Shown piece by piece: positions 1 to 64,000 of a DNA stretch of 64,000 bases. The notes beneath the pieces were generated by a model. It searched no databases. It was not told where the DNA came from and saw only the letters and a list, made by a program, of their open reading frames with translations. The translations under genes and the position numbers were made by a program. How positions within the stretch are numbered: position 1 is the stretch's first letter; each line of letters opens with the position of its first letter. The DNA comes from an uncultured cyanobacterium (GTDB lineage: Bacteria; Cyanobacteriota; Cyanobacteriia; PCC-6307; Cyanobiaceae): positions 62,001 to 126,000 of the forward strand of contig CAIOGZ010000092.1 of NCBI GenBank assembly GCA_903858015.1, given 5' to 3'.

Positions 1-53
1 GCCGCCATCCGCCCCTATGGAGCCAGGCGGGGTGGGCACCGGCAGGTTGGCCC

Positions 54-326
54 TCACTCCGCTTCGCGCAGCAGCAGTTCCTCCACTTCTTCGGTGATGC
101 CACAATCGTTGTAGAGCGCTGCCGGCGGAAACATCAGCTGGCGCAACCACTCCACCAGCAACCGCCGGTCTTGCATGGCGGTGGACAGGGCCGTCAGATC
201 GGTGCCGAGGGTGCCCTCGATCAGGATCTCGTGGCCGAGGCTTTCCAGCTCCATGCAGATCACCCGATAGAGGCTGTAGTCCTTCGGGCTCAATTCACGC
301 AGGCTGTAACGGCGATTGCTTGGCAT
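54..326 (-). CDS. Conserved cyanobacterial hypothetical protein, 90 aa
   Basis: Encodes a 90-residue acidic soluble protein starting MPSNRRYSLREL and ending in a glutamate-rich tail (EEVEELLLREAE). I do not recognise a named domain. The start at 326 was preferred over an in-frame ATG 33 bases upstream because MPSNRRYSL looks like a natural N terminus. It has no signal peptide or membrane segment. It is the last minus-strand gene before the plus-strand hydroxylase-like gene. The amino acid composition (charged helix, few prolines) looks like a real protein, unlike the other frames here. Function unknown. Confidence 0.6.
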   Translation of the reverse strand: MPSNRRYSLRELSPKDYSLYRVICMELESLGHEILIEGTLGTDLTALSTAMQDRRLLVEWLRQLMFPPAALYNDCGITEEVEELLLREAE

Positions 327-590
327 GGAGCTCCGCAGAGCAGAGAACTCACCTTTCAACTTTATGGAACCCAGCAGACCCCTAGGCCCAGCCGCGGCAG
401 GCCTGGAGCAGAGCCACGGCGGTTCGGGGCTGTTGGCCGCGGCAGTGTCGCCAATCCGGCACCGATGCCAGACCGCTCCAGCCGAGGCGGTTGGCTTCTA
501 TCACAATCAGTCGGTGGGCCAACCCGGTGGCCCTGGCCTGGTCTGCCCCATCCACCCTCCCATCCCCGCTGTGATCGAAGCCCCGTGTTG

Positions 591-1289
591 ATGCTCCGGT
601 CGCTGGCCTGGGTGACGCTGGGCATGTACGCCATCTTGGTGGCCCGCACCCTGCTGCTCACCGCCGTAGCCACGGCCCTAACCGCCGCCGCACCCGCCAG
701 CGGCCCACCCCGCCGCCCGCCCAGCGGCCACGACATCCGCCTATCGCTCGGCTCCAGCTGGGTGTTCGCCCTGGGCGGCGCCGTGGTGATCCAGGCCGAT
801 GGCCTCGGACTCACCCGCTTGATCCATGGCCCCGGCAGCCCTTGGTGGCTGGCCCCCCTCGGGTTCGCGGCGGTGCTGCTGTTGCAGGACGGCGTCTTCT
901 ATGCGGTGCATCGCCTGCTGCACCACCGCCGCCTCTACCGCTGGCTGCATCAGGGCCACCACCACAGCCACCACCCCACCGCCTGGACCGCCTTCGCCTT
1001 CGATCCGGGCGAGGCCCTGCTGCAAGCGGCTTTCCTGGTGGCCGTGGTGTTCCTGATCCCCCTGCAGCCGGCCACCCTGCTGGCCCTGCTGCTGACGATG
1101 AGCGGCTGGGCGGTGCTCAACCATCTCGATCCGGAACGGCTGCCGGCTGGCATGCCGCTCGCCTGGTTGGACCAATGGTTGATCGGCCCCCGCCACCATG
1201 GCCACCACCACCGCCGACCAGGCCTCCACTTCGGTCTTTACTTCACCCTCTGGGACAAGCTCTGCGGCACCGAGGCTCCGAAGCCCTGA
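591..1289 (+). CDS. Sterol desaturase / fatty acid hydroxylase superfamily membrane protein
   Basis: A 232-residue integral membrane protein with the histidine clusters of the fatty acid hydroxylase superfamily, which bind a di-iron centre and oxidise membrane-embedded lipids or carotenoids. Visible clusters are HRLLHH (residues 107-112), HQGHHHSHH (120-128) and HHGHHH (202-207), placed between hydrophobic segments at about 10-30, 55-75, 85-105 and 145-175. The frame is open far upstream, but the region before 591 reads as low-quality GC-rich sequence; ATG 591 (or GTG 585) starts just before the first membrane helix. Substrate cannot be told from sequence. It stands alone with no obvious operon partner. 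Confidence 0.8.
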   Translation: MLRSLAWVTLGMYAILVARTLLLTAVATALTAAAPASGPPRRPPSGHDIRLSLGSSWVFALGGAVVIQADGLGLTRLIHGPGSPWWLAPLGFAAVLLLQDGVFYAVHRLLHHRRLYRWLHQGHHHSHHPTAWTAFAFDPGEALLQAAFLVAVVFLIPLQPATLLALLLTMSGWAVLNHLDPERLPAGMPLAWLDQWLIGPRHHGHHHRRPGLHFGLYFTLWDKLCGTEAPKP

Positions 1290-1335
1290 ACCAAGGCTGC
1301 TGCTGCGGGGCCTGTCGCCGCTTCCTGCCGCCAGT

Positions 1336-1375
1336 GCCTACGGCCACTGCCTTACGGCCACTGCCTACGGCCACC
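1336..1375. repeat. Short tandem repeat, three 13-14 bp units
   Basis: Three head-to-tail units of GCCTACGGCCACT (the second has one extra T) lie just downstream of the hydroxylase-like gene. No gene spans this stretch convincingly. Confidence 0.7.
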
Positions 1376-1517
1376 GCCTGCAGCCACTGGCCTGCAAGCC
1401 CCTAGGGCCGGCAGCCCCTACGACCCGGAGCGCCCAGCGACCGCAGAGCGAGCGGAGGGCGCCAGAGATCAGGCCAAAGCATGGGCCTAAACCAGATTGC
1501 CTAGACCAGTTGGCCTA

Positions 1518-1626
1518 GGCCATTGCCCGAGACCATTGACCCAGACCATTGACCCAGACCATTGACCCAGACCATTGACCTGGGCCATTGGCATAGACCA
1601 TTGACCTGGGCCATTGGCATAGACCA
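1518..1626. repeat. Tandem repeat array, 13-bp unit grading into 26-bp unit
   Basis: Three perfect copies of GACCATTGACCCA (1531-1569) are preceded by a degenerate copy and followed by two perfect copies of a 26-bp higher-order unit (1570-1595 and 1596-1621) made of GACCATTGACCTG plus GGCCATTGGCATA. The array lies in a non-coding stretch of about 670 bases between the hydroxylase-like gene and the small RHH gene. The rest of that stretch shows only a TATGAT box near 1788 without a clear -35 element. Confidence 0.85.
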
Positions 1627-1958
1627 AACATCTACACCAATTGGACACCCCGACAGGCAGTGCCAATCATGTAGCAAGCCTGGCCTACCCCAACGCTAAT
1701 CATATCTTTCGCCTACATGGCCAATCCAGGCGCCATGACTTGGATCACAGCCACCCTCCGCTAGCTGTGCTATGAAGTGATCAGTATGATACTTGTAGCG
1801 CATCTGTAGCCAAATGATTAACAGATTCTTGACCCGATCACCACCGCGCAACAGTGTCAAACCAGCGCAGATCTGCACCAATCAGCCCAGCAATGCCCCT
1901 CACCCGCGCCTTAACGACGTAGATTTGCTTGTGTCAAGCAACGATCCACCCCACTCCC

Positions 1959-2123
1959 ATGGAAAAGTCACAAATTCTGATGGCGATGCGCAAACCACTT
2001 CGCATCACCATCACCGTGCCGTATAGCACCCACATGGCCCTCACCCAACGCAGCGACGAAGAGGGGCGTTCCCTATCCAATTTGGTCGCATTCATCCTGG
2101 AAAACTCCCTGAAGCTCAACTAA
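1959..2123 (+). CDS. Small ribbon-helix-helix (CopG-like) DNA-binding protein
   Basis: A 54-residue protein with the pattern of a ribbon-helix-helix domain: a short beta strand (PLRITITVPY), then helix A (THMALTQRSDEEG) and helix B (SLSNLVAFILENSL). This form is common in cyanobacteria, where such proteins act as small repressors or orphan antitoxins. ATG 1959 was chosen; internal ATGs at 1980 and 1986 would still keep the whole domain. It ends 12 bases before the AraC-type regulator gene, so the two are probably co-transcribed. No toxin gene adjoins it. Confidence 0.65.
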   Translation: MEKSQILMAMRKPLRITITVPYSTHMALTQRSDEEGRSLSNLVAFILENSLKLN

Positions 2124-2135
2124 CAACGTTCGCTG

Positions 2136-3320
2136 ATGGCTGAATCAAGCCCTCCCAACATCGATCGCCAGCCAATGCCGGCCCTGGCCAACCCGTTCGG
2201 ATCTCGCCTACAGCCGATCCCCAGCCTCAAGGAGAGCAGCATTGAGTTAAAGGGGGTGATGCCCCTCAAGAGCATCTCCCCCCTTGGCGCCGCTGCCCGC
2301 AGCCAAGCCCCTGCCTCCAGCCAAGCCCATGCCTGCTGCCAAAGCGAAGCAAGTTCTAATCCGAACCACGGCGCCGCCCATCAGTGGCGCCACGATGGCC
2401 ACACCACCGCAATCGGCGACCTCACTGCCCACGCCGCGATCCTGGAGCAGCTGGAGCTGGAGCTGGAGCCCCAGAACGACCTCTGCGCCATTTTGATCCT
2501 CGGCGGCAGCCTCATGGTGGAGCAGGCGGGGCAATCGCTGCACTGTGCCTCCCCGGGCCTGTTGCTGATCTCTAGCCCGGCTTGGTGTTGCCTCACCAAC
2601 AGCAGCAGCCTGGTGGTGTTGAACCTGAAGCAACTGCAGCTGCAAACCACCGTGATGGCGATGGTCGAGAACCGGCCGCTGCCGCAGCACTGGCAGCAGC
2701 GGCTCCAGCCCGATCTGCTCTGGCGAGCGGAAAATTCCGCTTCCTGCCACGCCCTGAAGTCGGGCCTGGCTCAGATGCTCAGCATCGCCAACAACCTGCT
2801 CGATCACGGCCCCAGCCTCGTGGCGCGCCTGGGGCTAGACGAAATGGTCTACAGAATGTTGGCGGCGATCTTGATTCCGGAATTACAGCTAAACGATTCG
2901 CTTAAGCAGCTGCAATCACGCAAACAAGACGGCCAAGACAGGTTCACCGATCTAATCGCCTACATCGAAGCCCATCTGCACCAGCCCCTCGGCCTCGAGC
3001 AGCTGGAGCGGAGGAGCCATTATTCGCGCCGAACACTCCAGTACACCTTCCAGCAACGGCTTGGCTGTAGCCCCAGCCAATGGATTCGCAGCGTGCGACT
3101 CGAACGGGCCAAGGTCAAGCTCCAACAACCACAACCAGGCGACTCGGTCACCCGAATCGCCAAGGCCTGCGGCTACCGCTCGCTCAACCTTTTCTCCCAG
3201 GATTTCCAGCAGCGCTTCCAGGTCAAACCATCGGAACTGTTGCGCGAATCCCAGGCCAAGCTGCCAGCTACGCAGCCAAGCCGAACCAACAACGCTGAAG
3301 ACGGGCTCAGCGTGGCTTGA
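2136..3320 (+). CDS. AraC-family transcriptional regulator
   Basis: A 394-residue regulator. The last ~110 residues form a double helix-turn-helix AraC domain (from about residue 270: YIEAHLHQPLGLEQL, SHYSRRTLQYTF, then RIAKACGYRSLNLFSQDFQQRF). The middle part is a beta-rich sensor region resembling the cupin-like half of the family, and the first ~90 residues are low-complexity A/S/Q/P. It resembles the second AraC gene in this window (37058-38125), especially in the SRRxLQYxFxQRxGCxPxQW stretch, so they are paralogues. Unlike that gene it has no sulfatase beside it, and its target is unknown. Its 3' end overlaps the next convergent gene by 14 bases. Confidence 0.85.
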   Translation: MAESSPPNIDRQPMPALANPFGSRLQPIPSLKESSIELKGVMPLKSISPLGAAARSQAPASSQAHACCQSEASSNPNHGAAHQWRHDGHTTAIGDLTAHAAILEQLELELEPQNDLCAILILGGSLMVEQAGQSLHCASPGLLLISSPAWCCLTNSSSLVVLNLKQLQLQTTVMAMVENRPLPQHWQQRLQPDLLWRAENSASCHALKSGLAQMLSIANNLLDHGPSLVARLGLDEMVYRMLAAILIPELQLNDSLKQLQSRKQDGQDRFTDLIAYIEAHLHQPLGLEQLERRSHYSRRTLQYTFQQRLGCSPSQWIRSVRLERAKVKLQQPQPGDSVTRIAKACGYRSLNLFSQDFQQRFQVKPSELLRESQAKLPATQPSRTNNAEDGLSVA

Positions 3321-3591
3321 TCAGCTGCAGCACCTGGGGACCCAAACCACCAGCCCGACGTTCGCAATCGAGGGATTGGAGAATGGCCTGGGCGGCGGCG
3401 GCGAGGTCTCCGGCTTCGGCACTGCGGCGGGCCTGGTCATGGAGCAGCGCAGCCTGATCCAGCAGGCCCTGGCGGCCTGGGCCCTCGGCCGCCATCGCAT
3501 GGGCTCGGGCCAGGGGCGGCCTCGGACGCCCCGGCAGGGGCGCTGGATGAAACGGGGCAGACAGGGAACTCGTGCCAGTCATGGGTTGCAC
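3307..3591 (-). CDS. Conserved small cyanobacterial protein with helical repeat
   Basis: At most 94 residues. The C-terminal half (from about residue 42) is an amphipathic helical hairpin, LLDQAALLHDQARRSAEAGDL, followed by a strongly patterned tail, DCERRAGGLGPQVLQLIKPR, which I recall as conserved among picocyanobacteria. The N-terminal 35 residues are proline- and arginine-rich and may be untranslated; an internal ATG at 3495 is an alternative start. No known function. Confidence 0.6.
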   Translation of the reverse strand: MQPMTGTSSLSAPFHPAPLPGRPRPPLARAHAMAAEGPGRQGLLDQAALLHDQARRSAEAGDLAAAAQAILQSLDCERRAGGLGPQVLQLIKPR

Positions 3592-3804
3592 GCGTGGGCC
3601 GGCGGGGCGAGTGACATCAGCATGGGTGGAGCAGTAAGGGGCCCTTCAGGCACGGCCTGATCGAACAATTGGAGCAGCACACCTTTGTAATCAGCATAGC
3701 GAGGCGGCGATCAAGCAGGAGATTCAAAAGATCAACCGCTCCAATCACAGCATCGCCACGGCCAAATCAACAGCTGCTTCCTAGACCCATCGTCGCCACG
3801 GCTC
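3592..3804. other. Intergenic stretch, nothing recognised
   Basis: Lies between two minus-strand small genes. No open frame with protein-like composition, no hairpin with a T-run and no repeat was seen. Confidence 0.5.
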
Positions 3805-4062
3805 TCAGGTGCCGGGCTCTTCCTGGTTGCCCCCCAGGGCCGCGATCGCATCGCGCAGTTCCTCCGAGCGACGCAGATCGCCGCGGGTGAGGGCGACTGC
3901 CAGGGCGAACTCCAGTTTTTCAAGCTGGTGATCCCCCTCCGCAGGGCTGGACGCCGCCTGGCATCGCGCCCGGGTCTGGCTAGGGCCATTAAGGGCCGGG
4001 GATGGCCCAGCGGCGGGGTGGGGCGAAGCGTGGCCAGAAGGGTGAGAAAGAGGGAAGGCCAT
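3805..4062 (-). CDS. Small UvrB/UvrC-motif-like protein
   Basis: An 85-residue protein. Residues ~45-80 (LEKLEFALAVALTRGDLRRS, then EELRDAIAAL) match the pattern of the UVR motif, a helical hairpin that mediates contacts in UvrB, UvrC and several chaperone-associated proteins. The tail GGNQEEPGT is one I associate with a conserved picocyanobacterial family. The N-terminal 40 residues are low complexity. Calling it a UVR domain is by pattern only; the partner is unknown. Confidence 0.6.
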   Translation of the reverse strand: MAFPLSHPSGHASPHPAAGPSPALNGPSQTRARCQAASSPAEGDHQLEKLEFALAVALTRGDLRRSEELRDAIAALGGNQEEPGT

Positions 4063-4155
4063 TGCTCACTTTCTTTCTATTGTGCCACCCCTGGCCAGGG
4101 GAAGGTGGCGCTTCAGGGGTGGGCCTGCAGGGTTAGAGCGTCCGGTGGCGGTGAT

Positions 4156-4545
4156 TCAGGCGGCGGCAGTGTCGATCGGATCCTGGCCAGGGCGCAGGGC
4201 AGGGACCGCGCGCCGCTCGTCGCTGCCGCTACCGCTGCCATCGCGGCCGTCTGGCCCGCTCGGGCGGCCGGCGAAGCCGGCGGAGGCTGTCGCATCGCCC
4301 GCAGCCGTGCCCGGCTGGTCGTCAAGGGCACCACCGAGCAGGGCACGGCAATCGAGCAGGAGCCGCTCAGCATTGCCGAGGCTCTCGACCAGGTCCGGAT
4401 CGTCCTCCAAGGCGGCCTGCCGCTGCCCCTCCAGGAGCTCGAGGCGCTGCTCCAATTGCACCAAGCGCTGCGAGAGCAGGTGGAGCGTGCCGGCGAGATC
4501 CTCCGTGCTGCGGCTGATCCGGAACGAAACCGACGGAGAGGCCAT
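4156..4545 (-). CDS. Conserved cyanobacterial coiled-coil protein
   Basis: A 129-residue protein starting MASPSVSFRISRSTEDLAGT. Residues ~12-50 form a heptad-like helix (HLLSQRLVQLEQRLELLEGQ), suggesting a coiled coil or oligomerisation segment, and the last ~45 residues are low-complexity G/A/S/D. The start at 4545 is the ATG directly before the conserved-looking part; another ATG at 4569 adds eight residues. It is transcribed divergently from the AbrB-like transporter gene. Function unknown. Confidence 0.6.
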   Translation of the reverse strand: MASPSVSFRISRSTEDLAGTLHLLSQRLVQLEQRLELLEGQRQAALEDDPDLVESLGNAERLLLDCRALLGGALDDQPGTAAGDATASAGFAGRPSGPDGRDGSGSGSDERRAVPALRPGQDPIDTAAA

Positions 4546-4610
4546 GGCTGCAAAGCGGTTGGTCCGCATGACAACACACCACGCAGACTGGGGCCAGTTT
4601 CGGCCCCTCC

Positions 4611-5132
4611 ATGACCCCCCCCTGGCATCTGATGCTACTGGCCCTGGCGGGCCTGGCAGGGGGCCTGCTGGCCCTGGGCACGGGCATCCCGGCAGCACCC
4701 CTGGCCGGAGCCCTGATCGGTGCGGCGGCGCTGAGCCTCAGCGGCCGGGTGGATCCCGCCCAATGGCCCACGGGAACCCGCACGCTGCTGGAAATCGCCA
4801 TCGGCACGGTGATCGGCAGTGGCCTCACCGCTGCCGCCCTAGGCGAGCTAAGCCAACTCTGGCGGCCGGCCCTGCTGATCACCGTCACCCTGGTGCTCAC
4901 CGGTCTGGTGCTGGCTCTGGGCTGTAGCCGCTGGCTGGGCCTCGATCCGGTGGTGGCCTTGCTGGGGGCGGCCCCGGGCGGCATCAGCGGCATGAGTTTG
5001 GTGGGGACCGAATTCGGCGTCGGGGCGGCGGTGGCGGCGCTGCATGCCGTGCGCCTGATCACGGTGCTGCTGGTGCTTCCCCTGGTGGTGAAGCTGGTGC
5101 TTCCTGCCGGCGGCAGCAGTCCGCCGGGCTGA
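4611..5132 (+). CDS. AbrB-family (ammonia monooxygenase-like) membrane protein, single repeat
   Basis: A 173-residue hydrophobic protein with about five transmembrane segments. The stretch GAAPGGISGMSLVGTEFG at about residues 122-139 is characteristic of the AbrB duplication family of membrane proteins (not the AbrB transition regulator). Bacterial members are usually ~350 residues with two such repeats; this is a single-repeat form, so it may act as a dimer. Substrate is unknown. Confidence 0.75.
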   Translation: MTPPWHLMLLALAGLAGGLLALGTGIPAAPLAGALIGAAALSLSGRVDPAQWPTGTRTLLEIAIGTVIGSGLTAAALGELSQLWRPALLITVTLVLTGLVLALGCSRWLGLDPVVALLGAAPGGISGMSLVGTEFGVGAAVAALHAVRLITVLLVLPLVVKLVLPAGGSSPPG

Positions 5133-5208
5133 GGGCGGCTGCGCTCAGCCCGGCTGGACAGGAGGGTCTGGCTCGATATGGTTTGGCCCCGACCCTGCCA
5201 CCGCCCTT

Positions 5209-5685
5209 ATGTCCGCAGCCGTTCCCTTCGCCCGTCACCGCCTGCGGCGGGCCGGGGCCAGCGCCCTAGCCCTTGGGGTCACCCTGGCCAGCGCGATCGG
5301 GCTGGGCGACGCCGGTCCGGCCCGCTCCCAGGCGGCCCCGCTCAGCGACGCCAATCTCGCCGGCCAGAAGGGGGCCCAGGTTTATTGCTTCATGCGCAAT
5401 AACGGCAACATCCACGAAGTCAGCTGGGCCGCCGCCTATGCCCTGATCAAGCGGCAAAGTTCCAGCCTGTTCAAAACCTCCCCCGAGCACGCCTCGGTGA
5501 TGATCACCGAGGCTGTGGTGCAGAATCCCGGCACCTATCCCGACTGTGGCCGATACCTTGGTGACCTCTACACCCGGCGCCGCACCGTGGTGATGACCAC
5601 CACCACCGGCGCAGCAAGCCCAGGCCTGATCCCCGGCGCTGCTGCAGCCGGTGCTGCCGCGCCTGGCGGCCCAGCCCGCTGGTGA
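5209..5685 (+). CDS. Conserved secreted cyanobacterial protein
   Basis: 158 residues with an N-terminal signal peptide (RHRLRRAGASALALGVTLAS, cleavage likely after ARSQA near residue 42). The mature part has a conserved-looking core, YCFMRNNGNIHEVSWAAAYA, then KRQSSSLFKTSPEHASVMI and NPGTYPDCGRYLGDLY, with two cysteines that could pair. I recall this as a picocyanobacterial family of unknown function (possibly DUF6554). The C-terminal 30 residues are A/G/P-rich. The stop codon overlaps the next gene's GTG start (GTGA), so the two are translationally coupled. Confidence 0.75.
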   Translation: MSAAVPFARHRLRRAGASALALGVTLASAIGLGDAGPARSQAAPLSDANLAGQKGAQVYCFMRNNGNIHEVSWAAAYALIKRQSSSLFKTSPEHASVMITEAVVQNPGTYPDCGRYLGDLYTRRRTVVMTTTTGAASPGLIPGAAAAGAAAPGGPARW

Positions 5686-6158
5686 GCGCCCCGGCGAGGG
5701 CTGCCCAGCGCCAAGCCGCCCTGCCCCGGCGACCGCCGGGTTCGCAGCGCAGCGGCTGGCTGGCGATGGCGTTGCTGCTGGCGAGCCTGGTCACGGGCTG
5801 CAGCGAAGAACCCCTACCGCAGCGAAGCATCAGCCACGACGACTGCCTCAGCGATCTGCGCATGGACCAACTGAAGCAGGCACTGGAACGCTGCGACAAG
5901 GTGGTGGCCGCCTACCCCAACGACCCCCTTCCCCTCATCGAGCGCTACCTGCTGCACACCCTCGCCGAGGACGACCGGGCCGCTTGTCGAGACATCGCCC
6001 GAGCCGGCCAACTGGCCAAGCGGACCCCTGCCCCACGCCTCGATCCGGGTCTCCGCCGCGACCTGGAGCGCCGTCAGGCGGATTGCCGCGCTGCCGGCCT
6101 GGGCGGCGGCGCCCCCGGTTCAGAAGCGCTCCAGCAGCTGCCGCACCAAAACCGGTAG
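5682..6158 (+). CDS. Putative lipoprotein
   Basis: 158 residues starting with GTG inside the preceding gene's stop (GTGA). A hydrophobic segment, LAMALLLASLVTGC, ends in a lipobox (LVTGC, Cys40), so the protein is probably lipid-anchored in the cell envelope. The mature part is helical, with tetratricopeptide-like spacing (MDQLKQALERCDKVVAAYPN) and four further cysteines. An ATG at 5766 right at the hydrophobic segment is an alternative start but would remove the positively charged n-region. It overlaps the convergent helicase gene by 39 bases. Confidence 0.7.
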   Translation: MSAPARAAQRQAALPRRPPGSQRSGWLAMALLLASLVTGCSEEPLPQRSISHDDCLSDLRMDQLKQALERCDKVVAAYPNDPLPLIERYLLHTLAEDDRAACRDIARAGQLAKRTPAPRLDPGLRRDLERRQADCRAAGLGGGAPGSEALQQLPHQNR

Positions 6159-7841
6159 GGAGGCCCGCTGCCAGCGTTCCTGGCGGCTGTGGAGCACCAG
6201 GGCAATCCGTTCCTCCTTGCTAGCGATCAAGCCATCCACCAGCTGGTCGGCCACACCGAGTTGGAGCCAGTGGCTGCTGAGCATGGCGCCCATGCCGATG
6301 CGGTGGCAGCGGTCTTCAGCCTGTTCGGCGTCGCCGGGGGTCCAGGGCCGCTCCAGCAGCACCACATGCCGCGCCCGGTGCAGGGTGAAGCCAAGGCCGC
6401 CGGTGCCGTAGGTGGCGATCAGCAGCGGCAACTGGCCCGCCTGGAAGCGGTCGACCAGGGCCTGGCGAGCGGCCGGCGGCACGGCACCGGTGAGCAGCAC
6501 GGCCCGCCGATCACCGCCTAGGGCGCGGTGCAGCAGCCGCGCCGTCGGCACGAAAGCCGTGAACACCACCACCGGGCCTTCGCGGGCCTGGAGATCGGCC
6601 ACCAGCTGGCGGGCCAGGGGCAACTTGGCCCGCGAGCCGATCCGGCGCAGGGCGGTGAGCACCGCCAGGGCCTCCGCATCACGGCGCACCTCGCCCTTAG
6701 CGGCCCGGCGCCGGTAATCCTCCACGCAGGCCTGCAGCCGCTGCTCGAAGCGGGCCGCAGCGACCGGTGCCAACACCACCGGCACCAGGCAGCGCTGCTT
6801 CGGCGGCAGATCGAGGCATTGCTGCTTAGTGCGATGCAACAGCAGGGGCCGCACCAGCCGCTGCAGCTCTTCCAACTGGCTGGCGCCATCGGCCTGCCAG
6901 ATCCGCCTTCCCCCCTGCTCGCGCCAATGGCCCTGGCAGTAACGCAGCTCGAAGCTGCGGCGATCGCGGGCCAGGGGGTGGCCGATCGCCTCCAGCAGGG
7001 GCAACAACTGCCGCGGCCGGCCATTCTTCATCGGTGTGCCGGTGAGCAGCCAGATGGCCCGCAGCCTGGGGTGGCGAGCCAGGCGGAGAAAGGCCTGGGT
7101 GCGGCGGGCGGCTGCATTTTGGGCGTAGTGGGCCTCGTCGGCGATCAGCACGGTGCCGGCCTCGGGCAGCCCGGCGGGAAGGCGGGCCCAGCTGTGCAGT
7201 TCCAACCGCAGGCCGAGGCCGGCCGCTTCCTGGCGCCAATGCTGATGCAGCCCCACCGGGGCGAGCACCACGATGCGGCAATCGGCCAGCCGCACCAGAC
7301 CCCGGGCGGCAACCAGGGCCGTGAGGGTCTTGCCCAGCCCCATGGCGTCGGCCAACACGGCGCCCCGCCGGGCGAGCAACCAACGCACGGCGGTGCGCTG
7401 ATGGGCGAACAGCAGACGGCCATCGGGCAGGGGCTCCGCCGGGGCGGCCGCGGCCACCAGCTGGCGATGGGGGGGCAGGGGCGGCAGGGGTTGGCGCAGC
7501 CACAGCAGCCATTCGGCCAGCTCGGCAGAAACGGGAAAACGACCGGCCAGCTGCTGCTCCAGCCGCAGCGCCGCCTCAAGCGGAAACTGCCAGCAGCCGC
7601 GCCGCGATAGCCACAGGCCCGGCGGCCGAATCGCCCGCAACTGGGCCTGGGTGACGGCGTCGTAGGGGGATTCCAGCTCGATCAGCCCGGTGGGGCCCAA
7701 CCGCATCGCCCAGGGTGATCGCAGCGGCGCTGGCGGGTCGGATCGGGGCGGATCGGGCGGGGGCGAGTCTGGCGGTGGCGGATCGGACGGTGGCGCAACC
7801 CAGGCGGGCAGCAAGGAGCCGAATGGCAGCGAAGAACACAT
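6120..7841 (-). CDS. SNF2-family DEAD/DEAH helicase-like ATPase
   Basis: About 573 residues with two RecA-like domains of the SNF2 type: Walker A ADAMGLGKT (about residues 164-172), DEAH box (236-239), a motif III-like LLTGTPMKNGRP, and in the second domain YGTGGLGFTLHRARHVVLLE followed by WTPGDAEQAEDRCHRIGM (motifs V and VI). Such proteins translocate on double-stranded DNA in repair or remodelling. The first ~45 residues are D/P/S-rich; ATG 7706 (MRLGPTGLIELESPYD) is an equally good start. It is divergent from the HNH nuclease gene, a pairing I remember as conserved in picocyanobacteria, so a shared DNA-repair role is possible. Confidence 0.85.
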   Translation of the reverse strand: MCSSLPFGSLLPAWVAPPSDPPPPDSPPPDPPRSDPPAPLRSPWAMRLGPTGLIELESPYDAVTQAQLRAIRPPGLWLSRRGCWQFPLEAALRLEQQLAGRFPVSAELAEWLLWLRQPLPPLPPHRQLVAAAAPAEPLPDGRLLFAHQRTAVRWLLARRGAVLADAMGLGKTLTALVAARGLVRLADCRIVVLAPVGLHQHWRQEAAGLGLRLELHSWARLPAGLPEAGTVLIADEAHYAQNAAARRTQAFLRLARHPRLRAIWLLTGTPMKNGRPRQLLPLLEAIGHPLARDRRSFELRYCQGHWREQGGRRIWQADGASQLEELQRLVRPLLLHRTKQQCLDLPPKQRCLVPVVLAPVAAARFEQRLQACVEDYRRRAAKGEVRRDAEALAVLTALRRIGSRAKLPLARQLVADLQAREGPVVVFTAFVPTARLLHRALGGDRRAVLLTGAVPPAARQALVDRFQAGQLPLLIATYGTGGLGFTLHRARHVVLLERPWTPGDAEQAEDRCHRIGMGAMLSSHWLQLGVADQLVDGLIASKEERIALVLHSRQERWQRASLPVLVRQLLERF

Positions 7842-7889
7842 TGACAGCCAGGTAACCCCAGGCAAACTGCCGCCAACCGGTGCATTCGC

Positions 7890-8339
7890 ATGCAGGCCAG
7901 GGATGGAGTGTTCCTTGAGGATCTCTGCCCGAAGTTGCGAGCGCGGCGATGGCGCCAGTCTCTCCATGGGGTGACCCGGGGTTCCTGCCTGTATTGCGGC
8001 CTCCCCTCCGAATCCATCGACCATGTCCATCCGCTCAGCAGGGGCGGCCTGAGCGTCACCGAAAACTGCGTACCGGCCTGTTTGGCCTGCAATGGCCAGA
8101 AGGGGGATGCGGAGGCCTTGGACTGGTATCGGCGCCAGCCCTTTTACGACCCCAGGCGAGCCATGGCCCTACGCGCCTGGACTGAAGGGGATCTTCGCCT
8201 GGCCCTGCGGCTGCTCGACTGGGCCAAGCCCCAGCCGTCGGCGGCGACAGCCGCCGCCACCGACGAGCCAGCCAAGGGCCAACGTCACCAGACGCGGCAG
8301 GCCTCCACACCGGCATGGCGCTGGCAGATGGCCTCCTGA
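7890..8339 (+). CDS. HNH endonuclease family protein
   Basis: 149 residues with a Cys4 zinc HNH nuclease fold: CLYCG (Cys33, Cys36), the catalytic-type DH pair in SIDHVHPLSRGG (Asp44-His45), an Asn in TENCVPACLACNGQK and the second zinc pair Cys64/Cys67. A helical C-terminal extension (YRRQPFYDPRRAMALRAW) follows. Such proteins cut DNA nonspecifically or at defined sites. It is divergent from the SNF2-like gene; a TTGACA box at 7841-7846 could be its -35 element. It overlaps the next convergent gene by 55 bases. Confidence 0.85.
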   Translation: MQARDGVFLEDLCPKLRARRWRQSLHGVTRGSCLYCGLPSESIDHVHPLSRGGLSVTENCVPACLACNGQKGDAEALDWYRRQPFYDPRRAMALRAWTEGDLRLALRLLDWAKPQPSAATAAATDEPAKGQRHQTRQASTPAWRWQMAS

Positions 8340-8638
8340 TCCCAGGGCCGCTCCGGCACCACCACCAGGGCAAGCAGCACCAGCACCACGATCAGCCCGC
8401 CAGCCAGGGGAACCCCAGCCCAATCGAGGCCCAGGCGGCGATGGCTGCTGACCGGCCTGCGCAGGGTCCGAACCCTCGCGGCCGGCTGCGGCAGGGGCGT
8501 GGGCAGCGGGCGGGCGCCAGGCCATAGCCCGGCGCCCAAGCCTGGCGCCCAGCTCAGGCTGAGCGGGGGGGCCAGGCTTGGGTCAAGCGGTGACGCAGCT
8601 TGGGGGGCGCGTGAAGTAAACAGAAACGAGGCGGCCAC
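8285..8638 (-). CDS. Small single-pass membrane protein
   Basis: Up to 117 residues. The C-terminal 60 look conserved: a basic stretch (RRPVSSHRRLGLDW), one transmembrane helix (GVPLAGGLIVVLVLLALVVV) and a tail with two cysteines (EAICQRHAGVEACRVW). The first 50 residues are low-complexity A/P/L and may not be translated, but I see no closer ATG, GTG or TTG in good context. Function unknown. Confidence 0.55.
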   Translation of the reverse strand: MAASFLFTSRAPQAASPLDPSLAPPLSLSWAPGLGAGLWPGARPLPTPLPQPAARVRTLRRPVSSHRRLGLDWAGVPLAGGLIVVLVLLALVVVPERPWDQEAICQRHAGVEACRVW

Positions 8639-8673
8639 GGACTGGCTGGCGTTGGGATGGTACAGGTGTACTC

Positions 8674-9627
8674 ATGACGGCGATTTCTGTCAACCCTGCC
8701 GTGGCGATCCCAGCGGCCCTGCCGGGTGCGCTGGGGCGGGTGCTGGTGCTGGGCGGGGGCTACAGCGGCCAGCGCTTCGGCAGGGCCCTGGCCCAGCTGG
8801 GCATCGCGGTGACCCTCAGCCGGCGCGATGCGGTGGCGGCCGCTGGCCAGGATCCTGCAACCTTGCGCTGGATCCGCTTTGACCCCGCCAGCGGGGCCGT
8901 GCCCACGGCCGAGGAGCTGGCGGGAACCACCCACCTGCTGGTCACGATCCCCCCGGATGGCAGCGGCCGCGACCCGGTGCTCAACCACCTGGCCCGCCAG
9001 CTCGAGAGCCTGCCCCTGGCCTGGGTGGGGTACCTCTCCACCACCGGCGTCTATGGAGATCGGGGCGGTGGCTGGGTGGACGAGGCCACCCCGGTGGCCC
9101 CCAACCTGGAGCGCAGCCGTGCCCGCCTCGGCTGCGAAGCGGCCTGGCGGCAGCAGGGCCTGCCCCTGCAGGTGTTTCGCCTGCCTGCCATCTATGGCCC
9201 CGGCCGCAGCCCCTTCCGGGACCTGCGCCAGGGCAGCGCCCGGCTGATCCACAAGCCAGGCCAGGTGTTTTGCCGCATCCACGTGGACGACATCGTGGGC
9301 GCCCTGCTGCACTGCATCGCCAGGCCAGCCGCTGGACGCCCCGACACCGTGATCCTGGCGGATCAGACCCCCTGTCCCTCCAGCGAAACCCTCGGCTTCG
9401 CCGCCCATCTGCTCGGCTGCAAGCTGCCGGATGTGCAGCCCTGGGCCCGGCTGGAAGCGAGCCTGAGCCCGATGGCCCGCAGCTTTTGGAGCGAAAATCG
9501 AAGGGTCAGCAGTCGGTTGCTGCAGCAGGGCCTGGGCTACAGGCTGCTCTACCCCAGCTACCGGGAGGGCTACTTGAACTGTCTGGCGGGGGAGTCGGCA
9601 GCAGTTGGGCCGGGGTGCAGGACCTGA
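8674..9627 (+). CDS. NAD(P)-dependent epimerase/dehydratase-like (extended SDR) protein
   Basis: 317 residues with a Rossmann nucleotide-binding motif near the N terminus (VLVLGGGYSGQRFG, about residues 23-36), the SDR segment GYLSTTGVYGD and an LPAIYGPGRSPF stretch typical of the YbjT/YeeZ-like extended short-chain dehydrogenases. The active-site YxxxK is not clear, so it may bind nucleotide without classic epimerase chemistry. Family members often act on nucleotide sugars; the substrate here is unknown. The 3' end overlaps a small opposite-strand gene by 58 bases. Confidence 0.8.
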   Translation: MTAISVNPAVAIPAALPGALGRVLVLGGGYSGQRFGRALAQLGIAVTLSRRDAVAAAGQDPATLRWIRFDPASGAVPTAEELAGTTHLLVTIPPDGSGRDPVLNHLARQLESLPLAWVGYLSTTGVYGDRGGGWVDEATPVAPNLERSRARLGCEAAWRQQGLPLQVFRLPAIYGPGRSPFRDLRQGSARLIHKPGQVFCRIHVDDIVGALLHCIARPAAGRPDTVILADQTPCPSSETLGFAAHLLGCKLPDVQPWARLEASLSPMARSFWSENRRVSSRLLQQGLGYRLLYPSYREGYLNCLAGESAAVGPGCRT

Positions 9628-9743
9628 TCAACCAGCAGGCCGATGTCATGCTGAATCCGATCGCCACGAAGCTCGAACCAGCCGCGTTGCAAGCCGAAAC
9701 CGAAACCAGTCAGCATCACGCCAATCAAAAGTAAACGCAGCAT
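9570..9743 (-). CDS. Small membrane-anchored conserved protein, 57 aa
   Basis: 57 residues: one N-terminal hydrophobic helix (MLRLLLIGVMLTGFGFGLQ) followed by a short polar tail, GWFELRGDRIQHDIGLLVDQ. Its ATG at 9743 shares the tetranucleotide CATG with the ATG of pdxA on the other strand, so the two start codons overlap back to back. The position between the epimerase-like gene and pdxA on the opposite strand looks like a conserved micro-gene. Function unknown. Confidence 0.55.
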   Translation of the reverse strand: MLRLLLIGVMLTGFGFGLQRGWFELRGDRIQHDIGLLVDQVLHPGPTAADSPARQFK

Positions 9744-10824
9744 GAATGGTGAGAGATCCAGCCGAATCGGCCCTCCAGTCCTACACGGTTCTGGCCCGTT
9801 AGCCATTGCCCTCGGCGACCCTGGCGGCATCGGCGCCGAAGTGGTGCTCAAGGCCCTGGCCCCAGGCGAAGCCGCTCGGCGGGCGGACGCCCAGGCCGAT
9901 GGCCCGGGCAGGGGGGACGTGGTGCTGGTGGGTTGCCGCCGCTGGCTGGAGAGCCGCTATCAGCTGCTCAAGCAAGCGGGCTGCACCGCCCTGGCCGACC
10001 CCGGCGAGCTGACCGTGGTGGACCTTCCGCTCGAGCAACCGATCGCCCCTGGCCAAAGCAACGCGGCCGGGGGGGCGGCCAGCTTTGCCTGGCTCACCCG
10101 GGCGACGGAACTGGTGCTGCAGGGCTCCTGCCAGGCCCTGGTCACCGCCCCGATCGCCAAGGCCAATTGGCAGGCGGCGGGCCATGCCTATCCAGGCCAA
10201 ACCGAACGGCTGGCCGAACTCTGCGGCGTGGCCGAGGCCTCGATGCTGTTCACGGCCCTGGCCCCCCATGGCCGCTGGCGACTCAACACGCTGCTGGCCA
10301 CCACCCACATCCCCCTGGCCCAGGTGCCCGGACGGCTCGATGCCGCCTTGATCGGGCGCCAGCTCGACCAGCTGCTGGCCTTTTGCCAACGCTTTCAATC
10401 CAGTCCCCGGCTGGTGGTGGCCGGGCTCAATCCCCATGCCGGCGAAGCGGGTCACCTCGGCCGTGAGGAGGTGGACTGGCTCAACGCCTGCCTGGAGGCC
10501 TGGCGGCGCCGCCATCTTGAGGTGGTGCTGGAGGGGCCCCTGCCGCCGGATACCTGTTGGCTGGAGGCGGCCACGGCCTGGCGGGGAGAGACGGGCGGCG
10601 CCGATGGCTACCTCGCCCTCTACCACGACCAGGGGCTGATCCCGGTCAAATTGCTGGCCTTCGATGCCGCCGTCAACACCACCTTGGGATTGCCATTTCT
10701 GCGCACCTCCCCAGACCACGGCACCGCCTTCGCCATCGCCGGCCAGGGCAAGGCCAGGCCCCAGAGCATGGCGGCCGCGATCGCGGCCGCCCAGGAGCTG
10801 GGCGGCGTGATTAAGCCGGCTTGA
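9742..10824 (+). CDS. pdxA: 4-hydroxythreonine-4-phosphate dehydrogenase
   Basis: 360 residues. PdxA oxidises 4-phosphohydroxy-L-threonine in vitamin B6 synthesis. Family landmarks are present: ALGDPGGIGAEVVLKAL near the N terminus, TAPIAKANW, a central LNPHAGEAGHLG with metal-binding histidine, YHDQGLIPVK and RTSPDHGTAF at the C terminus. The 22 residues before GPLAIALGDPGG are not typical, but no better start is visible. Its stop overlaps accB convergently by 14 bases. Confidence 0.95.
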   Translation: MNGERSSRIGPPVLHGSGPLAIALGDPGGIGAEVVLKALAPGEAARRADAQADGPGRGDVVLVGCRRWLESRYQLLKQAGCTALADPGELTVVDLPLEQPIAPGQSNAAGGAASFAWLTRATELVLQGSCQALVTAPIAKANWQAAGHAYPGQTERLAELCGVAEASMLFTALAPHGRWRLNTLLATTHIPLAQVPGRLDAALIGRQLDQLLAFCQRFQSSPRLVVAGLNPHAGEAGHLGREEVDWLNACLEAWRRRHLEVVLEGPLPPDTCWLEAATAWRGETGGADGYLALYHDQGLIPVKLLAFDAAVNTTLGLPFLRTSPDHGTAFAIAGQGKARPQSMAAAIAAAQELGGVIKPA

Positions 10825-11290
10825 TGCGCATCAGCACCTGGCCGAACTCCACGGGCGTGCCGTTCTCGACCAGGATCTCCACCACTTCACCGCCAACCTC
10901 AGCCTCGAGCTCGTTCATCAGCTTCATGGCCTCCAGGATGCAGATCGGTTGGCCGGCGCTGATGCGGCTGCCCACCTGCACGAAGGGAGGATCGTCGGGG
11001 GCGGGGGAGCTGTAGTACGTGCCCACCATCGGCGCGGTGATCGCCACCAAATCGCTGCGGGCCGCGGCGGCAGCGGGAGGGGGTGGCGTCGAGGCGGCCG
11101 CCACTGGGGCCGGGGCCGGCGGGTTAGGGACTGGGGCGGCAGGGGCCTGCAGCAGGGTCAGCGGCGCGGTGGCGGGCAGGTTGCGCCGCACCTTGAGCCG
11201 AAAATTCTCACCCTCCAGGGAAAACTCCTGGACATCGCTCTCTCCGAGCAGGGCCAGCAACTGACGCAGTTGGTCGTGATCGAGCTGCAT
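10811..11290 (-). CDS. accB: Biotin carboxyl carrier protein of acetyl-CoA carboxylase
   Basis: 159 residues. The C-terminal biotinyl domain carries the modification motif EAMKLMNELEAE with biotinylated Lys123; a P/A-rich flexible linker occupies residues ~45-78, and the N terminus (LDHDQLRQLLALL) is the usual short helical head. AccB carries CO2 between biotin carboxylase and carboxyltransferase in fatty acid synthesis. It starts 5 bases after efp, an arrangement shared with other picocyanobacteria. Confidence 0.95.
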   Translation of the reverse strand: MQLDHDQLRQLLALLGESDVQEFSLEGENFRLKVRRNLPATAPLTLLQAPAAPVPNPPAPAPVAAASTPPPPAAAAARSDLVAITAPMVGTYYSSPAPDDPPFVQVGSRISAGQPICILEAMKLMNELEAEVGGEVVEILVENGTPVEFGQVLMRIKPA

Positions 11291-11295
11291 GGCGA

Positions 11296-11856
11296 TCAGG
11301 ACTCCCGGCCGAGGTAGCTGTCGTTGCGGGTATCGATCTTGATTTTCTCGCCGATCGAGATGAACAGGGGCACCATCACCTGGGCGCCGGTTTCGACAAT
11401 GGCGGGCTTGGTGCCACCGGTGGCGGTGTCGCCCTTGACGCCGGGATCGGTCTGGGTGACTTCGAGCACCACGGAATTCGGCAATTCCACTTCAAGGGGC
11501 TTGTCGTTCCAGGACACCACACTCACCTCCATACCTTCTTTTAGGTATTTGCGCTGGTCGCCGATCTGCTTGGCGGTGAGGCGGGTCTCCTCATAGGTGC
11601 CCATGTCCATGAACACGAAATCATCGCCCTCCATGTAGGTGTGCTGCAGGGTGGCCTTCTCGAGCACGGCCTGGGGAAGCATCTCGCCGGCACGGAAGGT
11701 TTTCTCCACCACGTTGCCGCTCTGCACGGCCTTGAGCTTGGTGCGCACAAAGGCCGACCCCTTGCCGGGCTTGACATGCAGGAATTCGACAACGCGCCAG
11801 ACCTGACCATCGATCTCAATCGAAGTGCCGGTGCGGAAGTCGTTACTGGAAATCAT
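11296..11856 (-). CDS. efp: Translation elongation factor P
   Basis: 186 residues, full length. EF-P enters the ribosomal E site and relieves stalling on polyproline. It has the three beta-barrel domains of the family: [22 protein letters not shown] at the N terminus, the modifiable loop [10 protein letters not shown] with its lysine at the tip, and the C-terminal [20 protein letters not shown] signature. It is first of the efp-accB pair. The upstream region is shared with the divergent cyclophilin gene. Confidence 0.97.
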
Positions 11857-11980
11857 TCCGGCTGTTCAAATCCGGTGGATTGTACGGCTGGCTACTGAGC
11901 CCTTCCAACGGCGGCCCCGCGGCAGCCGCCCCGCCAGCCCCGGTGGTTATGCCAAAGTCCGCACAGCGACTGGAAATCCC

Positions 11981-13102
11981 ATGGGCTGGAGGCCATTACA
12001 ACTAGGGGCGGGCGGCGGCCGACGGGGACCGCGCCTGCGGCTGGTTGCCTGCCTGCTGGGCCTGGCCCTGGTGGGGATTCTTGGCCTGCTGCCGGCTGCG
12101 GCCGAAGCGGCCCTGCCCCGCGGTAACGCCGTCACCGATCCCACCGCCCTGCTGCGCGACGCCCTGCCGATCGAGCAGCGCGACCTGCAGGACCTGCAGC
12201 ACCGCCTGGAGCAGACCAGCGATGACCTGCGCGCCAAGCGCTGGAGTGCCCTGGCCAGCGTCGCCCGCCGCAGCCAATCCCAGGCCACCGCCAAACGCCA
12301 AGCCATCCTTTCGAGCTTCCCGGAGGCCGACCAGGCCCCGGTCAGCGCCCTGCTCGACACCCTTGATGGCCAGCTCCAGGCCCTCAGCAGCGCCGCCGAA
12401 TCGCAACAGCGCGAGGCGTTCCTGGAGGCCCGCCGCGGCGCCCTGGCCAGCATCGGCAGCGCCGAGGCCCTGCTGGTCGGCCCCTACCCCTACGCCATCC
12501 CCAGCGAGTTCGACGCCCTGCCCCGCCTGCTGGGCCGCGCCACCGTGCTGCTGCGCACCACCAAGGGCGACCTCACCGCCGTCGTCGACGGCTACAACGC
12601 CCCCCTCACCGCCGGCGCCTTCGTGGACCTGGTGCAGCGAGGCTTCTACGACAACCTCCCCTTCGTGCGAGCCGAAGACTTTTACGTGCTCCAGAGCGGC
12701 GACCCCAAGGGCGATGCCGACGGCTACATCGACCCGACCACCAAAACCGAGCGGCGGGTGCCCCTGGAAATCCGGGTGCCCGGCAAGGAGGGGGCTTTTT
12801 ACAACCAAACCTTCGAGGATCTGGGTCTGTTCAAGGCCGAGCCGGTGCTCCCCTTCAACGCCAAGGGCACCCTGGGCTGGGCCCACTCCGATGAAGCCCT
12901 CGACGACGGCTCCTCGCAGTTTTTCCTTTTCCTCTCGGAGCCCGAACTCACCCCGGCCGGCCTCAACTTGATCGATGGCCGCTATGCCGCCTTCGGCTAT
13001 GTGGTGGAGGGCCTGGACGTGCTCAACGAGCTCACCGCCGAGGACGGCATCGTGAGCGCCAAGCTGCTCGAAGGCGCCGAGAATCTGCGCCAGCACGCCT
13101 GA
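11981..13102 (+). CDS. Lumenal cyclophilin-type peptidyl-prolyl isomerase (TLP40/CYP38-like)
   Basis: 373 residues from ATG 11981. A signal peptide (RLRLVACLLGLALVGILGLL, then AAAEAA) directs export. Residues ~45-170 form a helical domain (LPIEQRDLQDLQHRLEQTSD...), and the last ~190 residues a cyclophilin fold (TTKGDLTAVVDGYNAPLTAG, GFYDNLPFVR, SSQFFLFLSEPELT, GRYAAFGYVVEG). This two-domain layout is that of plant thylakoid CYP38/TLP40, involved in photosystem II assembly. The catalytic arginine and tryptophan of active cyclophilins are not obvious, so it may act more as a scaffold. ThiL begins 5 bases downstream. Confidence 0.9.
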   Translation: MGWRPLQLGAGGGRRGPRLRLVACLLGLALVGILGLLPAAAEAALPRGNAVTDPTALLRDALPIEQRDLQDLQHRLEQTSDDLRAKRWSALASVARRSQSQATAKRQAILSSFPEADQAPVSALLDTLDGQLQALSSAAESQQREAFLEARRGALASIGSAEALLVGPYPYAIPSEFDALPRLLGRATVLLRTTKGDLTAVVDGYNAPLTAGAFVDLVQRGFYDNLPFVRAEDFYVLQSGDPKGDADGYIDPTTKTERRVPLEIRVPGKEGAFYNQTFEDLGLFKAEPVLPFNAKGTLGWAHSDEALDDGSSQFFLFLSEPELTPAGLNLIDGRYAAFGYVVEGLDVLNELTAEDGIVSAKLLEGAENLRQHA

Positions 13103-13107
13103 GGGCC

Positions 13108-14247
13108 GTGGCCGAGCCAGCGCAAACCCTGGCCGATCTGGGCGAATGGGAACTGATCCGGCGGCTGGGGGCCTTCGCACCGCCGGGCCAGTTCGCCGAT
13201 GACGCGGCCCTCCTGCCTGGAGTGGGCGAGGCGGGCCAGCAAGGGGCCCTCGTCGTGAACACCGATGTGCTGGTGGAGGGCCTGCACTTCAGCGACGCCA
13301 CCACAGGGCCTGGGGATGTGGGCTGGCGCGCCGCCGCGGCCAACCTCTCCGATCTGGCCGCGATGGGCTGCACCGAGGTGGTGGGGCTGACGGTGGGCCT
13401 GGTGGCGCCGGCCTCCACAACCTGGGCCTGGGTGGAAGGGGTGTACGGCGGCCTGCGGGAGGCCCTGGACACTTATGGCGGCGTGCTGCTGGGGGGCGAC
13501 TGCAGCGGCGGCGCCCAGCGGCTGCTGGCGATCACGGCGATCGGGCGGCTGGGGGGGGGGGCCACCGCTACCGGCCAGCCGGGCGCCATCACCAGCTGCG
13601 GCCCGATCCGCCGCAGCGACGGCCTGGCGGGCGACTGGCTGCTGGGCACCGGCCCCCACGGCCTGAGCCGGCTGGGGCTGGCCCTGCTGCAGGGCGAGTT
13701 GCCAGGGGGATCGCCCGCCTATGGGGCCCCTTCTCAGGGGGCGACCCCGACGGCGGCCGGATCCCCTGCAGCGCCGCTGGCAGCCTTGCTGGATCCAAAC
13801 CTGCGGGCTCGGGCGATCACGGCCCACCGCCGCCCCCGCCCCCGCTTTGACGCCGTGCGGGCCCTGATCGCCAGCCGACCGGCCCGGTTGGGCTGGCGGG
13901 TGGGAGGCTGCGACAGCAGCGATGGGCTGGCGGCGGCGGCGGCGGCGATTGCGGCCAGCAGCCGCTGTGGGGCCCGGCTCGATCGCGCCAGCCTGCCCCT
14001 GGATGCGGCCATGGCCGCCCTCCCCCGGGCGGAAGCCTGGTGCCTGGGGGGCGGCGAAGACTTCGAGCTGGTGCTGGCCCTCCAACCCGCCTGGGCGGAG
14101 GCCCTGATCGCGGCCCTGCCGGGCACGACGCGGATCGGCGAACTGGTGGCGGGGGAGGCGGGGGCCCTGGGCTGGAGCGATGGCGCCGCCTGGAGCCCAG
14201 GCGATGGGGGGAGCGCGGCGGCCAGCGGCTACAGCCACTTCAACTGA
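13108..14247 (+). CDS. thiL: Thiamine-monophosphate kinase
   Basis: 379 residues, GTG start 5 bases after the cyclophilin stop. ThiL phosphorylates thiamine monophosphate to the active cofactor. Family features: FADDAALLPG (nucleotide/metal site), VVNTDVLVEGLHF, AANLSDLAAMG, GGDCSGG, DSSDGLAAAA and LGGGEDFELVLAL. The protein is longer than the usual ~330 residues because of G/A/P/S-rich inserts around residues 150-165 and 205-230. A short piece of sequence resembling the LGGGEDF region reappears at 16259-16306 in the island downstream. Confidence 0.93.
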   Translation: MAEPAQTLADLGEWELIRRLGAFAPPGQFADDAALLPGVGEAGQQGALVVNTDVLVEGLHFSDATTGPGDVGWRAAAANLSDLAAMGCTEVVGLTVGLVAPASTTWAWVEGVYGGLREALDTYGGVLLGGDCSGGAQRLLAITAIGRLGGGATATGQPGAITSCGPIRRSDGLAGDWLLGTGPHGLSRLGLALLQGELPGGSPAYGAPSQGATPTAAGSPAAPLAALLDPNLRARAITAHRRPRPRFDAVRALIASRPARLGWRVGGCDSSDGLAAAAAAIAASSRCGARLDRASLPLDAAMAALPRAEAWCLGGGEDFELVLALQPAWAEALIAALPGTTRIGELVAGEAGALGWSDGAAWSPGDGGSAAASGYSHFN

Positions 14248-14333
14248 GGCCTGGGAGGGGGAGACTCCCTTAAGACCAGGGAAAGCGAGCGCCCAAAAGC
14301 CAACTCCTTAAAAATGGGCAGTATCATCAAAAA

Positions 14334-14573
14334 ATGGACATTTCCGTCACGACCTTCCGCGCCCACTGTCTGGAGCTGATCCGGCAGATCGAGACTGATG
14401 GCAAACCGATCACCATCCGCCGGCACGGCAAGGCCGTGGCCCGATTGTTGCCACCCACGGGTCCAGCCGAACAAGACGCCAAACCATGGGAAGAGCTACG
14501 CGGCAGTGGTGCTCTGCTGGCCTCCGCGGAGGAATCGGTGCTGCAAGCAAACGATTTTGAAGCCTTGCGGTGA
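14334..14573 (+). CDS. Phd/YefM-family antitoxin
   Basis: 79 residues: an N-terminal Phd/YefM fold (MDISVTTFRAHCLELIRQIE, then KPITIRRHGKAVARLLPP), which binds DNA and autoregulates the operon, and an acidic C-terminal tail (SAEESVLQANDFEAL) that would bind and block the toxin. The stop codon overlaps the GTG start of the PIN toxin (GTGA). This is the first of two complete Phd/VapC pairs in the island between thiL and gap2. Confidence 0.88.
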   Translation: MDISVTTFRAHCLELIRQIETDGKPITIRRHGKAVARLLPPTGPAEQDAKPWEELRGSGALLASAEESVLQANDFEALR

Positions 14574-14974
14574 GGGTTCTGCTTGACACCCACCTCTGGC
14601 TGTGGTGGCTGCTCGGTTCACCCCAGCTACCAATGCGGGAACGGCAGGCCATCGATCAGTCAGCCCAGGCACGCCAGCTGCGGCTGGCGGCGATCAGCCT
14701 CTGGGAAGCGCAGATGCTGCAGGCTAAGGGGCGCCTGCAGCTGGATCAGCCCTTCGAACACTGGTTTCGCCGAGCAGCGGCTGCGGACGTGATCACGGTG
14801 CTGCCTCTCGACAGTGAGGTGGTGATCAGGGTGAATTCCCTGCCCGCCGATTTCCACGGCGACCCAGCCGATCGACTAATCGTGGCCACCGCCCTGGCCC
14901 AGGGTCTGCCGCTGGCGACCTTCGACGGCAACATTCGCCGGAGTCAGGTGGTGCCGCTCTGGTCTGCGGATTGA
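14570..14974 (+). CDS. vapC: VapC-type PIN-domain ribonuclease toxin
   Basis: 134 residues with a complete PIN acidic site: Asp6 (RVLLDTHLWLWW), Glu46 (SLWEAQ), Asp101 (GDPADRLIVATA) and Asp119 (LATFDG). PIN toxins cut tRNA or rRNA and stop growth unless bound by their antitoxin. It starts with GTG inside the antitoxin stop codon. No frameshift or missing key residue, so the pair is probably functional. Confidence 0.88.
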   Translation: MRVLLDTHLWLWWLLGSPQLPMRERQAIDQSAQARQLRLAAISLWEAQMLQAKGRLQLDQPFEHWFRRAAAADVITVLPLDSEVVIRVNSLPADFHGDPADRLIVATALAQGLPLATFDGNIRRSQVVPLWSAD

Positions 14975-15094
14975 TTCCTGGGCTAGCAGCAGGCGATCGA
15001 AGGGATCGCGATGCAGTGGCGGTCCCAGGCGGGGGAGCTGCACCAGCGGCCGACCGGCCTTGCAGAGCACAAAAGCATCCTCCGCCACAAGAAG
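14975..15094 (-). pseudogene. Fused remnant of a second Phd antitoxin and VapC toxin
   Basis: On the minus strand the peptide LLVAEDAFVLCKAGRPLVQL (Phd-like; compare VAGEGFVICKAGKPLVQV in the complete pair at 16782-17066) runs straight into PPLHRDPFDRLLLAQE (the C-terminal active-site segment of the VapC at 16390). The middle of both genes is missing, so this is a deletion remnant. It begins right at the end of the upstream vapC gene. Confidence 0.75.
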
Positions 15095-15450
15095 CTCGAT
15101 GTAGACGAGAAGCTCGATGGAGGGCTTCCTGAAAAATGGAAGATCGCTGCGGCGCTCAAGGCCCACCTTGAAACGAATGCCGATGAAGCAAGGCACGAGC
15201 CCCCTTAACTCGCAACACTGACAGAATGCTCTTTTTACCCTGCTCTAGAAGCCCCCTACATGGTCGCGAATTCTAAACAGCAGATAGCCCAAGGGCGTGG
15301 TACTAAGCCATCCGTCAAGACTCCACCCATGGAGGGGAAATCCCCACAAAGCAAGGCCAAGGGGTGGCAATCCAGACGACAGAATTGACGGCAACTAACG
15401 GGCAGCAATGATCCTTAAACCAAGAGCTGAAAAAGTTCATTTCGCAAGCC
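15095..15450. other. Non-coding stretch in the toxin-antitoxin island
   Basis: Lower GC than the neighbouring genes. No protein-like frame, repeat array or terminator hairpin was recognised. Confidence 0.5.
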
Positions 15451-15874
15451 CTAGCTTGATTCAATGGCGAGAATGAAGGCCGAAAGAAGCGACATCATTA
15501 TCCACCTGCCTTGATCAAGTCCCGTGGCAAAGATGATTGACATTGACAAGAATTGAAACACTGCTGCTAACAAAAAGAATAGTCCATGGCTGTTTGTTCT
15601 AAAACAAAGCGCTAACAATAGAAACCCAGACACACTTGCCAGGACGACAAGGGCCCGGATCGGAAAGGTAAATCGGATAAGCAAGTAGCAGCGTGGCGAA
15701 AGACACCACTTTGGCACTATTCCATTTGATCGTCGAACGAGGTACAAACCAAAGCATAGATACAAGGCTAGCGAGATTCATACCGCCAATACACCTGGCC
15801 CAAGATTCCATGCCTGATGAGCCAAATGGATCACAGATCATGGTAGGCATCTCCGAACGAATCCGCCTTGACAA
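15451..15874 (-). pseudogene. Frameshifted small membrane protein gene
   Basis: Two overlapping frames join into one protein. The first (from about 15874) reads GGMNLASLVSMLWFVPRSTI and KVVSFATLLLAYPIYL. The second takes over near 15680 and reads FPIRALVVLASVSGFLLLAL, FFLLAAVFQFLSMSIIFATG and RWIMMSLLSAFILAIESS, ending at 15451. Together they give four or five hydrophobic helices, as expected of one membrane protein broken by an indel. GC is visibly lower than in core genes, so it was probably acquired. The N terminus is uncertain and I recognise no family. Confidence 0.5.
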
Positions 15875-16258
15875 TTAATCATCGATTTAGTGACTTCTCT
15901 ATCGCTGCTATAGGCGTAAGATTGCTTGGATCTTACCCAGGCAAAAGACAATCGAGCCCTAGGGCCAGGAGAAAAGGAGACAAGTATGCTACAGAAAAAA
16001 TCTTGATGCAAGCTTTCGGAGAAAGGAAGTGGAACGAAAATAGTGCAGCCCCATGGTCAATGACAAAGAACGTCCATTAGAATCCTTGCTCTCACATATT
16101 CGCATTTACGTTGCCAGAAGTGACACTTCTATGCAGGGCTTGCTGAAATTCACAGCTCAGATCTTGTGGCGAGTCCAGGGTGCTGGGCGCCAGGGGGGCC
16201 AGCACCCTGGACCAGGAAGGGTCGGCCGCAAGCCAGCAACCGGAGCGGTGCGGTCTCC
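15875..16258. other. Non-coding stretch in the toxin-antitoxin island
   Basis: No convincing gene on either strand. The composition is mixed, with an A/T-rich part around 15940-16100. Confidence 0.45.
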
Positions 16259-16356
16259 GGCCATGGCCGGCCCTCCCCAAAGCCGAAACCTGGTGCCTGG
16301 GGGCGGCAGTGGTTCTCTGCTGGCCTCCCCGGAGAAATCGCTCCTGCAGGCGGACT
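16259..16356 (+). pseudogene. Chimeric remnant: thiL-like piece joined to Phd antitoxin tail
   Basis: Bases 16259-16306 align with the thiL segment at about 14007-14056 (shared CCTGGTGCCTGGGGG and flanks). Bases 16302-16354 align with the 3' end of the antitoxin gene at about 14503-14557 (shared TCTGCTGGCCTCC and GGAGGAATCG-like sequence; peptide GSGSLLASPEKSLLQAD against GSGALLASAEESVLQAND). The order thiL-antitoxin is the same as at 14.0-14.6 kb but with the ~450 bases between deleted. This suggests an old duplication of the locus. Confidence 0.55.
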
Positions 16357-16389
16357 AAACGGCAGGCCACTACGCAGCCTTTACCCGAT

Positions 16390-16785
16390 TCAGAAGCTGC
16401 CCTGATGGCGCACGGGGCCGGGATAGCGGGCCAGCAGTGCATCGGCGGTGATCAACAACAGCCCTTCCCGCTCTGCCTGGGCCAGCAGCAGCCGATCAAA
16501 GGGATCGCGGTGCAGCGGCGGTAGCTGGGCCACCGCCAAGACATGGGCGGCATCAATCGGAATCTCCTCAAAGCCGCCATCCAGCAGGGTGCGCCGCAGC
16601 AACGACGGCTGCACCTGGAAACCCTCTCGCCCCAGGGCCGCCTTGATCACCAGCTCCCACAGGGAGGCGACGCTGAAGCAAAGGCTGTGGCGCGGATCCT
16701 CCAGTAGCTCCCTCAGGGCGGGGCCCAGCCGGGTCGGTTCGCCCATGGCCCAGATCAGGATGGGGGTATCGAGCAGCAGCTTCAC
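16390..16785 (-). CDS. vapC: VapC-type PIN-domain ribonuclease toxin
   Basis: 131 residues from a GTG that overlaps the antitoxin stop (GTGA). All four PIN acidic residues are present: Asp6 (KLLLDTPILIW), Glu44 (SLWELV), Asp97 (RDPFDRLLLAQA) and Asp115 (ITADALLARY). The family is a site-specific ribonuclease toxin. It is the second complete pair in this island, on the opposite strand to the first. Confidence 0.9.
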   Translation of the reverse strand: MKLLLDTPILIWAMGEPTRLGPALRELLEDPRHSLCFSVASLWELVIKAALGREGFQVQPSLLRRTLLDGGFEEIPIDAAHVLAVAQLPPLHRDPFDRLLLAQAEREGLLLITADALLARYPGPVRHQGSF

Positions 16786-17066
16786 AGGCCAGCGAAGCTG
16801 GGCGCGGCTGCCGGCAGGCCCTCGAACAGATCGGCAATCTCGCCAACGGCGATTTGATCGAAATCGTCGGGCACGGAGCACTGCCCCGCCAGCAGACCAA
16901 GCCGGCGCCGGGGGGGATTGGCGGGGTCGTCGTCGGCCCCGGCCAGGCGGGTGACCTGCACCAGCGGCTTGCCGGCTTTGCAGATCACGAAACCCTCGCC
17001 GGCCACCGCCTCCGCCACGAGCCAGGAGAGATGGGTCTTGGCTTCGCGGCGGTTGACCTGGCGCAC
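16782..17066 (-). CDS. Phd/YefM-family antitoxin
   Basis: 94 residues. N-terminal Phd fold: MRQVNRREAKTHLSWLVAEA and EGFVICKAGKPLVQVTRL. The C-terminal part, RRRLGLLAGQCSVPDDFDQI then EIADLFEG, is the toxin-binding tail seen in many cyanobacterial Phd antitoxins. It is coupled to the downstream toxin by a four-base overlap. Confidence 0.9.
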   Translation of the reverse strand: MRQVNRREAKTHLSWLVAEAVAGEGFVICKAGKPLVQVTRLAGADDDPANPPRRRLGLLAGQCSVPDDFDQIAVGEIADLFEGLPAAAPSFAGL

Positions 17067-17331
17067 GAGAGCGATGGTGGAGTCGCCTTAGTTGAACCAA
17101 GACAGTGGGTTCGCTCCCCCACGGCCGACAACCAGAGCAGCCGCCAGCAGGGCCGCCCGATCGCGTTCAGCAACCGGGGCGGCCGCCAACCAGACGACGA
17201 CGCAGGCGCCGGCTCCAGCCGAAAGCTGCCGGCACCATTGATGCATCAGGCGCCAGGCCCAAAAGCAGGGCAAGGACTGAGCCCAATGGTTCTGGCGCCC
17301 CTAGATTTAAGAATCACAGCAGGCCAACCCC

Positions 17332-17972
17332 GTGGCCCTGGCGCCGTCAGCTGCAACCGCCCTAACCCCTGAGCTGGAGCCCGTGCCGCTGCTGCTGCCC
17401 TGGGATCTACGGCTAACGCCGGAACAGTTCGAGCGGGTGTGCCAGGCCAATCCAGAGGCGGTGCTGGAACTGTCGGCTGATGGAGCGTTGATTGCCATGA
17501 CGCCAACGGCCGGCGAACGGGTAGCCGCAATGGTGAAATCGCTTACCAACTGCGTGCCTTCTGCAGGCGGCACCGGGACTGGCGGATGTTCGACAGCTCC
17601 ACAGGCTTCCGCCTGGCGGATTCCTCTGTGCTCAGCCCCGATGGCTCCCTGCTGCGCGAAGACCGCTGGCTGGCCCTTAGCCCTGAGCAGCGCCGCCGCT
17701 TCCCGCCCCTGTGCCCTGAGCTGGTGATCGAGCTGGCCAGCCCCAGCGACGAAGGCCCCCGCGGCGTCTCAGCCTTGCGCCGCAAAATGGCCCTCTACCA
17801 GGCCAACGGCGCCCGCCTCGGCTGGCTGCTGCTTCCCCACGAGCGGGCTGTGGAGATCTGGCGGGGTGGTCAGCAGGGGATGGCCGAGCGGCTGGACAAC
17901 GCCAGCCGGCTGGATGGCGTTGGGCTGGCCGAGGGGCTAGCGCTGGATTTGGAGGAGATCTGGGCGCTGTGA
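17332..17972 (+). pseudogene. Uma2-family (DUF820) endonuclease gene broken by a one-base deletion
   Basis: The N-terminal frame reads LPWDLRLTPEQFERVCQANP and LELSADGALIAMTPTAGERVAA. At about 17527-17532 the reading must move to another frame to continue NGEIAYQLRAFCRRHRDW, FDSSTGFRLADSSVLSPDGS and LCPELVIELASPSDEG, the PD-(D/E)XK-like core of Uma2 proteins. The shift fits loss of a single base (not in a homopolymer). The downstream frame (17586-17972) could still make a truncated protein. Uma2 proteins are very common in cyanobacteria and of unknown role. Confidence 0.8.
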
Positions 17973-18015
17973 GCTGCGGCTCTAGGCACCCCTGGCCAGC
18001 CGACCAGACCAGGCC

Positions 18016-18042
18016 AATAAAAAAGCCGTCACACAGGACGGC
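18016..18042 (-). terminator. Rho-independent terminator of gap2
   Basis: On the minus strand, GCCGTC - six-base loop - GACGGC is followed by a run of six T. It lies 30 bases beyond the gap2 stop. Confidence 0.85.
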
Positions 18043-18071
18043 CCGGTAACAGGAGGGGACTGCCCCCAGCC

Positions 18072-19094
18072 TTACTTCCAGTTCTTGGCCACCACCTCGG
18101 CGAGATCAACAACGCGCTGGCTATAGCCCCACTCGTTGTCATACCAGGAGATCACCTTCACCATGTTGCCATCCATCACCAGGGTGAGATCGGCATCCAC
18201 GATCGTGGATTCATCGGTGCCGGCGTGGTCGGTGGACACCAGGGGCAGGTCGCAGTACTTGATGATGCCCTTCATGCCGTTCTGGGAAGACTCCTTAAAG
18301 ATGTTGTTCACCTCTTCTTTGGTGGTGGCGCGGCTCACTTCAAGCACCATATCCACCACCGACACGTTCGGGGTGGGTACCCGCAGGGCGATGCCATTGA
18401 GCTTGCCCTTCATCGGCGGATAAACCAGCGCCACGGCGGTGGCGGCACCGGTGCTGGTGGGCACAATATTGACAGCGGCGGCGCGGGCGCGGCGCAGATC
18501 GCGGTGGGAGGCATCCAGGATGCGCTGGTCGCCGGTATAGCTGTGGGTGGTGGTCATCATGCCCTTGACGATGCCGAGCGATTGGTCGAGCACCTTCACC
18601 AGCGGCGCCATGCAGTTGGTGGTGCAGCTGGCGTTGCTGATGATGTCGAAATCTTCGTGGCGGTATTGATCGGCATTCACGCCCACCACGAAGGTGCCAA
18701 CACCTTCACCCTTGCCGGGGGCCGTGATCAACACCTTCTTGGCACCAGCCTCGATATGCTTGCCAGCACCTTTCTGATCAATAAACACACCGGTGGCTTC
18801 GATCACAAGATCGACACCCCACTCTTTCCAGGGCAGGTTGAGGGGATTGCGATCCGAGAAGCACTTGATGTGCTTGCCATTGACAACGATTGTGTCGTCG
18901 GTATAGCTCACTTCCGCATTGCGGATGTGGCCGAGCATGGTGTCGTACTGGAGCAGGTGGGAGTTCGTCCTCGGATCGGAGGTGTCGTTGAGCCCCACCA
19001 CCTCAATGCCGGTGTTCGCCCCGCGGCTGAGCCAGCAACGCATGAAGTTGCGGCCGATGCGGCCGAATCCATTGATCGCTACGCGCAGGGTCAT
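18072..19094 (-). CDS. gap2: Glyceraldehyde-3-phosphate dehydrogenase, photosynthetic NAD(P) type
   Basis: 340 residues. The N-terminal Rossmann fold begins [15 protein letters not shown]; the catalytic cysteine is in [12 protein letters not shown], and the C terminus ends [15 protein letters not shown]. In cyanobacteria Gap2 works in the Calvin cycle and gluconeogenesis. The linkage with murC-murB and thiL matches other picocyanobacteria. It has its own terminator, and a TATGAT box lies 44 bases upstream of the start. Confidence 0.95.
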
Positions 19095-19137
19095 GGCAGA
19101 AAGCGGCGAAACCCGCTACAGGGTGATTCGGCCGCAA

Positions 19138-19143
19138 ATCATA
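19138..19143 (-). promoter_or_regulatory. Possible -10 box for gap2
   Basis: TATGAT on the minus strand, 44 bases upstream of the gap2 ATG, in a locally A/T-rich patch. No good -35 hexamer is visible at the normal spacing. Confidence 0.35.
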
Positions 19144-19444
19144 CAGAAATAGGAGGCCGCCCCCCAGCAGCCGGGCCCACAACCCTTTCCCCAACTGGTT
19201 TTGCGGCTGTTGCCCGGCCGAATCAGCGCAGCGGCTGCCCGGCCCAACCGGCTTGATTGGTCGGCACGCAGGCTCGCAGCGGCCGCCGCCTGGCGCCGCG
19301 CCGCCCAGCGGCCCCAGGCAGCGGCCTGGCCAGCGCTGGACAGCCGCCGCCCTGGCCCCAAGGCATGCGAAGCAACTCGTAAACCACACCGGCGCCACAG
19401 ATGCCGCATGCCGCCGTATTTTCGGCAGGATTGGGGAGAAGCAA

Positions 19445-20917
19445 TTGGGCCTGCAGCTCGACCGCCAGCAGTCGTTTCACTTCATCGGCGTGGGCGGAAT
19501 CGGCATGTCGGCCCTGGCGGGGATCCTGGCCAGCCGCGGCTTCAGCGTCAGTGGCTCCGACCCCCGGGACAATGCCGTCACCCAGGCGCTCCGCCAAGCG
19601 GGGGTTCGCATCTTCCACGAGCAACAAGCCGCCACCATCACCGCCATCCGCCAGGGGCGATCGCCAGGGGCCGAAGCGGGAGCAAGCCGCCCCCAACCCC
19701 TGGTGGTGTTGAGCTCCGCCGTGCCGGAAAGCAATCCGGAAGTGCGGGAGGCCCGCCGCCACGGCCTCACCCTCTGCCATCGCTCCGATGTGTTGGCCGC
19801 CCTGATCGCTGGCCAGCCCTCGATCGCCGTGGCCGGCACCCACGGCAAAACCACCACCAGCACCCTGGTGGCCACCCTGCTGGAGGCCACCGGCCACGAC
19901 CCCACCGCCGTGATTGGGGGCATCGTGCCGGCCTTCGGCAGCAACGGCCGTGACGGCCATGGCCGCCTGCTGGTGGCCGAAGCCGATGAATCCGATGGTT
20001 CGTTGGTGAAATTCGCCGCCGAGCTCGGCCTGATCACCAACCTCGAACTCGACCACACCGATCACTACCCCGACCTGGACGCCCTGGTGGCCACCCTGCA
20101 GCGCTTCGCCCAGGGCTGCAGCCAGCTGCTGGCCAACCACGACTGTCCGATCCTGCGCAAACACTTCGATGCCAGCAGCTGGTGGTCGACCGAAACCGCA
20201 GAAGGGGTGGCCTTCGCCGCCATCGCCCGCGAAGAACGGGGGGATGGCACCCGGGCCGATTTCTTCGAAAACGGCAGCCTTGTGGGCAGTTTCGACTTAC
20301 CCCTACCCGGCCGCCACAACCTCAGCAATGCCACCGCCGCCATCGCCGCCTGTCGCCTCGAAGGCATACCCTTCGCCGACCTCTGCGCAGCCATGGCCCG
20401 GCTCAGGACCCCCGGCCGCCGCTTCGATTGTCGCGGCATCTGGGCCGATCGGATCGTGGTCGACGACTACGCCCACCACCCCAGCGAAGTGGCGGCCACC
20501 CTGCAGATGGCCCGGCTGATGGTGGAAACCGGCCGCAGCCCCCTACCCCGCCAACCCCACCGGCTCGTGGCGGTGTTCCAGCCGCATCGCTACAGCCGCA
20601 CCGCCCAATTTCTGCAGGAATTTGCTATCGCCCTCAGCGCCGCCGATCTAGTTCTAGTCGCCCCCCTTTATGCCGCCGGCGAGGCCCCGATCGCCGGGGC
20701 TTCGAGTGTGGCCCTGGCCGCGGCGGTGCGGGCCCGCATCCCCGGCCGCACCGTCGAGGCCAGCCGCGATCTCCAGGAGTTGGCGCAGCAGGTGGCCCAG
20801 CTCACCGAAGCGGGCGATCTGGTGCTGGCGATGGGAGCCGGGGATGTGAACAGCCTCTGGGATCGCCTCCAGAGCCTGGAATCGGAAGCCAGCGCCGCCA
20901 CCGCGCTGGTGGCCTGA
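19445..20917 (+). CDS. murC: UDP-N-acetylmuramate--L-alanine ligase
   Basis: 490 residues from TTG 19445, which follows a GGGGAGAAG ribosome-binding site and places [18 protein letters not shown] close to the N terminus as in other MurC proteins. The frame stays open upstream to 19253 but that part is not MurC-like. MurC adds L-alanine to UDP-MurNAc. Motifs: [14 protein letters not shown] (ATP loop), EADESDGS and the C-terminal [12 protein letters not shown] and [10 protein letters not shown]. MurB follows after one base. Confidence 0.93.
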
Positions 20918-20918
20918 G

Positions 20919-21851
20919 GTGGCGCCAGGCTCCCAGCCACCCCCTGATCTGCGCCAGGCATTAGGCCTGCGCCAGGCGGTGGGCCTTCAGGAGTTCACGA
21001 CCTGGCGGGTGGGTGGACCCGCCGAATGGTTCGCCGAACCCGCAGACCAGCAGCAGCTGGTCGCCCTGTTGGCTTGGGCAGCCCAGGGCGGAATGCCCTA
21101 CCGCGTGATCGGGGCCGGCTCCAACCTGCTGATCGCCGATCAAGGTCTGGCGGGGCTCACGATCTGCAACCGCCGCCTGCAGGGCAGCCGGCTGAACGCT
21201 GCCAGCGGTGTGGTGGAAGCCGAGGCGGGCGAACCGATCCCGAGCCTGGCCCGCAAGCTGGCCCGGGCCGGCCTGCATGGCCTGGAATGGGCCGTCGGCA
21301 TCCCGGGCACCGTCGGTGGAGCGGCCGTGATGAATGCCGGTGCCCAGGGGGGTTGCACCGCTGAATGGCTCGATTCTGTGCTCGTGCTCGACCCCGCCCG
21401 GCCGGCAGAGCCCTATCGGATCGCCGCAGCCGATCTCAATTTCGATTACCGCCACAGCCGTCTGCAGCGCGAAGCCCTGGTGGTGCTCTCGGCCCGCTTC
21501 CAGCTGGAGCCCGGCCATGATCCAGCCGAGATCACGGCCCGCACCAGCGCCAACCTGCACAGCCGCACCAGCAGCCAGCCCTACCAGCAGCCCAGCTGCG
21601 GCAGTGTGTTTCGCAACCCCGAACCCGAGAAGGCCGGCCGCCTGATCGAGGCCCTGGGCCTGAAGGGCACCCGCATCGGCGGCGCCGAGGTGTCGCCGAT
21701 CCACGCCAACTTCATCGTCAACAGCGACAATGCCACCGCCGCCGATATCGATGCCCTGATCGCGCTGGTGCAGCAGCGGGTGGAGCAGGCCGCAGGAATC
21801 AGCCTGCATCCGGAGGTCAAACGGCTGGGATTCCCACCAGTCGGGGACTAG
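20919..21851 (+). CDS. murB: UDP-N-acetylenolpyruvoylglucosamine reductase
   Basis: 310 residues, GTG start one base after the murC stop. MurB is the FAD enzyme that makes UDP-MurNAc. Visible: [24 protein letters not shown] (FAD binding), [30 protein letters not shown] and the catalytic-type [18 protein letters not shown] (serine in GSVF), then [12 protein letters not shown]. This is the murC-murB operon. Confidence 0.95.
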
Positions 21852-21878
21852 CCTGCAATCCCACCCCAGCAGAGCACC

Positions 21879-22220
21879 GTGGCCGGTTTCGGACTTCCCA
21901 ACTTCGGACAGCTCACCGAAGCCTTCCGCAAAGCCCAGCAAATCCAGCAGGACGCCCAGAAACTCCAGGACGAACTCGATGCCATGCAGCTGGAAGGCCA
22001 AAGCACCGATGGCCGGGCCCGGGTGTGGCTGAGCGGCAACCAACAGCCGCTCAAGGTCAGCCTGGATCCCAGTCTGCTGAGTGAATCAGCCAGCAGCGTC
22101 GAAGCGGCCGTGCTCGAAGCCCTCAAGAGCTCCTACGCGGTATCCACCGGCACGATGCGCCAACGCATGGACGAACTCACCGGCGGCCTCGATCTCAATC
22201 TGCCTGGGCTGGGCGGCTGA
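21879..22220 (+). CDS. YbaB/EbfC family nucleoid-associated protein
   Basis: 113 residues, GTG start. The central helix ([22 protein letters not shown]) followed by a beta strand segment ([20 protein letters not shown]) is the YbaB/EbfC fold, a small dimeric DNA-binding protein. It follows murB by 27 bases and overlaps the convergent rsgA by 26 bases. Confidence 0.9.
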
Positions 22221-23214
22221 GCTGATCGCCTTGGCCACTGCGCCCGGACCGCCGCCGCTGGGAACTGGCCGCGCGCGGGGCAGCCGCAGCCCGCTGCTCC
22301 ACCTCAGCGAGGCACTGGCGGTAGAGCGCAAAGCGAGGCCAGTCGGTGCCCATGGCGCAGCCGGGATCCTCGAGATGGCGGCAGTTGCGAAACCGACAGC
22401 CGGCCAAGGCCAGGCGGCTGCGCAATTCCGGAAAGGCGGCGGCCAGGCTGGTGCCATCCTGCGGCAGGTCAGGCCGGTTGAAACCAGGCGTGTCCGCCAG
22501 CAGCGCCTCAGCCGCCCCCGCCCCAAGCTCCGCTGGGCTGGGGAGGCGAAACAGCTCCACATGGCGGGTGGTGTGGCGCCCCCGTTGCAACCGTCCCGAC
22601 ACCGCGGCCACCCGCAGGGCCAACTGCGGCACGAGGGCATTGAGCAAACTACTCTTACCGGCCCCGGATGGGCCGCAGAGCACGCTGATCCCCGGGCCCC
22701 TGGCCAGCCGCCGCCCCAGGGCCTCCAGGCCCATACCGCTGCGGGTGGAGAGGGGCCACACCGGGTAACCCCAGGCCTCTAACCGCCGGCACCAGTCGCG
22801 CAGCAGCGGCTCCTCCACCAGGTCGGCCTTGCCGAGCACGAGCTCCACGGCGGCCCCCGTGCCCTCGGCGGAGATCAGAAAACGGGTGAGCTGGAGCAAA
22901 TCGAGGGCCGGCTCCGCCAGCGCCGCGATCACCATCACCCGGCTCACATTGGCCACGGCAGGACGCTCCAACAGGTTGTGCCGCGGCTCCACCGCGACCA
23001 CCGCCGCCCGGGCCGCCAACCAGTCGATGGTCTCGAGCCGCACCCGATCCCCCACGCACACCTGCAGACCGGCATGGTCGAGCCTGCTGCGGCGCGTGCA
23101 GAGCAACCGACTGGGCTGGCCCGCTGGGGGCTGCTCCAGTTCCACCCGGCAGAAGTTGGCCTGGAGCGCCACCACCCGGCCCCAGGCGGCCTGATCCGGG
23201 CCGGGCTCAGCCAC
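22195..23214 (-). CDS. rsgA: Ribosome small-subunit-dependent GTPase A
   Basis: 339 residues from GTG 23214, which overlaps the TusA-like stop by 8 bases. RsgA is a circularly permuted GTPase that checks 30S subunit maturation. It has an N-terminal OB fold ([15 protein letters not shown]), G4 (VLGKADLV, with Gly for the usual Asn), G1 ([15 protein letters not shown]), G3 (LADTPGFN) and a C-terminal zinc region ([16 protein letters not shown]). The unusual G4 is a point to check, though such changes occur in RsgA. Confidence 0.93.
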
Positions 23215-23482
23215 GGCGGATCCGCAGGCGCACGCCGCCGGGGCTGGGCCCAGCCGCCGCTTCAGCGAGCCACTCGACCGCGTGGCCTTCGCTGCGCAGC
23301 CCCTCGGCCACCATCCGCTCCGGTTCGCCCGCATCCAGATCCACCAGCAGCAGACCCCCCGGCGGCAGCTGCTCGAGGGCGAGGCGGCTGCGCACGTAGT
23401 TGAGCGGGCAGGGGGTACCGCAGAGGTTGAGATGCAAAGCCGAAGCGGGGATGGGCTCGTCGCCAAGGGGTAGATCCGCCAT
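23207..23482 (-). CDS. TusA-like sulfurtransferase
   Basis: 91 residues from ATG 23482, five bases after dnaJ. The motif LCGTPCPLNYVR (Cys21, Cys25) is the CPxx active site of the TusA/SirA family, small proteins that pass sulfur to tRNA or cofactor synthesis. LEQLPPGGLLLVDLDAGEPE matches the second strand-helix unit. The gene order dnaJ - this gene - rsgA is shared with other picocyanobacteria. Confidence 0.85.
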   Translation of the reverse strand: MADLPLGDEPIPASALHLNLCGTPCPLNYVRSRLALEQLPPGGLLLVDLDAGEPERMVAEGLRSEGHAVEWLAEAAAGPSPGGVRLRIRRG

Positions 23483-23487
23483 GGCGC

Positions 23488-24606
23488 TCAACCTCCAAAC
23501 AGGCCGCCAAACAGGCCGCTCTTGTGGGGCGAGCGCTGGTCCTTGCGGCTGTGGTGGCCAGCCAACTGTTCCAACAGCTTCCGTTCCTCACCATTAAGGC
23601 GGGTCGGGATCTGCACCTTCACGGTGAACTGGTGGTTGCCGCGGGCGACGGGGTTGCCGAGGCGGGGCACCCCCTTGCCCTTGAGGGTGAGCACGGTGGC
23701 GGGCTGGGTGCCGGCTGGAATCTCCAACGACTCCTTGCCATCCACGGTCTCCACCTCAATCGTGTCGCCCAGGATCGCCTGCAGGTAGCTGATCGGCAGA
23801 TCGGAAAGGATGGTGGTGCCATCGCGGCGCAGCTCGGGATCGGAGCGCACCCCCAAAAACACATAGAGATCGCCAACGCTGCCGCCGCGCTGGCCCGCAT
23901 TGCCCTCGTTGGCGACCCGCAACCGCGTACCGGTGTCGACCCCTGCCGGGATGTTGAGGCGCAGCTTCTTGGTCACCTGTTGGAGCCCCTGGCCCTGGCA
24001 GGCGGTGCAGGGATCGGCGATCGTCTGGCCCGTGCCTTCGCAGCCGGGACAGGGGGCCACCTGGGTGAAGCTGCCGAAGGGGGTGCGGGTGGCGCGGCGC
24101 ACCTGGCCGGCGCCGGAGCAGGTGCCGCAGGTGGTGGGACCACTGCCAGCCTTGGCTCCGGAACCACTACAGGTGGAGCAGGTTTCCAGATGGCGCAGCT
24201 GGACCTCCTTCTCGGCGCCGAACACCGCCTCGCTGAAATCGATCGTCAGGTCGAGGCGCAGGTCGTCGCCCTGGCGGGGACCCCGGCGGCGGGGGCCTCC
24301 GGCGGCGGCACCACCGAAGCCGCTGAAAAAGGTTTCGAACAGGTCGGCAAAGCCGCCCATGTCCCCCATGTCGGGCGTGCCAGCGCTGCCGCCGAGGCCG
24401 GCCTCGCCGAATTGGTCGTAGCGCGCCTTGGTCTGGGGATCACTGAGCACCTCGTAGGCGCGGCCGATCTCCTTGAAGCGGTCCTCCGCTCCGGGGTCCT
24501 TGTTGACGTCGGGGTGGTACTGACGCGCCAGGCGGCGAAAGGCGCGTTTGATGGTGTCGGCATCGGCGTCGCGACCCACCTCCAGCAGGGTGTAGTAATC
24601 GGCCAT
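23488..24606 (-). CDS. dnaJ: Chaperone DnaJ (type I Hsp40)
   Basis: 372 residues with the complete type I layout: J domain with HPD at 31-33, G/F-rich linker ([15 protein letters not shown]), four CxxCxGxG zinc repeats ([32 protein letters not shown]) and a C-terminal substrate domain. Stimulates DnaK. Its ATG overlaps the grpE stop by one base (TGATG). No CIRCE element was seen upstream of the operon. Confidence 0.97.
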
Positions 24607-25373
24607 CAGCCGGCCTGCTCCTCGCGGCCAGCCTCACCATCCCCGGCAGAACCGCCGCCGGCAGAACCACCGCCGGCGGGACCGGGGCCCATCGACACCG
24701 TGACCAGGGCGTGGCGCAAAACCCGGCCATTGAGGTGGTAGCCCCGCTGCAGCTCTTCGATCACCACATCTTCCGGGTGATCTTGGCTGGGTTGTCGCGA
24801 CACCGCCTCGTGCAGGGAAGGGTCGAAGACCTCGCCCTCCACCCGCATCGGGGAAACACCAAGCTGCTTGAACGCATCGACGAGCTGTTTGTAGATGCCC
24901 TGGTAGCTGCGGTGCAGAACCTGGGCCTCTTCGCTCTCGGGGTTGAGCTGCTGACGGGCGCGGTCGAAATTATCGACCACCGGCAGGATCTCAGTCAGGG
25001 TGCTGCAGGCGATCTTGATGCGGATGTCGTCCTGATCGCGACTCTGACGCTTGCGGAAGTTGTCAAAGTCTGCGGCAATCCGCATCGATTGCTCCCGCAG
25101 GGTCTGGTGATCCTTGCGCAGGGAGGCCAGCTCGGCTTCGAGTTCCTGCTGGCGGCCGGCTGCGGCGTTCTCGGCGCTGCCGGCGGCGCCCGGCGCGGCG
25201 GCTTCAGCAGCCCCAGCCGCAGCGGAGCGATCGACTCCTAAACCAGGCTCCGAGGCGGGCTCGGGCTGTCCTTGGGGGACCACGCCGCTGGCCTCCTGGC
25301 CAAGGGGCTCCTGGGGATCACCGCCGGCAGCTCCGGCCAGGGACGTGTCGCCGCTCATGCTCGCAGGGGTCAA
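24606..25373 (-). CDS. grpE: Nucleotide exchange factor GrpE
   Basis: 255 residues. Long N-terminal A/G/E-rich region (about residues 1-70), then a coiled coil ([20 protein letters not shown]) and the GrpE core ([60 protein letters not shown]). Releases ADP from DnaK. First gene of grpE-dnaJ-tusA-rsgA, divergent from pilB with ~180 bases between starts. Confidence 0.95.
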
Positions 25374-25550
25374 GTTCGGATCAGCTCATGTTGCTGCGCA
25401 GCACCGCCCCACCACAAGCGGCGGAAGCCCGCACCTCCAGGCCGCTGCCGCCGTGACCCCGGCCGGGGCCCGGGCCGAGCTGGCGGGCCGCAGCAACAGC
25501 ATCGCTCCAGCAGCAAGAGCATCACGGCAGCAGCAGAATCACATTCAATA

Positions 25551-27113
25551 ATGCGCAGAGGGCCAGCATCCCTGGCGCAGCTGTTGATATGGCCTGATCT
25601 TCAGGGCAAGGCCGTGATGCTGGAAGGGGCGGGCCCGGCGACGGGCGGGGGTCATGGCTGGTCGGCGCCAGCGGCGATCAGGTCGTTCAGGAGGCAAAAA
25701 GCGGCACGCAATTCGGCCCTGATCGGCTCGATCGAGCCTGCCGGCCAGGCGCCGGCAGCAGGCCTCAGCCAGCCCGAAGACCTGGAGGCCAGCAACCAAC
25801 GCGACAGCAACTCGCCCGTGCTGCAGCTGGTGGACCGCATCCTGATCGCGGCACTCACCAACAGCGCCAGCGACATCCATGTCGAGCCCCAGGAACATGA
25901 GCTGCTGATCCGCTTCCGCCAAGACGGCGTGCTGCGTTCGGTCGAGAGCCTGCCCAAGAGCCTGATTCCAGCGGTGACCTCCCGGCTGAAGATCATGGCC
26001 GACCTCGACATCGCCGAGCGGCGATTGCCCCAGGACGGCCGCATCCGTCGCGGCTTCCGAGGCCGCACCATGGACTTCCGGGTCAGCACCCTGCCCAGCC
26101 ATCACGGCGAGAAGGTGGTGCTGCGATTGCTGGACAGCGGCGCGACCCAACTAGGCCTCGACAGCCTGATCACCGATGAGCGGGCCCGCGCCGGGCTGCG
26201 GGAGATCGGCGGCAAGCCCTTCGGCATGGTGCTGGTGACCGGTCCCACCGGCTCCGGCAAATCGACCACGCTCTATTCGCTGTTGGCCGAGCGCAACGAC
26301 CCCAGCATCAATATCTCCACGGTCGAAGATCCAATCGAATACACCCTGCAAGGCATCACCCAGACCCAGGTCAACCGCGACAAGGGACTTGATTTCGGCA
26401 CAGCGCTGCGGGCCTTCATGCGCCAGGATCCCGATGTCCTGCTGGTGGGCGAAACCCGCGACATCGAAACGGCCCGCACCGCCGTCGATGCAGCCCTCAC
26501 GGGCCATCTGGTGCTCACCACCCTCCACTGCAACGACGCCGTCAGCGCCTTCGCCCGGCTCGATGAGATGGGGGTGGAACCCTTCATGGTCAGCGCCGCC
26601 TTGCTCGGGGTGGTCTCCCAGCGCCTGGTCCGGCGGCTCTGCCCGGATTGCCGCCTACCCCACCATCCCGGCAGTGAGGAACTGGGCCGGTTCGGGCTGG
26701 TGGCGAGTGACGAACGACGCATCACCTTCTTCCAACCCCGCATCGAACCACCCGACAGTGGGCACACCTGTGCCAGCTGCCAGGGGAGGGGCTACTGCGG
26801 CCGGGTCGGGGTGTTTGAGGTGCTGACGATGACAGAAAGCCTCGCTTCGGCTGTGGCGAAGCGGGCCAGCACCCACGAATTACGGCGCCTTGCCCTGGAA
26901 GCTGGCATGAAGACCCTGCTGGGCTACGGCCTCGACTTGGTGCGGCAGGGCCTGACAAGCCTCGAGGAGGTGGAACGCATGATCCTGACCGACACCGGCC
27001 TGGAATCGGAACGCCGCGCCCGCGCCCTCCACAGCCTCAGCTGCCGAGGTTGCAACGCAGGGCTAAAGGACGAATGGTTGGAATGCCCCTACTGTCTGCA
27101 ACTGCGGAACTAG
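25551..27113 (+). CDS. pilB: Type IV pilus assembly ATPase PilB-like, short N terminus
   Basis: 520 residues from ATG 25551. T2SSE ATPase core: SASDIHVEPQEHELLIRFRQ, Walker A TGPTGSGKSTTLYSLL, Asp box STVEDPIEYTL, Walker B DPDVLLVGETRD and a CPDC/CASC metal-binding C-M-C region. PilB powers pilus extension. Typical PilB proteins are ~560-670 residues because of an N-terminal MshEN domain; here only ~80 low-complexity residues precede the core. A second CxxC pair closes the protein (Cys498/Cys501 and Cys512/Cys515), an apparent extra zinc ribbon. Followed by pilT after four bases. Confidence 0.9.
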   Translation: MRRGPASLAQLLIWPDLQGKAVMLEGAGPATGGGHGWSAPAAIRSFRRQKAARNSALIGSIEPAGQAPAAGLSQPEDLEASNQRDSNSPVLQLVDRILIAALTNSASDIHVEPQEHELLIRFRQDGVLRSVESLPKSLIPAVTSRLKIMADLDIAERRLPQDGRIRRGFRGRTMDFRVSTLPSHHGEKVVLRLLDSGATQLGLDSLITDERARAGLREIGGKPFGMVLVTGPTGSGKSTTLYSLLAERNDPSINISTVEDPIEYTLQGITQTQVNRDKGLDFGTALRAFMRQDPDVLLVGETRDIETARTAVDAALTGHLVLTTLHCNDAVSAFARLDEMGVEPFMVSAALLGVVSQRLVRRLCPDCRLPHHPGSEELGRFGLVASDERRITFFQPRIEPPDSGHTCASCQGRGYCGRVGVFEVLTMTESLASAVAKRASTHELRRLALEAGMKTLLGYGLDLVRQGLTSLEEVERMILTDTGLESERRARALHSLSCRGCNAGLKDEWLECPYCLQLRN

Positions 27114-27117
27114 AGCC

Positions 27118-28197
27118 ATGGATTTCTGCATCGAAGATTTGATGATCGAGCTGGTCAAAAATGGGGGTAGCGACCTCCACCTGGCCTCGGGCCACCCCCC
27201 CTTCGGACGCTTCAACGGTGAGCTGCGGCCGATCCGCCATCAGCAGATTCTCAGCGAGGACTCCTGCAATCGATTGATCTTTGACCTTCTCAACAACTCC
27301 CAGCGCAAACAACTGGAGCAGAACCTCGAACTCGACTGCTCCTACGGCCTGCAAGGGGTGGCTCGCTTCCGGGTGAACGTCTACCGGCAAAAGGGAAGCT
27401 ATGCGGCCTGCCTCCGGGCTCTCGGCAACAGCATTCCAGCGATTGAAAAACTAGGTGTTCCTCCAATTGTTGAAGAGATCAGCCGCAAACCCAGGGGCCT
27501 CATTCTGGTGACCGGCCCCACCGGATCTGGCAAGACAACCACCCTGGCAGCCCTGCTAGACAACATCAACCACACCCGTGGGGAACACATCCTAACCATT
27601 GAAGATCCAATCGAATTTATCTACCAAAACGACAAGTGCCTCATCCACCAGCGCGAGGTCAATGAAGATACCCGCAGCTTCGCCAATGCCCTGCGGGCCG
27701 CCTTGCGGGAAGACCCGGACGTGATCCTGGTGGGCGAGATGCGTGACCTGGAGACGATCCAACTGGCGATCAGCGCCGCTGAAACGGGCCACCTGGTCTT
27801 TGGCACGCTCCACACCAGCTCAGCCTCCCAAACCGTCGACCGGATGGTGGACGTGTTCCCCGCTGCCCAGCAGACCCAGGTGCGGGTTCAGCTGAGCTCG
27901 AGCCTGCTGGCCGTCTTCTCCCAGACCCTCTGCAAAAGCAGCCACGCCTCTGCCGGCGCCTTCGGCCGCGTCCTGGCCATGGAGGTCATGGTCAACACAC
28001 CAGCTTGCGCCAACTTAATCCGGGAAGGAAAGACAGCCCAGATCTATTCGATGATCCAGACTGGAGGCCAATACGGCATGCAAACCCTGGAGCGCTGCCT
28101 GGCCAATCTGGTCCAGAACGATCGGGTGACAGCTGAGGAAGCGGTGCGAAAAACAACCCGTCCTGAAGAGCTGGCGCGGCTGCTTGAGCAGCTGTGA
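27118..28197 (+). CDS. pilT: Type IV pilus twitching motility ATPase PilT
   Basis: 359 residues. PAS-like N-terminal domain (NGGSDLHLASGHPPFGRFNG), Walker A TGPTGSGKTTTLAALLD, Asp box TIEDPIEFIY, Walker B DPDVILVGEMRDLETI and the His box GHLVFGTLHTSSA, all as in PilT retraction motors. The C terminus lacks the exact AIRNLIRE motif but has ANLIREGKTAQIYSMIQTG in its place. Middle gene of pilB-pilT-pilC. Confidence 0.95.
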   Translation: MDFCIEDLMIELVKNGGSDLHLASGHPPFGRFNGELRPIRHQQILSEDSCNRLIFDLLNNSQRKQLEQNLELDCSYGLQGVARFRVNVYRQKGSYAACLRALGNSIPAIEKLGVPPIVEEISRKPRGLILVTGPTGSGKTTTLAALLDNINHTRGEHILTIEDPIEFIYQNDKCLIHQREVNEDTRSFANALRAALREDPDVILVGEMRDLETIQLAISAAETGHLVFGTLHTSSASQTVDRMVDVFPAAQQTQVRVQLSSSLLAVFSQTLCKSSHASAGAFGRVLAMEVMVNTPACANLIREGKTAQIYSMIQTGGQYGMQTLERCLANLVQNDRVTAEEAVRKTTRPEELARLLEQL

Positions 28198-28230
28198 TTC
28201 GAATTCCAACCCGCCTCGCCCCCTGATGCG

Positions 28231-29472
28231 ATGACCACCTTTCTCGTCACCTATGCCAGCCGCAGCGGCCGCAAGCGGGAGATGACCCTTGAAGCGGCCA
28301 GCCCAGCAGCAGCCCGACGCAGCCTGCGCGAGCGGGGCATTCTGCCCACCACACTGGTATGCAAAGAAAACAGCAAGCCTGCCCCCTACACAGCAGCAGC
28401 AGCAGCTTTTGATTGGCAAACGCTGTTCGAAGCAAAGATCAAGGTGAAGGAGAAGGCTTTATTCGCCAACAAACTTTCTGCCATGGTGAATGCGGGCGTG
28501 CCGATCATGCGGAGTCTGGATCTGATGCGGCGCCAGCAAAAGTCAGCCCTGTTCCGGCGAGCCCTGATCGCCATGGGTGAGGAGGTGAACCAGGGCGGCA
28601 GCCTCGGATCCTCGATGCGACGCTGGCCCAAGGTATTCGACAACCTCAGCATTGCAATGGTGGAAGCGGGTGAAGCCGGTGGTGTGCTCGATGAAACGCT
28701 CAAACGCCTGGCCCGGCTGTTGGAGGAGAATGCCCGCCTGCAAAACCAGATCAAAGGTGCGATGGGCTATCCGCTGACCGTACTAGTGGTCGCCATCCTG
28801 GTTTTTCTGGGCATGACAATCTTCCTGATCCCCTGCTTCGCCGACATTTTTGCTCAGCTGGGAGCGGAATTGCCATGGTTCACCCAGATGATGCTGAATC
28901 TCAGCAAATTACTCCGCTCTTCGTTCTCGGTGCTCCTGGTTGGCGGCTTGATTATCAGCGTTGTTGCCTTGAGAAGTTACCACTCCACCCCCCTTGGTCG
29001 CCGCAGGATTGATGCCATCCTGCTCAAGCTGCCGCTGTTCGGGGAGCTTCTCCAGAAATCGGCTTCGGCCCAGTTCTGCCGAACCATGGGTTCCCTATCC
29101 AAGGCTGGCGTACCGATCATGACGTCATTGGAGATCCTGCACGAAACCACGACCAACAAGGTGGTGAGTGATGCCATCAGCAACTCCCGCAACGACATCA
29201 GCGAAGGTGTGCCGCTGAGCATGGCCTTGGCGACGAAGCGGGTCTTCCCCGACATGATGCTCAGCATGTTGGCGATCGGCGAAGAAACCGGAGAGATGGA
29301 TACGATGCTCTCCAAGGTTGCCGATTTCTACGAAGATGAAGTCACCACTGCGGTCAAGACCCTAACATCCATGATCGAACCAATCATGATCGTGGTCGTT
29401 GGGGCCATTGTAGGCTCTATTTTATTGGCCATGTATCTACCGATGTTCTCCGTATTTGAGAACATCCGCTGA
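28231..29472 (+). CDS. pilC: Type IV pilus inner-membrane platform protein PilC
   Basis: 413 residues with two T2SSF repeats (KLSAMVNAGVPIMRSLDLM and RTMGSLSKAGVPIMTSLEIL), each followed by a membrane helix region (YPLTVLVVAILVFLGMTIFL and IEPIMIVVVGAIVGSILLAM). PilC is the rotor-like platform on which PilB and PilT act. The pilBTC cluster is inserted between grpE and the BaiN-like gene, where the Prochlorococcus backbone has none. No pilin or secretin gene lies nearby, so these must be elsewhere. Confidence 0.95.
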   Translation: MTTFLVTYASRSGRKREMTLEAASPAAARRSLRERGILPTTLVCKENSKPAPYTAAAAAFDWQTLFEAKIKVKEKALFANKLSAMVNAGVPIMRSLDLMRRQQKSALFRRALIAMGEEVNQGGSLGSSMRRWPKVFDNLSIAMVEAGEAGGVLDETLKRLARLLEENARLQNQIKGAMGYPLTVLVVAILVFLGMTIFLIPCFADIFAQLGAELPWFTQMMLNLSKLLRSSFSVLLVGGLIISVVALRSYHSTPLGRRRIDAILLKLPLFGELLQKSASAQFCRTMGSLSKAGVPIMTSLEILHETTTNKVVSDAISNSRNDISEGVPLSMALATKRVFPDMMLSMLAIGEETGEMDTMLSKVADFYEDEVTTAVKTLTSMIEPIMIVVVGAIVGSILLAMYLPMFSVFENIR

Positions 29473-29494
29473 GCCGCAAACCAAAACCTGCCGA

Positions 29495-30778
29495 TCAGGC
29501 AGCAGTTGGGCTGGCGGCCGCCAGGGCCTGGCCGGCCAACCAACCGGAGCTCCAGCAGTGCTGAAAGTTGAACCCCCCGGTGACGCCATCCACATCGAGC
29601 AGTTCCCCCACCAGGAACAAGCCGGCCTGCAGGCGGCTTTCCATCGTGGCCAGATTCACCTCACCGAGGGGAATGCCGCCGGCGGTGACGAACTCCTCGC
29701 CAAACGGCCCGCGACCGCCAATCGCGTAGCGGCTCTCGCGCAGCGCCTGGACCAGGGTCCGCTGCTGGGCCCGGCCCAGGTCCGCCCAACGCAGGCTGGG
29801 CTCAACGCCGCTGGCCTCCAGCAGATGCACCCAGAGGCGGCGGCTCAGGGCTGGCCAGGGCCGCACCGAACCGAGCTGGCGTCGGGCCTGCTCCACGCGG
29901 GCCGCGGCCAGGCGGGCCTCCAGATCGTTGGCGCTGAGCCCAGCGGTCCAGTCGACCCTCAAGGTGGCGCGATACCCCCAAGCGCGTAGATCACGGGCGG
30001 CAAAAGCGGTGAGCCGCAACGTGGCCGGTCCACTGAAGCCCCAGTGGGTGATCAACAGGGGACCCTGCTGCCGGTGCCGCTCCTGGCGGCGCCCGGAGGG
30101 AGGCTGGGCCGCAGGCGACGGCGGTTCGAGCTCCAACAGCACCGGATCCACCGCCACCCCAGCCAGAGCCGCCAGGGGGTGGGGCGCCAGGGCGAGGGTG
30201 AACAGGGAAGGCACCGGCGCGACGCGGCCATGGCCCAGGGATGCGGCGATGCGCAAGCCACTGGGATGGCTGCCGGTGGCGAGCACCAGGCGATCCGAGA
30301 GCAGCTCGCCACCGCCGCGGAGGCTGAGCCGAAAGCCACCGCTGGCGAGGGCTGTAACGGCTTGGAGAGCCTGTCCTTCCATGCTCCGCACCCCGGCCTG
30401 GCGGGCTGAGCGCCGCAGGGTGTCGACCACGGAACTGGAGCGGTTGGAGCGGGGGAAGAGGCGGCCATCGGCCTCCTCCACCAGCTCGAGGCCCCGGGCC
30501 CCAAACCAGGCCACGGTATCGCCCGTGGCGAAGCGGGAGAAGGGGCCGCGCAGGGCCTGGCCACCGCGGGGATAGTGCCCCACCAGGGCCCGGGGATCCC
30601 AGCAGGCATGGGTGACGTTGCATCGGCCACCGCCGCTGATCAGAACCTTGTGCAGCGGTTCGGGGGTGGCTTCGAGGATGAGGATGTCGGTGGCCCCCGC
30701 CTCGGCCGCCGCGATCGCCGCCATGTAACCGGCCGGACCACCGCCGGCCACCACCACGGACACTCGGCTGGGCAGCAT
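29495..30778 (-). CDS. BaiN/HI0933-family NAD(P)/FAD-dependent oxidoreductase
   Basis: 427 residues from ATG 30778. Flavoprotein of the HI0933 family: dinucleotide fold VVVAGGGPAGYMAAIAAAEA at the N terminus, KVLISGGGRCNVTHAC, GRLFPRSNRSSSVVDTL, LATGSHPSG and the C-terminal FAD loop VTAGGIPLGEVN... GLFLVGELLDVDGVTGGFNF. The physiological substrate of the family is mostly unknown. It is divergent from dusA with only six bases between the two start codons. Confidence 0.92.
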   Translation of the reverse strand: MLPSRVSVVVAGGGPAGYMAAIAAAEAGATDILILEATPEPLHKVLISGGGRCNVTHACWDPRALVGHYPRGGQALRGPFSRFATGDTVAWFGARGLELVEEADGRLFPRSNRSSSVVDTLRRSARQAGVRSMEGQALQAVTALASGGFRLSLRGGGELLSDRLVLATGSHPSGLRIAASLGHGRVAPVPSLFTLALAPHPLAALAGVAVDPVLLELEPPSPAAQPPSGRRQERHRQQGPLLITHWGFSGPATLRLTAFAARDLRAWGYRATLRVDWTAGLSANDLEARLAAARVEQARRQLGSVRPWPALSRRLWVHLLEASGVEPSLRWADLGRAQQRTLVQALRESRYAIGGRGPFGEEFVTAGGIPLGEVNLATMESRLQAGLFLVGELLDVDGVTGGFNFQHCWSSGWLAGQALAAASPTAA

Positions 30779-30784
30779 GGGGGG

Positions 30785-31807
30785 ATGGAGCACGCCTACC
30801 GCTTCAGTGTGGCCCCGATGCTGGATTGCACCGACCGCCACTTCCGGCTGCTGATGCGGCAGGTGAGCCGCCGCTGCCTGCTCAGTAGCGAAATGGTGGT
30901 GGCCCGGGCCCTGCACCACATCCGCGCCGACCTCTCGCCAGCCCGGGCGGCGGAAGCCGAGCAGCGGCTGGAGCGACTGCTGGGTTTCGATCCCCAAGAA
31001 CACCCCCTGGCCCTGCAGCTGGGCGGCGATGACCCCCGGCTACTGGCGGAGGCGGCCCGGTTGGCGACCGCCTGGGGATACGACGAAATCAACCTCAACG
31101 TGGGCTGTCCGAGCGAGAAGGTGCAACAGGGCCGCTTCGGGGCCTGCCTGATGGCCGAACCGGACGTGGTGGCCCGCTGCGTGGCCGCCATGGCAGCCGC
31201 CACGCCCCTGCCGGTCACGGTGAAACAGAGGATCGGTATCGACGACCTCGATTCCTTTGAGCATCTGATCCATTTCGTGGATACGGTGGCCGCCGCCGGC
31301 GCCCGCCGCTTTGCCGTGCATGCCCGCAAAGCCTGGCTGCAGGGTCTGGACCCGAAACAAAACCGCACCATCCCGCCCCTGCGCTGGGACCTGGTGCATC
31401 GCCTCAAAGCGGAGCGGCCCCAGCTGGTGATTGAACTCAATGGCGGCCTGGCGGATCTGGCCAGCTGCCAGACCCAGCTGAAGCTTGTCGATGGGGTGAT
31501 GGTGGGCCGGGCCGCCTATGCCCACCCCCTGCTGTGGGCGGATGTGGATAGGACGATCTTCAACGATGACAGCCGCCAGCCGGCGCGGGCCTCCAGCGTG
31601 GTGCGAGGGCTGATCCCCCACGCCGAGGCCTGGCGGGCCAAGGGCGGACGCCTGTGGGCCATCGCCCGCCACCTGGTGCACGTGGTGGAAGGAGTCAATG
31701 GAGCACGCCACTGGCGCGCCGAACTTAGCCGCGCCGCCGGGGGACGGCTGGCCGGCGTGGAGGTCCTGGAAGCAGCCGCCCGCCAACTGGAGCAGCGGGG
31801 GCTCTGA
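30785..31807 (+). CDS. dusA: tRNA-dihydrouridine(20/20a) synthase
   Basis: 340 residues from ATG 30785. FMN-dependent reduction of uridine to dihydrouridine in the tRNA D-loop. Motifs: SVAPMLDCTDRHFR, INLNVGCPSEKVQQGRFGACLM with the catalytic cysteine, VTVKQRIGIDD, FAVHARKAWLQGL and LVDGVMVGRAAY. Length and the Ala-Trp-Leu-x-Gly-Leu segment fit DusA rather than DusB/C. The frame is open upstream, but MEHAYRFSVAPM is the natural start. Confidence 0.93.
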   Translation: MEHAYRFSVAPMLDCTDRHFRLLMRQVSRRCLLSSEMVVARALHHIRADLSPARAAEAEQRLERLLGFDPQEHPLALQLGGDDPRLLAEAARLATAWGYDEINLNVGCPSEKVQQGRFGACLMAEPDVVARCVAAMAAATPLPVTVKQRIGIDDLDSFEHLIHFVDTVAAAGARRFAVHARKAWLQGLDPKQNRTIPPLRWDLVHRLKAERPQLVIELNGGLADLASCQTQLKLVDGVMVGRAAYAHPLLWADVDRTIFNDDSRQPARASSVVRGLIPHAEAWRAKGGRLWAIARHLVHVVEGVNGARHWRAELSRAAGGRLAGVEVLEAAARQLEQRGL

Positions 31808-31875
31808 TCCAGCCCTACCCCTCTGGCCATCAAAAGCAAGAGCTGGGCGAAGCCGGTGAGTTCGGCCGCTTCGCT

Positions 31876-32442
31876 TCAGACCTCGGCGCCGCCGTAGCCC
31901 CCGTAATCACCACCGCCGCCGCCATAACCGCCCGACTCGCCACCGGCACTACGGCGGCGGCGGACGCGGCCGGAGTCAAAGCCATCACTGCCGCGGTCAG
32001 CAGCGCTGCGGTCTTCCCAGCCGCGGGCTCCGGAGCCACCGCCGCCGCCATAGCCAGCTCCTCCTCCACCGCCGCCGTAGCCGCCACCAGCACCGCCACC
32101 GCCATAGCCGCCGCCGCCACGGCGGGGGGCGCCGTAGCCACCGCCACCGCCGTAGCCACCGCCACCGCCACCGCCGTAGCCACCACCACCGCCGCCACCG
32201 CTGCGCGGCTCGGCCTTGTTGATGCGGAGGGCGCGGCCCATCAACTCGGCTCCTTGAAGCCCGTCAATCGCCTGGGTTTCCAGCTCCGGATCGGCCATCT
32301 CCACGAAGGCGAAGCCACGCTTGCGCCCGGTATCCCGCTCTAGGGGAAGGGAGCAATTGACCACTTCGCCATAGGGGGCGAACAGCTCGATCACGTCTTC
32401 CTGCTCAGCGCGGAAGGGAAGATTGCCAACAAAGATGCTCAC
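31876..32442 (-). CDS. Glycine-rich RNA-binding protein (RRM), cyanobacterial Rbp type
   Basis: 188 residues from GTG 32442. One RRM at residues ~1-80 with RNP2 (IFVGNL) and RNP1 (RGFAFVEM), then a long glycine/tyrosine-rich tail of GGGGYGGGG-like repeats broken by short arginine/serine-rich stretches. Cyanobacterial Rbps bind RNA and several are cold-responsive or localise mRNA to thylakoids. The repetitive tail encodes long GCC/CCG-rich tracts, so its length may vary between strains. Start set at GTG because VSIFVGNLPFRAEQED matches the family N terminus. Confidence 0.9.
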   Translation of the reverse strand: MSIFVGNLPFRAEQEDVIELFAPYGEVVNCSLPLERDTGRKRGFAFVEMADPELETQAIDGLQGAELMGRALRINKAEPRSGGGGGGGYGGGGGGGYGGGGGYGAPRRGGGGYGGGGAGGGYGGGGGGAGYGGGGGSGARGWEDRSAADRGSDGFDSGRVRRRRSAGGESGGYGGGGGDYGGYGGAEV

Positions 32443-32537
32443 GGAACGTCCAGGGGGGACCGGAGGGCGCAGGCGCGCCAATGACTTTCAAAGGTTAGAC
32501 CCACAAACCCAAAAACCAGAGCCTCTGTTTGGTGTCT

Positions 32538-34058
<1,521 letters not shown>

Positions 34059-34153
34059 GGCGGGGGCGATGCGCAGCCACCCAGATTGGCACCGGAGCCT
34101 GGCCGGGGAAGCAGGGGAGCGCGCCGGCGGCTAGCTGCGACCAGCGGTTGCCC

Positions 34154-35551
34154 TCAGCCGGGCGGCAGGGGCGGCAGCATCAGCTCCTCCCGCACCTTGA
34201 GCACCACCATCGAGGCGTCGTCCTCGAGCTGGCGGTCAGGGCCCACAAAGCGATCAAGCCGGGCGAACAGCTGATCCAAGATGGCCTGGGCGGCAAGGCC
34301 GGAGCGGCAGGCGGCCTTGAACAGCCCCAGCAGCCGCTGCTCATCAAAGCGATCGCCGCCGAGGCCGGCGGCTTCGGTGACGCCATCGGTGTAATACAGG
34401 AGTACGTCGCCGGGCTCTAAGGCCAGCTGGCCACAGCCGTACTCCGCCTCGCTCTGGAGGCCGATCAGCAGCCCAGGTGCATCGAGCCGCTCCACCTGGC
34501 CGAGGCGGTTGCGCCAGATCAGCGGAGGATTGTGGGCGGCATTGGCGTAACGCAGCAGCCGACTGCGGGGGTCGTAATCGGAATAGAAGAGCGACACGAA
34601 CCGGTGGGACTGGGCCAGGTCCTCCTGGGCGAGTTGGTTGAGGTCGTGGAGGATCCGATCCGGGGGCAGGCCGCTGAGCACCTCGGCCCGCAGCATCCCC
34701 CGCAGCAGGGTCATCAGCAGGCCGGCGGGCACCCCCTTGCCCATCACATCCCCCATCACCAGGGCCCAGCGCCCCCGCTCGCGGCGGCGGCCGATCGCCT
34801 GGGGCCGGGTGGGGATGAAGTCGTAGTAATCGCCGCCCACCTGGAAGGCGGGGCGGCAGCGGGCCGCCAGATCCACCCCTTCGATTTTGGGGCAGTGGTC
34901 GGGCAGAAGCTGGGCCTGGATCTCGGCGCCAATGCTGAGCTGGCGGTCGAGGCGTTCATGGCGGCGACTGTCCTCCTGGAGCTGGTCGTTCTCCAGGGCG
35001 ACGCCGGTGAGATCGGCCACCAGTTGCAGGTGGCGGCGGTGCACCTCGCTCCAGCTGAAGCCGCGCCGAGCGCTGAACACGTACAACCGCCCCCGCTGCC
35101 GGCTGCGCACCACCACCGAGGTGGCGATCACCTTGGCCGGCCCCAGCAGACGCTGCAGCAACGGATCGAGCAGCGCCACCACCGCCTCCTCCCCCGCTTG
35201 GATCGGCAGCTGGCCATCGCCGAGGGCCGTGAGCTGGCGCAGCAGCTCGGCGCAGCGTTCCCCCGGCGAGGCCTGCAACCGCTCCCGCCAGAGGCGGCCA
35301 TCGGGGTGCAACACCACCAACACGGCCCCCTCAGCCTCCACCAGCCGCGAGGCCACCAGCGGCACCAGCTCCAGAAACCGATTCAGATTGGTGAAGCTGC
35401 GCAGGCCAAAGGCCAGCGACACCAGCAGCTCCTGGTTACGGCGCTGCTCCCGGTTGAGGCTGTCGAGCAGCTGCCGCAGGGAGGCTCCGGCCGAGAGGGG
35501 GCCCGGGAGGGCGGCGGGGCCCGGGGGGCGGCGGGGCGGCGGGCTGCCCAA
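34154..35551 (-). CDS. RsbU-like PP2C serine phosphatase with GAF domain
   Basis: About 465 residues from TTG 35551 (start uncertain; the frame is open to 35923 but that part runs antisense through the DUF1622 gene). A GAF-like sensor region at ~30-215 (FTNLNRFLELVPLVASRLVE) is followed by a linker helix (LDRQLSIGAEIQAQLLPDHC) and an RsbU-type PP2C domain (GGDYYDFI, VMGDVMGKGVPAGLLM, RYANAAHNPP, DVLLYYTDGVTEA, DDASMVVLKV). Such phosphatases reactivate anti-anti-sigma factors in partner-switching signalling. Neighbour of argH as in Prochlorococcus. Confidence 0.88.
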   Translation of the reverse strand: MGSPPPRRPPGPAALPGPLSAGASLRQLLDSLNREQRRNQELLVSLAFGLRSFTNLNRFLELVPLVASRLVEAEGAVLVVLHPDGRLWRERLQASPGERCAELLRQLTALGDGQLPIQAGEEAVVALLDPLLQRLLGPAKVIATSVVVRSRQRGRLYVFSARRGFSWSEVHRRHLQLVADLTGVALENDQLQEDSRRHERLDRQLSIGAEIQAQLLPDHCPKIEGVDLAARCRPAFQVGGDYYDFIPTRPQAIGRRRERGRWALVMGDVMGKGVPAGLLMTLLRGMLRAEVLSGLPPDRILHDLNQLAQEDLAQSHRFVSLFYSDYDPRSRLLRYANAAHNPPLIWRNRLGQVERLDAPGLLIGLQSEAEYGCGQLALEPGDVLLYYTDGVTEAAGLGGDRFDEQRLLGLFKAACRSGLAAQAILDQLFARLDRFVGPDRQLEDDASMVVLKVREELMLPPLPPG

Positions 35552-35656
35552 GGAGCGGCCGCGAAGGACCCGAAAGGTAGCAGTGGTTTTGGGGTTCGTC
35601 GGGTTGGCTGCGCCCAGACCCCCACCTAGCCTGCGACGGCGGCTGAATGCGAATCG

Positions 35657-36061
35657 ATGGCGTTCACGGGCACGGCGGCCGAGGAGGTGCTGGTACCGCT
35701 GGCCCGGGCCACCTCGCTGTTGCTGGAGGGGCTCTCGGTGCTCACGGTGCTGGCCGGACTGGTGGCGATCAGCCGCGATGCGCTGCCCCAGCTGGGCCGG
35801 CGGCTGCCGCAGCGGCCCTCGATCCAGGCCCGGCTCAGCTTCGGCAGCTGGCTGGCGCTGGCGCTGGAGTTCCAGCTGGGGGCCGATATCGTTTCCACCA
35901 CGGTGAGCCCCTCCAAGGCCCACCTGATCCAGCTGGGGGTGGTCGCCGTGATCCGCACCTTCCTGAACCTGTTCCTAGGCCGCGAAATCGAGGCGGAACA
36001 ACGGCAAGAGGAGGCGAGCGAACGGCAGCGCGACCAGTCGTACCGGCGGGGCGGGCCATGA
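35657..36061 (+). CDS. DUF1622 family membrane protein
   Basis: 134 residues with two or three transmembrane helices (LLLEGLSVLTVLAGLVAI and LVVAVIRTFLNLFLG-like) and the DUF1622 pattern of ALALEFQLGADIVSTTVSPS and HLIQLGVVAVIRTFLN. The C terminus is charged (REIEAEQRQEEASERQR). Its stop overlaps the start of the formylglycine-generating enzyme gene (ATGA), so the two are coupled. Function of DUF1622 is unknown. Confidence 0.85.
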   Translation: MAFTGTAAEEVLVPLARATSLLLEGLSVLTVLAGLVAISRDALPQLGRRLPQRPSIQARLSFGSWLALALEFQLGADIVSTTVSPSKAHLIQLGVVAVIRTFLNLFLGREIEAEQRQEEASERQRDQSYRRGGP

Positions 36062-37029
36062 CCGCCGCCCGCCCGCCTGGACGTCCCCCGGCCCGGGAGA
36101 TGGTGTGGATTGGCGGCGGCAGCTTCCAGATGGGCTCTGATCGCCATTACCCCGAAGAGGCGCCGGCCCACCCGGTGGCGGTGGATGGTTTCTGGATCGA
36201 TCGCACCGCGGTGACCAACGCCCAGTTCCAAAAGTTCGTCAAAGCCACGGGCCACCGCACCCTGGCCGAGCGGCCAGCCGATCCCAGCGCCTACCCGGAG
36301 GCGCTGCCGGAGCTGCTGCAGCCGGCCTCAATTGTGTTCGTGCCGCCGCCGAGGCCGATCGGCAAGGGCGATCCCTACCAGTGGTGGCGCTACGTGGCGG
36401 GGGCGAACTGGCGCCATCCGGAGGGGCCCGGCAGCTCGATCAAGGGGCGGGAGCAGCATCCGGTGGTGCACATCGCCTTCGAGGATGCCCTGGCCTACGC
36501 GGTCTGGATCGGCAAGGGCCTGCCCACGGAGGCGGAATGGGAGTGGGCGGCCCGGGGCGGCCTGGCCGCAGCGGAGTACGCCTGGGGCGAGGAGCTCCAT
36601 CCGGCCGGGCGGATGCTGGCCAACACCTGGCAGGGGGATTTCCCCCACCACAACAGCGGCGCCGACGGCTGGGAAGGCACGGCGCCGGTGGGCTCCTATC
36701 CCGCCAACGGCTACGGCCTGCTCGACATGATCGGCAATGTCTGGGAATGGACCGACGACTGGTACCAGGAGCACCGGGCCCGGCTGGCAAGCGAACCCGA
36801 GGGCTGCTGCAACACCTTGGGCAATCCCCGCGGCGCCCCGGACCCGGGCAGCAGCATCGACCCCAGCTCCCAGCACGCCAGCATCCCCCGCAAGGTGGTG
36901 AAAGGCGGGTCGTTCCTGTGCGCCCCCAGCTACTGCCGCCGCTACCGGCCTGCGGCGCGGATGGCCCAGGGGATCGACACCTCCACCTGCCATCTGGGCT
37001 TCCGCTGCATCGTGCGGCCCCGACCATGA
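36058..37029 (+). CDS. Formylglycine-generating enzyme (sulfatase-modifying factor)
   Basis: 323 residues of the FGE-sulfatase fold: MVWIGGGSFQMGSDRHYPEE at the start, HPVAVDGFWIDRTAVTNAQF, GLPTEAEWEWAARGG, DMIGNVWEWTDDWY and the active-site region GGSFLCAPSYCRRYRPAARM with the two copper-binding catalytic cysteines (Cys288 and Cys293) spaced CxxxxC as in the human enzyme. It would oxidise the CSPSR cysteine of the arylsulfatase encoded ~1.4 kb downstream to formylglycine. Co-translated with DUF1622. Confidence 0.93.
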   Translation: MTAARPPGRPPAREMVWIGGGSFQMGSDRHYPEEAPAHPVAVDGFWIDRTAVTNAQFQKFVKATGHRTLAERPADPSAYPEALPELLQPASIVFVPPPRPIGKGDPYQWWRYVAGANWRHPEGPGSSIKGREQHPVVHIAFEDALAYAVWIGKGLPTEAEWEWAARGGLAAAEYAWGEELHPAGRMLANTWQGDFPHHNSGADGWEGTAPVGSYPANGYGLLDMIGNVWEWTDDWYQEHRARLASEPEGCCNTLGNPRGAPDPGSSIDPSSQHASIPRKVVKGGSFLCAPSYCRRYRPAARMAQGIDTSTCHLGFRCIVRPRP

Positions 37030-37057
37030 ACCCACCCAACCGAAGGGCCGCAGCGGG

Positions 37058-38125
37058 CTACTCGGAACCCAGATAACGGAGCCGTTCCAGCAGGTTGCGA
37101 TCCCGGAACCGCCGCAGCACCTGGGAGGGACGCTCGCCATAGCGGGCCAGGAAATCGCGGCTGAAGGAGGCCTGGGAGAGGTAGCCGCAGGCCTGGGCCA
37201 CCTGGGTGAGACCGCTGTTGGAGGCGGGTTGCTCCAGCAGGGCGCGGGCCTTGGCGAGGCGCTGCTGACGCAGCCACTGCATCGGGCCGCAGCCAAAACG
37301 CTGCTTGAAGGCGTATTGCAGGGCGCGGCGGCTGTAACTACTGCGCTGTTCCAGCTCCGTCAGGCTGATCGGTTGATCAAGGTCGGCCTGCAGCCAGTCC
37401 ACCAAGTCTTGGTGGGGAAAGGGCTCGGCCATCGGCGGCGCCTGGCTGGCTGCCTCCAGCAGATCGGGGACAAGCAGCATCACGATCAACCTGCGGATCA
37501 GGTCGTCGAGGCGCAGCATCGGATTGATCGCTCCCGAAACGGCCAGGCAGCGCTCGCTATAGGCCAGCGTTTCGATCAGCAGCTCGTGGAGGTGGTCGCG
37601 GCGGGGATCGGCCTTGCGGCTCAACACGGCGGGGCGCTCCAGGGCGGCCCGCAAGGGCAGCGGATCAAAGCCAGGACCGCCGATGGCATGGGCCACCGGC
37701 AGCAAGGAATCGGGCTGAAAACTGATGATCACGCCCGAGCACATGGTGTTGACCACCTTGATCTTGGCTTGGGTCGCCGGCAACAAAAAGCACGAGGAAC
37801 GATGGCTGTAGGTCTGGCGATCTACTGTGTAGGCGTTAACGCCGGCCCGATAGGGAAGGATCAGCTGGGCTTCGCATTTTTGCTCAACCTCGCCTTGGAT
37901 GCCGGAGCCCCAGGTAGACACCAAGGTTAGGTCGCCAAGCCGAAGGTAACCGGAATAGTTAATAAACGGCTGATCGCGCTGTGGATGGTCCCAGCGGTAA
38001 ACGTGGAATGGCAAAAACGTACTGATAACACTGCCATGGTCACCAGGATCGTTCGATGCCAAGGAAGCCCCTGGCAACTTGATGAACGGCAGCGAGGCAA
38101 TGTTGTCGACGAGCCCTACAGGCAT
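37058..38125 (-). CDS. AraC-family transcriptional regulator, likely of the sulfatase locus
   Basis: 355 residues from ATG 38125. A beta-rich N-terminal sensor half (residues ~1-200), then a helical linker and a C-terminal double helix-turn-helix AraC domain (SYSRRALQYAFKQRFGCGPM, then LTQVAQACGYLSQASFSRDF). It lies between the formylglycine-generating enzyme and the sulfatase gene and is divergent from the latter; two sets of direct repeats sit in the ~250-bp divergent spacer. It is a paralogue of the AraC gene at 2136-3320. Confidence 0.88.
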   Translation of the reverse strand: MPVGLVDNIASLPFIKLPGASLASNDPGDHGSVISTFLPFHVYRWDHPQRDQPFINYSGYLRLGDLTLVSTWGSGIQGEVEQKCEAQLILPYRAGVNAYTVDRQTYSHRSSCFLLPATQAKIKVVNTMCSGVIISFQPDSLLPVAHAIGGPGFDPLPLRAALERPAVLSRKADPRRDHLHELLIETLAYSERCLAVSGAINPMLRLDDLIRRLIVMLLVPDLLEAASQAPPMAEPFPHQDLVDWLQADLDQPISLTELEQRSSYSRRALQYAFKQRFGCGPMQWLRQQRLAKARALLEQPASNSGLTQVAQACGYLSQASFSRDFLARYGERPSQVLRRFRDRNLLERLRYLGSE

Positions 38126-38191
38126 AGATGCAGCAACTGCACAAATATGAACAGACCTTAGAAATGGCCCGCCCTTTTGCCAACGTAATTT

Positions 38192-38224
38192 GCAAAAAAC
38201 GCAATGCACGGCAAAAAACGCAAT
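38192..38224. promoter_or_regulatory. Direct repeat pair, possible AraC-type operator
   Basis: Two perfect copies of GCAAAAAACGCAAT (38192-38205 and 38211-38224), 19 bases start to start, in the divergent spacer between the AraC gene and the sulfatase gene. A partial third copy (GCAAAAAAC) lies at 38328. Confidence 0.55.
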
Positions 38225-38283
38225 TCCATCCCGTGACCTGCCAAGCAAGGCCAGGGGGTAGGGGCGCACCCGCAGGAGATCGG

Positions 38284-38318
38284 CAGCACAAAGCTGGCTG
38301 CTTCCAGCGCAAAGCTGG
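38284..38318. promoter_or_regulatory. Direct repeat pair with 21-bp phasing, possible AraC-type operator
   Basis: CAGCACAAAGCTGG (38284-38297) and CAGCGCAAAGCTGG (38305-38318), 21 bases start to start, two helical turns, which is the spacing AraC-family half-sites usually have. It lies 60-95 bases upstream of the sulfatase ATG. Confidence 0.55.
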
Positions 38319-38379
38319 ATCGTGCAAGCAAAAAACAGACGCCGTCGCTACGGTTTGATCAAGGCCCTTCCCTGCTCCG

Positions 38380-40734
38380 ATGCCCCTCAACGAATACAAA
38401 GCCGGTGCCGCCTTCCCCGGCGTGATCGGCCGCACCGCCGATGTATCGACCCCCGCCTGGCCGATGCCGAACCGGGCCAAGCAGGGGGCGGCCAACGTGC
38501 TTTACATCGTGCTCGATGACACCGGCTTCGGCCAGCTCGGTTGCTACGGCAGCCCGATCGCCACGCCCAATCTCGATGCCCTGGCCGCCGACGGGCTGCG
38601 CTTCAACAACATGCACACCACGGCGCTGTGTTCGCCGTCGCGCTCCTGCATGCTCAACGGCCGCAACCACCACTCCAACGGGCTGGCCTGCATCACCGAG
38701 GGGTCGATGGGCTTCCCGGGCTCGAACGGCATTATCCCGTTTGAGAATGGTTTTCTTTCTGAAATCTTACTGCAGCACGGCTACAACACCTACGCGATCG
38801 GCAAGTGGCACCTGACGCCCGCTGAGCAGTGCTCGGCGGCCGGCCCCTACGACCGCTGGCCCCTGGGCCGGGGCTTCGAGCGCTTCTACGGCTTCCTGGG
38901 CGGTGATACCCACCAGTACTACCCCGAATTAGTCCAGGACAACTCCCAGGTGGAACCGCCAGCCACCCCCGAGCAGGGCTACCACCTCACCGCCGATCTG
39001 GTCACCAAGGCCAAGGCGATGATCGCCGATTCGAAGCAGGTGGCACCCAATAAGCCCTTCTTCATGTACTTCTGCACCGGCGCCATGCATGCGCCCCACC
39101 ACGTGCCGAAGGAATGGGCCGATAAGTACAAGGGCAAGTTTGATGGCGGCTGGGATGCCTACCGCGACTACACCTTCGCGCGCCAGAAGGAGCTGGGCAT
39201 CATTCCGGCCGACACGGTGCTGTCGCGCCACGACCCCGACGTGCCCGACTGGAATGGGCTCTCGGCGGAAGAGAAGCGCCTCTACGCCCGCATGATGGAG
39301 GTGTTCGCCGGCTTCCTGGAGCACACCGACCATTACATCGGCGAACTGATTGATTTCCTCAAGGAAATCGGCGAATACGACAACACCATGATCATGGTGA
39401 TCTCCGACAACGGCGCCAGCTCCGAGGGGGGGCCAACGGGTTCGGTGAACGAGGGCAAGTTTTTTAACAACGTGCCCGAAAATCTGGCCCAGAACCTTGC
39501 CGCCATCGACGACATCGGCGGCCCGAAGTACTTCAACCACTACCCCTGGGGCTGGACCCACGCCGGCAACACCCCCTTCCGCCGCTGGAAGCGCGAAACC
39601 TACCGGGGCGGCACCAGCGATCCATTCATCGTGAGCTGGCCCCAGGGCATCGCCGCCCGCGGCGAGGTGCGCAGCCAGTACTGCCATGCGATCGACATGG
39701 TGCCCACGGTGCTCGAAGCGCTCGGCATCGAGCCCCCCAGCGCCATTAAGGGGGTAACCCAGAGCCCGATCGAAGGATTCTCCCTAACCGGCTGCTTCGA
39801 CAATCCCGCCGCAAAGAGCCTGCATCTCAGCCAATACTTCGAAATGTTTGGCCATCGCTCGCTCTATCACGATGGTTGGCGGGCGGTGTGCCCCTGGCCG
39901 GGTACTTCGTTTGTGGAATCGGGCCGCCGCTTCGGGGATCCGATCAGCTACGACCAACTGATCCAGCTCGATGCCCACGGCTGGGAGCTTTACAACATCA
40001 ACACCGACTTCGCCGAAACCTCCAACCTGGCCGCCAGCGAACGCGACCGCCTGATCGCCATGATCGGCATGTGGTATGTGGAGGCCGGTAAGTACAAGGT
40101 GCTACCGATCGACAGCCGCGGCACCCTGCGCTTCGCGGTGGAGCGGCCCCAGATCGCAGCCGACCGGCAGCGCTACATCTATTACCCCGGCACCCAAATG
40201 GTGCCCGCCAACGCGGCCCCCAGGGTGCTGAACCGGCCCCATTCGATTTCGGTGGAGCTGGAGGTGCCCGAGGGCGGCGCCGAAGGGGTGCTGTTCAGCA
40301 TGGGCGGCAACGATGGCGGCTTCGCCTTCTACGTACAAAACGGCCTGCTCACCTACGGCTACAACTACGTGGCCGAACAATTCTTCCACGTGCGCTCCAG
40401 CGGCCCGATCCCGGCCGGCCACCACATCGTGAGCGCCGAGTTCACCCCCAGCGGCGCGCCCGACATCGCCAACGGCAAGGGCACCCCCGCCAAGGTGGTG
40501 TTGTTCGTGGACGGCCAAGCCGTGGGCGAGGGGGATCTCCCCGTGACGATTCCGCTCAGCCTGGGGCTGGCGGCCGGCGTGGCGGTGGGCGCCGATCCGG
40601 GCTCGCCGGCGATGCCGGACTACAAGCCCCCCTTCGCCTATGGCGGCAAAATCAAGCGGGCCCTGGTGGATGTGAGCGGCACGCCGATTGAGGACATGGA
40701 GCACAAGATGCGGGAGATCCTGGCTCGGCAGTAG
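38380..40734 (+). CDS. Arylsulfatase (formylglycine-dependent sulfatase)
   Basis: 784 residues. N-terminal sulfatase fold with metal ligands in VLYIVLDDTGFG (Asp46/Asp47), the modification motif TTALCSPSRSCML with Cys84 (CxPxR), GKWHLTP, HAPHHVPKEWADKYKGKFD and MVISDNGASSEGG. A ~150-residue C-terminal beta-rich domain follows (SISVELEVPEGGAEGVLF...). No signal peptide is seen, so it is probably cytoplasmic. It needs a formylglycine-generating enzyme, supplied by the gene at 36058. It would release sulfate from organic sulfate esters. Confidence 0.93.
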   Translation: MPLNEYKAGAAFPGVIGRTADVSTPAWPMPNRAKQGAANVLYIVLDDTGFGQLGCYGSPIATPNLDALAADGLRFNNMHTTALCSPSRSCMLNGRNHHSNGLACITEGSMGFPGSNGIIPFENGFLSEILLQHGYNTYAIGKWHLTPAEQCSAAGPYDRWPLGRGFERFYGFLGGDTHQYYPELVQDNSQVEPPATPEQGYHLTADLVTKAKAMIADSKQVAPNKPFFMYFCTGAMHAPHHVPKEWADKYKGKFDGGWDAYRDYTFARQKELGIIPADTVLSRHDPDVPDWNGLSAEEKRLYARMMEVFAGFLEHTDHYIGELIDFLKEIGEYDNTMIMVISDNGASSEGGPTGSVNEGKFFNNVPENLAQNLAAIDDIGGPKYFNHYPWGWTHAGNTPFRRWKRETYRGGTSDPFIVSWPQGIAARGEVRSQYCHAIDMVPTVLEALGIEPPSAIKGVTQSPIEGFSLTGCFDNPAAKSLHLSQYFEMFGHRSLYHDGWRAVCPWPGTSFVESGRRFGDPISYDQLIQLDAHGWELYNINTDFAETSNLAASERDRLIAMIGMWYVEAGKYKVLPIDSRGTLRFAVERPQIAADRQRYIYYPGTQMVPANAAPRVLNRPHSISVELEVPEGGAEGVLFSMGGNDGGFAFYVQNGLLTYGYNYVAEQFFHVRSSGPIPAGHHIVSAEFTPSGAPDIANGKGTPAKVVLFVDGQAVGEGDLPVTIPLSLGLAAGVAVGADPGSPAMPDYKPPFAYGGKIKRALVDVSGTPIEDMEHKMREILARQ

Positions 40735-40750
40735 GTAAGAATCTGCAGCG

Positions 40751-40806
40751 TCGAGCCCATTAATCCTAAAAAGATAGAGTTATCATCACTGGGTTAATGG
40801 GCCCGA
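40751..40806. repeat. Inverted repeat downstream of the sulfatase gene
   Basis: Arms TCGAGCCCATTAATCC (40751-40766) and GGGTTAATGGGCCCGA (40791-40806) match in 14 of 16 positions, the two mismatches being G-U compatible in RNA, around a 24-base A/T-rich loop. No T-run follows, so it is not a textbook terminator, but its position suits transcription ending or a site bounding the cassette region. Confidence 0.6.
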
Positions 40807-41091
40807 CTCGATCTGCTTAGCTGGATCCAGTTGAGGAAGCTTTAGTCTTTTTCGAGGAGCACTTGGATTTATTCATATCTTTAGCTCGAACTGGGCCTTG
40901 CCAGACATCCATGCATCGGTCTAGGAGCCGGCAAAAAGCATTGGCGAGCCAGATATTGCCGCTCAGGCCAGCACCAACCAGCCCAGACTCAGGGCGCGAT
41001 GGTTAACATCTTTGCCTGATCCGATCGGCTCGGATCCCAGCTCAGACTGAGGCCGATCGCCGGGCGATGCCAAGGCCCGCCCCACCACTCC
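40807..41091. other. Intergenic stretch with a possible decayed minus-strand gene end
   Basis: On the minus strand a frame from about 41001 to 40817 reads GLVGAGLSGNIWLANAFCRL and MDVWQGPVRAKDMNKSKC before a stop, without a clear start codon. The composition is protein-like, but I recognise no family. It may be the tail of a lost gene. Confidence 0.3.
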
Positions 41092-41781
41092 ATGCTCACC
41101 ATGACCAAGGGCTGGCCGCACGAAACCCGATCGCCCCGCCAACAGCCCCCCAGCCGCTCGCGACTGCCGGAGCGCCTGCAGCGGCTGCTGGGGGCCCTAA
41201 TCGCAGCCGCGGGCGCCTACCTAATCACCCGCCAGCTGGCGGCCCTGCCCTCCACCTTCCTTGCGGCGTTGCTGCTGGCGGGGGGCTCGATCCTCAGCGG
41301 CCGGGCCATCGCCGCCTGGGCCTGGGGGGCGGTGCTGGGGGCCGGCTGCGGCGGCCTGCTGGGCAGCGCCATGGTGGTGGCCGAGAAGATCCACTCCACC
41401 AATCCCCACGAAGGCCTCAACCTGCGGCTGGCGCTGCTGGCTTGCCTGATGGTGGCGGGGGCGATCGGCGGCCGCAGCTTCAGCCTCGATGCCAACCACC
41501 CGGATCGCCGGCCCCCGAAGGACACCCTGCGCTCCGCCAGCGCCCTCACCACCGGCATCTTCGCGGCCGTGGTCACCCTGGCCTTCCTCCATTCCGGCCT
41601 CGATGAAGCCCGCGCCGTGGGCAGCCGGCTGAGCACCTCGCTCACCATCTTGGTGCTGGCCCTTACCGGGCCCGGCTGGTTGGTGCACCTGCTGGGGGAT
41701 CGGGCTGGGCGGCCAACGGCTGAACAGCCCAGGGCTGGACAGCCAGGGGCTAGGCAGCCAGGGGCTGGAAGGCAGCGCTAA
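41092..41781 (+). CDS. Hypothetical membrane protein, C terminus repetitive
   Basis: 229 residues with about five hydrophobic helices (RLLGALIAAAGAYLITRQL, TFLAALLLAGGSILSG, AVLGAGCGGLLGSAMVV, RLALLACLMVAGAIGG, LTILVLALTGPGWLVHLLG). The last ~25 residues come from an in-frame tandem repeat of GGCAGCCAGGGGCT. I recognise no family. Part of this gene (33 bases of its 5' region and the last ~200 bases) is present again at 44844-45057 with the middle deleted. Its 3' end abuts the IntI remnant. Confidence 0.6.
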   Translation: MLTMTKGWPHETRSPRQQPPSRSRLPERLQRLLGALIAAAGAYLITRQLAALPSTFLAALLLAGGSILSGRAIAAWAWGAVLGAGCGGLLGSAMVVAEKIHSTNPHEGLNLRLALLACLMVAGAIGGRSFSLDANHPDRRPPKDTLRSASALTTGIFAAVVTLAFLHSGLDEARAVGSRLSTSLTILVLALTGPGWLVHLLGDRAGRPTAEQPRAGQPGARQPGAGRQR

Positions 41782-41935
41782 GGGGGTGGGGCCAGAAGTG
41801 CCGCACCATTGAGGAGTTGCTGGGCCCCAGGGACTTGAACATCACGATGATCTATCCCCATGTGCCCAACTGCGGCCCACCCAGGGGGCGCAGGCCTGCA
41901 GACCTTGTGTAGCTAATCGAACATGGGGTTATCGG
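41582..41935 (+). repeat. Direct repeat, copy 1 (membrane gene end, integrase end, attC left arm)
   Basis: This stretch recurs at 44875-45212 with few substitutions and one missing 15-base repeat unit. It contains the 3' end of the membrane protein gene, the integrase C-terminal remnant and the left end of an attC-like site. Confidence 0.85.
41799..41912 (+). pseudogene. C-terminal remnant of an integron integrase (IntI-like), copy 1
   Basis: The 37 codons before the TAG at 41910 read CRTIEELLGPRDLNITMIYP and HVPNCGPPRGRRPADLV. They align with the end of IntI-type tyrosine recombinases (xRTVQELLGHxDVSTTMIYTHVxxxGxxGVRSPxD), including the catalytic tyrosine in TMIYPHV. The R-K-HxxR part of the enzyme is absent: upstream is the membrane protein gene. 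It cannot be a functional enzyme. An attC-like site starts four bases after the stop. Confidence 0.75.
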
Positions 41936-42089
41936 ACCCGCAAACCACGCCAATTTTTGGCTGATGCTCGCCGGGGGGCACTGCAGAGCAATGGTTTTTA
42001 GGTTGTCGAGCCCGATGCCTCAGCGTGGTTCTCGGAGAGTGGGAGCACTCGGGGCGTGGTTCTCGGAACCTCCCAATAAAGAGTTAGGC
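41916..42089 (+). other. attC-like recombination site, 174 bp (site 1)
   Basis: Begins at ATCGAAC (41916-41922, close to RYYYAAC) and ends with GTTAGGC (42083-42089, fits GTTRRRY). Inverted arms: AACCACGCC (41943-41951) against GGCGTGGTT (42053-42061). The right arm GCGTGGTTCTCGGA is present twice, 31 bases apart (42023 and 42054). Site 2 has the same length and layout. It lies directly after the integrase remnant. Confidence 0.72.
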
Positions 42090-42118
42090 ATCACAGAAAG
42101 CCAGCCACACCACTAGCA

Positions 42119-42146
42119 TTGCGATGGCGACCCTACTGTGTAGACT
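42119..42146 (+). promoter_or_regulatory. Possible promoter of the vapBC cassette
   Basis: TTGCGA (42119-42124) and TAGACT (42141-42146) with 16 bases between, 20 bases before the VapB ATG. A strong AGAGGAG ribosome-binding site follows at 42153-42159. Confidence 0.5.
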
Positions 42147-42165
42147 CTTCACAGAGGAGTCACAC

Positions 42166-42369
42166 ATGGCCACGAATCTTGCTCTCGACCAGGAGCTGCT
42201 CGATCGAGCCTTCCGCGTAAGTGGAGAGCCGACCAAGAAAGCCGCAGTCACCCGAGCCCTTCAGGAGTTCATCGCCCGGAGAGAACAGCGGCGGGTCGCA
42301 GAGCTTTTTGGAAAGCTTGAGTGGGACGCTTCGTTCGATTACAAGGCTGAACGGGCTCGCAAGCAGTGA
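42166..42369 (+). CDS. vapB: VapB-family antitoxin
   Basis: 67 residues from ATG 42166, placed by AGAGGAG six bases upstream. N-terminal strand-helix-helix (MATNLALDQELLDRAFRVSG, TKKAAVTRALQEFIARREQR) is the VapB type II form that binds DNA, and the C-terminal helix (ELFGKLEWDASFDYKAERAR) blocks the toxin. The stop overlaps the toxin's GTG start (GTGA). It is the first gene of the cassette bounded by attC sites 1 and 2. Confidence 0.9.
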   Translation: MATNLALDQELLDRAFRVSGEPTKKAAVTRALQEFIARREQRRVAELFGKLEWDASFDYKAERARKQ

Positions 42370-42773
42370 GTCTTCTTGTTGACACGAGCGTCTGGTCACT
42401 GGCTCTGCGCCGTGATGTTGAGCAATCCGCACCCGAGGTAGTGGCCCTCCGCCACGCACTTCTGGGGACAGATCAGGTCTTCACGACAGGACTGGTCCTC
42501 CAGGAGCTGCTGCAAGGCTTTGCTGGGCCGAAGGACCGAGCCCAGCTGATCGATCGCCTCTCAGCGCTCGCCTTCCTCCAGCCGGTTAAGGAAGATCACA
42601 TCGAAGCAGCAGAAGTCCGTAACTCCTGCCGTCGTTGCGGCGTGCAAGTTGGCACCATTGACGCCCTACTCATCCAGCTCTGTCGCAAAAATGATCTGAC
42701 CCTGTTGACGACGGACCAAGACTTTCACGCAGCCACCAAGCACGTTGAGTTCAGGTTGTGGAGCGCAAGGTGA
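42366..42773 (+). CDS. vapC: VapC-type PIN-domain ribonuclease toxin
   Basis: 135 residues, complete PIN site: Asp6 (SLLVDTSVWSLAL), Glu47 (LVLQELLQG), Asp99 (VGTIDALLIQLC) and Asp117 (LTTDQDF). It is a ribonuclease toxin held in check by the adjacent VapB. Toxin-antitoxin pairs with their own promoter are typical passengers of sedentary integrons, where they stabilise the array. GC content is lower than in the core genes. Confidence 0.92.
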   Translation: MSLLVDTSVWSLALRRDVEQSAPEVVALRHALLGTDQVFTTGLVLQELLQGFAGPKDRAQLIDRLSALAFLQPVKEDHIEAAEVRNSCRRCGVQVGTIDALLIQLCRKNDLTLLTTDQDFHAATKHVEFRLWSAR

Positions 42774-42917
42774 TGGTTAATCCCTGTAGCGCCCCAGCCC
42801 CGCCGGTAGTCGCCGCTCTCCTCGATCGTTGGGTGCCACGACTGCCAAGGGTTGCCTCTTTCCAGCTGCGCGAATGACAAGAATGGCCAAGCCAGTCGAT
42901 CCCGGCTGGTGTATCAA
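42774..42917. other. Non-coding tail of the vapBC cassette
   Basis: About 145 bases between the vapC stop and attC-like site 2. No gene or repeat recognised. Confidence 0.5.
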
Positions 42918-43091
42918 CAAGAACATGTGGTTATCGGACCCGTGAACCACAGCAACATTATGGAGGTCGCAGACCAAAGCCTATGCAGCAACAGGGTTTC
43001 CGGTCACCTCTGCAGCTGCTCTTTCTGTGGTTCACGGAAAGGAACGGCCGGCCGGTGGTGGTTCACGGAACCACCGATTAACAAGTTAGGT
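42918..43091 (+). other. attC-like recombination site, 174 bp (site 2)
   Basis: From CAAGAAC (42918-42924, degenerate left core) to GTTAGGT (43085-43091, fits GTTRRRY). Inverted arms CGTGAACCAC (42941-42950) and GTGGTTCACG (43058-43067) are perfect over 10 bases; TTATCGG near the left end pairs with CCGATTAA near the right end. The right arm GTGGTTCACGGAA is again present twice, 31 bases apart (43027 and 43058). Length and layout are the same as in site 1, with coordinated changes in both arms. Confidence 0.75.
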
Positions 43092-43096
43092 CACAC

Positions 43097-43420
43097 ATGA
43101 GAGATCGCGTACAACCAAGAAAGCTGGTGCTGGCCTTCTTCGGATTTGGGCTGTTTTTGTCCTGCTCGACGAGCGTCTGGGGGTTGGTATCTAGCCTGTT
43201 TAAGCTCAATGAGAATCAGATATTGTACTTATTCTCAACCTCTGCTCAGGTGCTCGCAGGCATATATGGCCTTACCTTGACAGGATTTATTGTCAGCCGA
43301 CATCGAAAACTGGTGGCGCAGTTTTGGATGTCGGTTGACAACGCCATTCACCTGAGCCGCCACCGAGTAGTCTTGGCTTATTCCACAGTCTTTCTGCGGC
43401 CAGGTGATGGCGAGCGTTAG
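43097..43420 (+). CDS. Small cassette-borne membrane protein, probably C-terminally altered
   Basis: 107 residues starting six bases after the attC core, the usual position of a cassette gene. Two membrane helices: VLAFFGFGLFLSCSTSVWGL and LFSTSAQVLAGIYGLTLTGF, separated by SSLFKLNENQILY. From about residue 80 the frame runs into attC-like site 3 and its stop codon TAG is part of the GTTAGAC core, so the real C terminus is probably lost or changed. No function known. Confidence 0.6.
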   Translation: MRDRVQPRKLVLAFFGFGLFLSCSTSVWGLVSSLFKLNENQILYLFSTSAQVLAGIYGLTLTGFIVSRHRKLVAQFWMSVDNAIHLSRHRVVLAYSTVFLRPGDGER

Positions 43421-43422
43421 AC
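43336..43422 (+). other. attC-like recombination site, 87 bp (site 3)
   Basis: Left core ends in AAC (43336-43342) and right core is GTTAGAC (43416-43422). Left arm CGCCATTCACCTGAGCCGC (43342-43360) pairs with right arm GCGGCCAGGTGATGGCG (43396-43412) over 17 bases once one T and one A in the left arm are left unpaired, six bases apart. Such extrahelical bases are the hallmark of folded attC sites, and site 4 has the same two. Confidence 0.8.
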
Positions 43423-43868
43423 GCCGTCATGCTCGCCAAGTCTCCACGGTGTCGCCCTTCGGAGGGTGGCAAGTTCTGATGACACGGATTCAGGTTATCC
43501 TGAGAGGGCATTGACACTGGAAAACGATTATTTTGAACGGCTGGGATACGCTGCTTCAATGATTTGTTGGCTCAAGAGATGTCGAGCTGCTTGGGTCTAT
43601 TCATGGCAGTGATCTCGAGGCGAATACTGCGCAGACTGAGACGGAGATCACGGGAAAGTTCGCGATCAAAAACTTGGAGATTCCTCCGGTATTGTTGAAT
43701 AAAAACATCATCAATGGCATTTAAGTGTCAAGTCCGAATGAGGTAGACGCGGATTTTCTTGCTAGAGGTTTCTCTTCATCTGATCCGAATGACATCGCTG
43801 GGCAAGCCAGCTTGGCCGGCGGTTGGTTGATTGGCCTGTGCTAAGGGTATTGGCCGAGCTGAGGGCGT
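43423..43868. other. Decayed cassette sequence without an intact gene
   Basis: A plus-strand frame reads IILNGWDTLLQ, then an in-frame TGA at 43558, then FVGSRDVELLGSIHGSDLEA and EITGKFAIKNLEIPPVLLNK up to a TAA at 43722. The peptide looks coding but is broken and has no start codon, so a gene has probably decayed here. Family not recognised. Confidence 0.4.
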
Positions 43869-44324
43869 TCAGGGCCTATTGAGCTCTTCCTGCAGCTTGT
43901 CCCAGTCCTGCGGCAGGTCACCGCGGCGCACCATCTGCTGGAAGACGGCGTAGCAATCATTGCGATCACCCTCCTTGCGGGGGAAGCCCAACCAGAGGAT
44001 CAGCAACACCTTTCGGCCATTGGCCTCGAAGACCCGAAAGAAAAGACGGTAGCGATCGGGCAGACCCAGCCCCTTGAGCCGTCCATAGCGCCGCAGCGGA
44101 CCCGTGAGGGCAAAGCGAGCGGCATAGGGATCTGCCGCGATCCGCTCCTTGATTCCCTCCATCACCGCGGCGAGCAGCTTGACCTGCGGATGCTGCAGGA
44201 AGCTCTGCTGATCGAGTTGCTGCTTGAGGCGTTTGACCTCAGCTTTGAGCTGCTCGTACTGGCGCGCGAACAGCTGGGGTTGGAAGACGATCTCCCAGCC
44301 ATGGCGCACCAGGGCCGATCTCAT
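43869..44324 (-). CDS. yhaV: YhaV-family RelE-fold mRNA interferase toxin
   Basis: 151 residues. HGWEIVFQPQLFARQYEQL at the start and the C-terminal core RFALTGPLRRYGRLKGLGLP, YRLFFRVFEANGRKVLLILW and LGFPRKEGDRNDCYAVF match YhaV toxins, ribosome-dependent ribonucleases. The ATG overlaps the antitoxin stop (ATGA). It is on the opposite strand to the other cassette genes and no attC core was found immediately on either side. Confidence 0.88.
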   Translation of the reverse strand: MRSALVRHGWEIVFQPQLFARQYEQLKAEVKRLKQQLDQQSFLQHPQVKLLAAVMEGIKERIAADPYAARFALTGPLRRYGRLKGLGLPDRYRLFFRVFEANGRKVLLILWLGFPRKEGDRNDCYAVFQQMVRRGDLPQDWDKLQEELNRP

Positions 44325-44677
44325 TCCTGCGCAGGCGCGCCCGCTGACTCCATCGTATCCACCGTGACACCGGCGAGCAGCTCATCGTCTTCTGCCGCCA
44401 TGGCCTCGGTGTAGGGCAGGGGCCCGGTTTCGACGGTCAACGCCTCACGGGTGAGCAGATCGAGGAAGAGACCGAGCATGAGGCTCCCATCCTCCGGCTC
44501 ACCGTTCTGCCGCTCGTTGGGCTCGAAGCGCATCAGCAGGGTGTCGTTGCTGAGCACCTCCACCTGCCCTGGGGCGCCACTGAACTGGGGGTGATCGCGG
44601 TAGAAGGCGGCAGCAAGCCGCAGACCGGAGGAGTTGCCGATCTGGGCCGGGGTGACGCGGTAGCGGGAAGAAGCCAT
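44321..44677 (-). CDS. prlF: PrlF-family antitoxin
   Basis: 118 residues. The N-terminal swapped-hairpin region (ASSRYRVTPAQIGNSSGLRL, AAFYRDHPQF, VEVLSNDTLLMRFEP) and the LMLGLFLDLLTREAL plus MAAEDDELLAGVTVD tail are those of the antitoxin partnered with YhaV. It would neutralise the toxin and repress the operon. Confidence 0.85.
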   Translation of the reverse strand: MASSRYRVTPAQIGNSSGLRLAAAFYRDHPQFSGAPGQVEVLSNDTLLMRFEPNERQNGEPEDGSLMLGLFLDLLTREALTVETGPLPYTEAMAAEDDELLAGVTVDTMESAGAPAQE

Positions 44678-44843
44678 GACAAAAACCCCGAACGCAGTGG
44701 ACTTACATCGCGTTAGTCCGAAACTCTAGGACCTTCTGGCCGTCGTGGCCAGGCCCTACACGGTGGTGCGCCTGGCTTGGGACACCCTGGAGCCGGCTTC
44801 GGCTGCACGTTGACGAAGCTGCGGGGGGTGGAACCAATGCATG
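44678..44843. other. Spacer between prlF and the second repeat copy
   Basis: Contains the presumed prlF promoter region on the minus strand, but no clear -10/-35 pair. No gene recognised. Confidence 0.4.
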
Positions 44844-45212
44844 GGGGGCCCTAATCGCAGCCGCGGGCGCCTACCTTCCTCCATTCCGGCCTCGATGAAG
44901 CCCGCGCCGTGGGCAGCCGGCTGAGCACCTCGCTCACCATCTTGGTGCTGGCCCTCACCGGGCCCGGCTGGTTGGTGCACCTGCTGGGCGATCGGGCTGC
45001 GCCGCCAACGGCTGGACAGCCAAGGGCAGGACAGCCAGGGGCTGGAAGGCAGCGCTAAGGGGCTGGCGCCAGGAGTGCCGCACCATTGAGGAGTTGCTGG
45101 GCCCCAGGGACTTGAACATCACGATGATCTATCGCCATGTGCCCAACTGCGGCCCACTCAGGGGGCGCAGGCCTGCAGCCCTTGTGTAGCAAATCGAACA
45201 TATGGTTATCGG
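44844..45212 (+). repeat. Direct repeat, copy 2, internally deleted
   Basis: Bases 44844-44877 match 41190-41222, and bases 44875-45212 match 41582-41935; the ~360 bases between them in copy 1 are missing, with a short CCT at the join. The copy keeps the membrane gene's last ~170 bases, the integrase end and the attC left arm. Confidence 0.85.
45076..45189 (+). pseudogene. C-terminal remnant of an integron integrase (IntI-like), copy 2
   Basis: Same 37 codons as at 41799-41912, ending in TAG at 45187, with MIYRHVPNCGPLRGRRPAAL in place of MIYPHVPNCGPPRGRRPADL. The catalytic tyrosine is kept. It is part of repeat copy 2 and is followed four bases later by a shortened attC-like site. Confidence 0.75.
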
Positions 45213-45236
45213 AAGCTGCCAATAAAGATTTAGACC
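45193..45236 (+). other. Deleted attC-like site
   Basis: ATCGAAC...GGTTATCGG (left end as in site 1) is joined directly to GCCAATAAAGATTTAGAC, which matches the right end of site 1 (CCCAATAAAGAGTTAGGC). The ~130-base centre, including both arms, is gone and the core reads TTTAGAC, so it no longer fits GTTRRRY. It should be inactive. Confidence 0.65.
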
Positions 45237-45264
45237 CACCGGAAGGCCACTTATTGTGGCGAAG

Positions 45265-45293
45265 TTGACGGGTTGCCTTTCCGTAGCTACTAT
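45265..45293 (+). promoter_or_regulatory. Probable promoter of brnTA
   Basis: TTGACG (45265-45270) and TACTAT (45288-45293) with 17 bases between, directly before the brnT start. Confidence 0.55.
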
Positions 45294-45298
45294 AAAGC

Positions 45299-45596
45299 GT
45301 GGAGTTTGATTTCGACCCGCCAAGGACGCAACCAATCTGAGCAAGCACGGCCCCTCCATGGCGACCGCAGCTGACCTCAGCTGGGATGCGGCACTTGTCT
45401 GGATTGATGATCGGGCTGACTATGGTGAAGTAAGGATGGTTGCCTTGGCTCCAACTGGAGACATACTCTTTTTGTAGCCTTTGTTGATCGCGAACCAGTA
45501 AGGCGAATTATTAGCCTACGCAGAGCCAATCGCCGTGAGTTCAGCCACTATGTCCAAGCCATCAAAGAAGATCAGCCTAAAGATGCCGACGCTTGA
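45299..45596 (+). pseudogene. brnT: BrnT-type toxin gene with two one-base deletions
   Basis: Read through three frames, the sequence gives a BrnT (DUF497) toxin: VEFDFDP, then NLSKHGPSMATAADLSWDAA and WIDDRADYGEVRMVALAPTG, then VAFVDREPVRRIISLRRANR and FSHYVQA. One base is missing near 45317-45319 (CCCG) and one in the T-run at 45469-45473. BrnT is a RelE-like ribonuclease; this copy cannot be made intact unless the deletions are assembly errors. The gene overlaps brnA as in normal brnTA operons. Confidence 0.8.
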
Positions 45597-45861
45597 GGAA
45601 GATCGGTTGACTACATCGGCAGCGGAATCAGATCTTGATGCCCTTCCGCTTACAGACGAGCAGATGAGCGCGATGGTCCCCATGCGGGTGCTGCGCGGCC
45701 GTCCAAAGTTGGCAAATAAAAAGCAGCTGGTTTCAATCCGGTATAGTCCTGAGGTCATTGACTATTTCAGGGCTTCTGGAGCTGGTTGGCAAGCCCGCAT
45801 GGATGCTGTTCTGAAGGACTATATCGAAGCTCACTCCACTGGCGATGCGAAGGGGGCCTAA
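45550..45861 (+). CDS. brnA: BrnA-type antitoxin
   Basis: 103 residues from ATG 45550 (a GTG at 45535 is also in frame). The C-terminal ribbon-helix-helix (KKQLVSIRYSPEVIDYFRAS, GWQARMDAVLKDYIEAH) is the BrnA antitoxin form, and the N-terminal half (LTDEQMSAMVPMRVLRGRPK) is the usual linker. Intact although its toxin is broken. Its TAA stop lies inside the left core of attC-like site 4. Confidence 0.85.
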   Translation: MSKPSKKISLKMPTLEEDRLTTSAAESDLDALPLTDEQMSAMVPMRVLRGRPKLANKKQLVSIRYSPEVIDYFRASGAGWQARMDAVLKDYIEAHSTGDAKGA

Positions 45862-45940
45862 AATCAAGATTCAGAAGACGGGAGCGAATGGCGCCGTCTA
45901 TGCCAAAGTCATGGCACGCTTCTGATCTGGAGCGTTAGGC
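45856..45940 (+). other. attC-like recombination site, 85 bp (site 4)
   Basis: Left core GCCTAAA (45856-45862; one base off RYYYAAC) and right core GTTAGGC (45934-45940). Left arm AGATTCAGAAGACG pairs with right arm CGCTTCTGATCT over 12 bases with one T and one A unpaired, six bases apart, exactly as in site 3. It closes the brnTA cassette. Confidence 0.78.
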
Positions 45941-46015
45941 ATCGTACCCACCGGGATGCGGCAGCTCGCCGGCTGAGCGATTGCATTTCAGCCTGCCAGT
46001 GCCATCATCAAGCGA

Positions 46016-46269
46016 GTGAACGGAACCCACCGCAAGACCCCCGAAAAGGTATTCACCGATCCCATCAATGGGACCATCCACTGGTCTTGAATCGAATCCT
46101 TGCTGAAAGCAGCGAGCTGCAGGGTTGTTGAAGCTGCAGCTCATCCGTCACGGCTGAGTTCAACGGCAGAACGATGACCCTCCACCGCCTTCATCCCGGC
46201 ATGGAAGCACTTCGCTACCGGGTGCTGGCCATTCGGAAGTTCATCGAACGCATGGAGATCAAGCCATGA
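46016..46269 (+). pseudogene. hicA: HicA-type toxin gene, disrupted
   Basis: From GTG 46016 the frame reads NGTHRKTPEKVFTDPINGTI and HWS, then an in-frame TGA, then IESLLKAASCRVVEA, and after a frameshift FNGRTMTLHRLHPGMEALRY and IRKFIERMEIKP. This is the length and order of a HicA RNA-binding toxin (dsRBD-like fold), but both a stop and a frameshift break it. Its stop overlaps the hicB start (ATGA). It is the first gene after attC-like site 4. Confidence 0.75.
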
Positions 46270-46478
46270 TTAATTCCATGGCCTACAAGGGCTACACGGC
46301 GAGTATTGTCTTCGACATTGAAGGCAAGATCATCGTTGGTCGCGTCCTGGACATTGACGAAGTTATCTCATTTCATGGCGAGTCGGTAGCAGAGTTTGAG
46401 CCCAACTTTCATGCAGCCATCGAGGACTATCTAGCCGCATCCAAGGGCCTTGGTTCTGCACCGGAAAAGCCCGCATGA
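46266..46478 (+). pseudogene. hicB: HicB-type antitoxin gene, truncated by an in-frame stop
   Basis: The 70 codons MAYKGYTASIVFDIEGKIIV, LDIDEVISFHGESVAEFEPN and AIEDYLAASKG are the N-terminal pseudo-RNase fold of HicB. After the TGA at 46476 the same frame continues with AKVMLRISPEIHAAAIEEGA, the start of the HicB DNA-binding part, so a nonsense change has cut the protein. The rest decays into unrelated sequence up to a TAG at 46617. Confidence 0.75.
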
Positions 46479-46722
46479 GCCAAAGTAATGCTGCGCATCT
46501 CACCGGAGATCCATGCAGCAGCTATTGAAGAGGGCGCCCGCCGAGAAGAACACCGCCCCCGTCGTCGCCACGACCAGCCTGGCTTGCCTCGAGTTCAGGA
46601 TCCAGAGCCTCTGCTGTAGCCACTTGGATCCTCGAATAAACTCCAATAAGGCTCAAGAAGGTCCAGCCGATCGGGACCAGCCAAAATCAGTCCCAGACCC
46701 GCTGCTCCGGCACCCCCTTCCG

Positions 46723-47811
46723 ATGCATCCGCCCACCTTGCCCCTGCCCCGCCGCTCAAACCGCCGCTCCAGCCCGGCAGCGGCCGCAGCCAAACCGGGC
46801 AGCCCAAGCCTCCGATCGGGAGGCCTGGGCCTGGGCTTCGGGCTACCCCTGGGCTTAGGCCTACCCCTGGGCTTAGCGCTGCCCCTGAGCTTGGCCGTGC
46901 CCCTGGCTCTGGCCCTAGCCGGGCCCCTGCTTCCAGCCAGCGCCCAGGCCGCCCCAGCAGCAGCCCCAACAGCCGGAGCACCAGCAGCCGAAGGCCCAAC
47001 CGCCGGAGCTCCAGCCGCAGCCCCAGCTGCCGGCGGCCCAACCGCCCTTGAGGCGCCGGCGGCGCCCAGCCCCAACCCCTGGGCCGGCAGCCTCGAGCTC
47101 TACGGCTTCCTGCCGATCCGCACCACCAGCAGCACCACGGTCAAGGGCTTCACCGCCGACACCACCATCTGGCTCGGCGACCTGATCCCCCTGATCCAGA
47201 TGACCGCCTCGGGTCGGGGCAGCGTGGAATACGGCCGCTTCGGCCTGTTGGCCGACCTCAGTTACAACCGCATCGGCGACGAACTCTCCACCACCACCCC
47301 CCGGGGCTTGCTGACGGGCACGGCAACGGTGAGCTCCAGCCTTGGCATTTACGACCTCGCCCTCCGCTATCGCTTCGGTGAGCGCGAAAGCGCCGTGGCC
47401 AGCCCCGGCAGCTGGAGCGTGATCCCCTACGCCGGCATCCGGTTGGTGGATGCCAGCTTGAACGTGGACGCGACAATCCGGGGCAATGGACCGCTCCAAT
47501 TGCAGCGCCAGCGCCAGGGAGAACTGAGCAAACTCTGGGCCCAACCCCTGCTCGGCACCCAGGCCACCCTGTTCCTCAGCCCGCGGTTACGCGCCTTCGG
47601 CCGGGCCGATATCGGCGGCTTCGGCCTAGCCGGCAGCCGCGACCTCTCCGGTAACGCCCAACTCGGCCTCGGCTACGCGATCGGCAACAGCACCGACCTC
47701 AACATCTCCTGGCGTTACCTGGGCCTGGCCTACGACAACGGCGCCAACGTGAGCAGCGGGTTCACCAACTACCAAAACGGGGTGGAATTAGGGTTGAAGT
47801 TCTTCTTCTAA
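46723..47811 (+). CDS. Outer-membrane beta-barrel protein
   Basis: 362 residues from ATG 46723. A very long leader with leucine/glycine/proline repeats (GLGLPLGLALPLSLAVPLAL) ends in a likely signal cleavage at ASAQAAP, followed by an A/P/G-rich linker. The mature part has alternating strands (SLELYGFLPIRTTSSTTVKG, YGRFGLLADLSYNRIG, YDLALRYRFGERES) and ends in phenylalanine (ELGLKFFF), the outer-membrane insertion signal. It is unlike the carbohydrate porins with SLH domains. An in-frame ATG at 46513 is unlikely because that part continues the hicB remnant. Confidence 0.75.
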   Translation: MHPPTLPLPRRSNRRSSPAAAAAKPGSPSLRSGGLGLGFGLPLGLGLPLGLALPLSLAVPLALALAGPLLPASAQAAPAAAPTAGAPAAEGPTAGAPAAAPAAGGPTALEAPAAPSPNPWAGSLELYGFLPIRTTSSTTVKGFTADTTIWLGDLIPLIQMTASGRGSVEYGRFGLLADLSYNRIGDELSTTTPRGLLTGTATVSSSLGIYDLALRYRFGERESAVASPGSWSVIPYAGIRLVDASLNVDATIRGNGPLQLQRQRQGELSKLWAQPLLGTQATLFLSPRLRAFGRADIGGFGLAGSRDLSGNAQLGLGYAIGNSTDLNISWRYLGLAYDNGANVSSGFTNYQNGVELGLKFFF

Positions 47812-47870
47812 ATCCTGTTCAAGCACTGTCCTGGCCCGACCTGAACTGGCCAACCTGAACCCGATTGGCC

Positions 47871-49706
47871 CTAGCCGGCCAGCAGCGCTTCGACAAACTC
47901 AAAGCTGTTGAAGGGCCGCAAATCGCGGATGGTTTCGCCGGCCCCCACGAAGCGGATCGGCAGGCCGGCCTCGGAGGCCACCGCCAGGGCCACACCGCCG
48001 CGGGCGCTGCCATCCAACTTGGTGAGCACCACCCCGGTGAGGCCGGCGGCGCTGGCAAAGGCCATCGCCTGGCGCAGGCCGTTTTGGCCCTGGCTGGAAT
48101 CGAGCACCAGCAGCGATTCCACCACCGCCTCCGGCGCCAACTTATCGACGATGCGGCGCACCTTGCTGAGCTCCTCCATCAAGTTGTGCTTGGTCTGGAG
48201 GCGGCCGGCGGTGTCCACCAGCACCAGCTCGGTGCCCTTGGCCTTGGCGGCACCGATGGCGTCGTAAACAACGGCGGCCGGATCGGCATTGGCACTGGGA
48301 TTCGATACCACCGGCACGCCGCTGCGTTCACCCCAGACACTCACCTGCTGCACGGCGGCGGCCCGGAAGGTATCGGCGGCAGCGATCAGGCAGCTGTAGC
48401 CACTGCGCACCGCCAGGTTGGCCAACTTGCCGAGTGTGGTGGTCTTGCCAACGCCGTTCACCCCCACCAGCAGCCATACATTGAGGCGATCTTTTTGGGG
48501 GGCCAGCAGGCTGTGGCCACTGGCGGTGATCGGTTCTTCGAGGATGCCGCGCAGCTGCTCCTTAAGGAACCGCAACCCCTCGGCCGGATCCACCACCTCT
48601 TGGTTGAGGCGCTGGCGCAGGGCCTCGAGCACGCGGTCGGTGGCCTGCACCCCTACATCGGCCCGCAGCAGGGTGGATTCGAGCGCCTCAAGGTTTTCGG
48701 CGCTGAGGGGGTCGTCGCCGAGGGTATCGAGCAGCTGGGCCACGAAGCCCTTGCGGGTCTTCTCGAGGCCGCGGCGCAGGCGGCTGAGCCAATCGATCTC
48801 CTCCAGCGACACCTCCTCCACCCGACGGCCCTGGGCGGCCAGCACCTCCGCCGACCAGGTGAACTCGGCATCAAAGGCTCCCAAACTGGGCTCGGCCTGG
48901 TCGGCGGCGGACGGGGGCCTGGCGGCGGTAGGCGCGCTCGCGGAACCAGGGGCGCTGGAGGCGGCAGGCTGACCTATGGGGGCAACCGGGGCGCCGCTGG
49001 CGGTTTGGACGGCGGCAACGGGGCCTGGCGACGCGGCGGCGGCGGCCGCCAGGATCTCCTGGCGGCGCTGTTGCCGCTGGGCCGCCGCTAGTTCGAGCAA
49101 CGAGGGCGCCGCTGGAGCCTGCGGTTCAGGCGGTGCAGGCGGAGCCGGCGGGGCAGATGGGGCAGGCGGGGCAGCGGTGGGCTCAGCGGGCGCTGCCGAC
49201 GGGGCAGCGATGGCGGCAACTGGGGCTACCGACGGCGGCTCCGAGCTGGCGGGCGCTGGCGGGGTTGGGGGAAGAGCTGTCGTAGGGGCCGCAGATTCGG
49301 CGAGCGCTGCAGCTGCGGCGAGCGGGGCCAACTCAGCTGGGGCGGCCTGGGCAGGGGCAACGGCGATTGGCGCAGACTCTGGCGAGGCCGGGCTGGCGGC
49401 GGGCGCCGCGGCCTCCTGCTGGGCCTTGAGCCGCGCATAGGCCTGGCGCGCCCAGGCCAGGGCATCTTGATCCACGGCCGCCGGGGCAGCGGCAGGGGTT
49501 GGTGCCGGCGCCAAGCCAGATGCGGCGATCGGGCTGGAGGAAGCGCTGGGCTCCAGTTGCTCAGGGGCCGCCGGCTCAGGCTTCGCCTGGCCGGGGGCCT
49601 CCGGCTCGGCCAGCGGCGGGGCCTCCGGCGGCGGCGGCGCTTCGGCGGGCGCGCTGCTGGCGGGCTGGGATTCGGCCGCGCCCCGTTTGAACCAGTTGAA
49701 CACCAT
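47871..49706 (-). CDS. ftsY: Signal recognition particle receptor FtsY
   Basis: 611 residues from ATG 49706. The N-terminal ~270 residues are an A/P/E-rich acidic domain (longer than in most FtsY), then the helical N domain (SRLRRGLEKTRKGFVAQLLD) and the G domain with GVNGVGKTTTLGKLA, DTFRAAAVQQ, DTAGRLQTKHNLMEEL and TKLDGSARGGVAL. It delivers SRP-bound ribosomes to the translocon. It sits four bases after nusB, as in other picocyanobacteria. Confidence 0.95.
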   Translation of the reverse strand: MVFNWFKRGAAESQPASSAPAEAPPPPEAPPLAEPEAPGQAKPEPAAPEQLEPSASSSPIAASGLAPAPTPAAAPAAVDQDALAWARQAYARLKAQQEAAAPAASPASPESAPIAVAPAQAAPAELAPLAAAAALAESAAPTTALPPTPPAPASSEPPSVAPVAAIAAPSAAPAEPTAAPPAPSAPPAPPAPPEPQAPAAPSLLELAAAQRQQRRQEILAAAAAASPGPVAAVQTASGAPVAPIGQPAASSAPGSASAPTAARPPSAADQAEPSLGAFDAEFTWSAEVLAAQGRRVEEVSLEEIDWLSRLRRGLEKTRKGFVAQLLDTLGDDPLSAENLEALESTLLRADVGVQATDRVLEALRQRLNQEVVDPAEGLRFLKEQLRGILEEPITASGHSLLAPQKDRLNVWLLVGVNGVGKTTTLGKLANLAVRSGYSCLIAAADTFRAAAVQQVSVWGERSGVPVVSNPSANADPAAVVYDAIGAAKAKGTELVLVDTAGRLQTKHNLMEELSKVRRIVDKLAPEAVVESLLVLDSSQGQNGLRQAMAFASAAGLTGVVLTKLDGSARGGVALAVASEAGLPIRFVGAGETIRDLRPFNSFEFVEALLAG

Positions 49707-49710
49707 CGGC

Positions 49711-50340
49711 CTAAACCTTCGCCGTGGTGAAGCGGCGCAGCACGCCATTGATCATGCGGCGGCCCTGCTCATCGCTATAGCGGTTGGCCAGCTCCACCGC
49801 CTCGTTACAAGCCACGGCGGCGGGGGTGGCAAAGGCTTCGAGGTCCACCACCGCCAGCCGCAGGATGTCGCGGTCGATGCGGGGCAGGCGGCCGAGGCGC
49901 CAACCCTCCATCACCCGGTCGAGGCGGCTATCGATGCTGGCGCGATCCTGCAGCACGGCGGCGGCGCGGGCCAGGGCGTCGCGGCGCACACCCTCCTGGT
50001 CGGCAAGCAGCAACAAGCGGGGCAGCTCCAGGCTGGCGGAGAGGCGATTGAGCGCCTGCTCCGCCAGGCCTAGGCCATCGCGCAGGTGCTGGCGCACCCG
50101 CGGCAGCCGCTCACCGCCCGCTTCCTGCAGCTCGCTATCGAGCAGATCCTGCTGGGCCTGGCGCAGATCTTCGGCGGAACGGTCGAGGGCATCGCGCACG
50201 TGGTGATCGAGGCTGGCCAAGGCCTGGTGCAGCACCGCTTCGAGCGGGGTGTCGGCGGCGACGGCCGAACTGGTGCCGCGATCGCTGATCTGGCCAAGAA
50301 TCAGCAGGGCCAGCTCACGGGAGAGGGTGCGACTCTGCAT
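49711..50340 (-). CDS. nusB: Transcription antitermination factor NusB
   Basis: 209 residues. The NusB helical core (RTLSRELALLILGQISDRGT at the start; IDSRLDRVMEGWRLGRLPRI, DRDILRLAVVDLEA, EAVELANRYSDEQGRRMING at the end) is complete, with the cyanobacterial insertion between. It works with NusE in rRNA antitermination. Its ATG overlaps the stop of the DUF502 gene by one base (TGATG). Confidence 0.93.
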   Translation of the reverse strand: MQSRTLSRELALLILGQISDRGTSSAVAADTPLEAVLHQALASLDHHVRDALDRSAEDLRQAQQDLLDSELQEAGGERLPRVRQHLRDGLGLAEQALNRLSASLELPRLLLLADQEGVRRDALARAAAVLQDRASIDSRLDRVMEGWRLGRLPRIDRDILRLAVVDLEAFATPAAVACNEAVELANRYSDEQGRRMINGVLRRFTTAKV

Positions 50341-51110
50341 CAGGAGAACTGGGGAGCCCGCAGCTGGGCCAGCAAGCTTGAGAAGCTGCGGTTGGACGTG
50401 GGGGGGCGATCATCGGGACTGACAATGCCGGCGGAGATGATCGTGCGGAAGGCATCCTCCACACTGAGCTCCAAATCCCGAACGGCGTGCTCCGGAACCA
50501 CCGCATACCAACCGGTGGTTGGATTGGGGGCGGTGGGAATGAACACGCTCAACATCGTTTCCGTGAAACCCGATTGAACGGCAGCTCCGATCGTGCCGGT
50601 GACAAAACCAAGCGCAAACAAACCCTCGCGCGGATACTCCACCAGCACCACCCGGCGGAAGCGGCTGGAGTTATCGCGCAGGAAGGTTTCAAGCAGCTGC
50701 TTGAGGGTTTTATACACCGAGCCCGCTAAAGGAATCCGCAGCAGGGTGCCTTCGCCGAATTCCAACAACCAGCTACCGACAATATTGCGGGCCATCAAAC
50801 CGATCAGCAGGATGCCAAGCAAGGGAACCAGTAGACCAACGCCAAGGTTGATCAGTTCCTGGAGCAGCGGATTAAGGGTGTTGAACGGATTGAACTGCTT
50901 CGGGATCGAGGTCAGGAAAGCCAGCACAAACCGACTGACCGTGGTCGCCAGCCAAATCGTGGTGGCCAGGGGAATGACCACCAGCAGGCCGGCGATCAAA
51001 TCATTCTTGAGATCCTGCTGCAGGCGATTACCCAGCGGCTGATCCGGGCGGGGACTGGAGGAATCCAAAGGACCGGGTCCGGGACGGGGCAGGCTTCCAA
51101 CGGTAGTCAC
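50340..51110 (-). CDS. DUF502 family membrane protein
   Basis: 256 residues from GTG 51110. Two transmembrane segments (LIAGLLVVIPLATTIWLATT and LGVGLLVPLLGILLIGLMAR) and the DUF502 pattern: RIPLAGSVYKTLKQLLETFL, VVLVEYPREGLFALGFVTG and VFIPTAPNPTTGWYAVVPE. Family function is unknown, but it is widespread in cyanobacteria and plants. It precedes nusB directly. Confidence 0.9.
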   Translation of the reverse strand: MTTVGSLPRPGPGPLDSSSPRPDQPLGNRLQQDLKNDLIAGLLVVIPLATTIWLATTVSRFVLAFLTSIPKQFNPFNTLNPLLQELINLGVGLLVPLLGILLIGLMARNIVGSWLLEFGEGTLLRIPLAGSVYKTLKQLLETFLRDNSSRFRRVVLVEYPREGLFALGFVTGTIGAAVQSGFTETMLSVFIPTAPNPTTGWYAVVPEHAVRDLELSVEDAFRTIISAGIVSPDDRPPTSNRSFSSLLAQLRAPQFS

Positions 51111-51121
51111 CCGCCGAACCT

Positions 51122-51823
51122 CTACAGCACGCTGCCGAGGCAAAGCAGGGTGAAGGCCACGATCAGCGCCACGGCACCGCCAGAACCAGCTAGGCGGCGC
51201 TGGTTGAGGGCCACCTTGCTGCTTTGTTCAGCCTGCTTGAACTGGCCCTCCATCTGCTGCAGCTGGCGGTCGACAAAGGCCCGCGCCGCCTGGGTTTTCT
51301 GGGCTGGGGTAGCGCTGGCCGGCACCTGGCCGCTGGCCTCGGCCTGCTTGATCAGCTGCTCCAGCACCGCCGGCTCCTTGCTCTGCTGGCGCGCCATCTC
51401 CAGTTGGCCGCGCTTCGCCGCCAACTGCTGATCAGCCTGGTCTTGAAGCATCTTGTCGCCGCCGAAGGCGATCGGCAGGGAGGCGGTGAGCAGCACGGCC
51501 AGCAGGCCGCTGAGCAGGCAAACCGCCCAGAGCACGGGGGAGCGCTCGTCGCTGTTGTCGTCCAGGCGGGAGGAGAGGTACATCAGCAGCAGGCCGACCA
51601 GGGCCATCGGCGCCTGCTGGATCAAGCGCTCCACCACCAACTGGCGGAAGGCCTCATTACCCCAATCCCAGAGGCTCAGCACCGAAAGCAGCTGCAGCGA
51701 CAGGAGCACCACCAGGGTGATGCCGATCCAGCGCAGCAACGGACTGAAACGACCGGAAGAAGAGAGGCCCACGCGATAGACAGGAACTGCTGGGGACTTT
51801 ACCGACAACCCCGATGGCACCAC
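51122..51823 (-). CDS. HpsJ-like membrane protein
   Basis: 233 residues with four hydrophobic helices (LRWIGITLVVLLSLQLLSVL, APMALVGLLLMYLSSRLD, VCLLSGLLAVLLTASLPIAF and a C-terminal VALIVAFTLLCLG) and a long polar helix between (DQADQQLAAKRGQLEMARQQ). The SLWDWGNEAFRQLVVERLIQ stretch is one I associate with HpsJ, named from hormogonium polysaccharide genes in filamentous cyanobacteria. Its role in a unicellular species is not clear. Its start overlaps the divergent queG start by 10 bases. Confidence 0.75.
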   Translation of the reverse strand: MVPSGLSVKSPAVPVYRVGLSSSGRFSPLLRWIGITLVVLLSLQLLSVLSLWDWGNEAFRQLVVERLIQQAPMALVGLLLMYLSSRLDDNSDERSPVLWAVCLLSGLLAVLLTASLPIAFGGDKMLQDQADQQLAAKRGQLEMARQQSKEPAVLEQLIKQAEASGQVPASATPAQKTQAARAFVDRQLQQMEGQFKQAEQSSKVALNQRRLAGSGGAVALIVAFTLLCLGSVL

Positions 51824-52791
51824 CCACCCCTCCCCGAGCCAGCCCCGAGCCGGCAGCCCTGGCCGCCGCCCTGCGGCTGGAGGCCCAGCGGCTCGGTTTC
51901 GACCCCGTGGGCATCGCTGCCGTACCGGGGGGGGCCAACCTGGCCCTGCGCAACGCCGCCCTCGAACGCTGGCTGCAGGCCGGCTACCAGGGCGGCATGG
52001 CCTGGATGGCCGATCCGCGGCGTCGCTCGGTGGAAACGCTCTTACCGGGGGTGCGCAGCCTGCTGGCGGTGGGGTTGCCCTATTACGTGGCCGCCCAGCG
52101 GCAGCCCGGCAGCCTGCTGGTGGCCCGCTACGGCTGGGGCCGCGACTACCACCGCGTCATCGACTCGCGGCTGCGCCGCATCGGGCGCTGGCTGGAGGCG
52201 CAGGTGCCCGGCTGCCGTTGGCGCGCCTGTGTCGACAGTGCCCCCCTGCTCGACAAGGCCTGGGCCGAGGAGGCCGGCCTGGGCTGGATCGGCAAGCACG
52301 GCAATCTGATCCACAGGGGCCGGGGCTCCTGGCTGCTGATCGGCCACCTGCTCACCACCGTGAACCTGCCGGCCGACCAGCCGGCCGAACCGCTCTGCGG
52401 AAGCTGCAGCCGCTGCATCGAGGCCTGCCCCACCGGCGCGATCCGCGAACCCTTCGTCGTCGATGCCCGCCGTTGTCTTGCTTATCACACGATCGAAAAT
52501 CGCGATGCGCTCCTGCCTGGGGCGATCGCCAGCGCTCTGCATGGCTGGGTGGCGGGTTGTGATATCTGCCAAGACGTGTGTCCGTGGAACCAGCGACCCC
52601 TGCCAAGCTCCACGGATCCGGATCTGCAGCCCCGGCCCTGGCTGCTGGATCTACGGCCCGAGCAGGCCCTGGGCTGGAGTGATGCCGAGTGGGATGGGCG
52701 GCTGCGGGCCTCCTCGCTGCGGCGGATCCGCCCCTGGATGTGGCGCCGCAATCTGCTGGCAGCGGTGGATGGCCGTGGGATCGATCCCTAG
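51814..52791 (+). CDS. queG: Epoxyqueuosine reductase
   Basis: 325 residues. QueG is a cobalamin- and iron-sulfur-dependent enzyme that makes queuosine in tRNA. Two 4Fe-4S clusters: CGSCSRCIEACPTGAI and CDICQDVCPWN. Other landmarks are YGWGRDYHRVI, VDSAPLLDKAWAEEAGLGWIG and LAYHTIENR. The N terminus (EAQRLGFDPVGIAAV) follows a short A/P-rich leader. Confidence 0.93.
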   Translation: MAPPTPPRASPEPAALAAALRLEAQRLGFDPVGIAAVPGGANLALRNAALERWLQAGYQGGMAWMADPRRRSVETLLPGVRSLLAVGLPYYVAAQRQPGSLLVARYGWGRDYHRVIDSRLRRIGRWLEAQVPGCRWRACVDSAPLLDKAWAEEAGLGWIGKHGNLIHRGRGSWLLIGHLLTTVNLPADQPAEPLCGSCSRCIEACPTGAIREPFVVDARRCLAYHTIENRDALLPGAIASALHGWVAGCDICQDVCPWNQRPLPSSTDPDLQPRPWLLDLRPEQALGWSDAEWDGRLRASSLRRIRPWMWRRNLLAAVDGRGIDP

Positions 52792-52975
52792 GCTGGGTCG
52801 AATTCGTGGTACATCCGTGGGCCGGTGCCTGGGGCAGTTACGTGAAAGCTCGTCGACAAGCTCGCCGTTACAGGCGGCCGGCAGATCAGCGGGGAGATCG
52901 CCGCTGCGAGCGACTGGGAACTTGGCTCGGAACTTGCCTGGGAACTGGTCTGGAGAATCAGCTAGCAAATCAGCA

Positions 52976-53959
52976 GTGACATTGCCGCAGAGATTGGTAA
53001 GACAATTCCCCTCGCAGGCCTTCACAACCCTGGCGCGGTGGGGCGGCAGGTTGGCGGCTCCAGGGCTGCTGGGGGCTGTACTGGCCGCTGCCATGGGGGC
53101 CAGCGGCCAGTTGCTGCTGGCGCCACCGGCCCAGGCCCTGGTTCCGTACGTCTACCTGCCCCCGGCCAAGGACCTGGAGGGGGCCGGACTGGGCATCGCC
53201 CAGGCGGCCACCCGGCTGCTGCGGCTTGGCCAAGCGGAAGACGCGGCCCGGCTGGCCGAGCTCACCGTGCGCCTGATTCCCAACGATGTGCGCGGTTGGA
53301 TTCTGCTCGCTGAGGCGGAAGTGCGCAGTGAGAATCCCGGCAAGGCCCTGATCGCCCTAAGCCGCGCCAAGCAACTGGAGCCCGGCAACGCCGGCATCTG
53401 GCTGGCGGAAGGGTCGCTGGCGCTGCGCAACAGCAAACCCAGCCAAGCCTTGCCCTTGCTGCGCAAGGGCCTCGAACTCGACCCACGCAACTCCGGCGCC
53501 TACTTCGACCTCGGCAATGCCCAGATCCTGCTGAACGACCCGGCCCAGGCCCTGACCTCCTTTGAACGGGCCGCCAAACTGCGCCCCAACTTCTGGGAAG
53601 CGATCAACAACCAAGGCCTGGTGCTGTTTGAAATGGGCCGCAACGACGAAGCGCTGCGGCGCTGGCGGCAGGTGCTCAAGATCAAGCCGGATGTGGCCGA
53701 AACCAGCCTGGCGATCGCCGCCAGCCAGCATGCCAGCACGGACAAAGCAGTCCGCAACGAAGCGCTGCGGCTGGCCCAGAAGGCCCTGGCCGATGATCCC
53801 AACTACGTTCTCGACAGCTTCCGCAAGGAGCAACTCTGGGGCGAACGCCTGCGGGCAGCCACCCGCTCCCTGCTCGCCGAACCGGAGTTGAAACCCAGCG
53901 TGGACAGGGCCACCGCCAATGCCAGCCCGTCAAATCCGAAAGCAGCCGAAGCCCCCTGA
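52976..53959 (+). CDS. Secreted or lumenal TPR-repeat protein
   Basis: 327 residues from GTG 52976 (TTG 52982 is close). An N-terminal signal-like segment (APGLLGAVLAAAMGASGQLL, then PPAQA) is followed by about six tetratricopeptide repeats (AARLAELTVRLIPNDVRGWI, ALIALSRAKQLEPGNAGIWL, ALPLLRKGLELDPRNSGAYF, ALTSFERAAKLRPNFWEAIN, ALRRWRQVLKIKPDVAE). It lies between queG and the gyrA/parC-like gene in the conserved picocyanobacterial order. Partner unknown. Confidence 0.85.
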   Translation: MTLPQRLVRQFPSQAFTTLARWGGRLAAPGLLGAVLAAAMGASGQLLLAPPAQALVPYVYLPPAKDLEGAGLGIAQAATRLLRLGQAEDAARLAELTVRLIPNDVRGWILLAEAEVRSENPGKALIALSRAKQLEPGNAGIWLAEGSLALRNSKPSQALPLLRKGLELDPRNSGAYFDLGNAQILLNDPAQALTSFERAAKLRPNFWEAINNQGLVLFEMGRNDEALRRWRQVLKIKPDVAETSLAIAASQHASTDKAVRNEALRLAQKALADDPNYVLDSFRKEQLWGERLRAATRSLLAEPELKPSVDRATANASPSNPKAAEAP

Positions 53960-54045
53960 TCCGGCCGTGGCGATGGCTGCGGAATCGCAAGCCCGTCACG
54001 ATCTGTAGGCTGAGCCCCGTCTTGCGCCCCTGAGACCAGCACCGG

Positions 54046-56544
54046 ATGGCCGAGGACCGCGCCGTAGGACCCAGCGAAGATCCGAACGCAGGACGCATCG
54101 AATCGATCGCCCTGCACCAGGAGATGCAGCGCTCTTACCTCGAATACGCCATGAGCGTGATCGTGGGTCGGGCCCTGCCGGATGTGCGCGATGGCCTCAA
54201 ACCGGTGCAACGCCGCATCCTGTTCGCGATGCACGAACTCGGGTTGACGCCCGACCGCCCCTACCGCAAATGCGCCCGCGTGGTCGGGGATGTGCTCGGC
54301 AAGTACCACCCCCATGGCGACCAGGCGGTTTACGACGCGCTCGTGCGGCTGGTGCAAACCTTTGCCAGCCGCAACCCGTTGCTCGATGGCCACGGCAACT
54401 TCGGCTCCGTCGACGACGATCCACCGGCGGCGATGCGCTACACCGAAACCCGGCTGGCGCCGATCGCCCATGGGGCGATGCTCGATGAGATCGGCGACGA
54501 CACGGTTGACTTCGCCCCCAACTTCGACGGCTCCCAGCAGGAGCCGACCGTGCTGCCGGCCCAGCTGCCCTTCCTGCTGCTCAATGGCTGCACGGGCATT
54601 GCCGTGGGCATGGCCACCAGCATTCCGCCCCACAACCTCGGCGAGGTGGTGGACGCCCTGGTCGCCCTGATCCGCAAACCCGATCTCGACGACAGCAAGC
54701 TGCTGGAACTGGTGCCTGGGCCCGATTTCCCCACCGGCGGCGAAGTGCTGCTCAGCAGCGGCATTCGCGACACCTATCTGGGCGGCCGGGGCAGCATCCC
54801 GATGCGGGGGGTGGCCCATATCGAAGAGGTGCAACCCGGCAAGGGCCGCCACCGGCGCGGTGCCGTGGTGATCACCGAGCTCCCGTATCAGCTCAGCAAA
54901 GCCGGTTGGATCGAAAAACTGGCGGAACAGGTGAATGAGGGGAAAATCGGCGGCATCGCCGACATCCGCGATGAAAGTGATCGCGATGGCATGCGGGTGG
55001 TGGTGGAGGTGCGCCGCGATGCCAACGCCGAAACGGTGCTGGCCGATCTGCAGCGTCGCACCGCCCTGCAAAGCAACTTCGGCGCCATCTTGCTGGCCCT
55101 GGTCGATGGCCAACCCCAACAGCTGAGCCTGCGGGCCCTGTTGCAGCAATTCCTCGCCTACCGCGAACTCACCCTGCTGCGCCGCACCCGCCATGCGCTC
55201 AAGCGCTGTGAAGACCGGCTGGAGGTGGTGGAAGGCCTGATCAAGGCCCTCAACCAGCTGCAGGAGGTGATCGCCATGATCACGGCCGCCGCCGATGCCG
55301 CCGCCGCCAAGGCCGCCCTGCTGGTGCGGCTCGAGCTGAGCGAGCGCCAAGCCGATGCGGTGCTGGCGATGCCGTTGCGGCGGCTCACCGGCCTGGAACA
55401 GGAAAGCCTGCGCCAGGAGGCCGACGAGCTGCAACAGGAGCGGATCCGGCTACGCCAGCTGCTGGATGACCGCGACACCCTGCTCAACACGATGGTGAGC
55501 GAACTCAAGGCCCTGCGCAAGCGCTACGCCACACCCCGCCGCACCCGGCTGGTGGAAGGCGGCGACGACCTGGTGGCCCAACGGGCAGCGGCGGTACGAC
55601 CCAACACCGAACGGCAACGCCAGCAGGCCTTCGATGCCCTGGCCCCCGACAGCCGCCTCCTGATCCAAGCCGATGGCCAGGTGCGGATCGTCACCCCCCA
55701 GATGCTCGGCCGCCTCCACCTCGACGAAGAGGCCTCGCTAGCAGAACAGCCCGCCCCGGCCCAGGTGCTGCTGCCGGTGGCGACGGAGCCGGCCCTGCTG
55801 GCCTTCAGCACCAGTGGAAGGGTGGCCCTGCTGCGCTGGGAGTTCGCCGGCCAGCAGCCCGGTTCCCTGGAGAAATTCCTGCCCGAGAGCATGGCCGGCG
55901 AACGGGTCGTGCAGGTGCTGCCGCTGCCGAAACCAGCCGGCGGCAGCCTCGGACTGCTCAGCACCGATGGCCGGTTCAAACGCCTGCCGATCGAGGATTT
56001 CCTGGAGCTTTCGGGCCGGGCCAGCACCGTGCTCAAACTCAAGGATGGGGTGGAACTGCAACGGGTGGTGGCCTGCGATGCCGGGCGCGAGTTGGTGGTG
56101 GCCAGCAGCACCGGACGGCTGCTCCGCCTGGCCATCGATGAAGCCAACCTGCCGGTGCTGGGCCGCACCGCCCAGGGACCGATGCTGCTGCGGCTGCTCC
56201 CCGGCGAACGGGTGGTCGGTGCAACCTGTGTAGCCGCCACCGACTCGGTGCTGCTGGCGACGGAACTTGGACGGATCAAACGCCTGGCGGTGGCGGAACT
56301 GCGCCTTTGCCAGCGGGGCGACCTGGGCCAGATCGGGCTGCGCTTCCTGGAACGGAGTGATCGGGTCGTGGATCTCCAGGGCGATGGCAGCGCCGTGATC
56401 GGGGTGCTGCTGACCGGGACACCGCTGCGCAGCCTCAGGCTCCAGACCAGCGCGATCCCCTGCGAGCCCAGCGGTGGCTCCGGCCTGGATTTGAACCTGC
56501 CGAGCGGCACCACGATCGCAGCCCTGGCGCCCCTGAATGGCTGA
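54046..56544 (+). CDS. DNA gyrase / topoisomerase IV subunit A
   Basis: 832 residues. Breakage-reunion domain with [20 protein letters not shown] at the start, the catalytic tyrosine Tyr132 in [25 protein letters not shown] and the coiled coil. Six beta-pinwheel blades follow ([39 protein letters not shown]). The canonical GyrA box QRRGGKG is not present; the nearest is QRGDLGQ in the last blade, so a ParC-like (decatenating) role is possible. Which symbol applies cannot be settled without the rest of the genome. PCS-like gene overlaps its 3' end by 8 bases. Confidence 0.93.
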
Positions 56545-57406
56545 TCCGATCAAGACCAAGCGGCCAAACAACGCATTGCCGGCAGATATTTCAGCGTCTA
56601 TTACAGCAAATCTGGTGGTAAATCTGGTCGTAAATCCCGTTGTGAGTTTGGCGGCAGCCCTGGTGAGCCTGGCTCTGGCCACCAGCCCAGCCGCCCAAGC
56701 CGATGCTGGCGGAACAACCGCGCCATCAAGCGGTAGGGCCATCGATGCCCGGGCCCAAGCGCCGACGATCCCGATGGCCTCAGCAGCCGGCCAAATGCTG
56801 CTCTTCGGGGGCCAAACCCGGCGAGCCGACTTCGCCCCCCTGGCCCAGCACTATGAAACCCAGGCAAATCTGGCCTTCTGCGGCGTTGCCAGCGCCGTGA
56901 TGGCGCTCAATAGTTTGGCGTTAGCAGCCCCTGCAGCGGAGGGTTATGGCAACTATCGCTTCTGGACCCAGACCAACCTGTTCCAAGCTCCCGCCACGCT
57001 TTCGTTCGTGCAAGCGGAACGGGTGCGGCGGCAAGGCATGAGCCTGGAACAACTGCACGGCCTACTGAACAGCGTAGCAAATGATTCCAATTTCATTGTG
57101 CGCCGTTATCACGGAAGCCAATTAGGTATCGACCAATTTAGACTATTATTGCGCCGCAACCTCAGTGATACCAGCAACCGAATCCTGGTCAATTATGATC
57201 GCCGCTTGATCGGACAAGCAGGTGGCGGCCACATCTCCCCCCTGGCCGCCTACGACACCAGTAGCGACCGGGTGTTGATCCTCGATGTGGCCCGCTACCG
57301 CTACCCGGCGGCCTGGGTAGCGGTGCCAGCCCTCTGGCAGGCGATCCGCAGCGTCGACACCAGCTCCGGCCTGAGCCGCGGACTGATCGAGATTGGGCCT
57401 CGCTAG
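56537..57406 (+). CDS. Phytochelatin synthase-like cysteine peptidase, exported
   Basis: 289 residues. N-terminal signal-like segment ([20 protein letters not shown], then AAQADAGG). The papain-like triad of phytochelatin synthases is visible: Cys115 ([16 protein letters not shown]), His232 ([12 protein letters not shown]) and Asp250 ([15 protein letters not shown]). Prokaryotic members lack the plant C-terminal domain and mostly cut glutathione or glutathione conjugates. Export would place it in the periplasm. Starts inside the end of the gyrA/parC-like gene. Confidence 0.88.
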
Positions 57407-57467
57407 GGAAGCTGCCAAGACAAGTCAAACTGCCAAAACAAGCTGCAAATCCAGCCAGCCAGCCAAT

Positions 57468-58595
57468 TCAAGCCGCCAAACGAACCACTTGCTCCAACCA
57501 GGCTTCCAGCCGGGCCGCGAACGCATCGATCGAATGGTGCTGCAAAAACCAGTGGCGGCAGCCGCGGCGATCCAAGCCTGCGGCCCGTTCCACGGCAGCG
57601 GCCAGGCCATCGAGATCATCGGGGGCCGCGAGCGCCCCGTTGATGCCTTCACGCACCAACTCCCCCGGTCCGCCCCGGGCATAGGCCGCCACCGGCAGGC
57701 CGCAAGCCATCGCCTCCACCACCACATTGCCAAACGCCTCATTCCACTTGGGCGTGTTCAAAAACACCCGACAAGCACCAAGCTCGGCCTGGAACTGGGG
57801 CGTGGCCAGGAAGCCACGCCAGTCGATGCTGCCGGGCGGCACCGCCAGCTCCAGGGCCCTGGCGTAGTCCTCGTCTTCGCGCAGGCCCCAGACCCGCAGC
57901 GGCAAACCCAACTGAACCGCCACCCGGGCCGCATCCTCCAGACCCTTTTCCGGAGAGATTCGACCAGCCCAGCCCAGCACAGGCTCGCCTTCAGCACAAA
58001 ACTGATACTGATCAGGATCAAAACCATTGCCCAGCACAAAGGGCGGCGCAGGTAAGGAAAAATCAGCGGCCTGGGCCTTGGTATGGAAGGCCAGCCTTTC
58101 CGGCCGCCAGGCCGCCACCGCCTCAATCACCTCATCCATCACCTGCGCCACCGAACCCATGCTGACCAGATGGCAGAGGGGGGTTTGAAACCAGCGGCTG
58201 AGCCAAAACGGCAGCCAGTCGTAGGCCAGGTTGATCAGCACATCGAACTGGGCCTGTTCCTGCCAAGCCCTCTGCCAGAGGCATGGCAGCAGGGCCTGGC
58301 GCGGGATCTCCACCGCCGTCGAAGCGGGCCGATGCTGCCAGCCGGGCTGATCCACCCCGGATTCGCTCCAGAGCCTGGCCGCTGCGCAGGCGGGCGGCAA
58401 CACAGAACCCGCAGCCGCCAGCACCGTCACGGCATGGCCGCGGCCCAGCAGCCCGGCCACCAGGCCCGCAGCCGTGAGCTCCACCCCGCCGCCGCGACCA
58501 CTGCCCAGACTGCCAATCGGCGTGCTCACGACGAGCACCCGCAAACCATGGCCTTGCCGCAGTCGGTCCATACCCTCACAACGCCCAAGGACCAA
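57468..58595 (-). CDS. GT-B fold glycosyltransferase (family 4 type)
   Basis: 375 residues. N-terminal domain VLVVSTPIGSLGSGRGGGVE and LLGRGHAVTVLAAAGS; C-terminal donor domain VLGWAGRISPEKGLEDAARV, FLNTPKWNEAFGNVVVEAMA and CGLPVAAYARGGPGELVREG, the E-x7-E-like motif of GT4 enzymes. The overall pattern reminds me of the cyanobacterial UDP-glucose:tetrahydrobiopterin glucosyltransferase, but this is a resemblance only. It starts 3 bases after purF ends. An internal ATG at 58571 is possible. Confidence 0.85.
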   Translation of the reverse strand: MVLGRCEGMDRLRQGHGLRVLVVSTPIGSLGSGRGGGVELTAAGLVAGLLGRGHAVTVLAAAGSVLPPACAAARLWSESGVDQPGWQHRPASTAVEIPRQALLPCLWQRAWQEQAQFDVLINLAYDWLPFWLSRWFQTPLCHLVSMGSVAQVMDEVIEAVAAWRPERLAFHTKAQAADFSLPAPPFVLGNGFDPDQYQFCAEGEPVLGWAGRISPEKGLEDAARVAVQLGLPLRVWGLREDEDYARALELAVPPGSIDWRGFLATPQFQAELGACRVFLNTPKWNEAFGNVVVEAMACGLPVAAYARGGPGELVREGINGALAAPDDLDGLAAAVERAAGLDRRGCRHWFLQHHSIDAFAARLEAWLEQVVRLAA

Positions 58596-58597
58596 GC

Positions 58598-60151
58598 TCA
58601 GACCCTGGCCGCCAGGCCCGCGGGCTCCAACATCAACTTGGAGCGCCGCACCTCATCATCCATGGCAATCGGATAGACACCATCGAAGCAAGCGGTGCAA
58701 AAGTGGCCCGCTTGGCTTTGGGCTGCCTCCACCATGCCCTGCTTGCTGAGATAGGCAAGCGAATCGACGCCCAGATGTTGCTCAATCTCCTGCAGGGTGA
58801 GGCGGGCGGCGATCAAATGGTCCTGGGTGTCGGTGTCGATGCCGTAGAAACAGGGGTGGGTGACGGGTGGTGAACTAATCCGCATGTGCACCTCGGTGGC
58901 ACCGGCATCCCGCAGGGCCTGCACCAACTTGCGGCTGGTGGTGCCGCGCACGATCGAATCGTCGATGACCACCACCCGCTTGCCAGCCAATACATCGGGA
59001 AGGGGATTGAGCTTGACCCGGATGCCCGCCTCCCGCATCGCCTGGGTGGGTTGGATGAAGGTGCGGCCCACATAGCGGTTTTTGATCAGACCATCGGCAA
59101 AAGGGATGCCACTGGCCTGGGAATAACCGATCGCCGCCGGGATACCAGAATCAGGTACACCGATCACGATGTCGGCATCGACGGGGTTTTCCCGGGCCAG
59201 TACGTCGCCAATCCGGACTCGGTAGCTGTACAGAGATTCACCAAAAAAGCGACTATCGGGCCGGGCAAAGTAAATCATTTCGAACACGCACAGCTTGGCG
59301 GGCGCTTCGATCCAACGCAGTCGCTGCGGAATCGGATCATTCTGAAGGAAGTGGATCAATTCGCCCGGTTGCACGTCATCGATGTAGCGGGCACCGATGA
59401 TATCGAGGCCACAGCTTTCGCTGCTCACCACCCACTGGGCCTGCTCCGGATCTCCAATCTGACCGAACACCAGGGGCCGGATGCCATGGCCATCCCGCAG
59501 GGCAAACAGACCCTCCAGGGTGCCGATCACCAAACTGAAGGCACCGCGGCAGAGGGCGGCGGCGGCGCGGATCGCCGCACTCCATCCCAGGCCACGATCC
59601 ACGGCCTGCTGGAGGGCGAACGCGATCAATTCCGAATCGGTGGTGGAGGTGAACTCAGCGGCCAGATGGCGCAGGGATTCGCGCAGCTCCGCCACATTCA
59701 CCAGGTTGCCGTTATGGGCGAGGGCAAAGGGGCCAAGGCGGGTCATCAGCACCACGGGCTGGGCATTGCAAACCTTGCTGCTGCCGGTGGTGGAATAGCG
59801 GTTGTGGCCAATCGCCAGCTCGCCGGGCATGCGATCGAGCACAGCCTGATCAAACACCTGACTGACCAGGCCCATGTCCTTGTGGAGCCGCACCTGGGGG
59901 CCTTCAAACACGGCGATACCGGCCGACTCCTGACCGCGGTGCTGGAGGGCGTAGAGGCCGAAATAGGTGAGGTTGGCCACCTGCTGCTGGGGCGCCATCA
60001 CGGCAAACACACCGCAAGCTTCCTCGGGCTTGTCGGGCCGATCCACCTGGTCAGCCCGAGGCCCGCTCAACCAGGCTTGCTGCGCTGGGCGGGCAGGGCC
60101 ACCAACACCAGGGGAACCAGGGCCAAAGCAAACGGGCTCGGAACTGGTCAA
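58598..60151 (-). CDS. purF: Amidophosphoribosyltransferase
   Basis: First step of purine synthesis. The N-terminal nucleophile is the cysteine of EEACGVFAVM, reached after a propeptide that is cut off. Then YFGLYALQHRGQESAGI, GHNRYSTTG, HNGNLVNV, a PRPP site VVVIDDSIVRGTTSRKLVQ and RISSPPVTHPCFYGID with a cluster cysteine. The start is uncertain: TTG 60151 has GGGAAG just upstream and gives a 45-residue propeptide; TTG 60070 and GTG 60046 are alternatives. The further upstream frame overlaps purL and is not real. Confidence 0.93.
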   Translation of the reverse strand: MTSSEPVCFGPGSPGVGGPARPAQQAWLSGPRADQVDRPDKPEEACGVFAVMAPQQQVANLTYFGLYALQHRGQESAGIAVFEGPQVRLHKDMGLVSQVFDQAVLDRMPGELAIGHNRYSTTGSSKVCNAQPVVLMTRLGPFALAHNGNLVNVAELRESLRHLAAEFTSTTDSELIAFALQQAVDRGLGWSAAIRAAAALCRGAFSLVIGTLEGLFALRDGHGIRPLVFGQIGDPEQAQWVVSSESCGLDIIGARYIDDVQPGELIHFLQNDPIPQRLRWIEAPAKLCVFEMIYFARPDSRFFGESLYSYRVRIGDVLARENPVDADIVIGVPDSGIPAAIGYSQASGIPFADGLIKNRYVGRTFIQPTQAMREAGIRVKLNPLPDVLAGKRVVVIDDSIVRGTTSRKLVQALRDAGATEVHMRISSPPVTHPCFYGIDTDTQDHLIAARLTLQEIEQHLGVDSLAYLSKQGMVEAAQSQAGHFCTACFDGVYPIAMDDEVRRSKLMLEPAGLAARV

Positions 60152-60188
60152 GAATCTTCCCGGGGCACCGAAGTTCCATCCTGCCCCA

Positions 60189-62561
60189 TCACCTTTCAGC
60201 AGGTGGTGCACTCTGCTGCATCCGCCGCGGAATCGCCCGCTCGAAGCACTCCTCCAGCCGGGCCACGGACTGCTCCAGCACGATGGTCCCGGCCTGCACC
60301 AGGGTGAGGCTGGGCTCGGCTTCCACCTGCCCCAAGCGACTGGCCGGCACAACAGCGCCGGCGGCGGCGGCGGCATCCAGCCGCCGCTGCCAGGCCTGCT
60401 GCTGGGCCGCCGGCACACTCACCAGCAGCCGGGCGCCGCCCTCGGCAAACAACAGCCGATCCAGCCGGGCCGATCCGGCCGGCAGCTCCAGGCGGGCCCC
60501 CAGGCCCGCGGCGATGCAACATTCCGCTGCGGCCACAGCCAAACCACCATCGGAAAGATCGTGGGCAGAAGCCACCAGACCGGCGTTGATCGCCCCCCGC
60601 AGGAACGCCTGCACCCGGACTTCGAGGCCAAGGTCCACTTCCGGCGGACGCCCCGTCAGGGTGCCGTGGATCACCTCCAGATAGCTGCTGGCGGCCAAGC
60701 CCAGCCGAGCATCGGCTGCGCCGACCTCCAGGGGCACCCCCAGCAGCCAGATCCCATCGCCGGCTTGGCGCCAGGCCAGGCCGGTGACCTGGTCTAGGTC
60801 GTGCACCAACCCCACCATGCCCACCACCGGGGTGGGATGGATCGGCTGCATCGTTCCATCCGGCAAGCGGGTCTCGTTGTAGAGGGAAACGTTGCCGCCG
60901 GTGACGGGGGTGCCCAGGGCCAGGCAGGCGGCCGAAAGGCCGCGACAAGCCATCGCCAGCTGCCAGTAGCCGCTGTCGGTGTCGGGCGAGGGGAAGTTGA
61001 GGTTGTCGGTCACCGCCAGGGGTTCCGCCCCGGTGCAGCTGAGGTTGCGGGCGGCTTCGGCCACCGCCGCCATCCCGCCCCGCTCGGGATCGAGGGCCAC
61101 CCAGCGGTTGGGGCAATCCACCACCGCCGCCACCCCCCGCCTGGACGGAAGCAGGGATCCTTCCCCCTGCTGGGGCCGCAGCCGCACGACCGCCGCATCG
61201 GCGCCACCGGGGGGCACCACCGTGTTGGCCTGCACCTGGTGGTCGTACTGGCGCCACACCCAGCGCTTGCTGGCGATGGTGGGATCATCGAGCAGGCGCA
61301 GCAGCACCTCCCCCCAGTCCAAGCGGCCCTGGGGCAGCGCCAGGCCGGTGGCATGCGCCGCCGGCAGCTCAGCCTCACTCCAGCGCCAGTGGGCCTGGAT
61401 CGCGGCCGGCGGCTCGGCCAGCAGGGTGTGGGGGTTGATCGGGGTGTCGTCGGCCAGGGCGCTGGCGGGCAACTCCGCCGCCACGGCCCCGTGCTGCAGC
61501 ACCCGCACCACGTTCTCCTCCAGCACCCGGCCCACCACGGCCGCCTGCAGCCCCCAGCGGCGGAAGCGGTCGATCAGCGCCTGCTCCCGGCCAGGCTTGA
61601 CCACAAACAGCATCCGTTCCTGGGATTCGCTGAGCAGGTACTCATAGGCCGTCATGCCCTGTTCGCGGGCGGGCACCCGATCGAGGTCGAGCTCGATGCC
61701 CACCCCCCCTTTGGCGGCCATCTCGGAGCAGCTGCAGGTGAGGCCGGCGGCGCCCATGTCCTGGGCGGCCACCACATCACCGCTCACGAAGGCCTCCAGG
61801 CAGGCCTCGATCAGCCCCTTCTCCAAAAAAGGGTCGCCCACCTGCACGGCGGGTCGGTCGTCGAGGGAGGCTGCGGTGAGTTCGGCGCTGGCAAAGCTGG
61901 CCCCACCCATGCCGTCCCGGCCGGTGGTGCTGCCCACGTAGAGCACCGGATAGCCGATTCCCTCGGCACCGGAGCAAACGATCTCCTCGGTTTCCATCAG
62001 GCCCAGGGCCATGGCATTGACCAGGGGATTGCCGCTGTAGCTGGGATCAAAGGCCACCTCACCACCCACGGTGGGCACCCCCACGCAGTTGCCGTAATGG
62101 GCAATGCCGGCCACCACCCCCTGCATCAGACCAACATTGCGGGGGTCGTCGAGGGGGCCAAAGCGCAGGGCATTGAGCAGGGCGATCGGCCGGGCGCCCA
62201 TCGTGAAGATGTCCCGCAGGATGCCGCCAACGCCGGTGGCCGCGCCCTGGAAGGGCTCCACGGCGGACGGGTGGTTGTGGCTCTCGATCTTGAAAGCCAG
62301 CCGCTGGCCCTCGCCCAGGTCAACCACGCCGGCGTTTTCGCCCGGCCCCACCAGGATGCGGGGCCCCGTGGTGGGGAACTGGCCCAGCAGCGGTCTGGAG
62401 TTGCGATAACAGCAATGCTCCGACCACATCACCCCAAACATGCCCAGCTCGGCCCGGTTGGGGGCGCGGCCGAGGCGGCGCACGATTTCGTCGTAATCGG
62501 CCTGGCTGAGCCCTTCCTTGCGCAGAGCTTCGGGTACCGAATAGGGGGGTGAGGCGAGCAC
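60189..62561 (-). CDS. purL: Phosphoribosylformylglycinamidine synthase subunit PurL
   Basis: 790 residues, the small-PurL type that works with PurS and PurQ. Landmarks: [93 protein letters not shown] and [20 protein letters not shown]. Two AIRS-like halves with ATP and FGAR sites. Upstream of purF in the conserved origin-proximal block. Confidence 0.97.
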
Positions 62562-62616
62562 CGGCGCGCAGCTGCAGGGTGACTCCAGTATCCGATTCGG
62601 AGGATCTGGTTCAGCG

Positions 62617-62672
62617 GATCTGATTGGCTGGACCTGATTGGCTGGATCTGATTGGCCGCACCTGATTGGCCG
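62617..62672. repeat. Tandem repeat, four 14-bp units
   Basis: Four consecutive units close to GATCTGATTGGCTG (62617-62630, -62644, -62658, -62672) fill the spacer between the purL start and the stop of the next upstream gene. Confidence 0.85.
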
Positions 62673-62674
62673 GC

Positions 62675-63682
62675 TTAGATCCAGGGATCGTCGTCGTCGC
62701 GGCCGCGGTAGCGATCGGCGCTCGAGCCTCCCTCGGGGGACTCCGGCCGCGGCTCGGGCCGGCGCCCAGGCCGGCGGGGGCGCGGCTCGGGGCGGCCGGG
62801 GGGCGGGTTGTCGCTGGAATCGAAGCTGTCGAGGTCTGGCAGGTCGTCCGGATCGGGCCGCCGCGCCCAGCGCTCGCCCGCCTCGACGCCCGCCGCCGGC
62901 AAATCCTCAGGCCAGTTCTCAAGGGGATCCTGCCGATCGAAATCGGGGCCCGGGGCGTTCGGGTCCGGTTCGTAGCGGCCAGGGCTTGCATCAGCCCGCC
63001 GCCGGGATGGCTCGCGCTCGCCAGCATCGAGGAAGCCATCCCAGGGGGGCTCCTCCAGCCATCCCTCCAACCGCTCCTCGACCCGATCGCCCACCTGCTG
63101 AAACTGGTCCCGCAGCCGGGAGGTTTCCTCACCCATCTGCTCGCGCCAGCGGCGGGAGCGGCGCAGCAACTCCTGGCGCACGCTGGCGCGGGCCACGGGC
63201 AGGTCATCGAGGCCCTGGAGGGCGGTGAGCACCCGGCCGGGCTGTTGATCCACGATCCGCTCGGGGCTGAGCCGCCAGCGGCTGCTGCCGGGCAAGCGGG
63301 GGTCGCTGCGGGCCACCAGGTAGTGCAGGATCTGGCCAGTCCGCAACAGCACCGCCGCATCCACGACGCTGCCGAGCGGCACCTCGCCGGCCCCGTACAG
63401 GGTGGCGTCGATCAGGGTGGGCAACTGCTCCAGGATCGCTGGATTCGTATCCGCCCCCTCCCCCTTCACAAAGGCCTCAGCCTCGGAAAGGCCCCGCAAT
63501 TGGTCCAGCCGCCAGACCCGCCGCAGCGATTGGAAGGCGGAAGGGCGGCTGACCCAACCGAGCAGGCGGTGCACCGGCGGATGCATCCAGGCGAGCACGC
63601 CGCTGCCATGGTCGAGGCCCTGATCACAGCGGACCCGCAACCGCAGCAGGTCGCTCAGCAGCAGCTGCTCGGGAAGGGACAC
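62675..63682 (-). CDS. Conserved cyanobacterial protein with PRC-barrel-like domains
   Basis: 335 residues. The N-terminal ~150 residues contain two beta-barrel-like units ([32 protein letters not shown] and [40 protein letters not shown]) that look like PRC-barrel repeats. A helical part follows ([20 protein letters not shown]), then ~110 residues of disordered P/R/D-rich sequence ending DDDDPWI. Occupies the position between dnaN and purL found in all picocyanobacteria I know. The domain name is a tentative reading. Confidence 0.75.
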
Positions 63683-63695
63683 GGGCTTGGGCGAC

Positions 63696-64000
63696 TCAGC
63701 TGCGGATCTGAACCGGCATCACCAGGTAGGTGAAGCTGCCATCCTCCCCCACCGGCGCCAGCACGGCCGGGGTGGTGGCTCCATTGCACTGGAGCACCAC
63801 CTGCTCGGCCGTCATCGCCTTGAGACCATCCAGCAGGTAGCGCACGTTGAAGGCGATCTCGATCGGATCCCCTTCGATCAGGGCCGCAACCGCTTCCGAG
63901 CCGCTGCCCACATCCTGGGCATCGGCCTGGATCTGGACCTGACCAGCGGCCGGATCACTGCTGATCTTGACCACGTTGTTGTGCTGGTCAGCCAAGACGG
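63696..64000 (-). CDS. dnaN: DNA polymerase III beta subunit (sliding clamp), C-terminal part
   Basis: Cut by the window end: only the last ~101 residues are here. NVVKISSDPAAGQVQIQADA, VGSGSEAVAALIEGDPIEIA, FNVRYLLDGLKAM and the terminal SFTYLVMPVQIRS match domain III and the C terminus of the clamp. Its place before purL is the origin-proximal arrangement of picocyanobacteria. Confidence 0.95.
   Translation of the reverse strand, partial: VLADQHNNVVKISSDPAAGQVQIQADAQDVGSGSEAVAALIEGDPIEIAFNVRYLLDGLKAMTAEQVVLQCNGATTPAVLAPVGEDGSFTYLVMPVQIRS

Follow-up and report, generated by a model that had tools for sequence, protein, structure and literature searches.

Very probable integron attC sites in a degenerate toxin-antitoxin array of an uncultured cyanobacterium

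Results

Organization of the array

We analyzed a 64,000-nucleotide stretch of an uncultured Cyanobiaceae genome (the window), in which an array of toxin-antitoxin genes, integrase remnants and recombination-site-like sequences spans about 41.8–46.5 kb. EHB denotes an extrahelical base, and C15 a contig of the same genome.

41092–41781, + strand: conserved gene P0001, left neighbour of the array, no family match; matched in 21 of the 42 genomes of the genus, its own among them
41790–41909, + strand: intI remnant copy 1, last 40 codons (tblastn 52.5% to C15 IntI residues 286–325, E 2.6e-7)
41904–42089, + strand: attI-like site 1, R' GTTAGGC at 42083–42089; resembles DNA directly 3' of intI genes
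42166–42773, + strand: VapB-VapC toxin-antitoxin genes (Pfam VapB_antitoxin 1.1e-15, PIN 1.1e-14; NCBIfam VapC over cut-off)
42890–43091, + strand: attI-like site 2, R' GTTAGGT at 43085–43091 (nhmmer, BLAST)
43097–43420, + strand: 107-aa ORF, no family match, with its start 5 nt beyond the attI-like R' and its TAG in R' of site 3
43333–43422, + strand: site 3, very probably attC (61.0 bits, E 1.4e-13, in a covariance model from which it was excluded; geometry scans)
Site 3 R'', + strand: GGTTGAC 43333–43339 (model register) or TGACAAC 43336–43342
Site 3 left-arm parts, + strand: outer CAT 43345–43347, EHB1 T 43348, six CACCTG 43349–43354, EHB2 A 43355, inner GCCGC
Site 3 R', + strand: GTTAGAC 43416–43422, fitting the GTTRRRY core
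43869–44324, − strand: YhaV toxin gene (Pfam Toxin_YhaV 2.5e-42)
44321–44677, − strand: ORF preceding the YhaV gene, antitoxin candidate by position only; no match in Pfam, PADLOC or NCBIfam
44844–45235, + strand: partial second copy of the P0001 3' part, intI tail and a shortened attI-like site (direct repeats D1, D2, D11; alignment)
45058–45186, + strand: intI tail copy 2 (tblastn 48.8% to IntI residues 285–325)
45535–45861, + strand: BrnA antitoxin gene, TAA in R'' of site 4 (Pfam BrnA_antitoxin 2.6e-19)
45856–45940, + strand: site 4, very probably attC (covariance model built without it, 55.2 bits, E 4.7e-12)
Site 4 R'', + strand: GCCTAAA 45856–45862
Site 4 left-arm parts, + strand: outer GAT 45868–45870, EHB1 T 45871, six CAGAAG 45872–45877, EHB2 A 45878, inner CG
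Site 4 R', + strand: GTTAGGC 45934–45940, fitting the GTTRRRY core
46000–46478, + strand: HicA/HicB-like remnant, recognized by eye in a three-frame reading

In three relatives (L094, L095, L097) the array is missing, and the P0001 homologue adjoins the homologue of the gene at 46513. At the window locus no intI gene exceeds the family cut-off; what is left of it is two tails, each of about 40 codons, and a search of the genome gave no integrase match on contig C92. An intact integron integrase is encoded on C15 (457 bits, over the family cut-off), and integrases over the cut-off were found in 23 of 40 genomes examined, own included. By similarity, attI-like DNA lies directly 3' of the first intI tail, and such DNA directly follows intI in seven other genomes. 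A broken frame upstream of the BrnA gene was named BrnT-like by eye.

In the array, scans for promoters and terminators returned 2 sites (1.4 in shuffles) and 5 sites (3.8 in shuffles), respectively, and Rfam at gathering thresholds gave no match in the window. Sixteen records of a plasmid collection matched the window, all only within 36089–36960, upstream of the array; this segment is mostly annotated in those records as formylglycine-generating enzyme. Among viral contigs, the site 4-type pattern occurred in 2 and the site 3-type pattern in none; the attI 16-mer occurred in 2 (L215, L216), in which nhmmer detected no attI.

Hairpin structure of the two sites

The first-pass annotation had described an unpaired T and, six paired bases later, an unpaired A in both left arms, within stems of 17 and 12 bases. 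Direct reading bears this out: the left arm of site 3 (CGCCAT-T-CACCTG-A-GCCGC) pairs with its right arm (GCGGC-CAGGTG-ATGGCG) over 17 bp, and that of site 4 (AGAT-T-CAGAAG-A-CG) with CG-CTTCTG-ATCT over 12 bp. In DNA folds of both strands, the two bases (or their complements) were bulged in all minimum-energy structures, with one additional bulge in the bottom strand of site 4. Stability also exceeded that of shuffled sequence: among 200 dinucleotide shuffles per strand, used as the null, 0, 0, 0 and 1 were at least as stable (site 3 top and bottom, site 4 top and bottom), with z-scores of −4.33 (top) and −4.24 (bottom) for site 3, and −3.37 (top) and −2.59 (bottom) for site 4. The bottom strand of site 3 was slightly more stable than the top, whereas that of site 4 was less stable. 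In both sites, part of the central spacer (5 nt left, 6 nt right in the layout) is predicted to pair.

The start of site 3 can be placed at 43333, the register of the model and of the sister site, or at 43336, as in the first-pass annotation. The R box is weak in all registers compared, with 4/7 Watson-Crick pairs (43333) or 3/7 (43336), and the bottom-strand pfold is 5.1e-5 (43333; lowest of 35) or 0.0098 (43336). The L box alone forms with a probability of 0.45, and AAC is intact in register 43336. In site 4, R'' pairs with R' at 6/7 positions and carries the triplet AAA compared with AAC of RYYYAAC; its bottom-strand pfold of 0.23 ranks 15 of 35, typical folding. Recombination is probably still feasible for site 4, and for site 3 probably weak at best.

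Both sites contain the stop codon of an ORF, and both have sister sites. That of site 3, with R'' GCCTAAC, lies in the fetched stretch L064; that of site 4 (L053:18255–18341) lies on C15, where about 8 kb, including another intI fragment, separate it from the intact intI upstream.

Geometry scan and extrahelical bases

We scanned 680,512 bases (the window plus 50 fetched stretches) at GTTnRRn anchors for the layout of the attC sites here (3 bp, EHB1, 6 bp, EHB2, inner stem; right spacer 6 nt). This revealed 34 hairpins with attC geometry, compared with 0, 2, 0, 0, 0, 0, 0 and 1 at eight altered anchors. These anchors were used instead of a mirror-image scan, a control rendered invalid because nearly all its matches were attC sites on the opposite strand. 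Site 3 is among the 34; site 4, although recovered in other scans, is missing because its inner stem has 2 bp and the scan minimum was 3. AAC stood at the R'' place in 30/34 sites, though R'' was not a scan criterion. Stem pairing is 100% by construction because the scan demanded pairing.

Eleven different outer/six stem combinations occurred with the same bulge positions. EHB1 was C in 12, G in 9, T in 9 and A in 4 sites; EHB2 was A in 24/34, and the T/A pair appeared in 6/34. The position of the extrahelical bases is conserved and the identity of EHB1 is not, and the T common to sites 3 and 4 is partly coincidence. Of the extrahelical pair that the first-pass annotation had stressed, the fixed position stands across the scan sites, but the shared T is not special. 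Its argument that geometry kept without sequence reflects selection for recombination is upheld for the attC family across the genus; it is not supported for this locus, which retains only the two intI tails.

Covariance model and controls

We built a covariance model (R1) from 31 sites, excluding both window sites. R1 gave sites 3 and 4 the scores listed above, which place both within the model family, and the next-best match in the window scored 12.4 bits. In eight control genomes of the same class, with no integrase over the cut-off, the best score was 44.8 bits, and 14 matches (34–45 bits) occurred in 7 of the 8; because of these, 12 of the 48 R1 matches in the whole genome are in a doubtful score range. 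Within the genome, matches are scattered as small groups over many positions; they were found in 42/42 genus genomes searched, own included. Of 15 same-genus intI stretches, 13 had matches, all of them on the intI strand, and R1 also found sites at 9/12 intI loci of other phyla (E ≤ 0.01). The R' core, spacing, bulges, stop codons, sister sites and R1 scores support the first-pass identification of both sites as very probable true recombination sites of integron gene cassettes.

Units ending in attI-like DNA

Long GTTATCGGACC repeats were considered as long attC sites and dropped, because the same DNA lies directly 3' of intI genes. Units of 264 bp, without a conserved ORF, consist of about 80 bp followed by a full-length attI of about 185 nt; this genome holds 11 full copies, and further units occur in genomes G005, G010 and G019. 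Chance deletion may account for the shortened third attI-like copy of the window; a comparable short form is also present upstream of the C15 unit. The attI-like site 42890–43091, flanked by VapBC and the site 3 cassette, may descend from a 264-bp unit.

Discussion

We consider it highly likely that both sites represent attC of integron cassettes, and that the degenerate toxin-antitoxin array is left from a chromosomal integron. Systems of this kind are already known, and the first-pass annotation was right on site identity. Like sites 3 and 4, attC sites of gene cassettes have the R''/L''/L'/R' layout, GTTRRRY, extrahelical bases and the cassette-ORF stop inside the site; unlike typical attC, site 4 has AAA in R'', and the R box of site 3 is weak. 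In class 1 cassettes, six pairs separate the extrahelical bases, the same spacing as here. In other integrons (PMC5371416, PMC12901181), the folded bottom strand of attC is what IntI binds; the R and L boxes together with the pair of extrahelical bases guide it, and it exchanges strands at G^TT of R'. By analogy, it would bind and exchange at the same points of sites 3 and 4. A Cyanobacteria-specific attC covariance model is also reported in PMC8352920.

A chromosomal integron between two adjoining genes would have become a worn-out cassette array, its integrase cut to two tails of about 40 codons; the order of events is our reconstruction. Clusters of attC without integrase (CALIN) are proposed to be degraded integrons in the work on IntegronFinder 2.0 (PMC9024848). 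The window array resembles the CALIN described there in having at least two attC sites (two R1 matches) and no intact intI nearby, but it keeps intI tails and attI-like sites, and because these remain its integron origin is visible.

Intact IntI from C15 could act in trans on sites 3 and 4. The array might still be a cassette store used by this or another IntI, its geometry under present selection, and the sister attC on the integrase contig, the typical folding of site 4, and the L box and AAC of site 3 in register 43336 are consistent with this. However, the BrnT-like and HicA-like frames are broken, only intI tails are left, the third attI-like site is shortened, site 4 has AAA, and the R box of site 3 is weak; we therefore regard a store in current use as unlikely. 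It is far less probable that each hairpin is merely a terminator or mRNA structure of the toxin-antitoxin genes that resembles attC by chance: both do lie at 3' ends of ORFs and are more stable than shuffles, but the terminator scan lists neither, a GTTRRRY core with fixed spacing and two bulges characterizes attC and is foreign to terminators, related stretches hold many hairpins of this geometry, and the R1 scores of the two sites exceed those of the controls. Repeats of a transposable element family, not serving as IntI substrates, are the least credible reading. The dispersal of several sequence families in many copies fits it, but bulge positions stay constant over 11 outer/six combinations, matches lie near intI genes on the intI strand, and R1 also finds sites beside intI in other phyla.

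Sedentary chromosomal integrons of Vibrio and Xanthomonas are genus-wide and carry accessory cassettes including toxin-antitoxin genes; here, in contrast, matches form small groups at many genome places, intI and cassette sites share one strand, and attI-like DNA directly follows the intI stop. DeltaattI-type cassettes of class 1 and 2 integrons (PMC12901181) resemble the 264-bp units in having an attI-derived 3' end in place of attC; theirs is a partial attI behind ORFs, several of 14–18 nt and one attI2 type longer, whereas the 264-bp units hold about 185 nt of attI, no conserved ORF and many copies. Promoter cassettes of Vibrio superintegrons, described in PMC11014356, likewise lack a gene, but the 264-bp units end in attI-like DNA, and any promoter activity of these units is putative. 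We tentatively suggest, at somewhat less than an even chance, that attI of these cyanobacterial integrons became a mobile cassette, the 264-bp unit, bounded at either end by an IntI crossover point and dispersed among arrays. If true, each copy would add a double-stranded landing site, perhaps also a promoter, within or outside an array.

As a natural test set, the 34 scan sites can show which elements of attC geometry are kept. Judged by titles and listings, searches of the open-access literature gave no paper on integrons of Cyanobium, Vulcanococcus or Synechococcus, and gamma-proteobacteria account for 93% of the complete integrons known from public genomes (PMC9024848). With attC model matches in all genus genomes searched and integrase over the cut-off in 23 of 40, these phototrophs would therefore be a large, little-described cassette store.

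Geometry of the two attC sites

The first-pass annotation had held that two attC-like sites, site 3 (43336-43422) and site 4 (45856-45940), share the same unpaired T and A in unlike sequences, and direct reading of the arms bears this out. Site 3 forms 17 pairs (left arm CGCCAT-T-CACCTG-A-GCCGC against GCGGC-CAGGTG-ATGGCG), and site 4 forms 12 (AGAT-T-CAGAAG-A-CG against CG-CTTCTG-ATCT). In DNA folds the T and the A were bulged on both strands of both sites, with z-scores of −4.33 (top) and −4.24 (bottom) for site 3, and −3.37 (top) and −2.59 (bottom) for site 4; the two bases are not paired, and the stems fold more stably than shuffled sequence.

We scanned for this geometry (outer 3 bp, free base, 6 bp, free base, 2 bp or more of inner stem, GTTRRRY core) and observed nine matches, or eight distinct sites with sites 3 and 4 included, in 332,447 bases of the window's genome; five simulated sets of equal dinucleotide make-up gave none. 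A wider scan of the window and 50 loci (680,512 bases; GTTnRRn anchors, 6-nt spacer, 3 bp or more of inner stem) revealed 34 sites from 3,297 anchor occurrences; the altered anchors, eight in number and each occurring between 2,077 and 4,374 times, gave 0, 2, 0, 0, 0, 0, 0 and 1 sites, and spacers of other lengths 0 to 6. With an inner stem of 2 bp, site 4 falls outside these 34. AAC was present in the R'' box of 30 of the 34 sites, though R'' played no part in the scan. The first extrahelical base was C in 12, G in 9, T in 9 and A in 4 sites, and the second was A in 24, G in 5, T in 3 and C in 2. The position of the extrahelical bases is fixed across these sites, and the identity of the first is free; the T common to sites 3 and 4 (found in 9/34) is partly coincidence.

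Covariance model of attC

A covariance model (R1) was built from 31 of the 34 aligned sites, leaving out site 3, one L126 site of 61 nt and one L119 site whose R'' box is displaced; neither window site thus contributed to it. R1 nevertheless recovered site 3 (43333-43422, 61.0 bits, E = 1.4e-13) and site 4 (45856-45940, 55.2 bits, E = 4.7e-12), the third-best match in the 64-kb window scoring 12.4 bits. In the alignment 92.9% of cells were paired, with both-side changes in 13 of 20 pairs; the scan itself required pairing in the L stem, and the R box alone (79.7% paired) is independent of that requirement.

In eight control genomes of the same class, none of which has an integrase over the cut-off, 14 matches turned up in seven, the best at 44.8 bits; some of these may be real, two being 650 bases apart on one contig. 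Two control cyanobacteria that lack an integrase over the cut-off have paired moderate matches (G035:C16:11294-12115 and G032:C158:1099-3554), possibly real small attC clusters. The window's own genome holds at least 48 matches (150 of 3,632 first-look candidates scored), 36 exceeding the control ceiling of 44.8 bits and 12 not. A further cluster of attC matches lies near the end of the window's contig (G000:C92:152166-157721), with four matches above 60 bits and one weak (33.2 bits). Every one of the 42 genus genomes searched, the window's own among them, had matches at E <= 0.001 (between 1 and 62 per genome, lower bounds owing to stricter filters); the sites used for R1 came from 10 of the 42, and the other 32 contributed nothing to the model. 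Beyond the phylum, 9 of 12 intI loci had matches at E <= 0.01.

Integron integrases in the genome and its relatives

The window's genome encodes PsaA/PsaB, which marks it as cyanobacterial. It carries an intact integrase gene (intI) on contig C15 (457 bits) and, on C37, one that is split (378.5 bits including neighbours). It has 27 integrase-matched stretches, partial ones included, some perhaps being other tyrosine recombinases, since 14/14 control genomes match below the cut-off. Of 40 genomes, 23 have an integrase over the cut-off, the window's own among them. Named relatives of the integrase suggest that the source is a picocyanobacterium: the 80 integrase loci kept include Synechococcus sp. 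1G10, BSA11S, CS-1329, Cyanobium and Vulcanococcus, and many other phyla. R1 sites were found at six of the ten named cyanobacterial intI loci (L133, L134, L135, L137, L158, L177), and none at E <= 0.001 in L149, L154, L206 and L212. Among 15 same-genus intI stretches, all R1 matches lay on the intI strand in 13/13 with matches. Both window sites have sisters elsewhere: that of site 4 (L053:18255-18341) is on C15, some 8 kb downstream of the intact intI and separated from it by a further intI fragment, and that of site 3 is in L064.

The window locus, a probable relic integron

Features of the array and its neighbours
41092-41781 (+): P0001, a conserved gene without family match, left of the array
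41790-41909: intI remnant (last 40 codons), after P0001
41904-42089: first attI-like site
Between the two attI-like sites: VapBC genes
42890-43091: second attI-like site
Thereafter: 107-aa ORF, ending in site 3
43333/43336-43422 (+): site 3
After site 3, opposite strand: YhaV gene
44844-45235: partial second copy (P0001 3' part, intI tail, shortened attI-like site)
Thereafter: broken BrnT-like frame, named by eye
Thereafter: BrnA gene, ending in site 4
45856-45940 (+): site 4
After site 4: HicA/HicB-like remnant, named by eye

The 107-aa ORF has its stop codon within site 3 and BrnA has its own within site 4, which fits expectation for cassettes. P0001 occurs in 21 of the 42 genus genomes, the window's own among them; in L094, L095 and L097 it adjoins a homologue of the 46513 gene (the right neighbour of the array), the matching blocks being ~360 to 515 bases apart there and ~5.4 kb apart in the window. 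R1 at E <= 0.1 matched nothing in 20 P0001 loci, the window's own among them, that stretch stopping at 43278, before site 3. A partial duplication links 41190-41936 and 44844-45213. It takes in the P0001 3' part, the intI tail and the beginning of attI, in blocks that are 92-100% alike, and an internal stretch of ~350 bases is deleted from the second copy.

attI-like units

Long repeats with GTTATCGGACC were considered as long attC sites, a reading dropped given similar DNA immediately 3' of intI genes and intI fragments. Such DNA occurs there in the window's genome (C37, C15, C60 and the window) and directly 3' of intI in G002, G004, G008, G012, G013, G018 and G023; because of this position, we take the repeats as putative attI.

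A 264-bp unit comprises ~80 bases followed by a full-length attI-like site, with 11 full copies (72-99% alike) in the window's genome, on C48, C18, C6, C15, C57, C22, C46 and C17 (for example L057:1043-1306, L076:3305-3568 and L053:15908-16170). Aligning these with one unit each from G019, G010 and G005 (14 in total) revealed homology that begins at about a left-hand GTT and continues to a right-hand one; right flanks were all unlike, as were left flanks except those of C57 and C18:71815, which are the same. One chromosomal place seems to be shared by the C15:43455 unit and the unit of G005. Four of the 11 begin exactly on the R' box of a strong attC match (C48, C18 twice, C15) and a fifth on a weaker match (C6, 20.3 bits), with no attC match reported at the start of the remaining six. 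Their longest closed ORFs (32-79 aa) differ between copies; five near-identical copies have a −10-like TACAAT with a poor −35, by eye. Tentatively, and with some doubt prevailing, the unit could be a cassette that ends in attI. The nearest published elements are DeltaattI-type cassettes (PMC12901181) and gene-less promoter cassettes (PMC11014356).

A short attI-like form (GGTTATCGGAA-CTGCCA...TAAAG) recurs at L053:8658, at 45203-45235 in the window and, slightly different, upstream of the L086 unit; it could represent a former insertion point or an attI that has collapsed. Two IMG/VR contigs, which may be host or viral DNA (L213:3889-5251 and L214:2962-4932), carry an attI-like site, one gene (DUF4365 and SIR2-like, respectively) and an attC match, with no intI within the stretches examined.

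Present state of the sites and known systems

With R and L boxes enforced (DNA parameters, bottom strand), site 4 had a pfold of 0.23, ranking 15 of 35 (median 0.17); AAA replaces AAC beside its crossover. Site 3 was lowest of the 35 (5.1e-5) with R'' at 43333 (GGTTGAC, 4/7 pairs), and reached 0.0098 in the originally annotated register at 43336 (TGACAAC, 3/7 pairs, AAC intact); the probability that the L box of site 3 forms by itself is 0.45. Site 4 would be expected to be usable and site 3 to be weak.

PMC2426708 reports intI in Cyanobacteria and cites an earlier survey, and PMC8352920 reports a Cyanobacteria attC model. As integrons in Cyanobacteria are already in print there, sites 3 and 4 are new sites of a known kind of system; searches of an open-access library listed no paper on integrons across picocyanobacteria. 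Selection for recombination, which the conserved geometry had been said to argue for, is not supported for the present state of the window locus, but is well supported at the level of the family.
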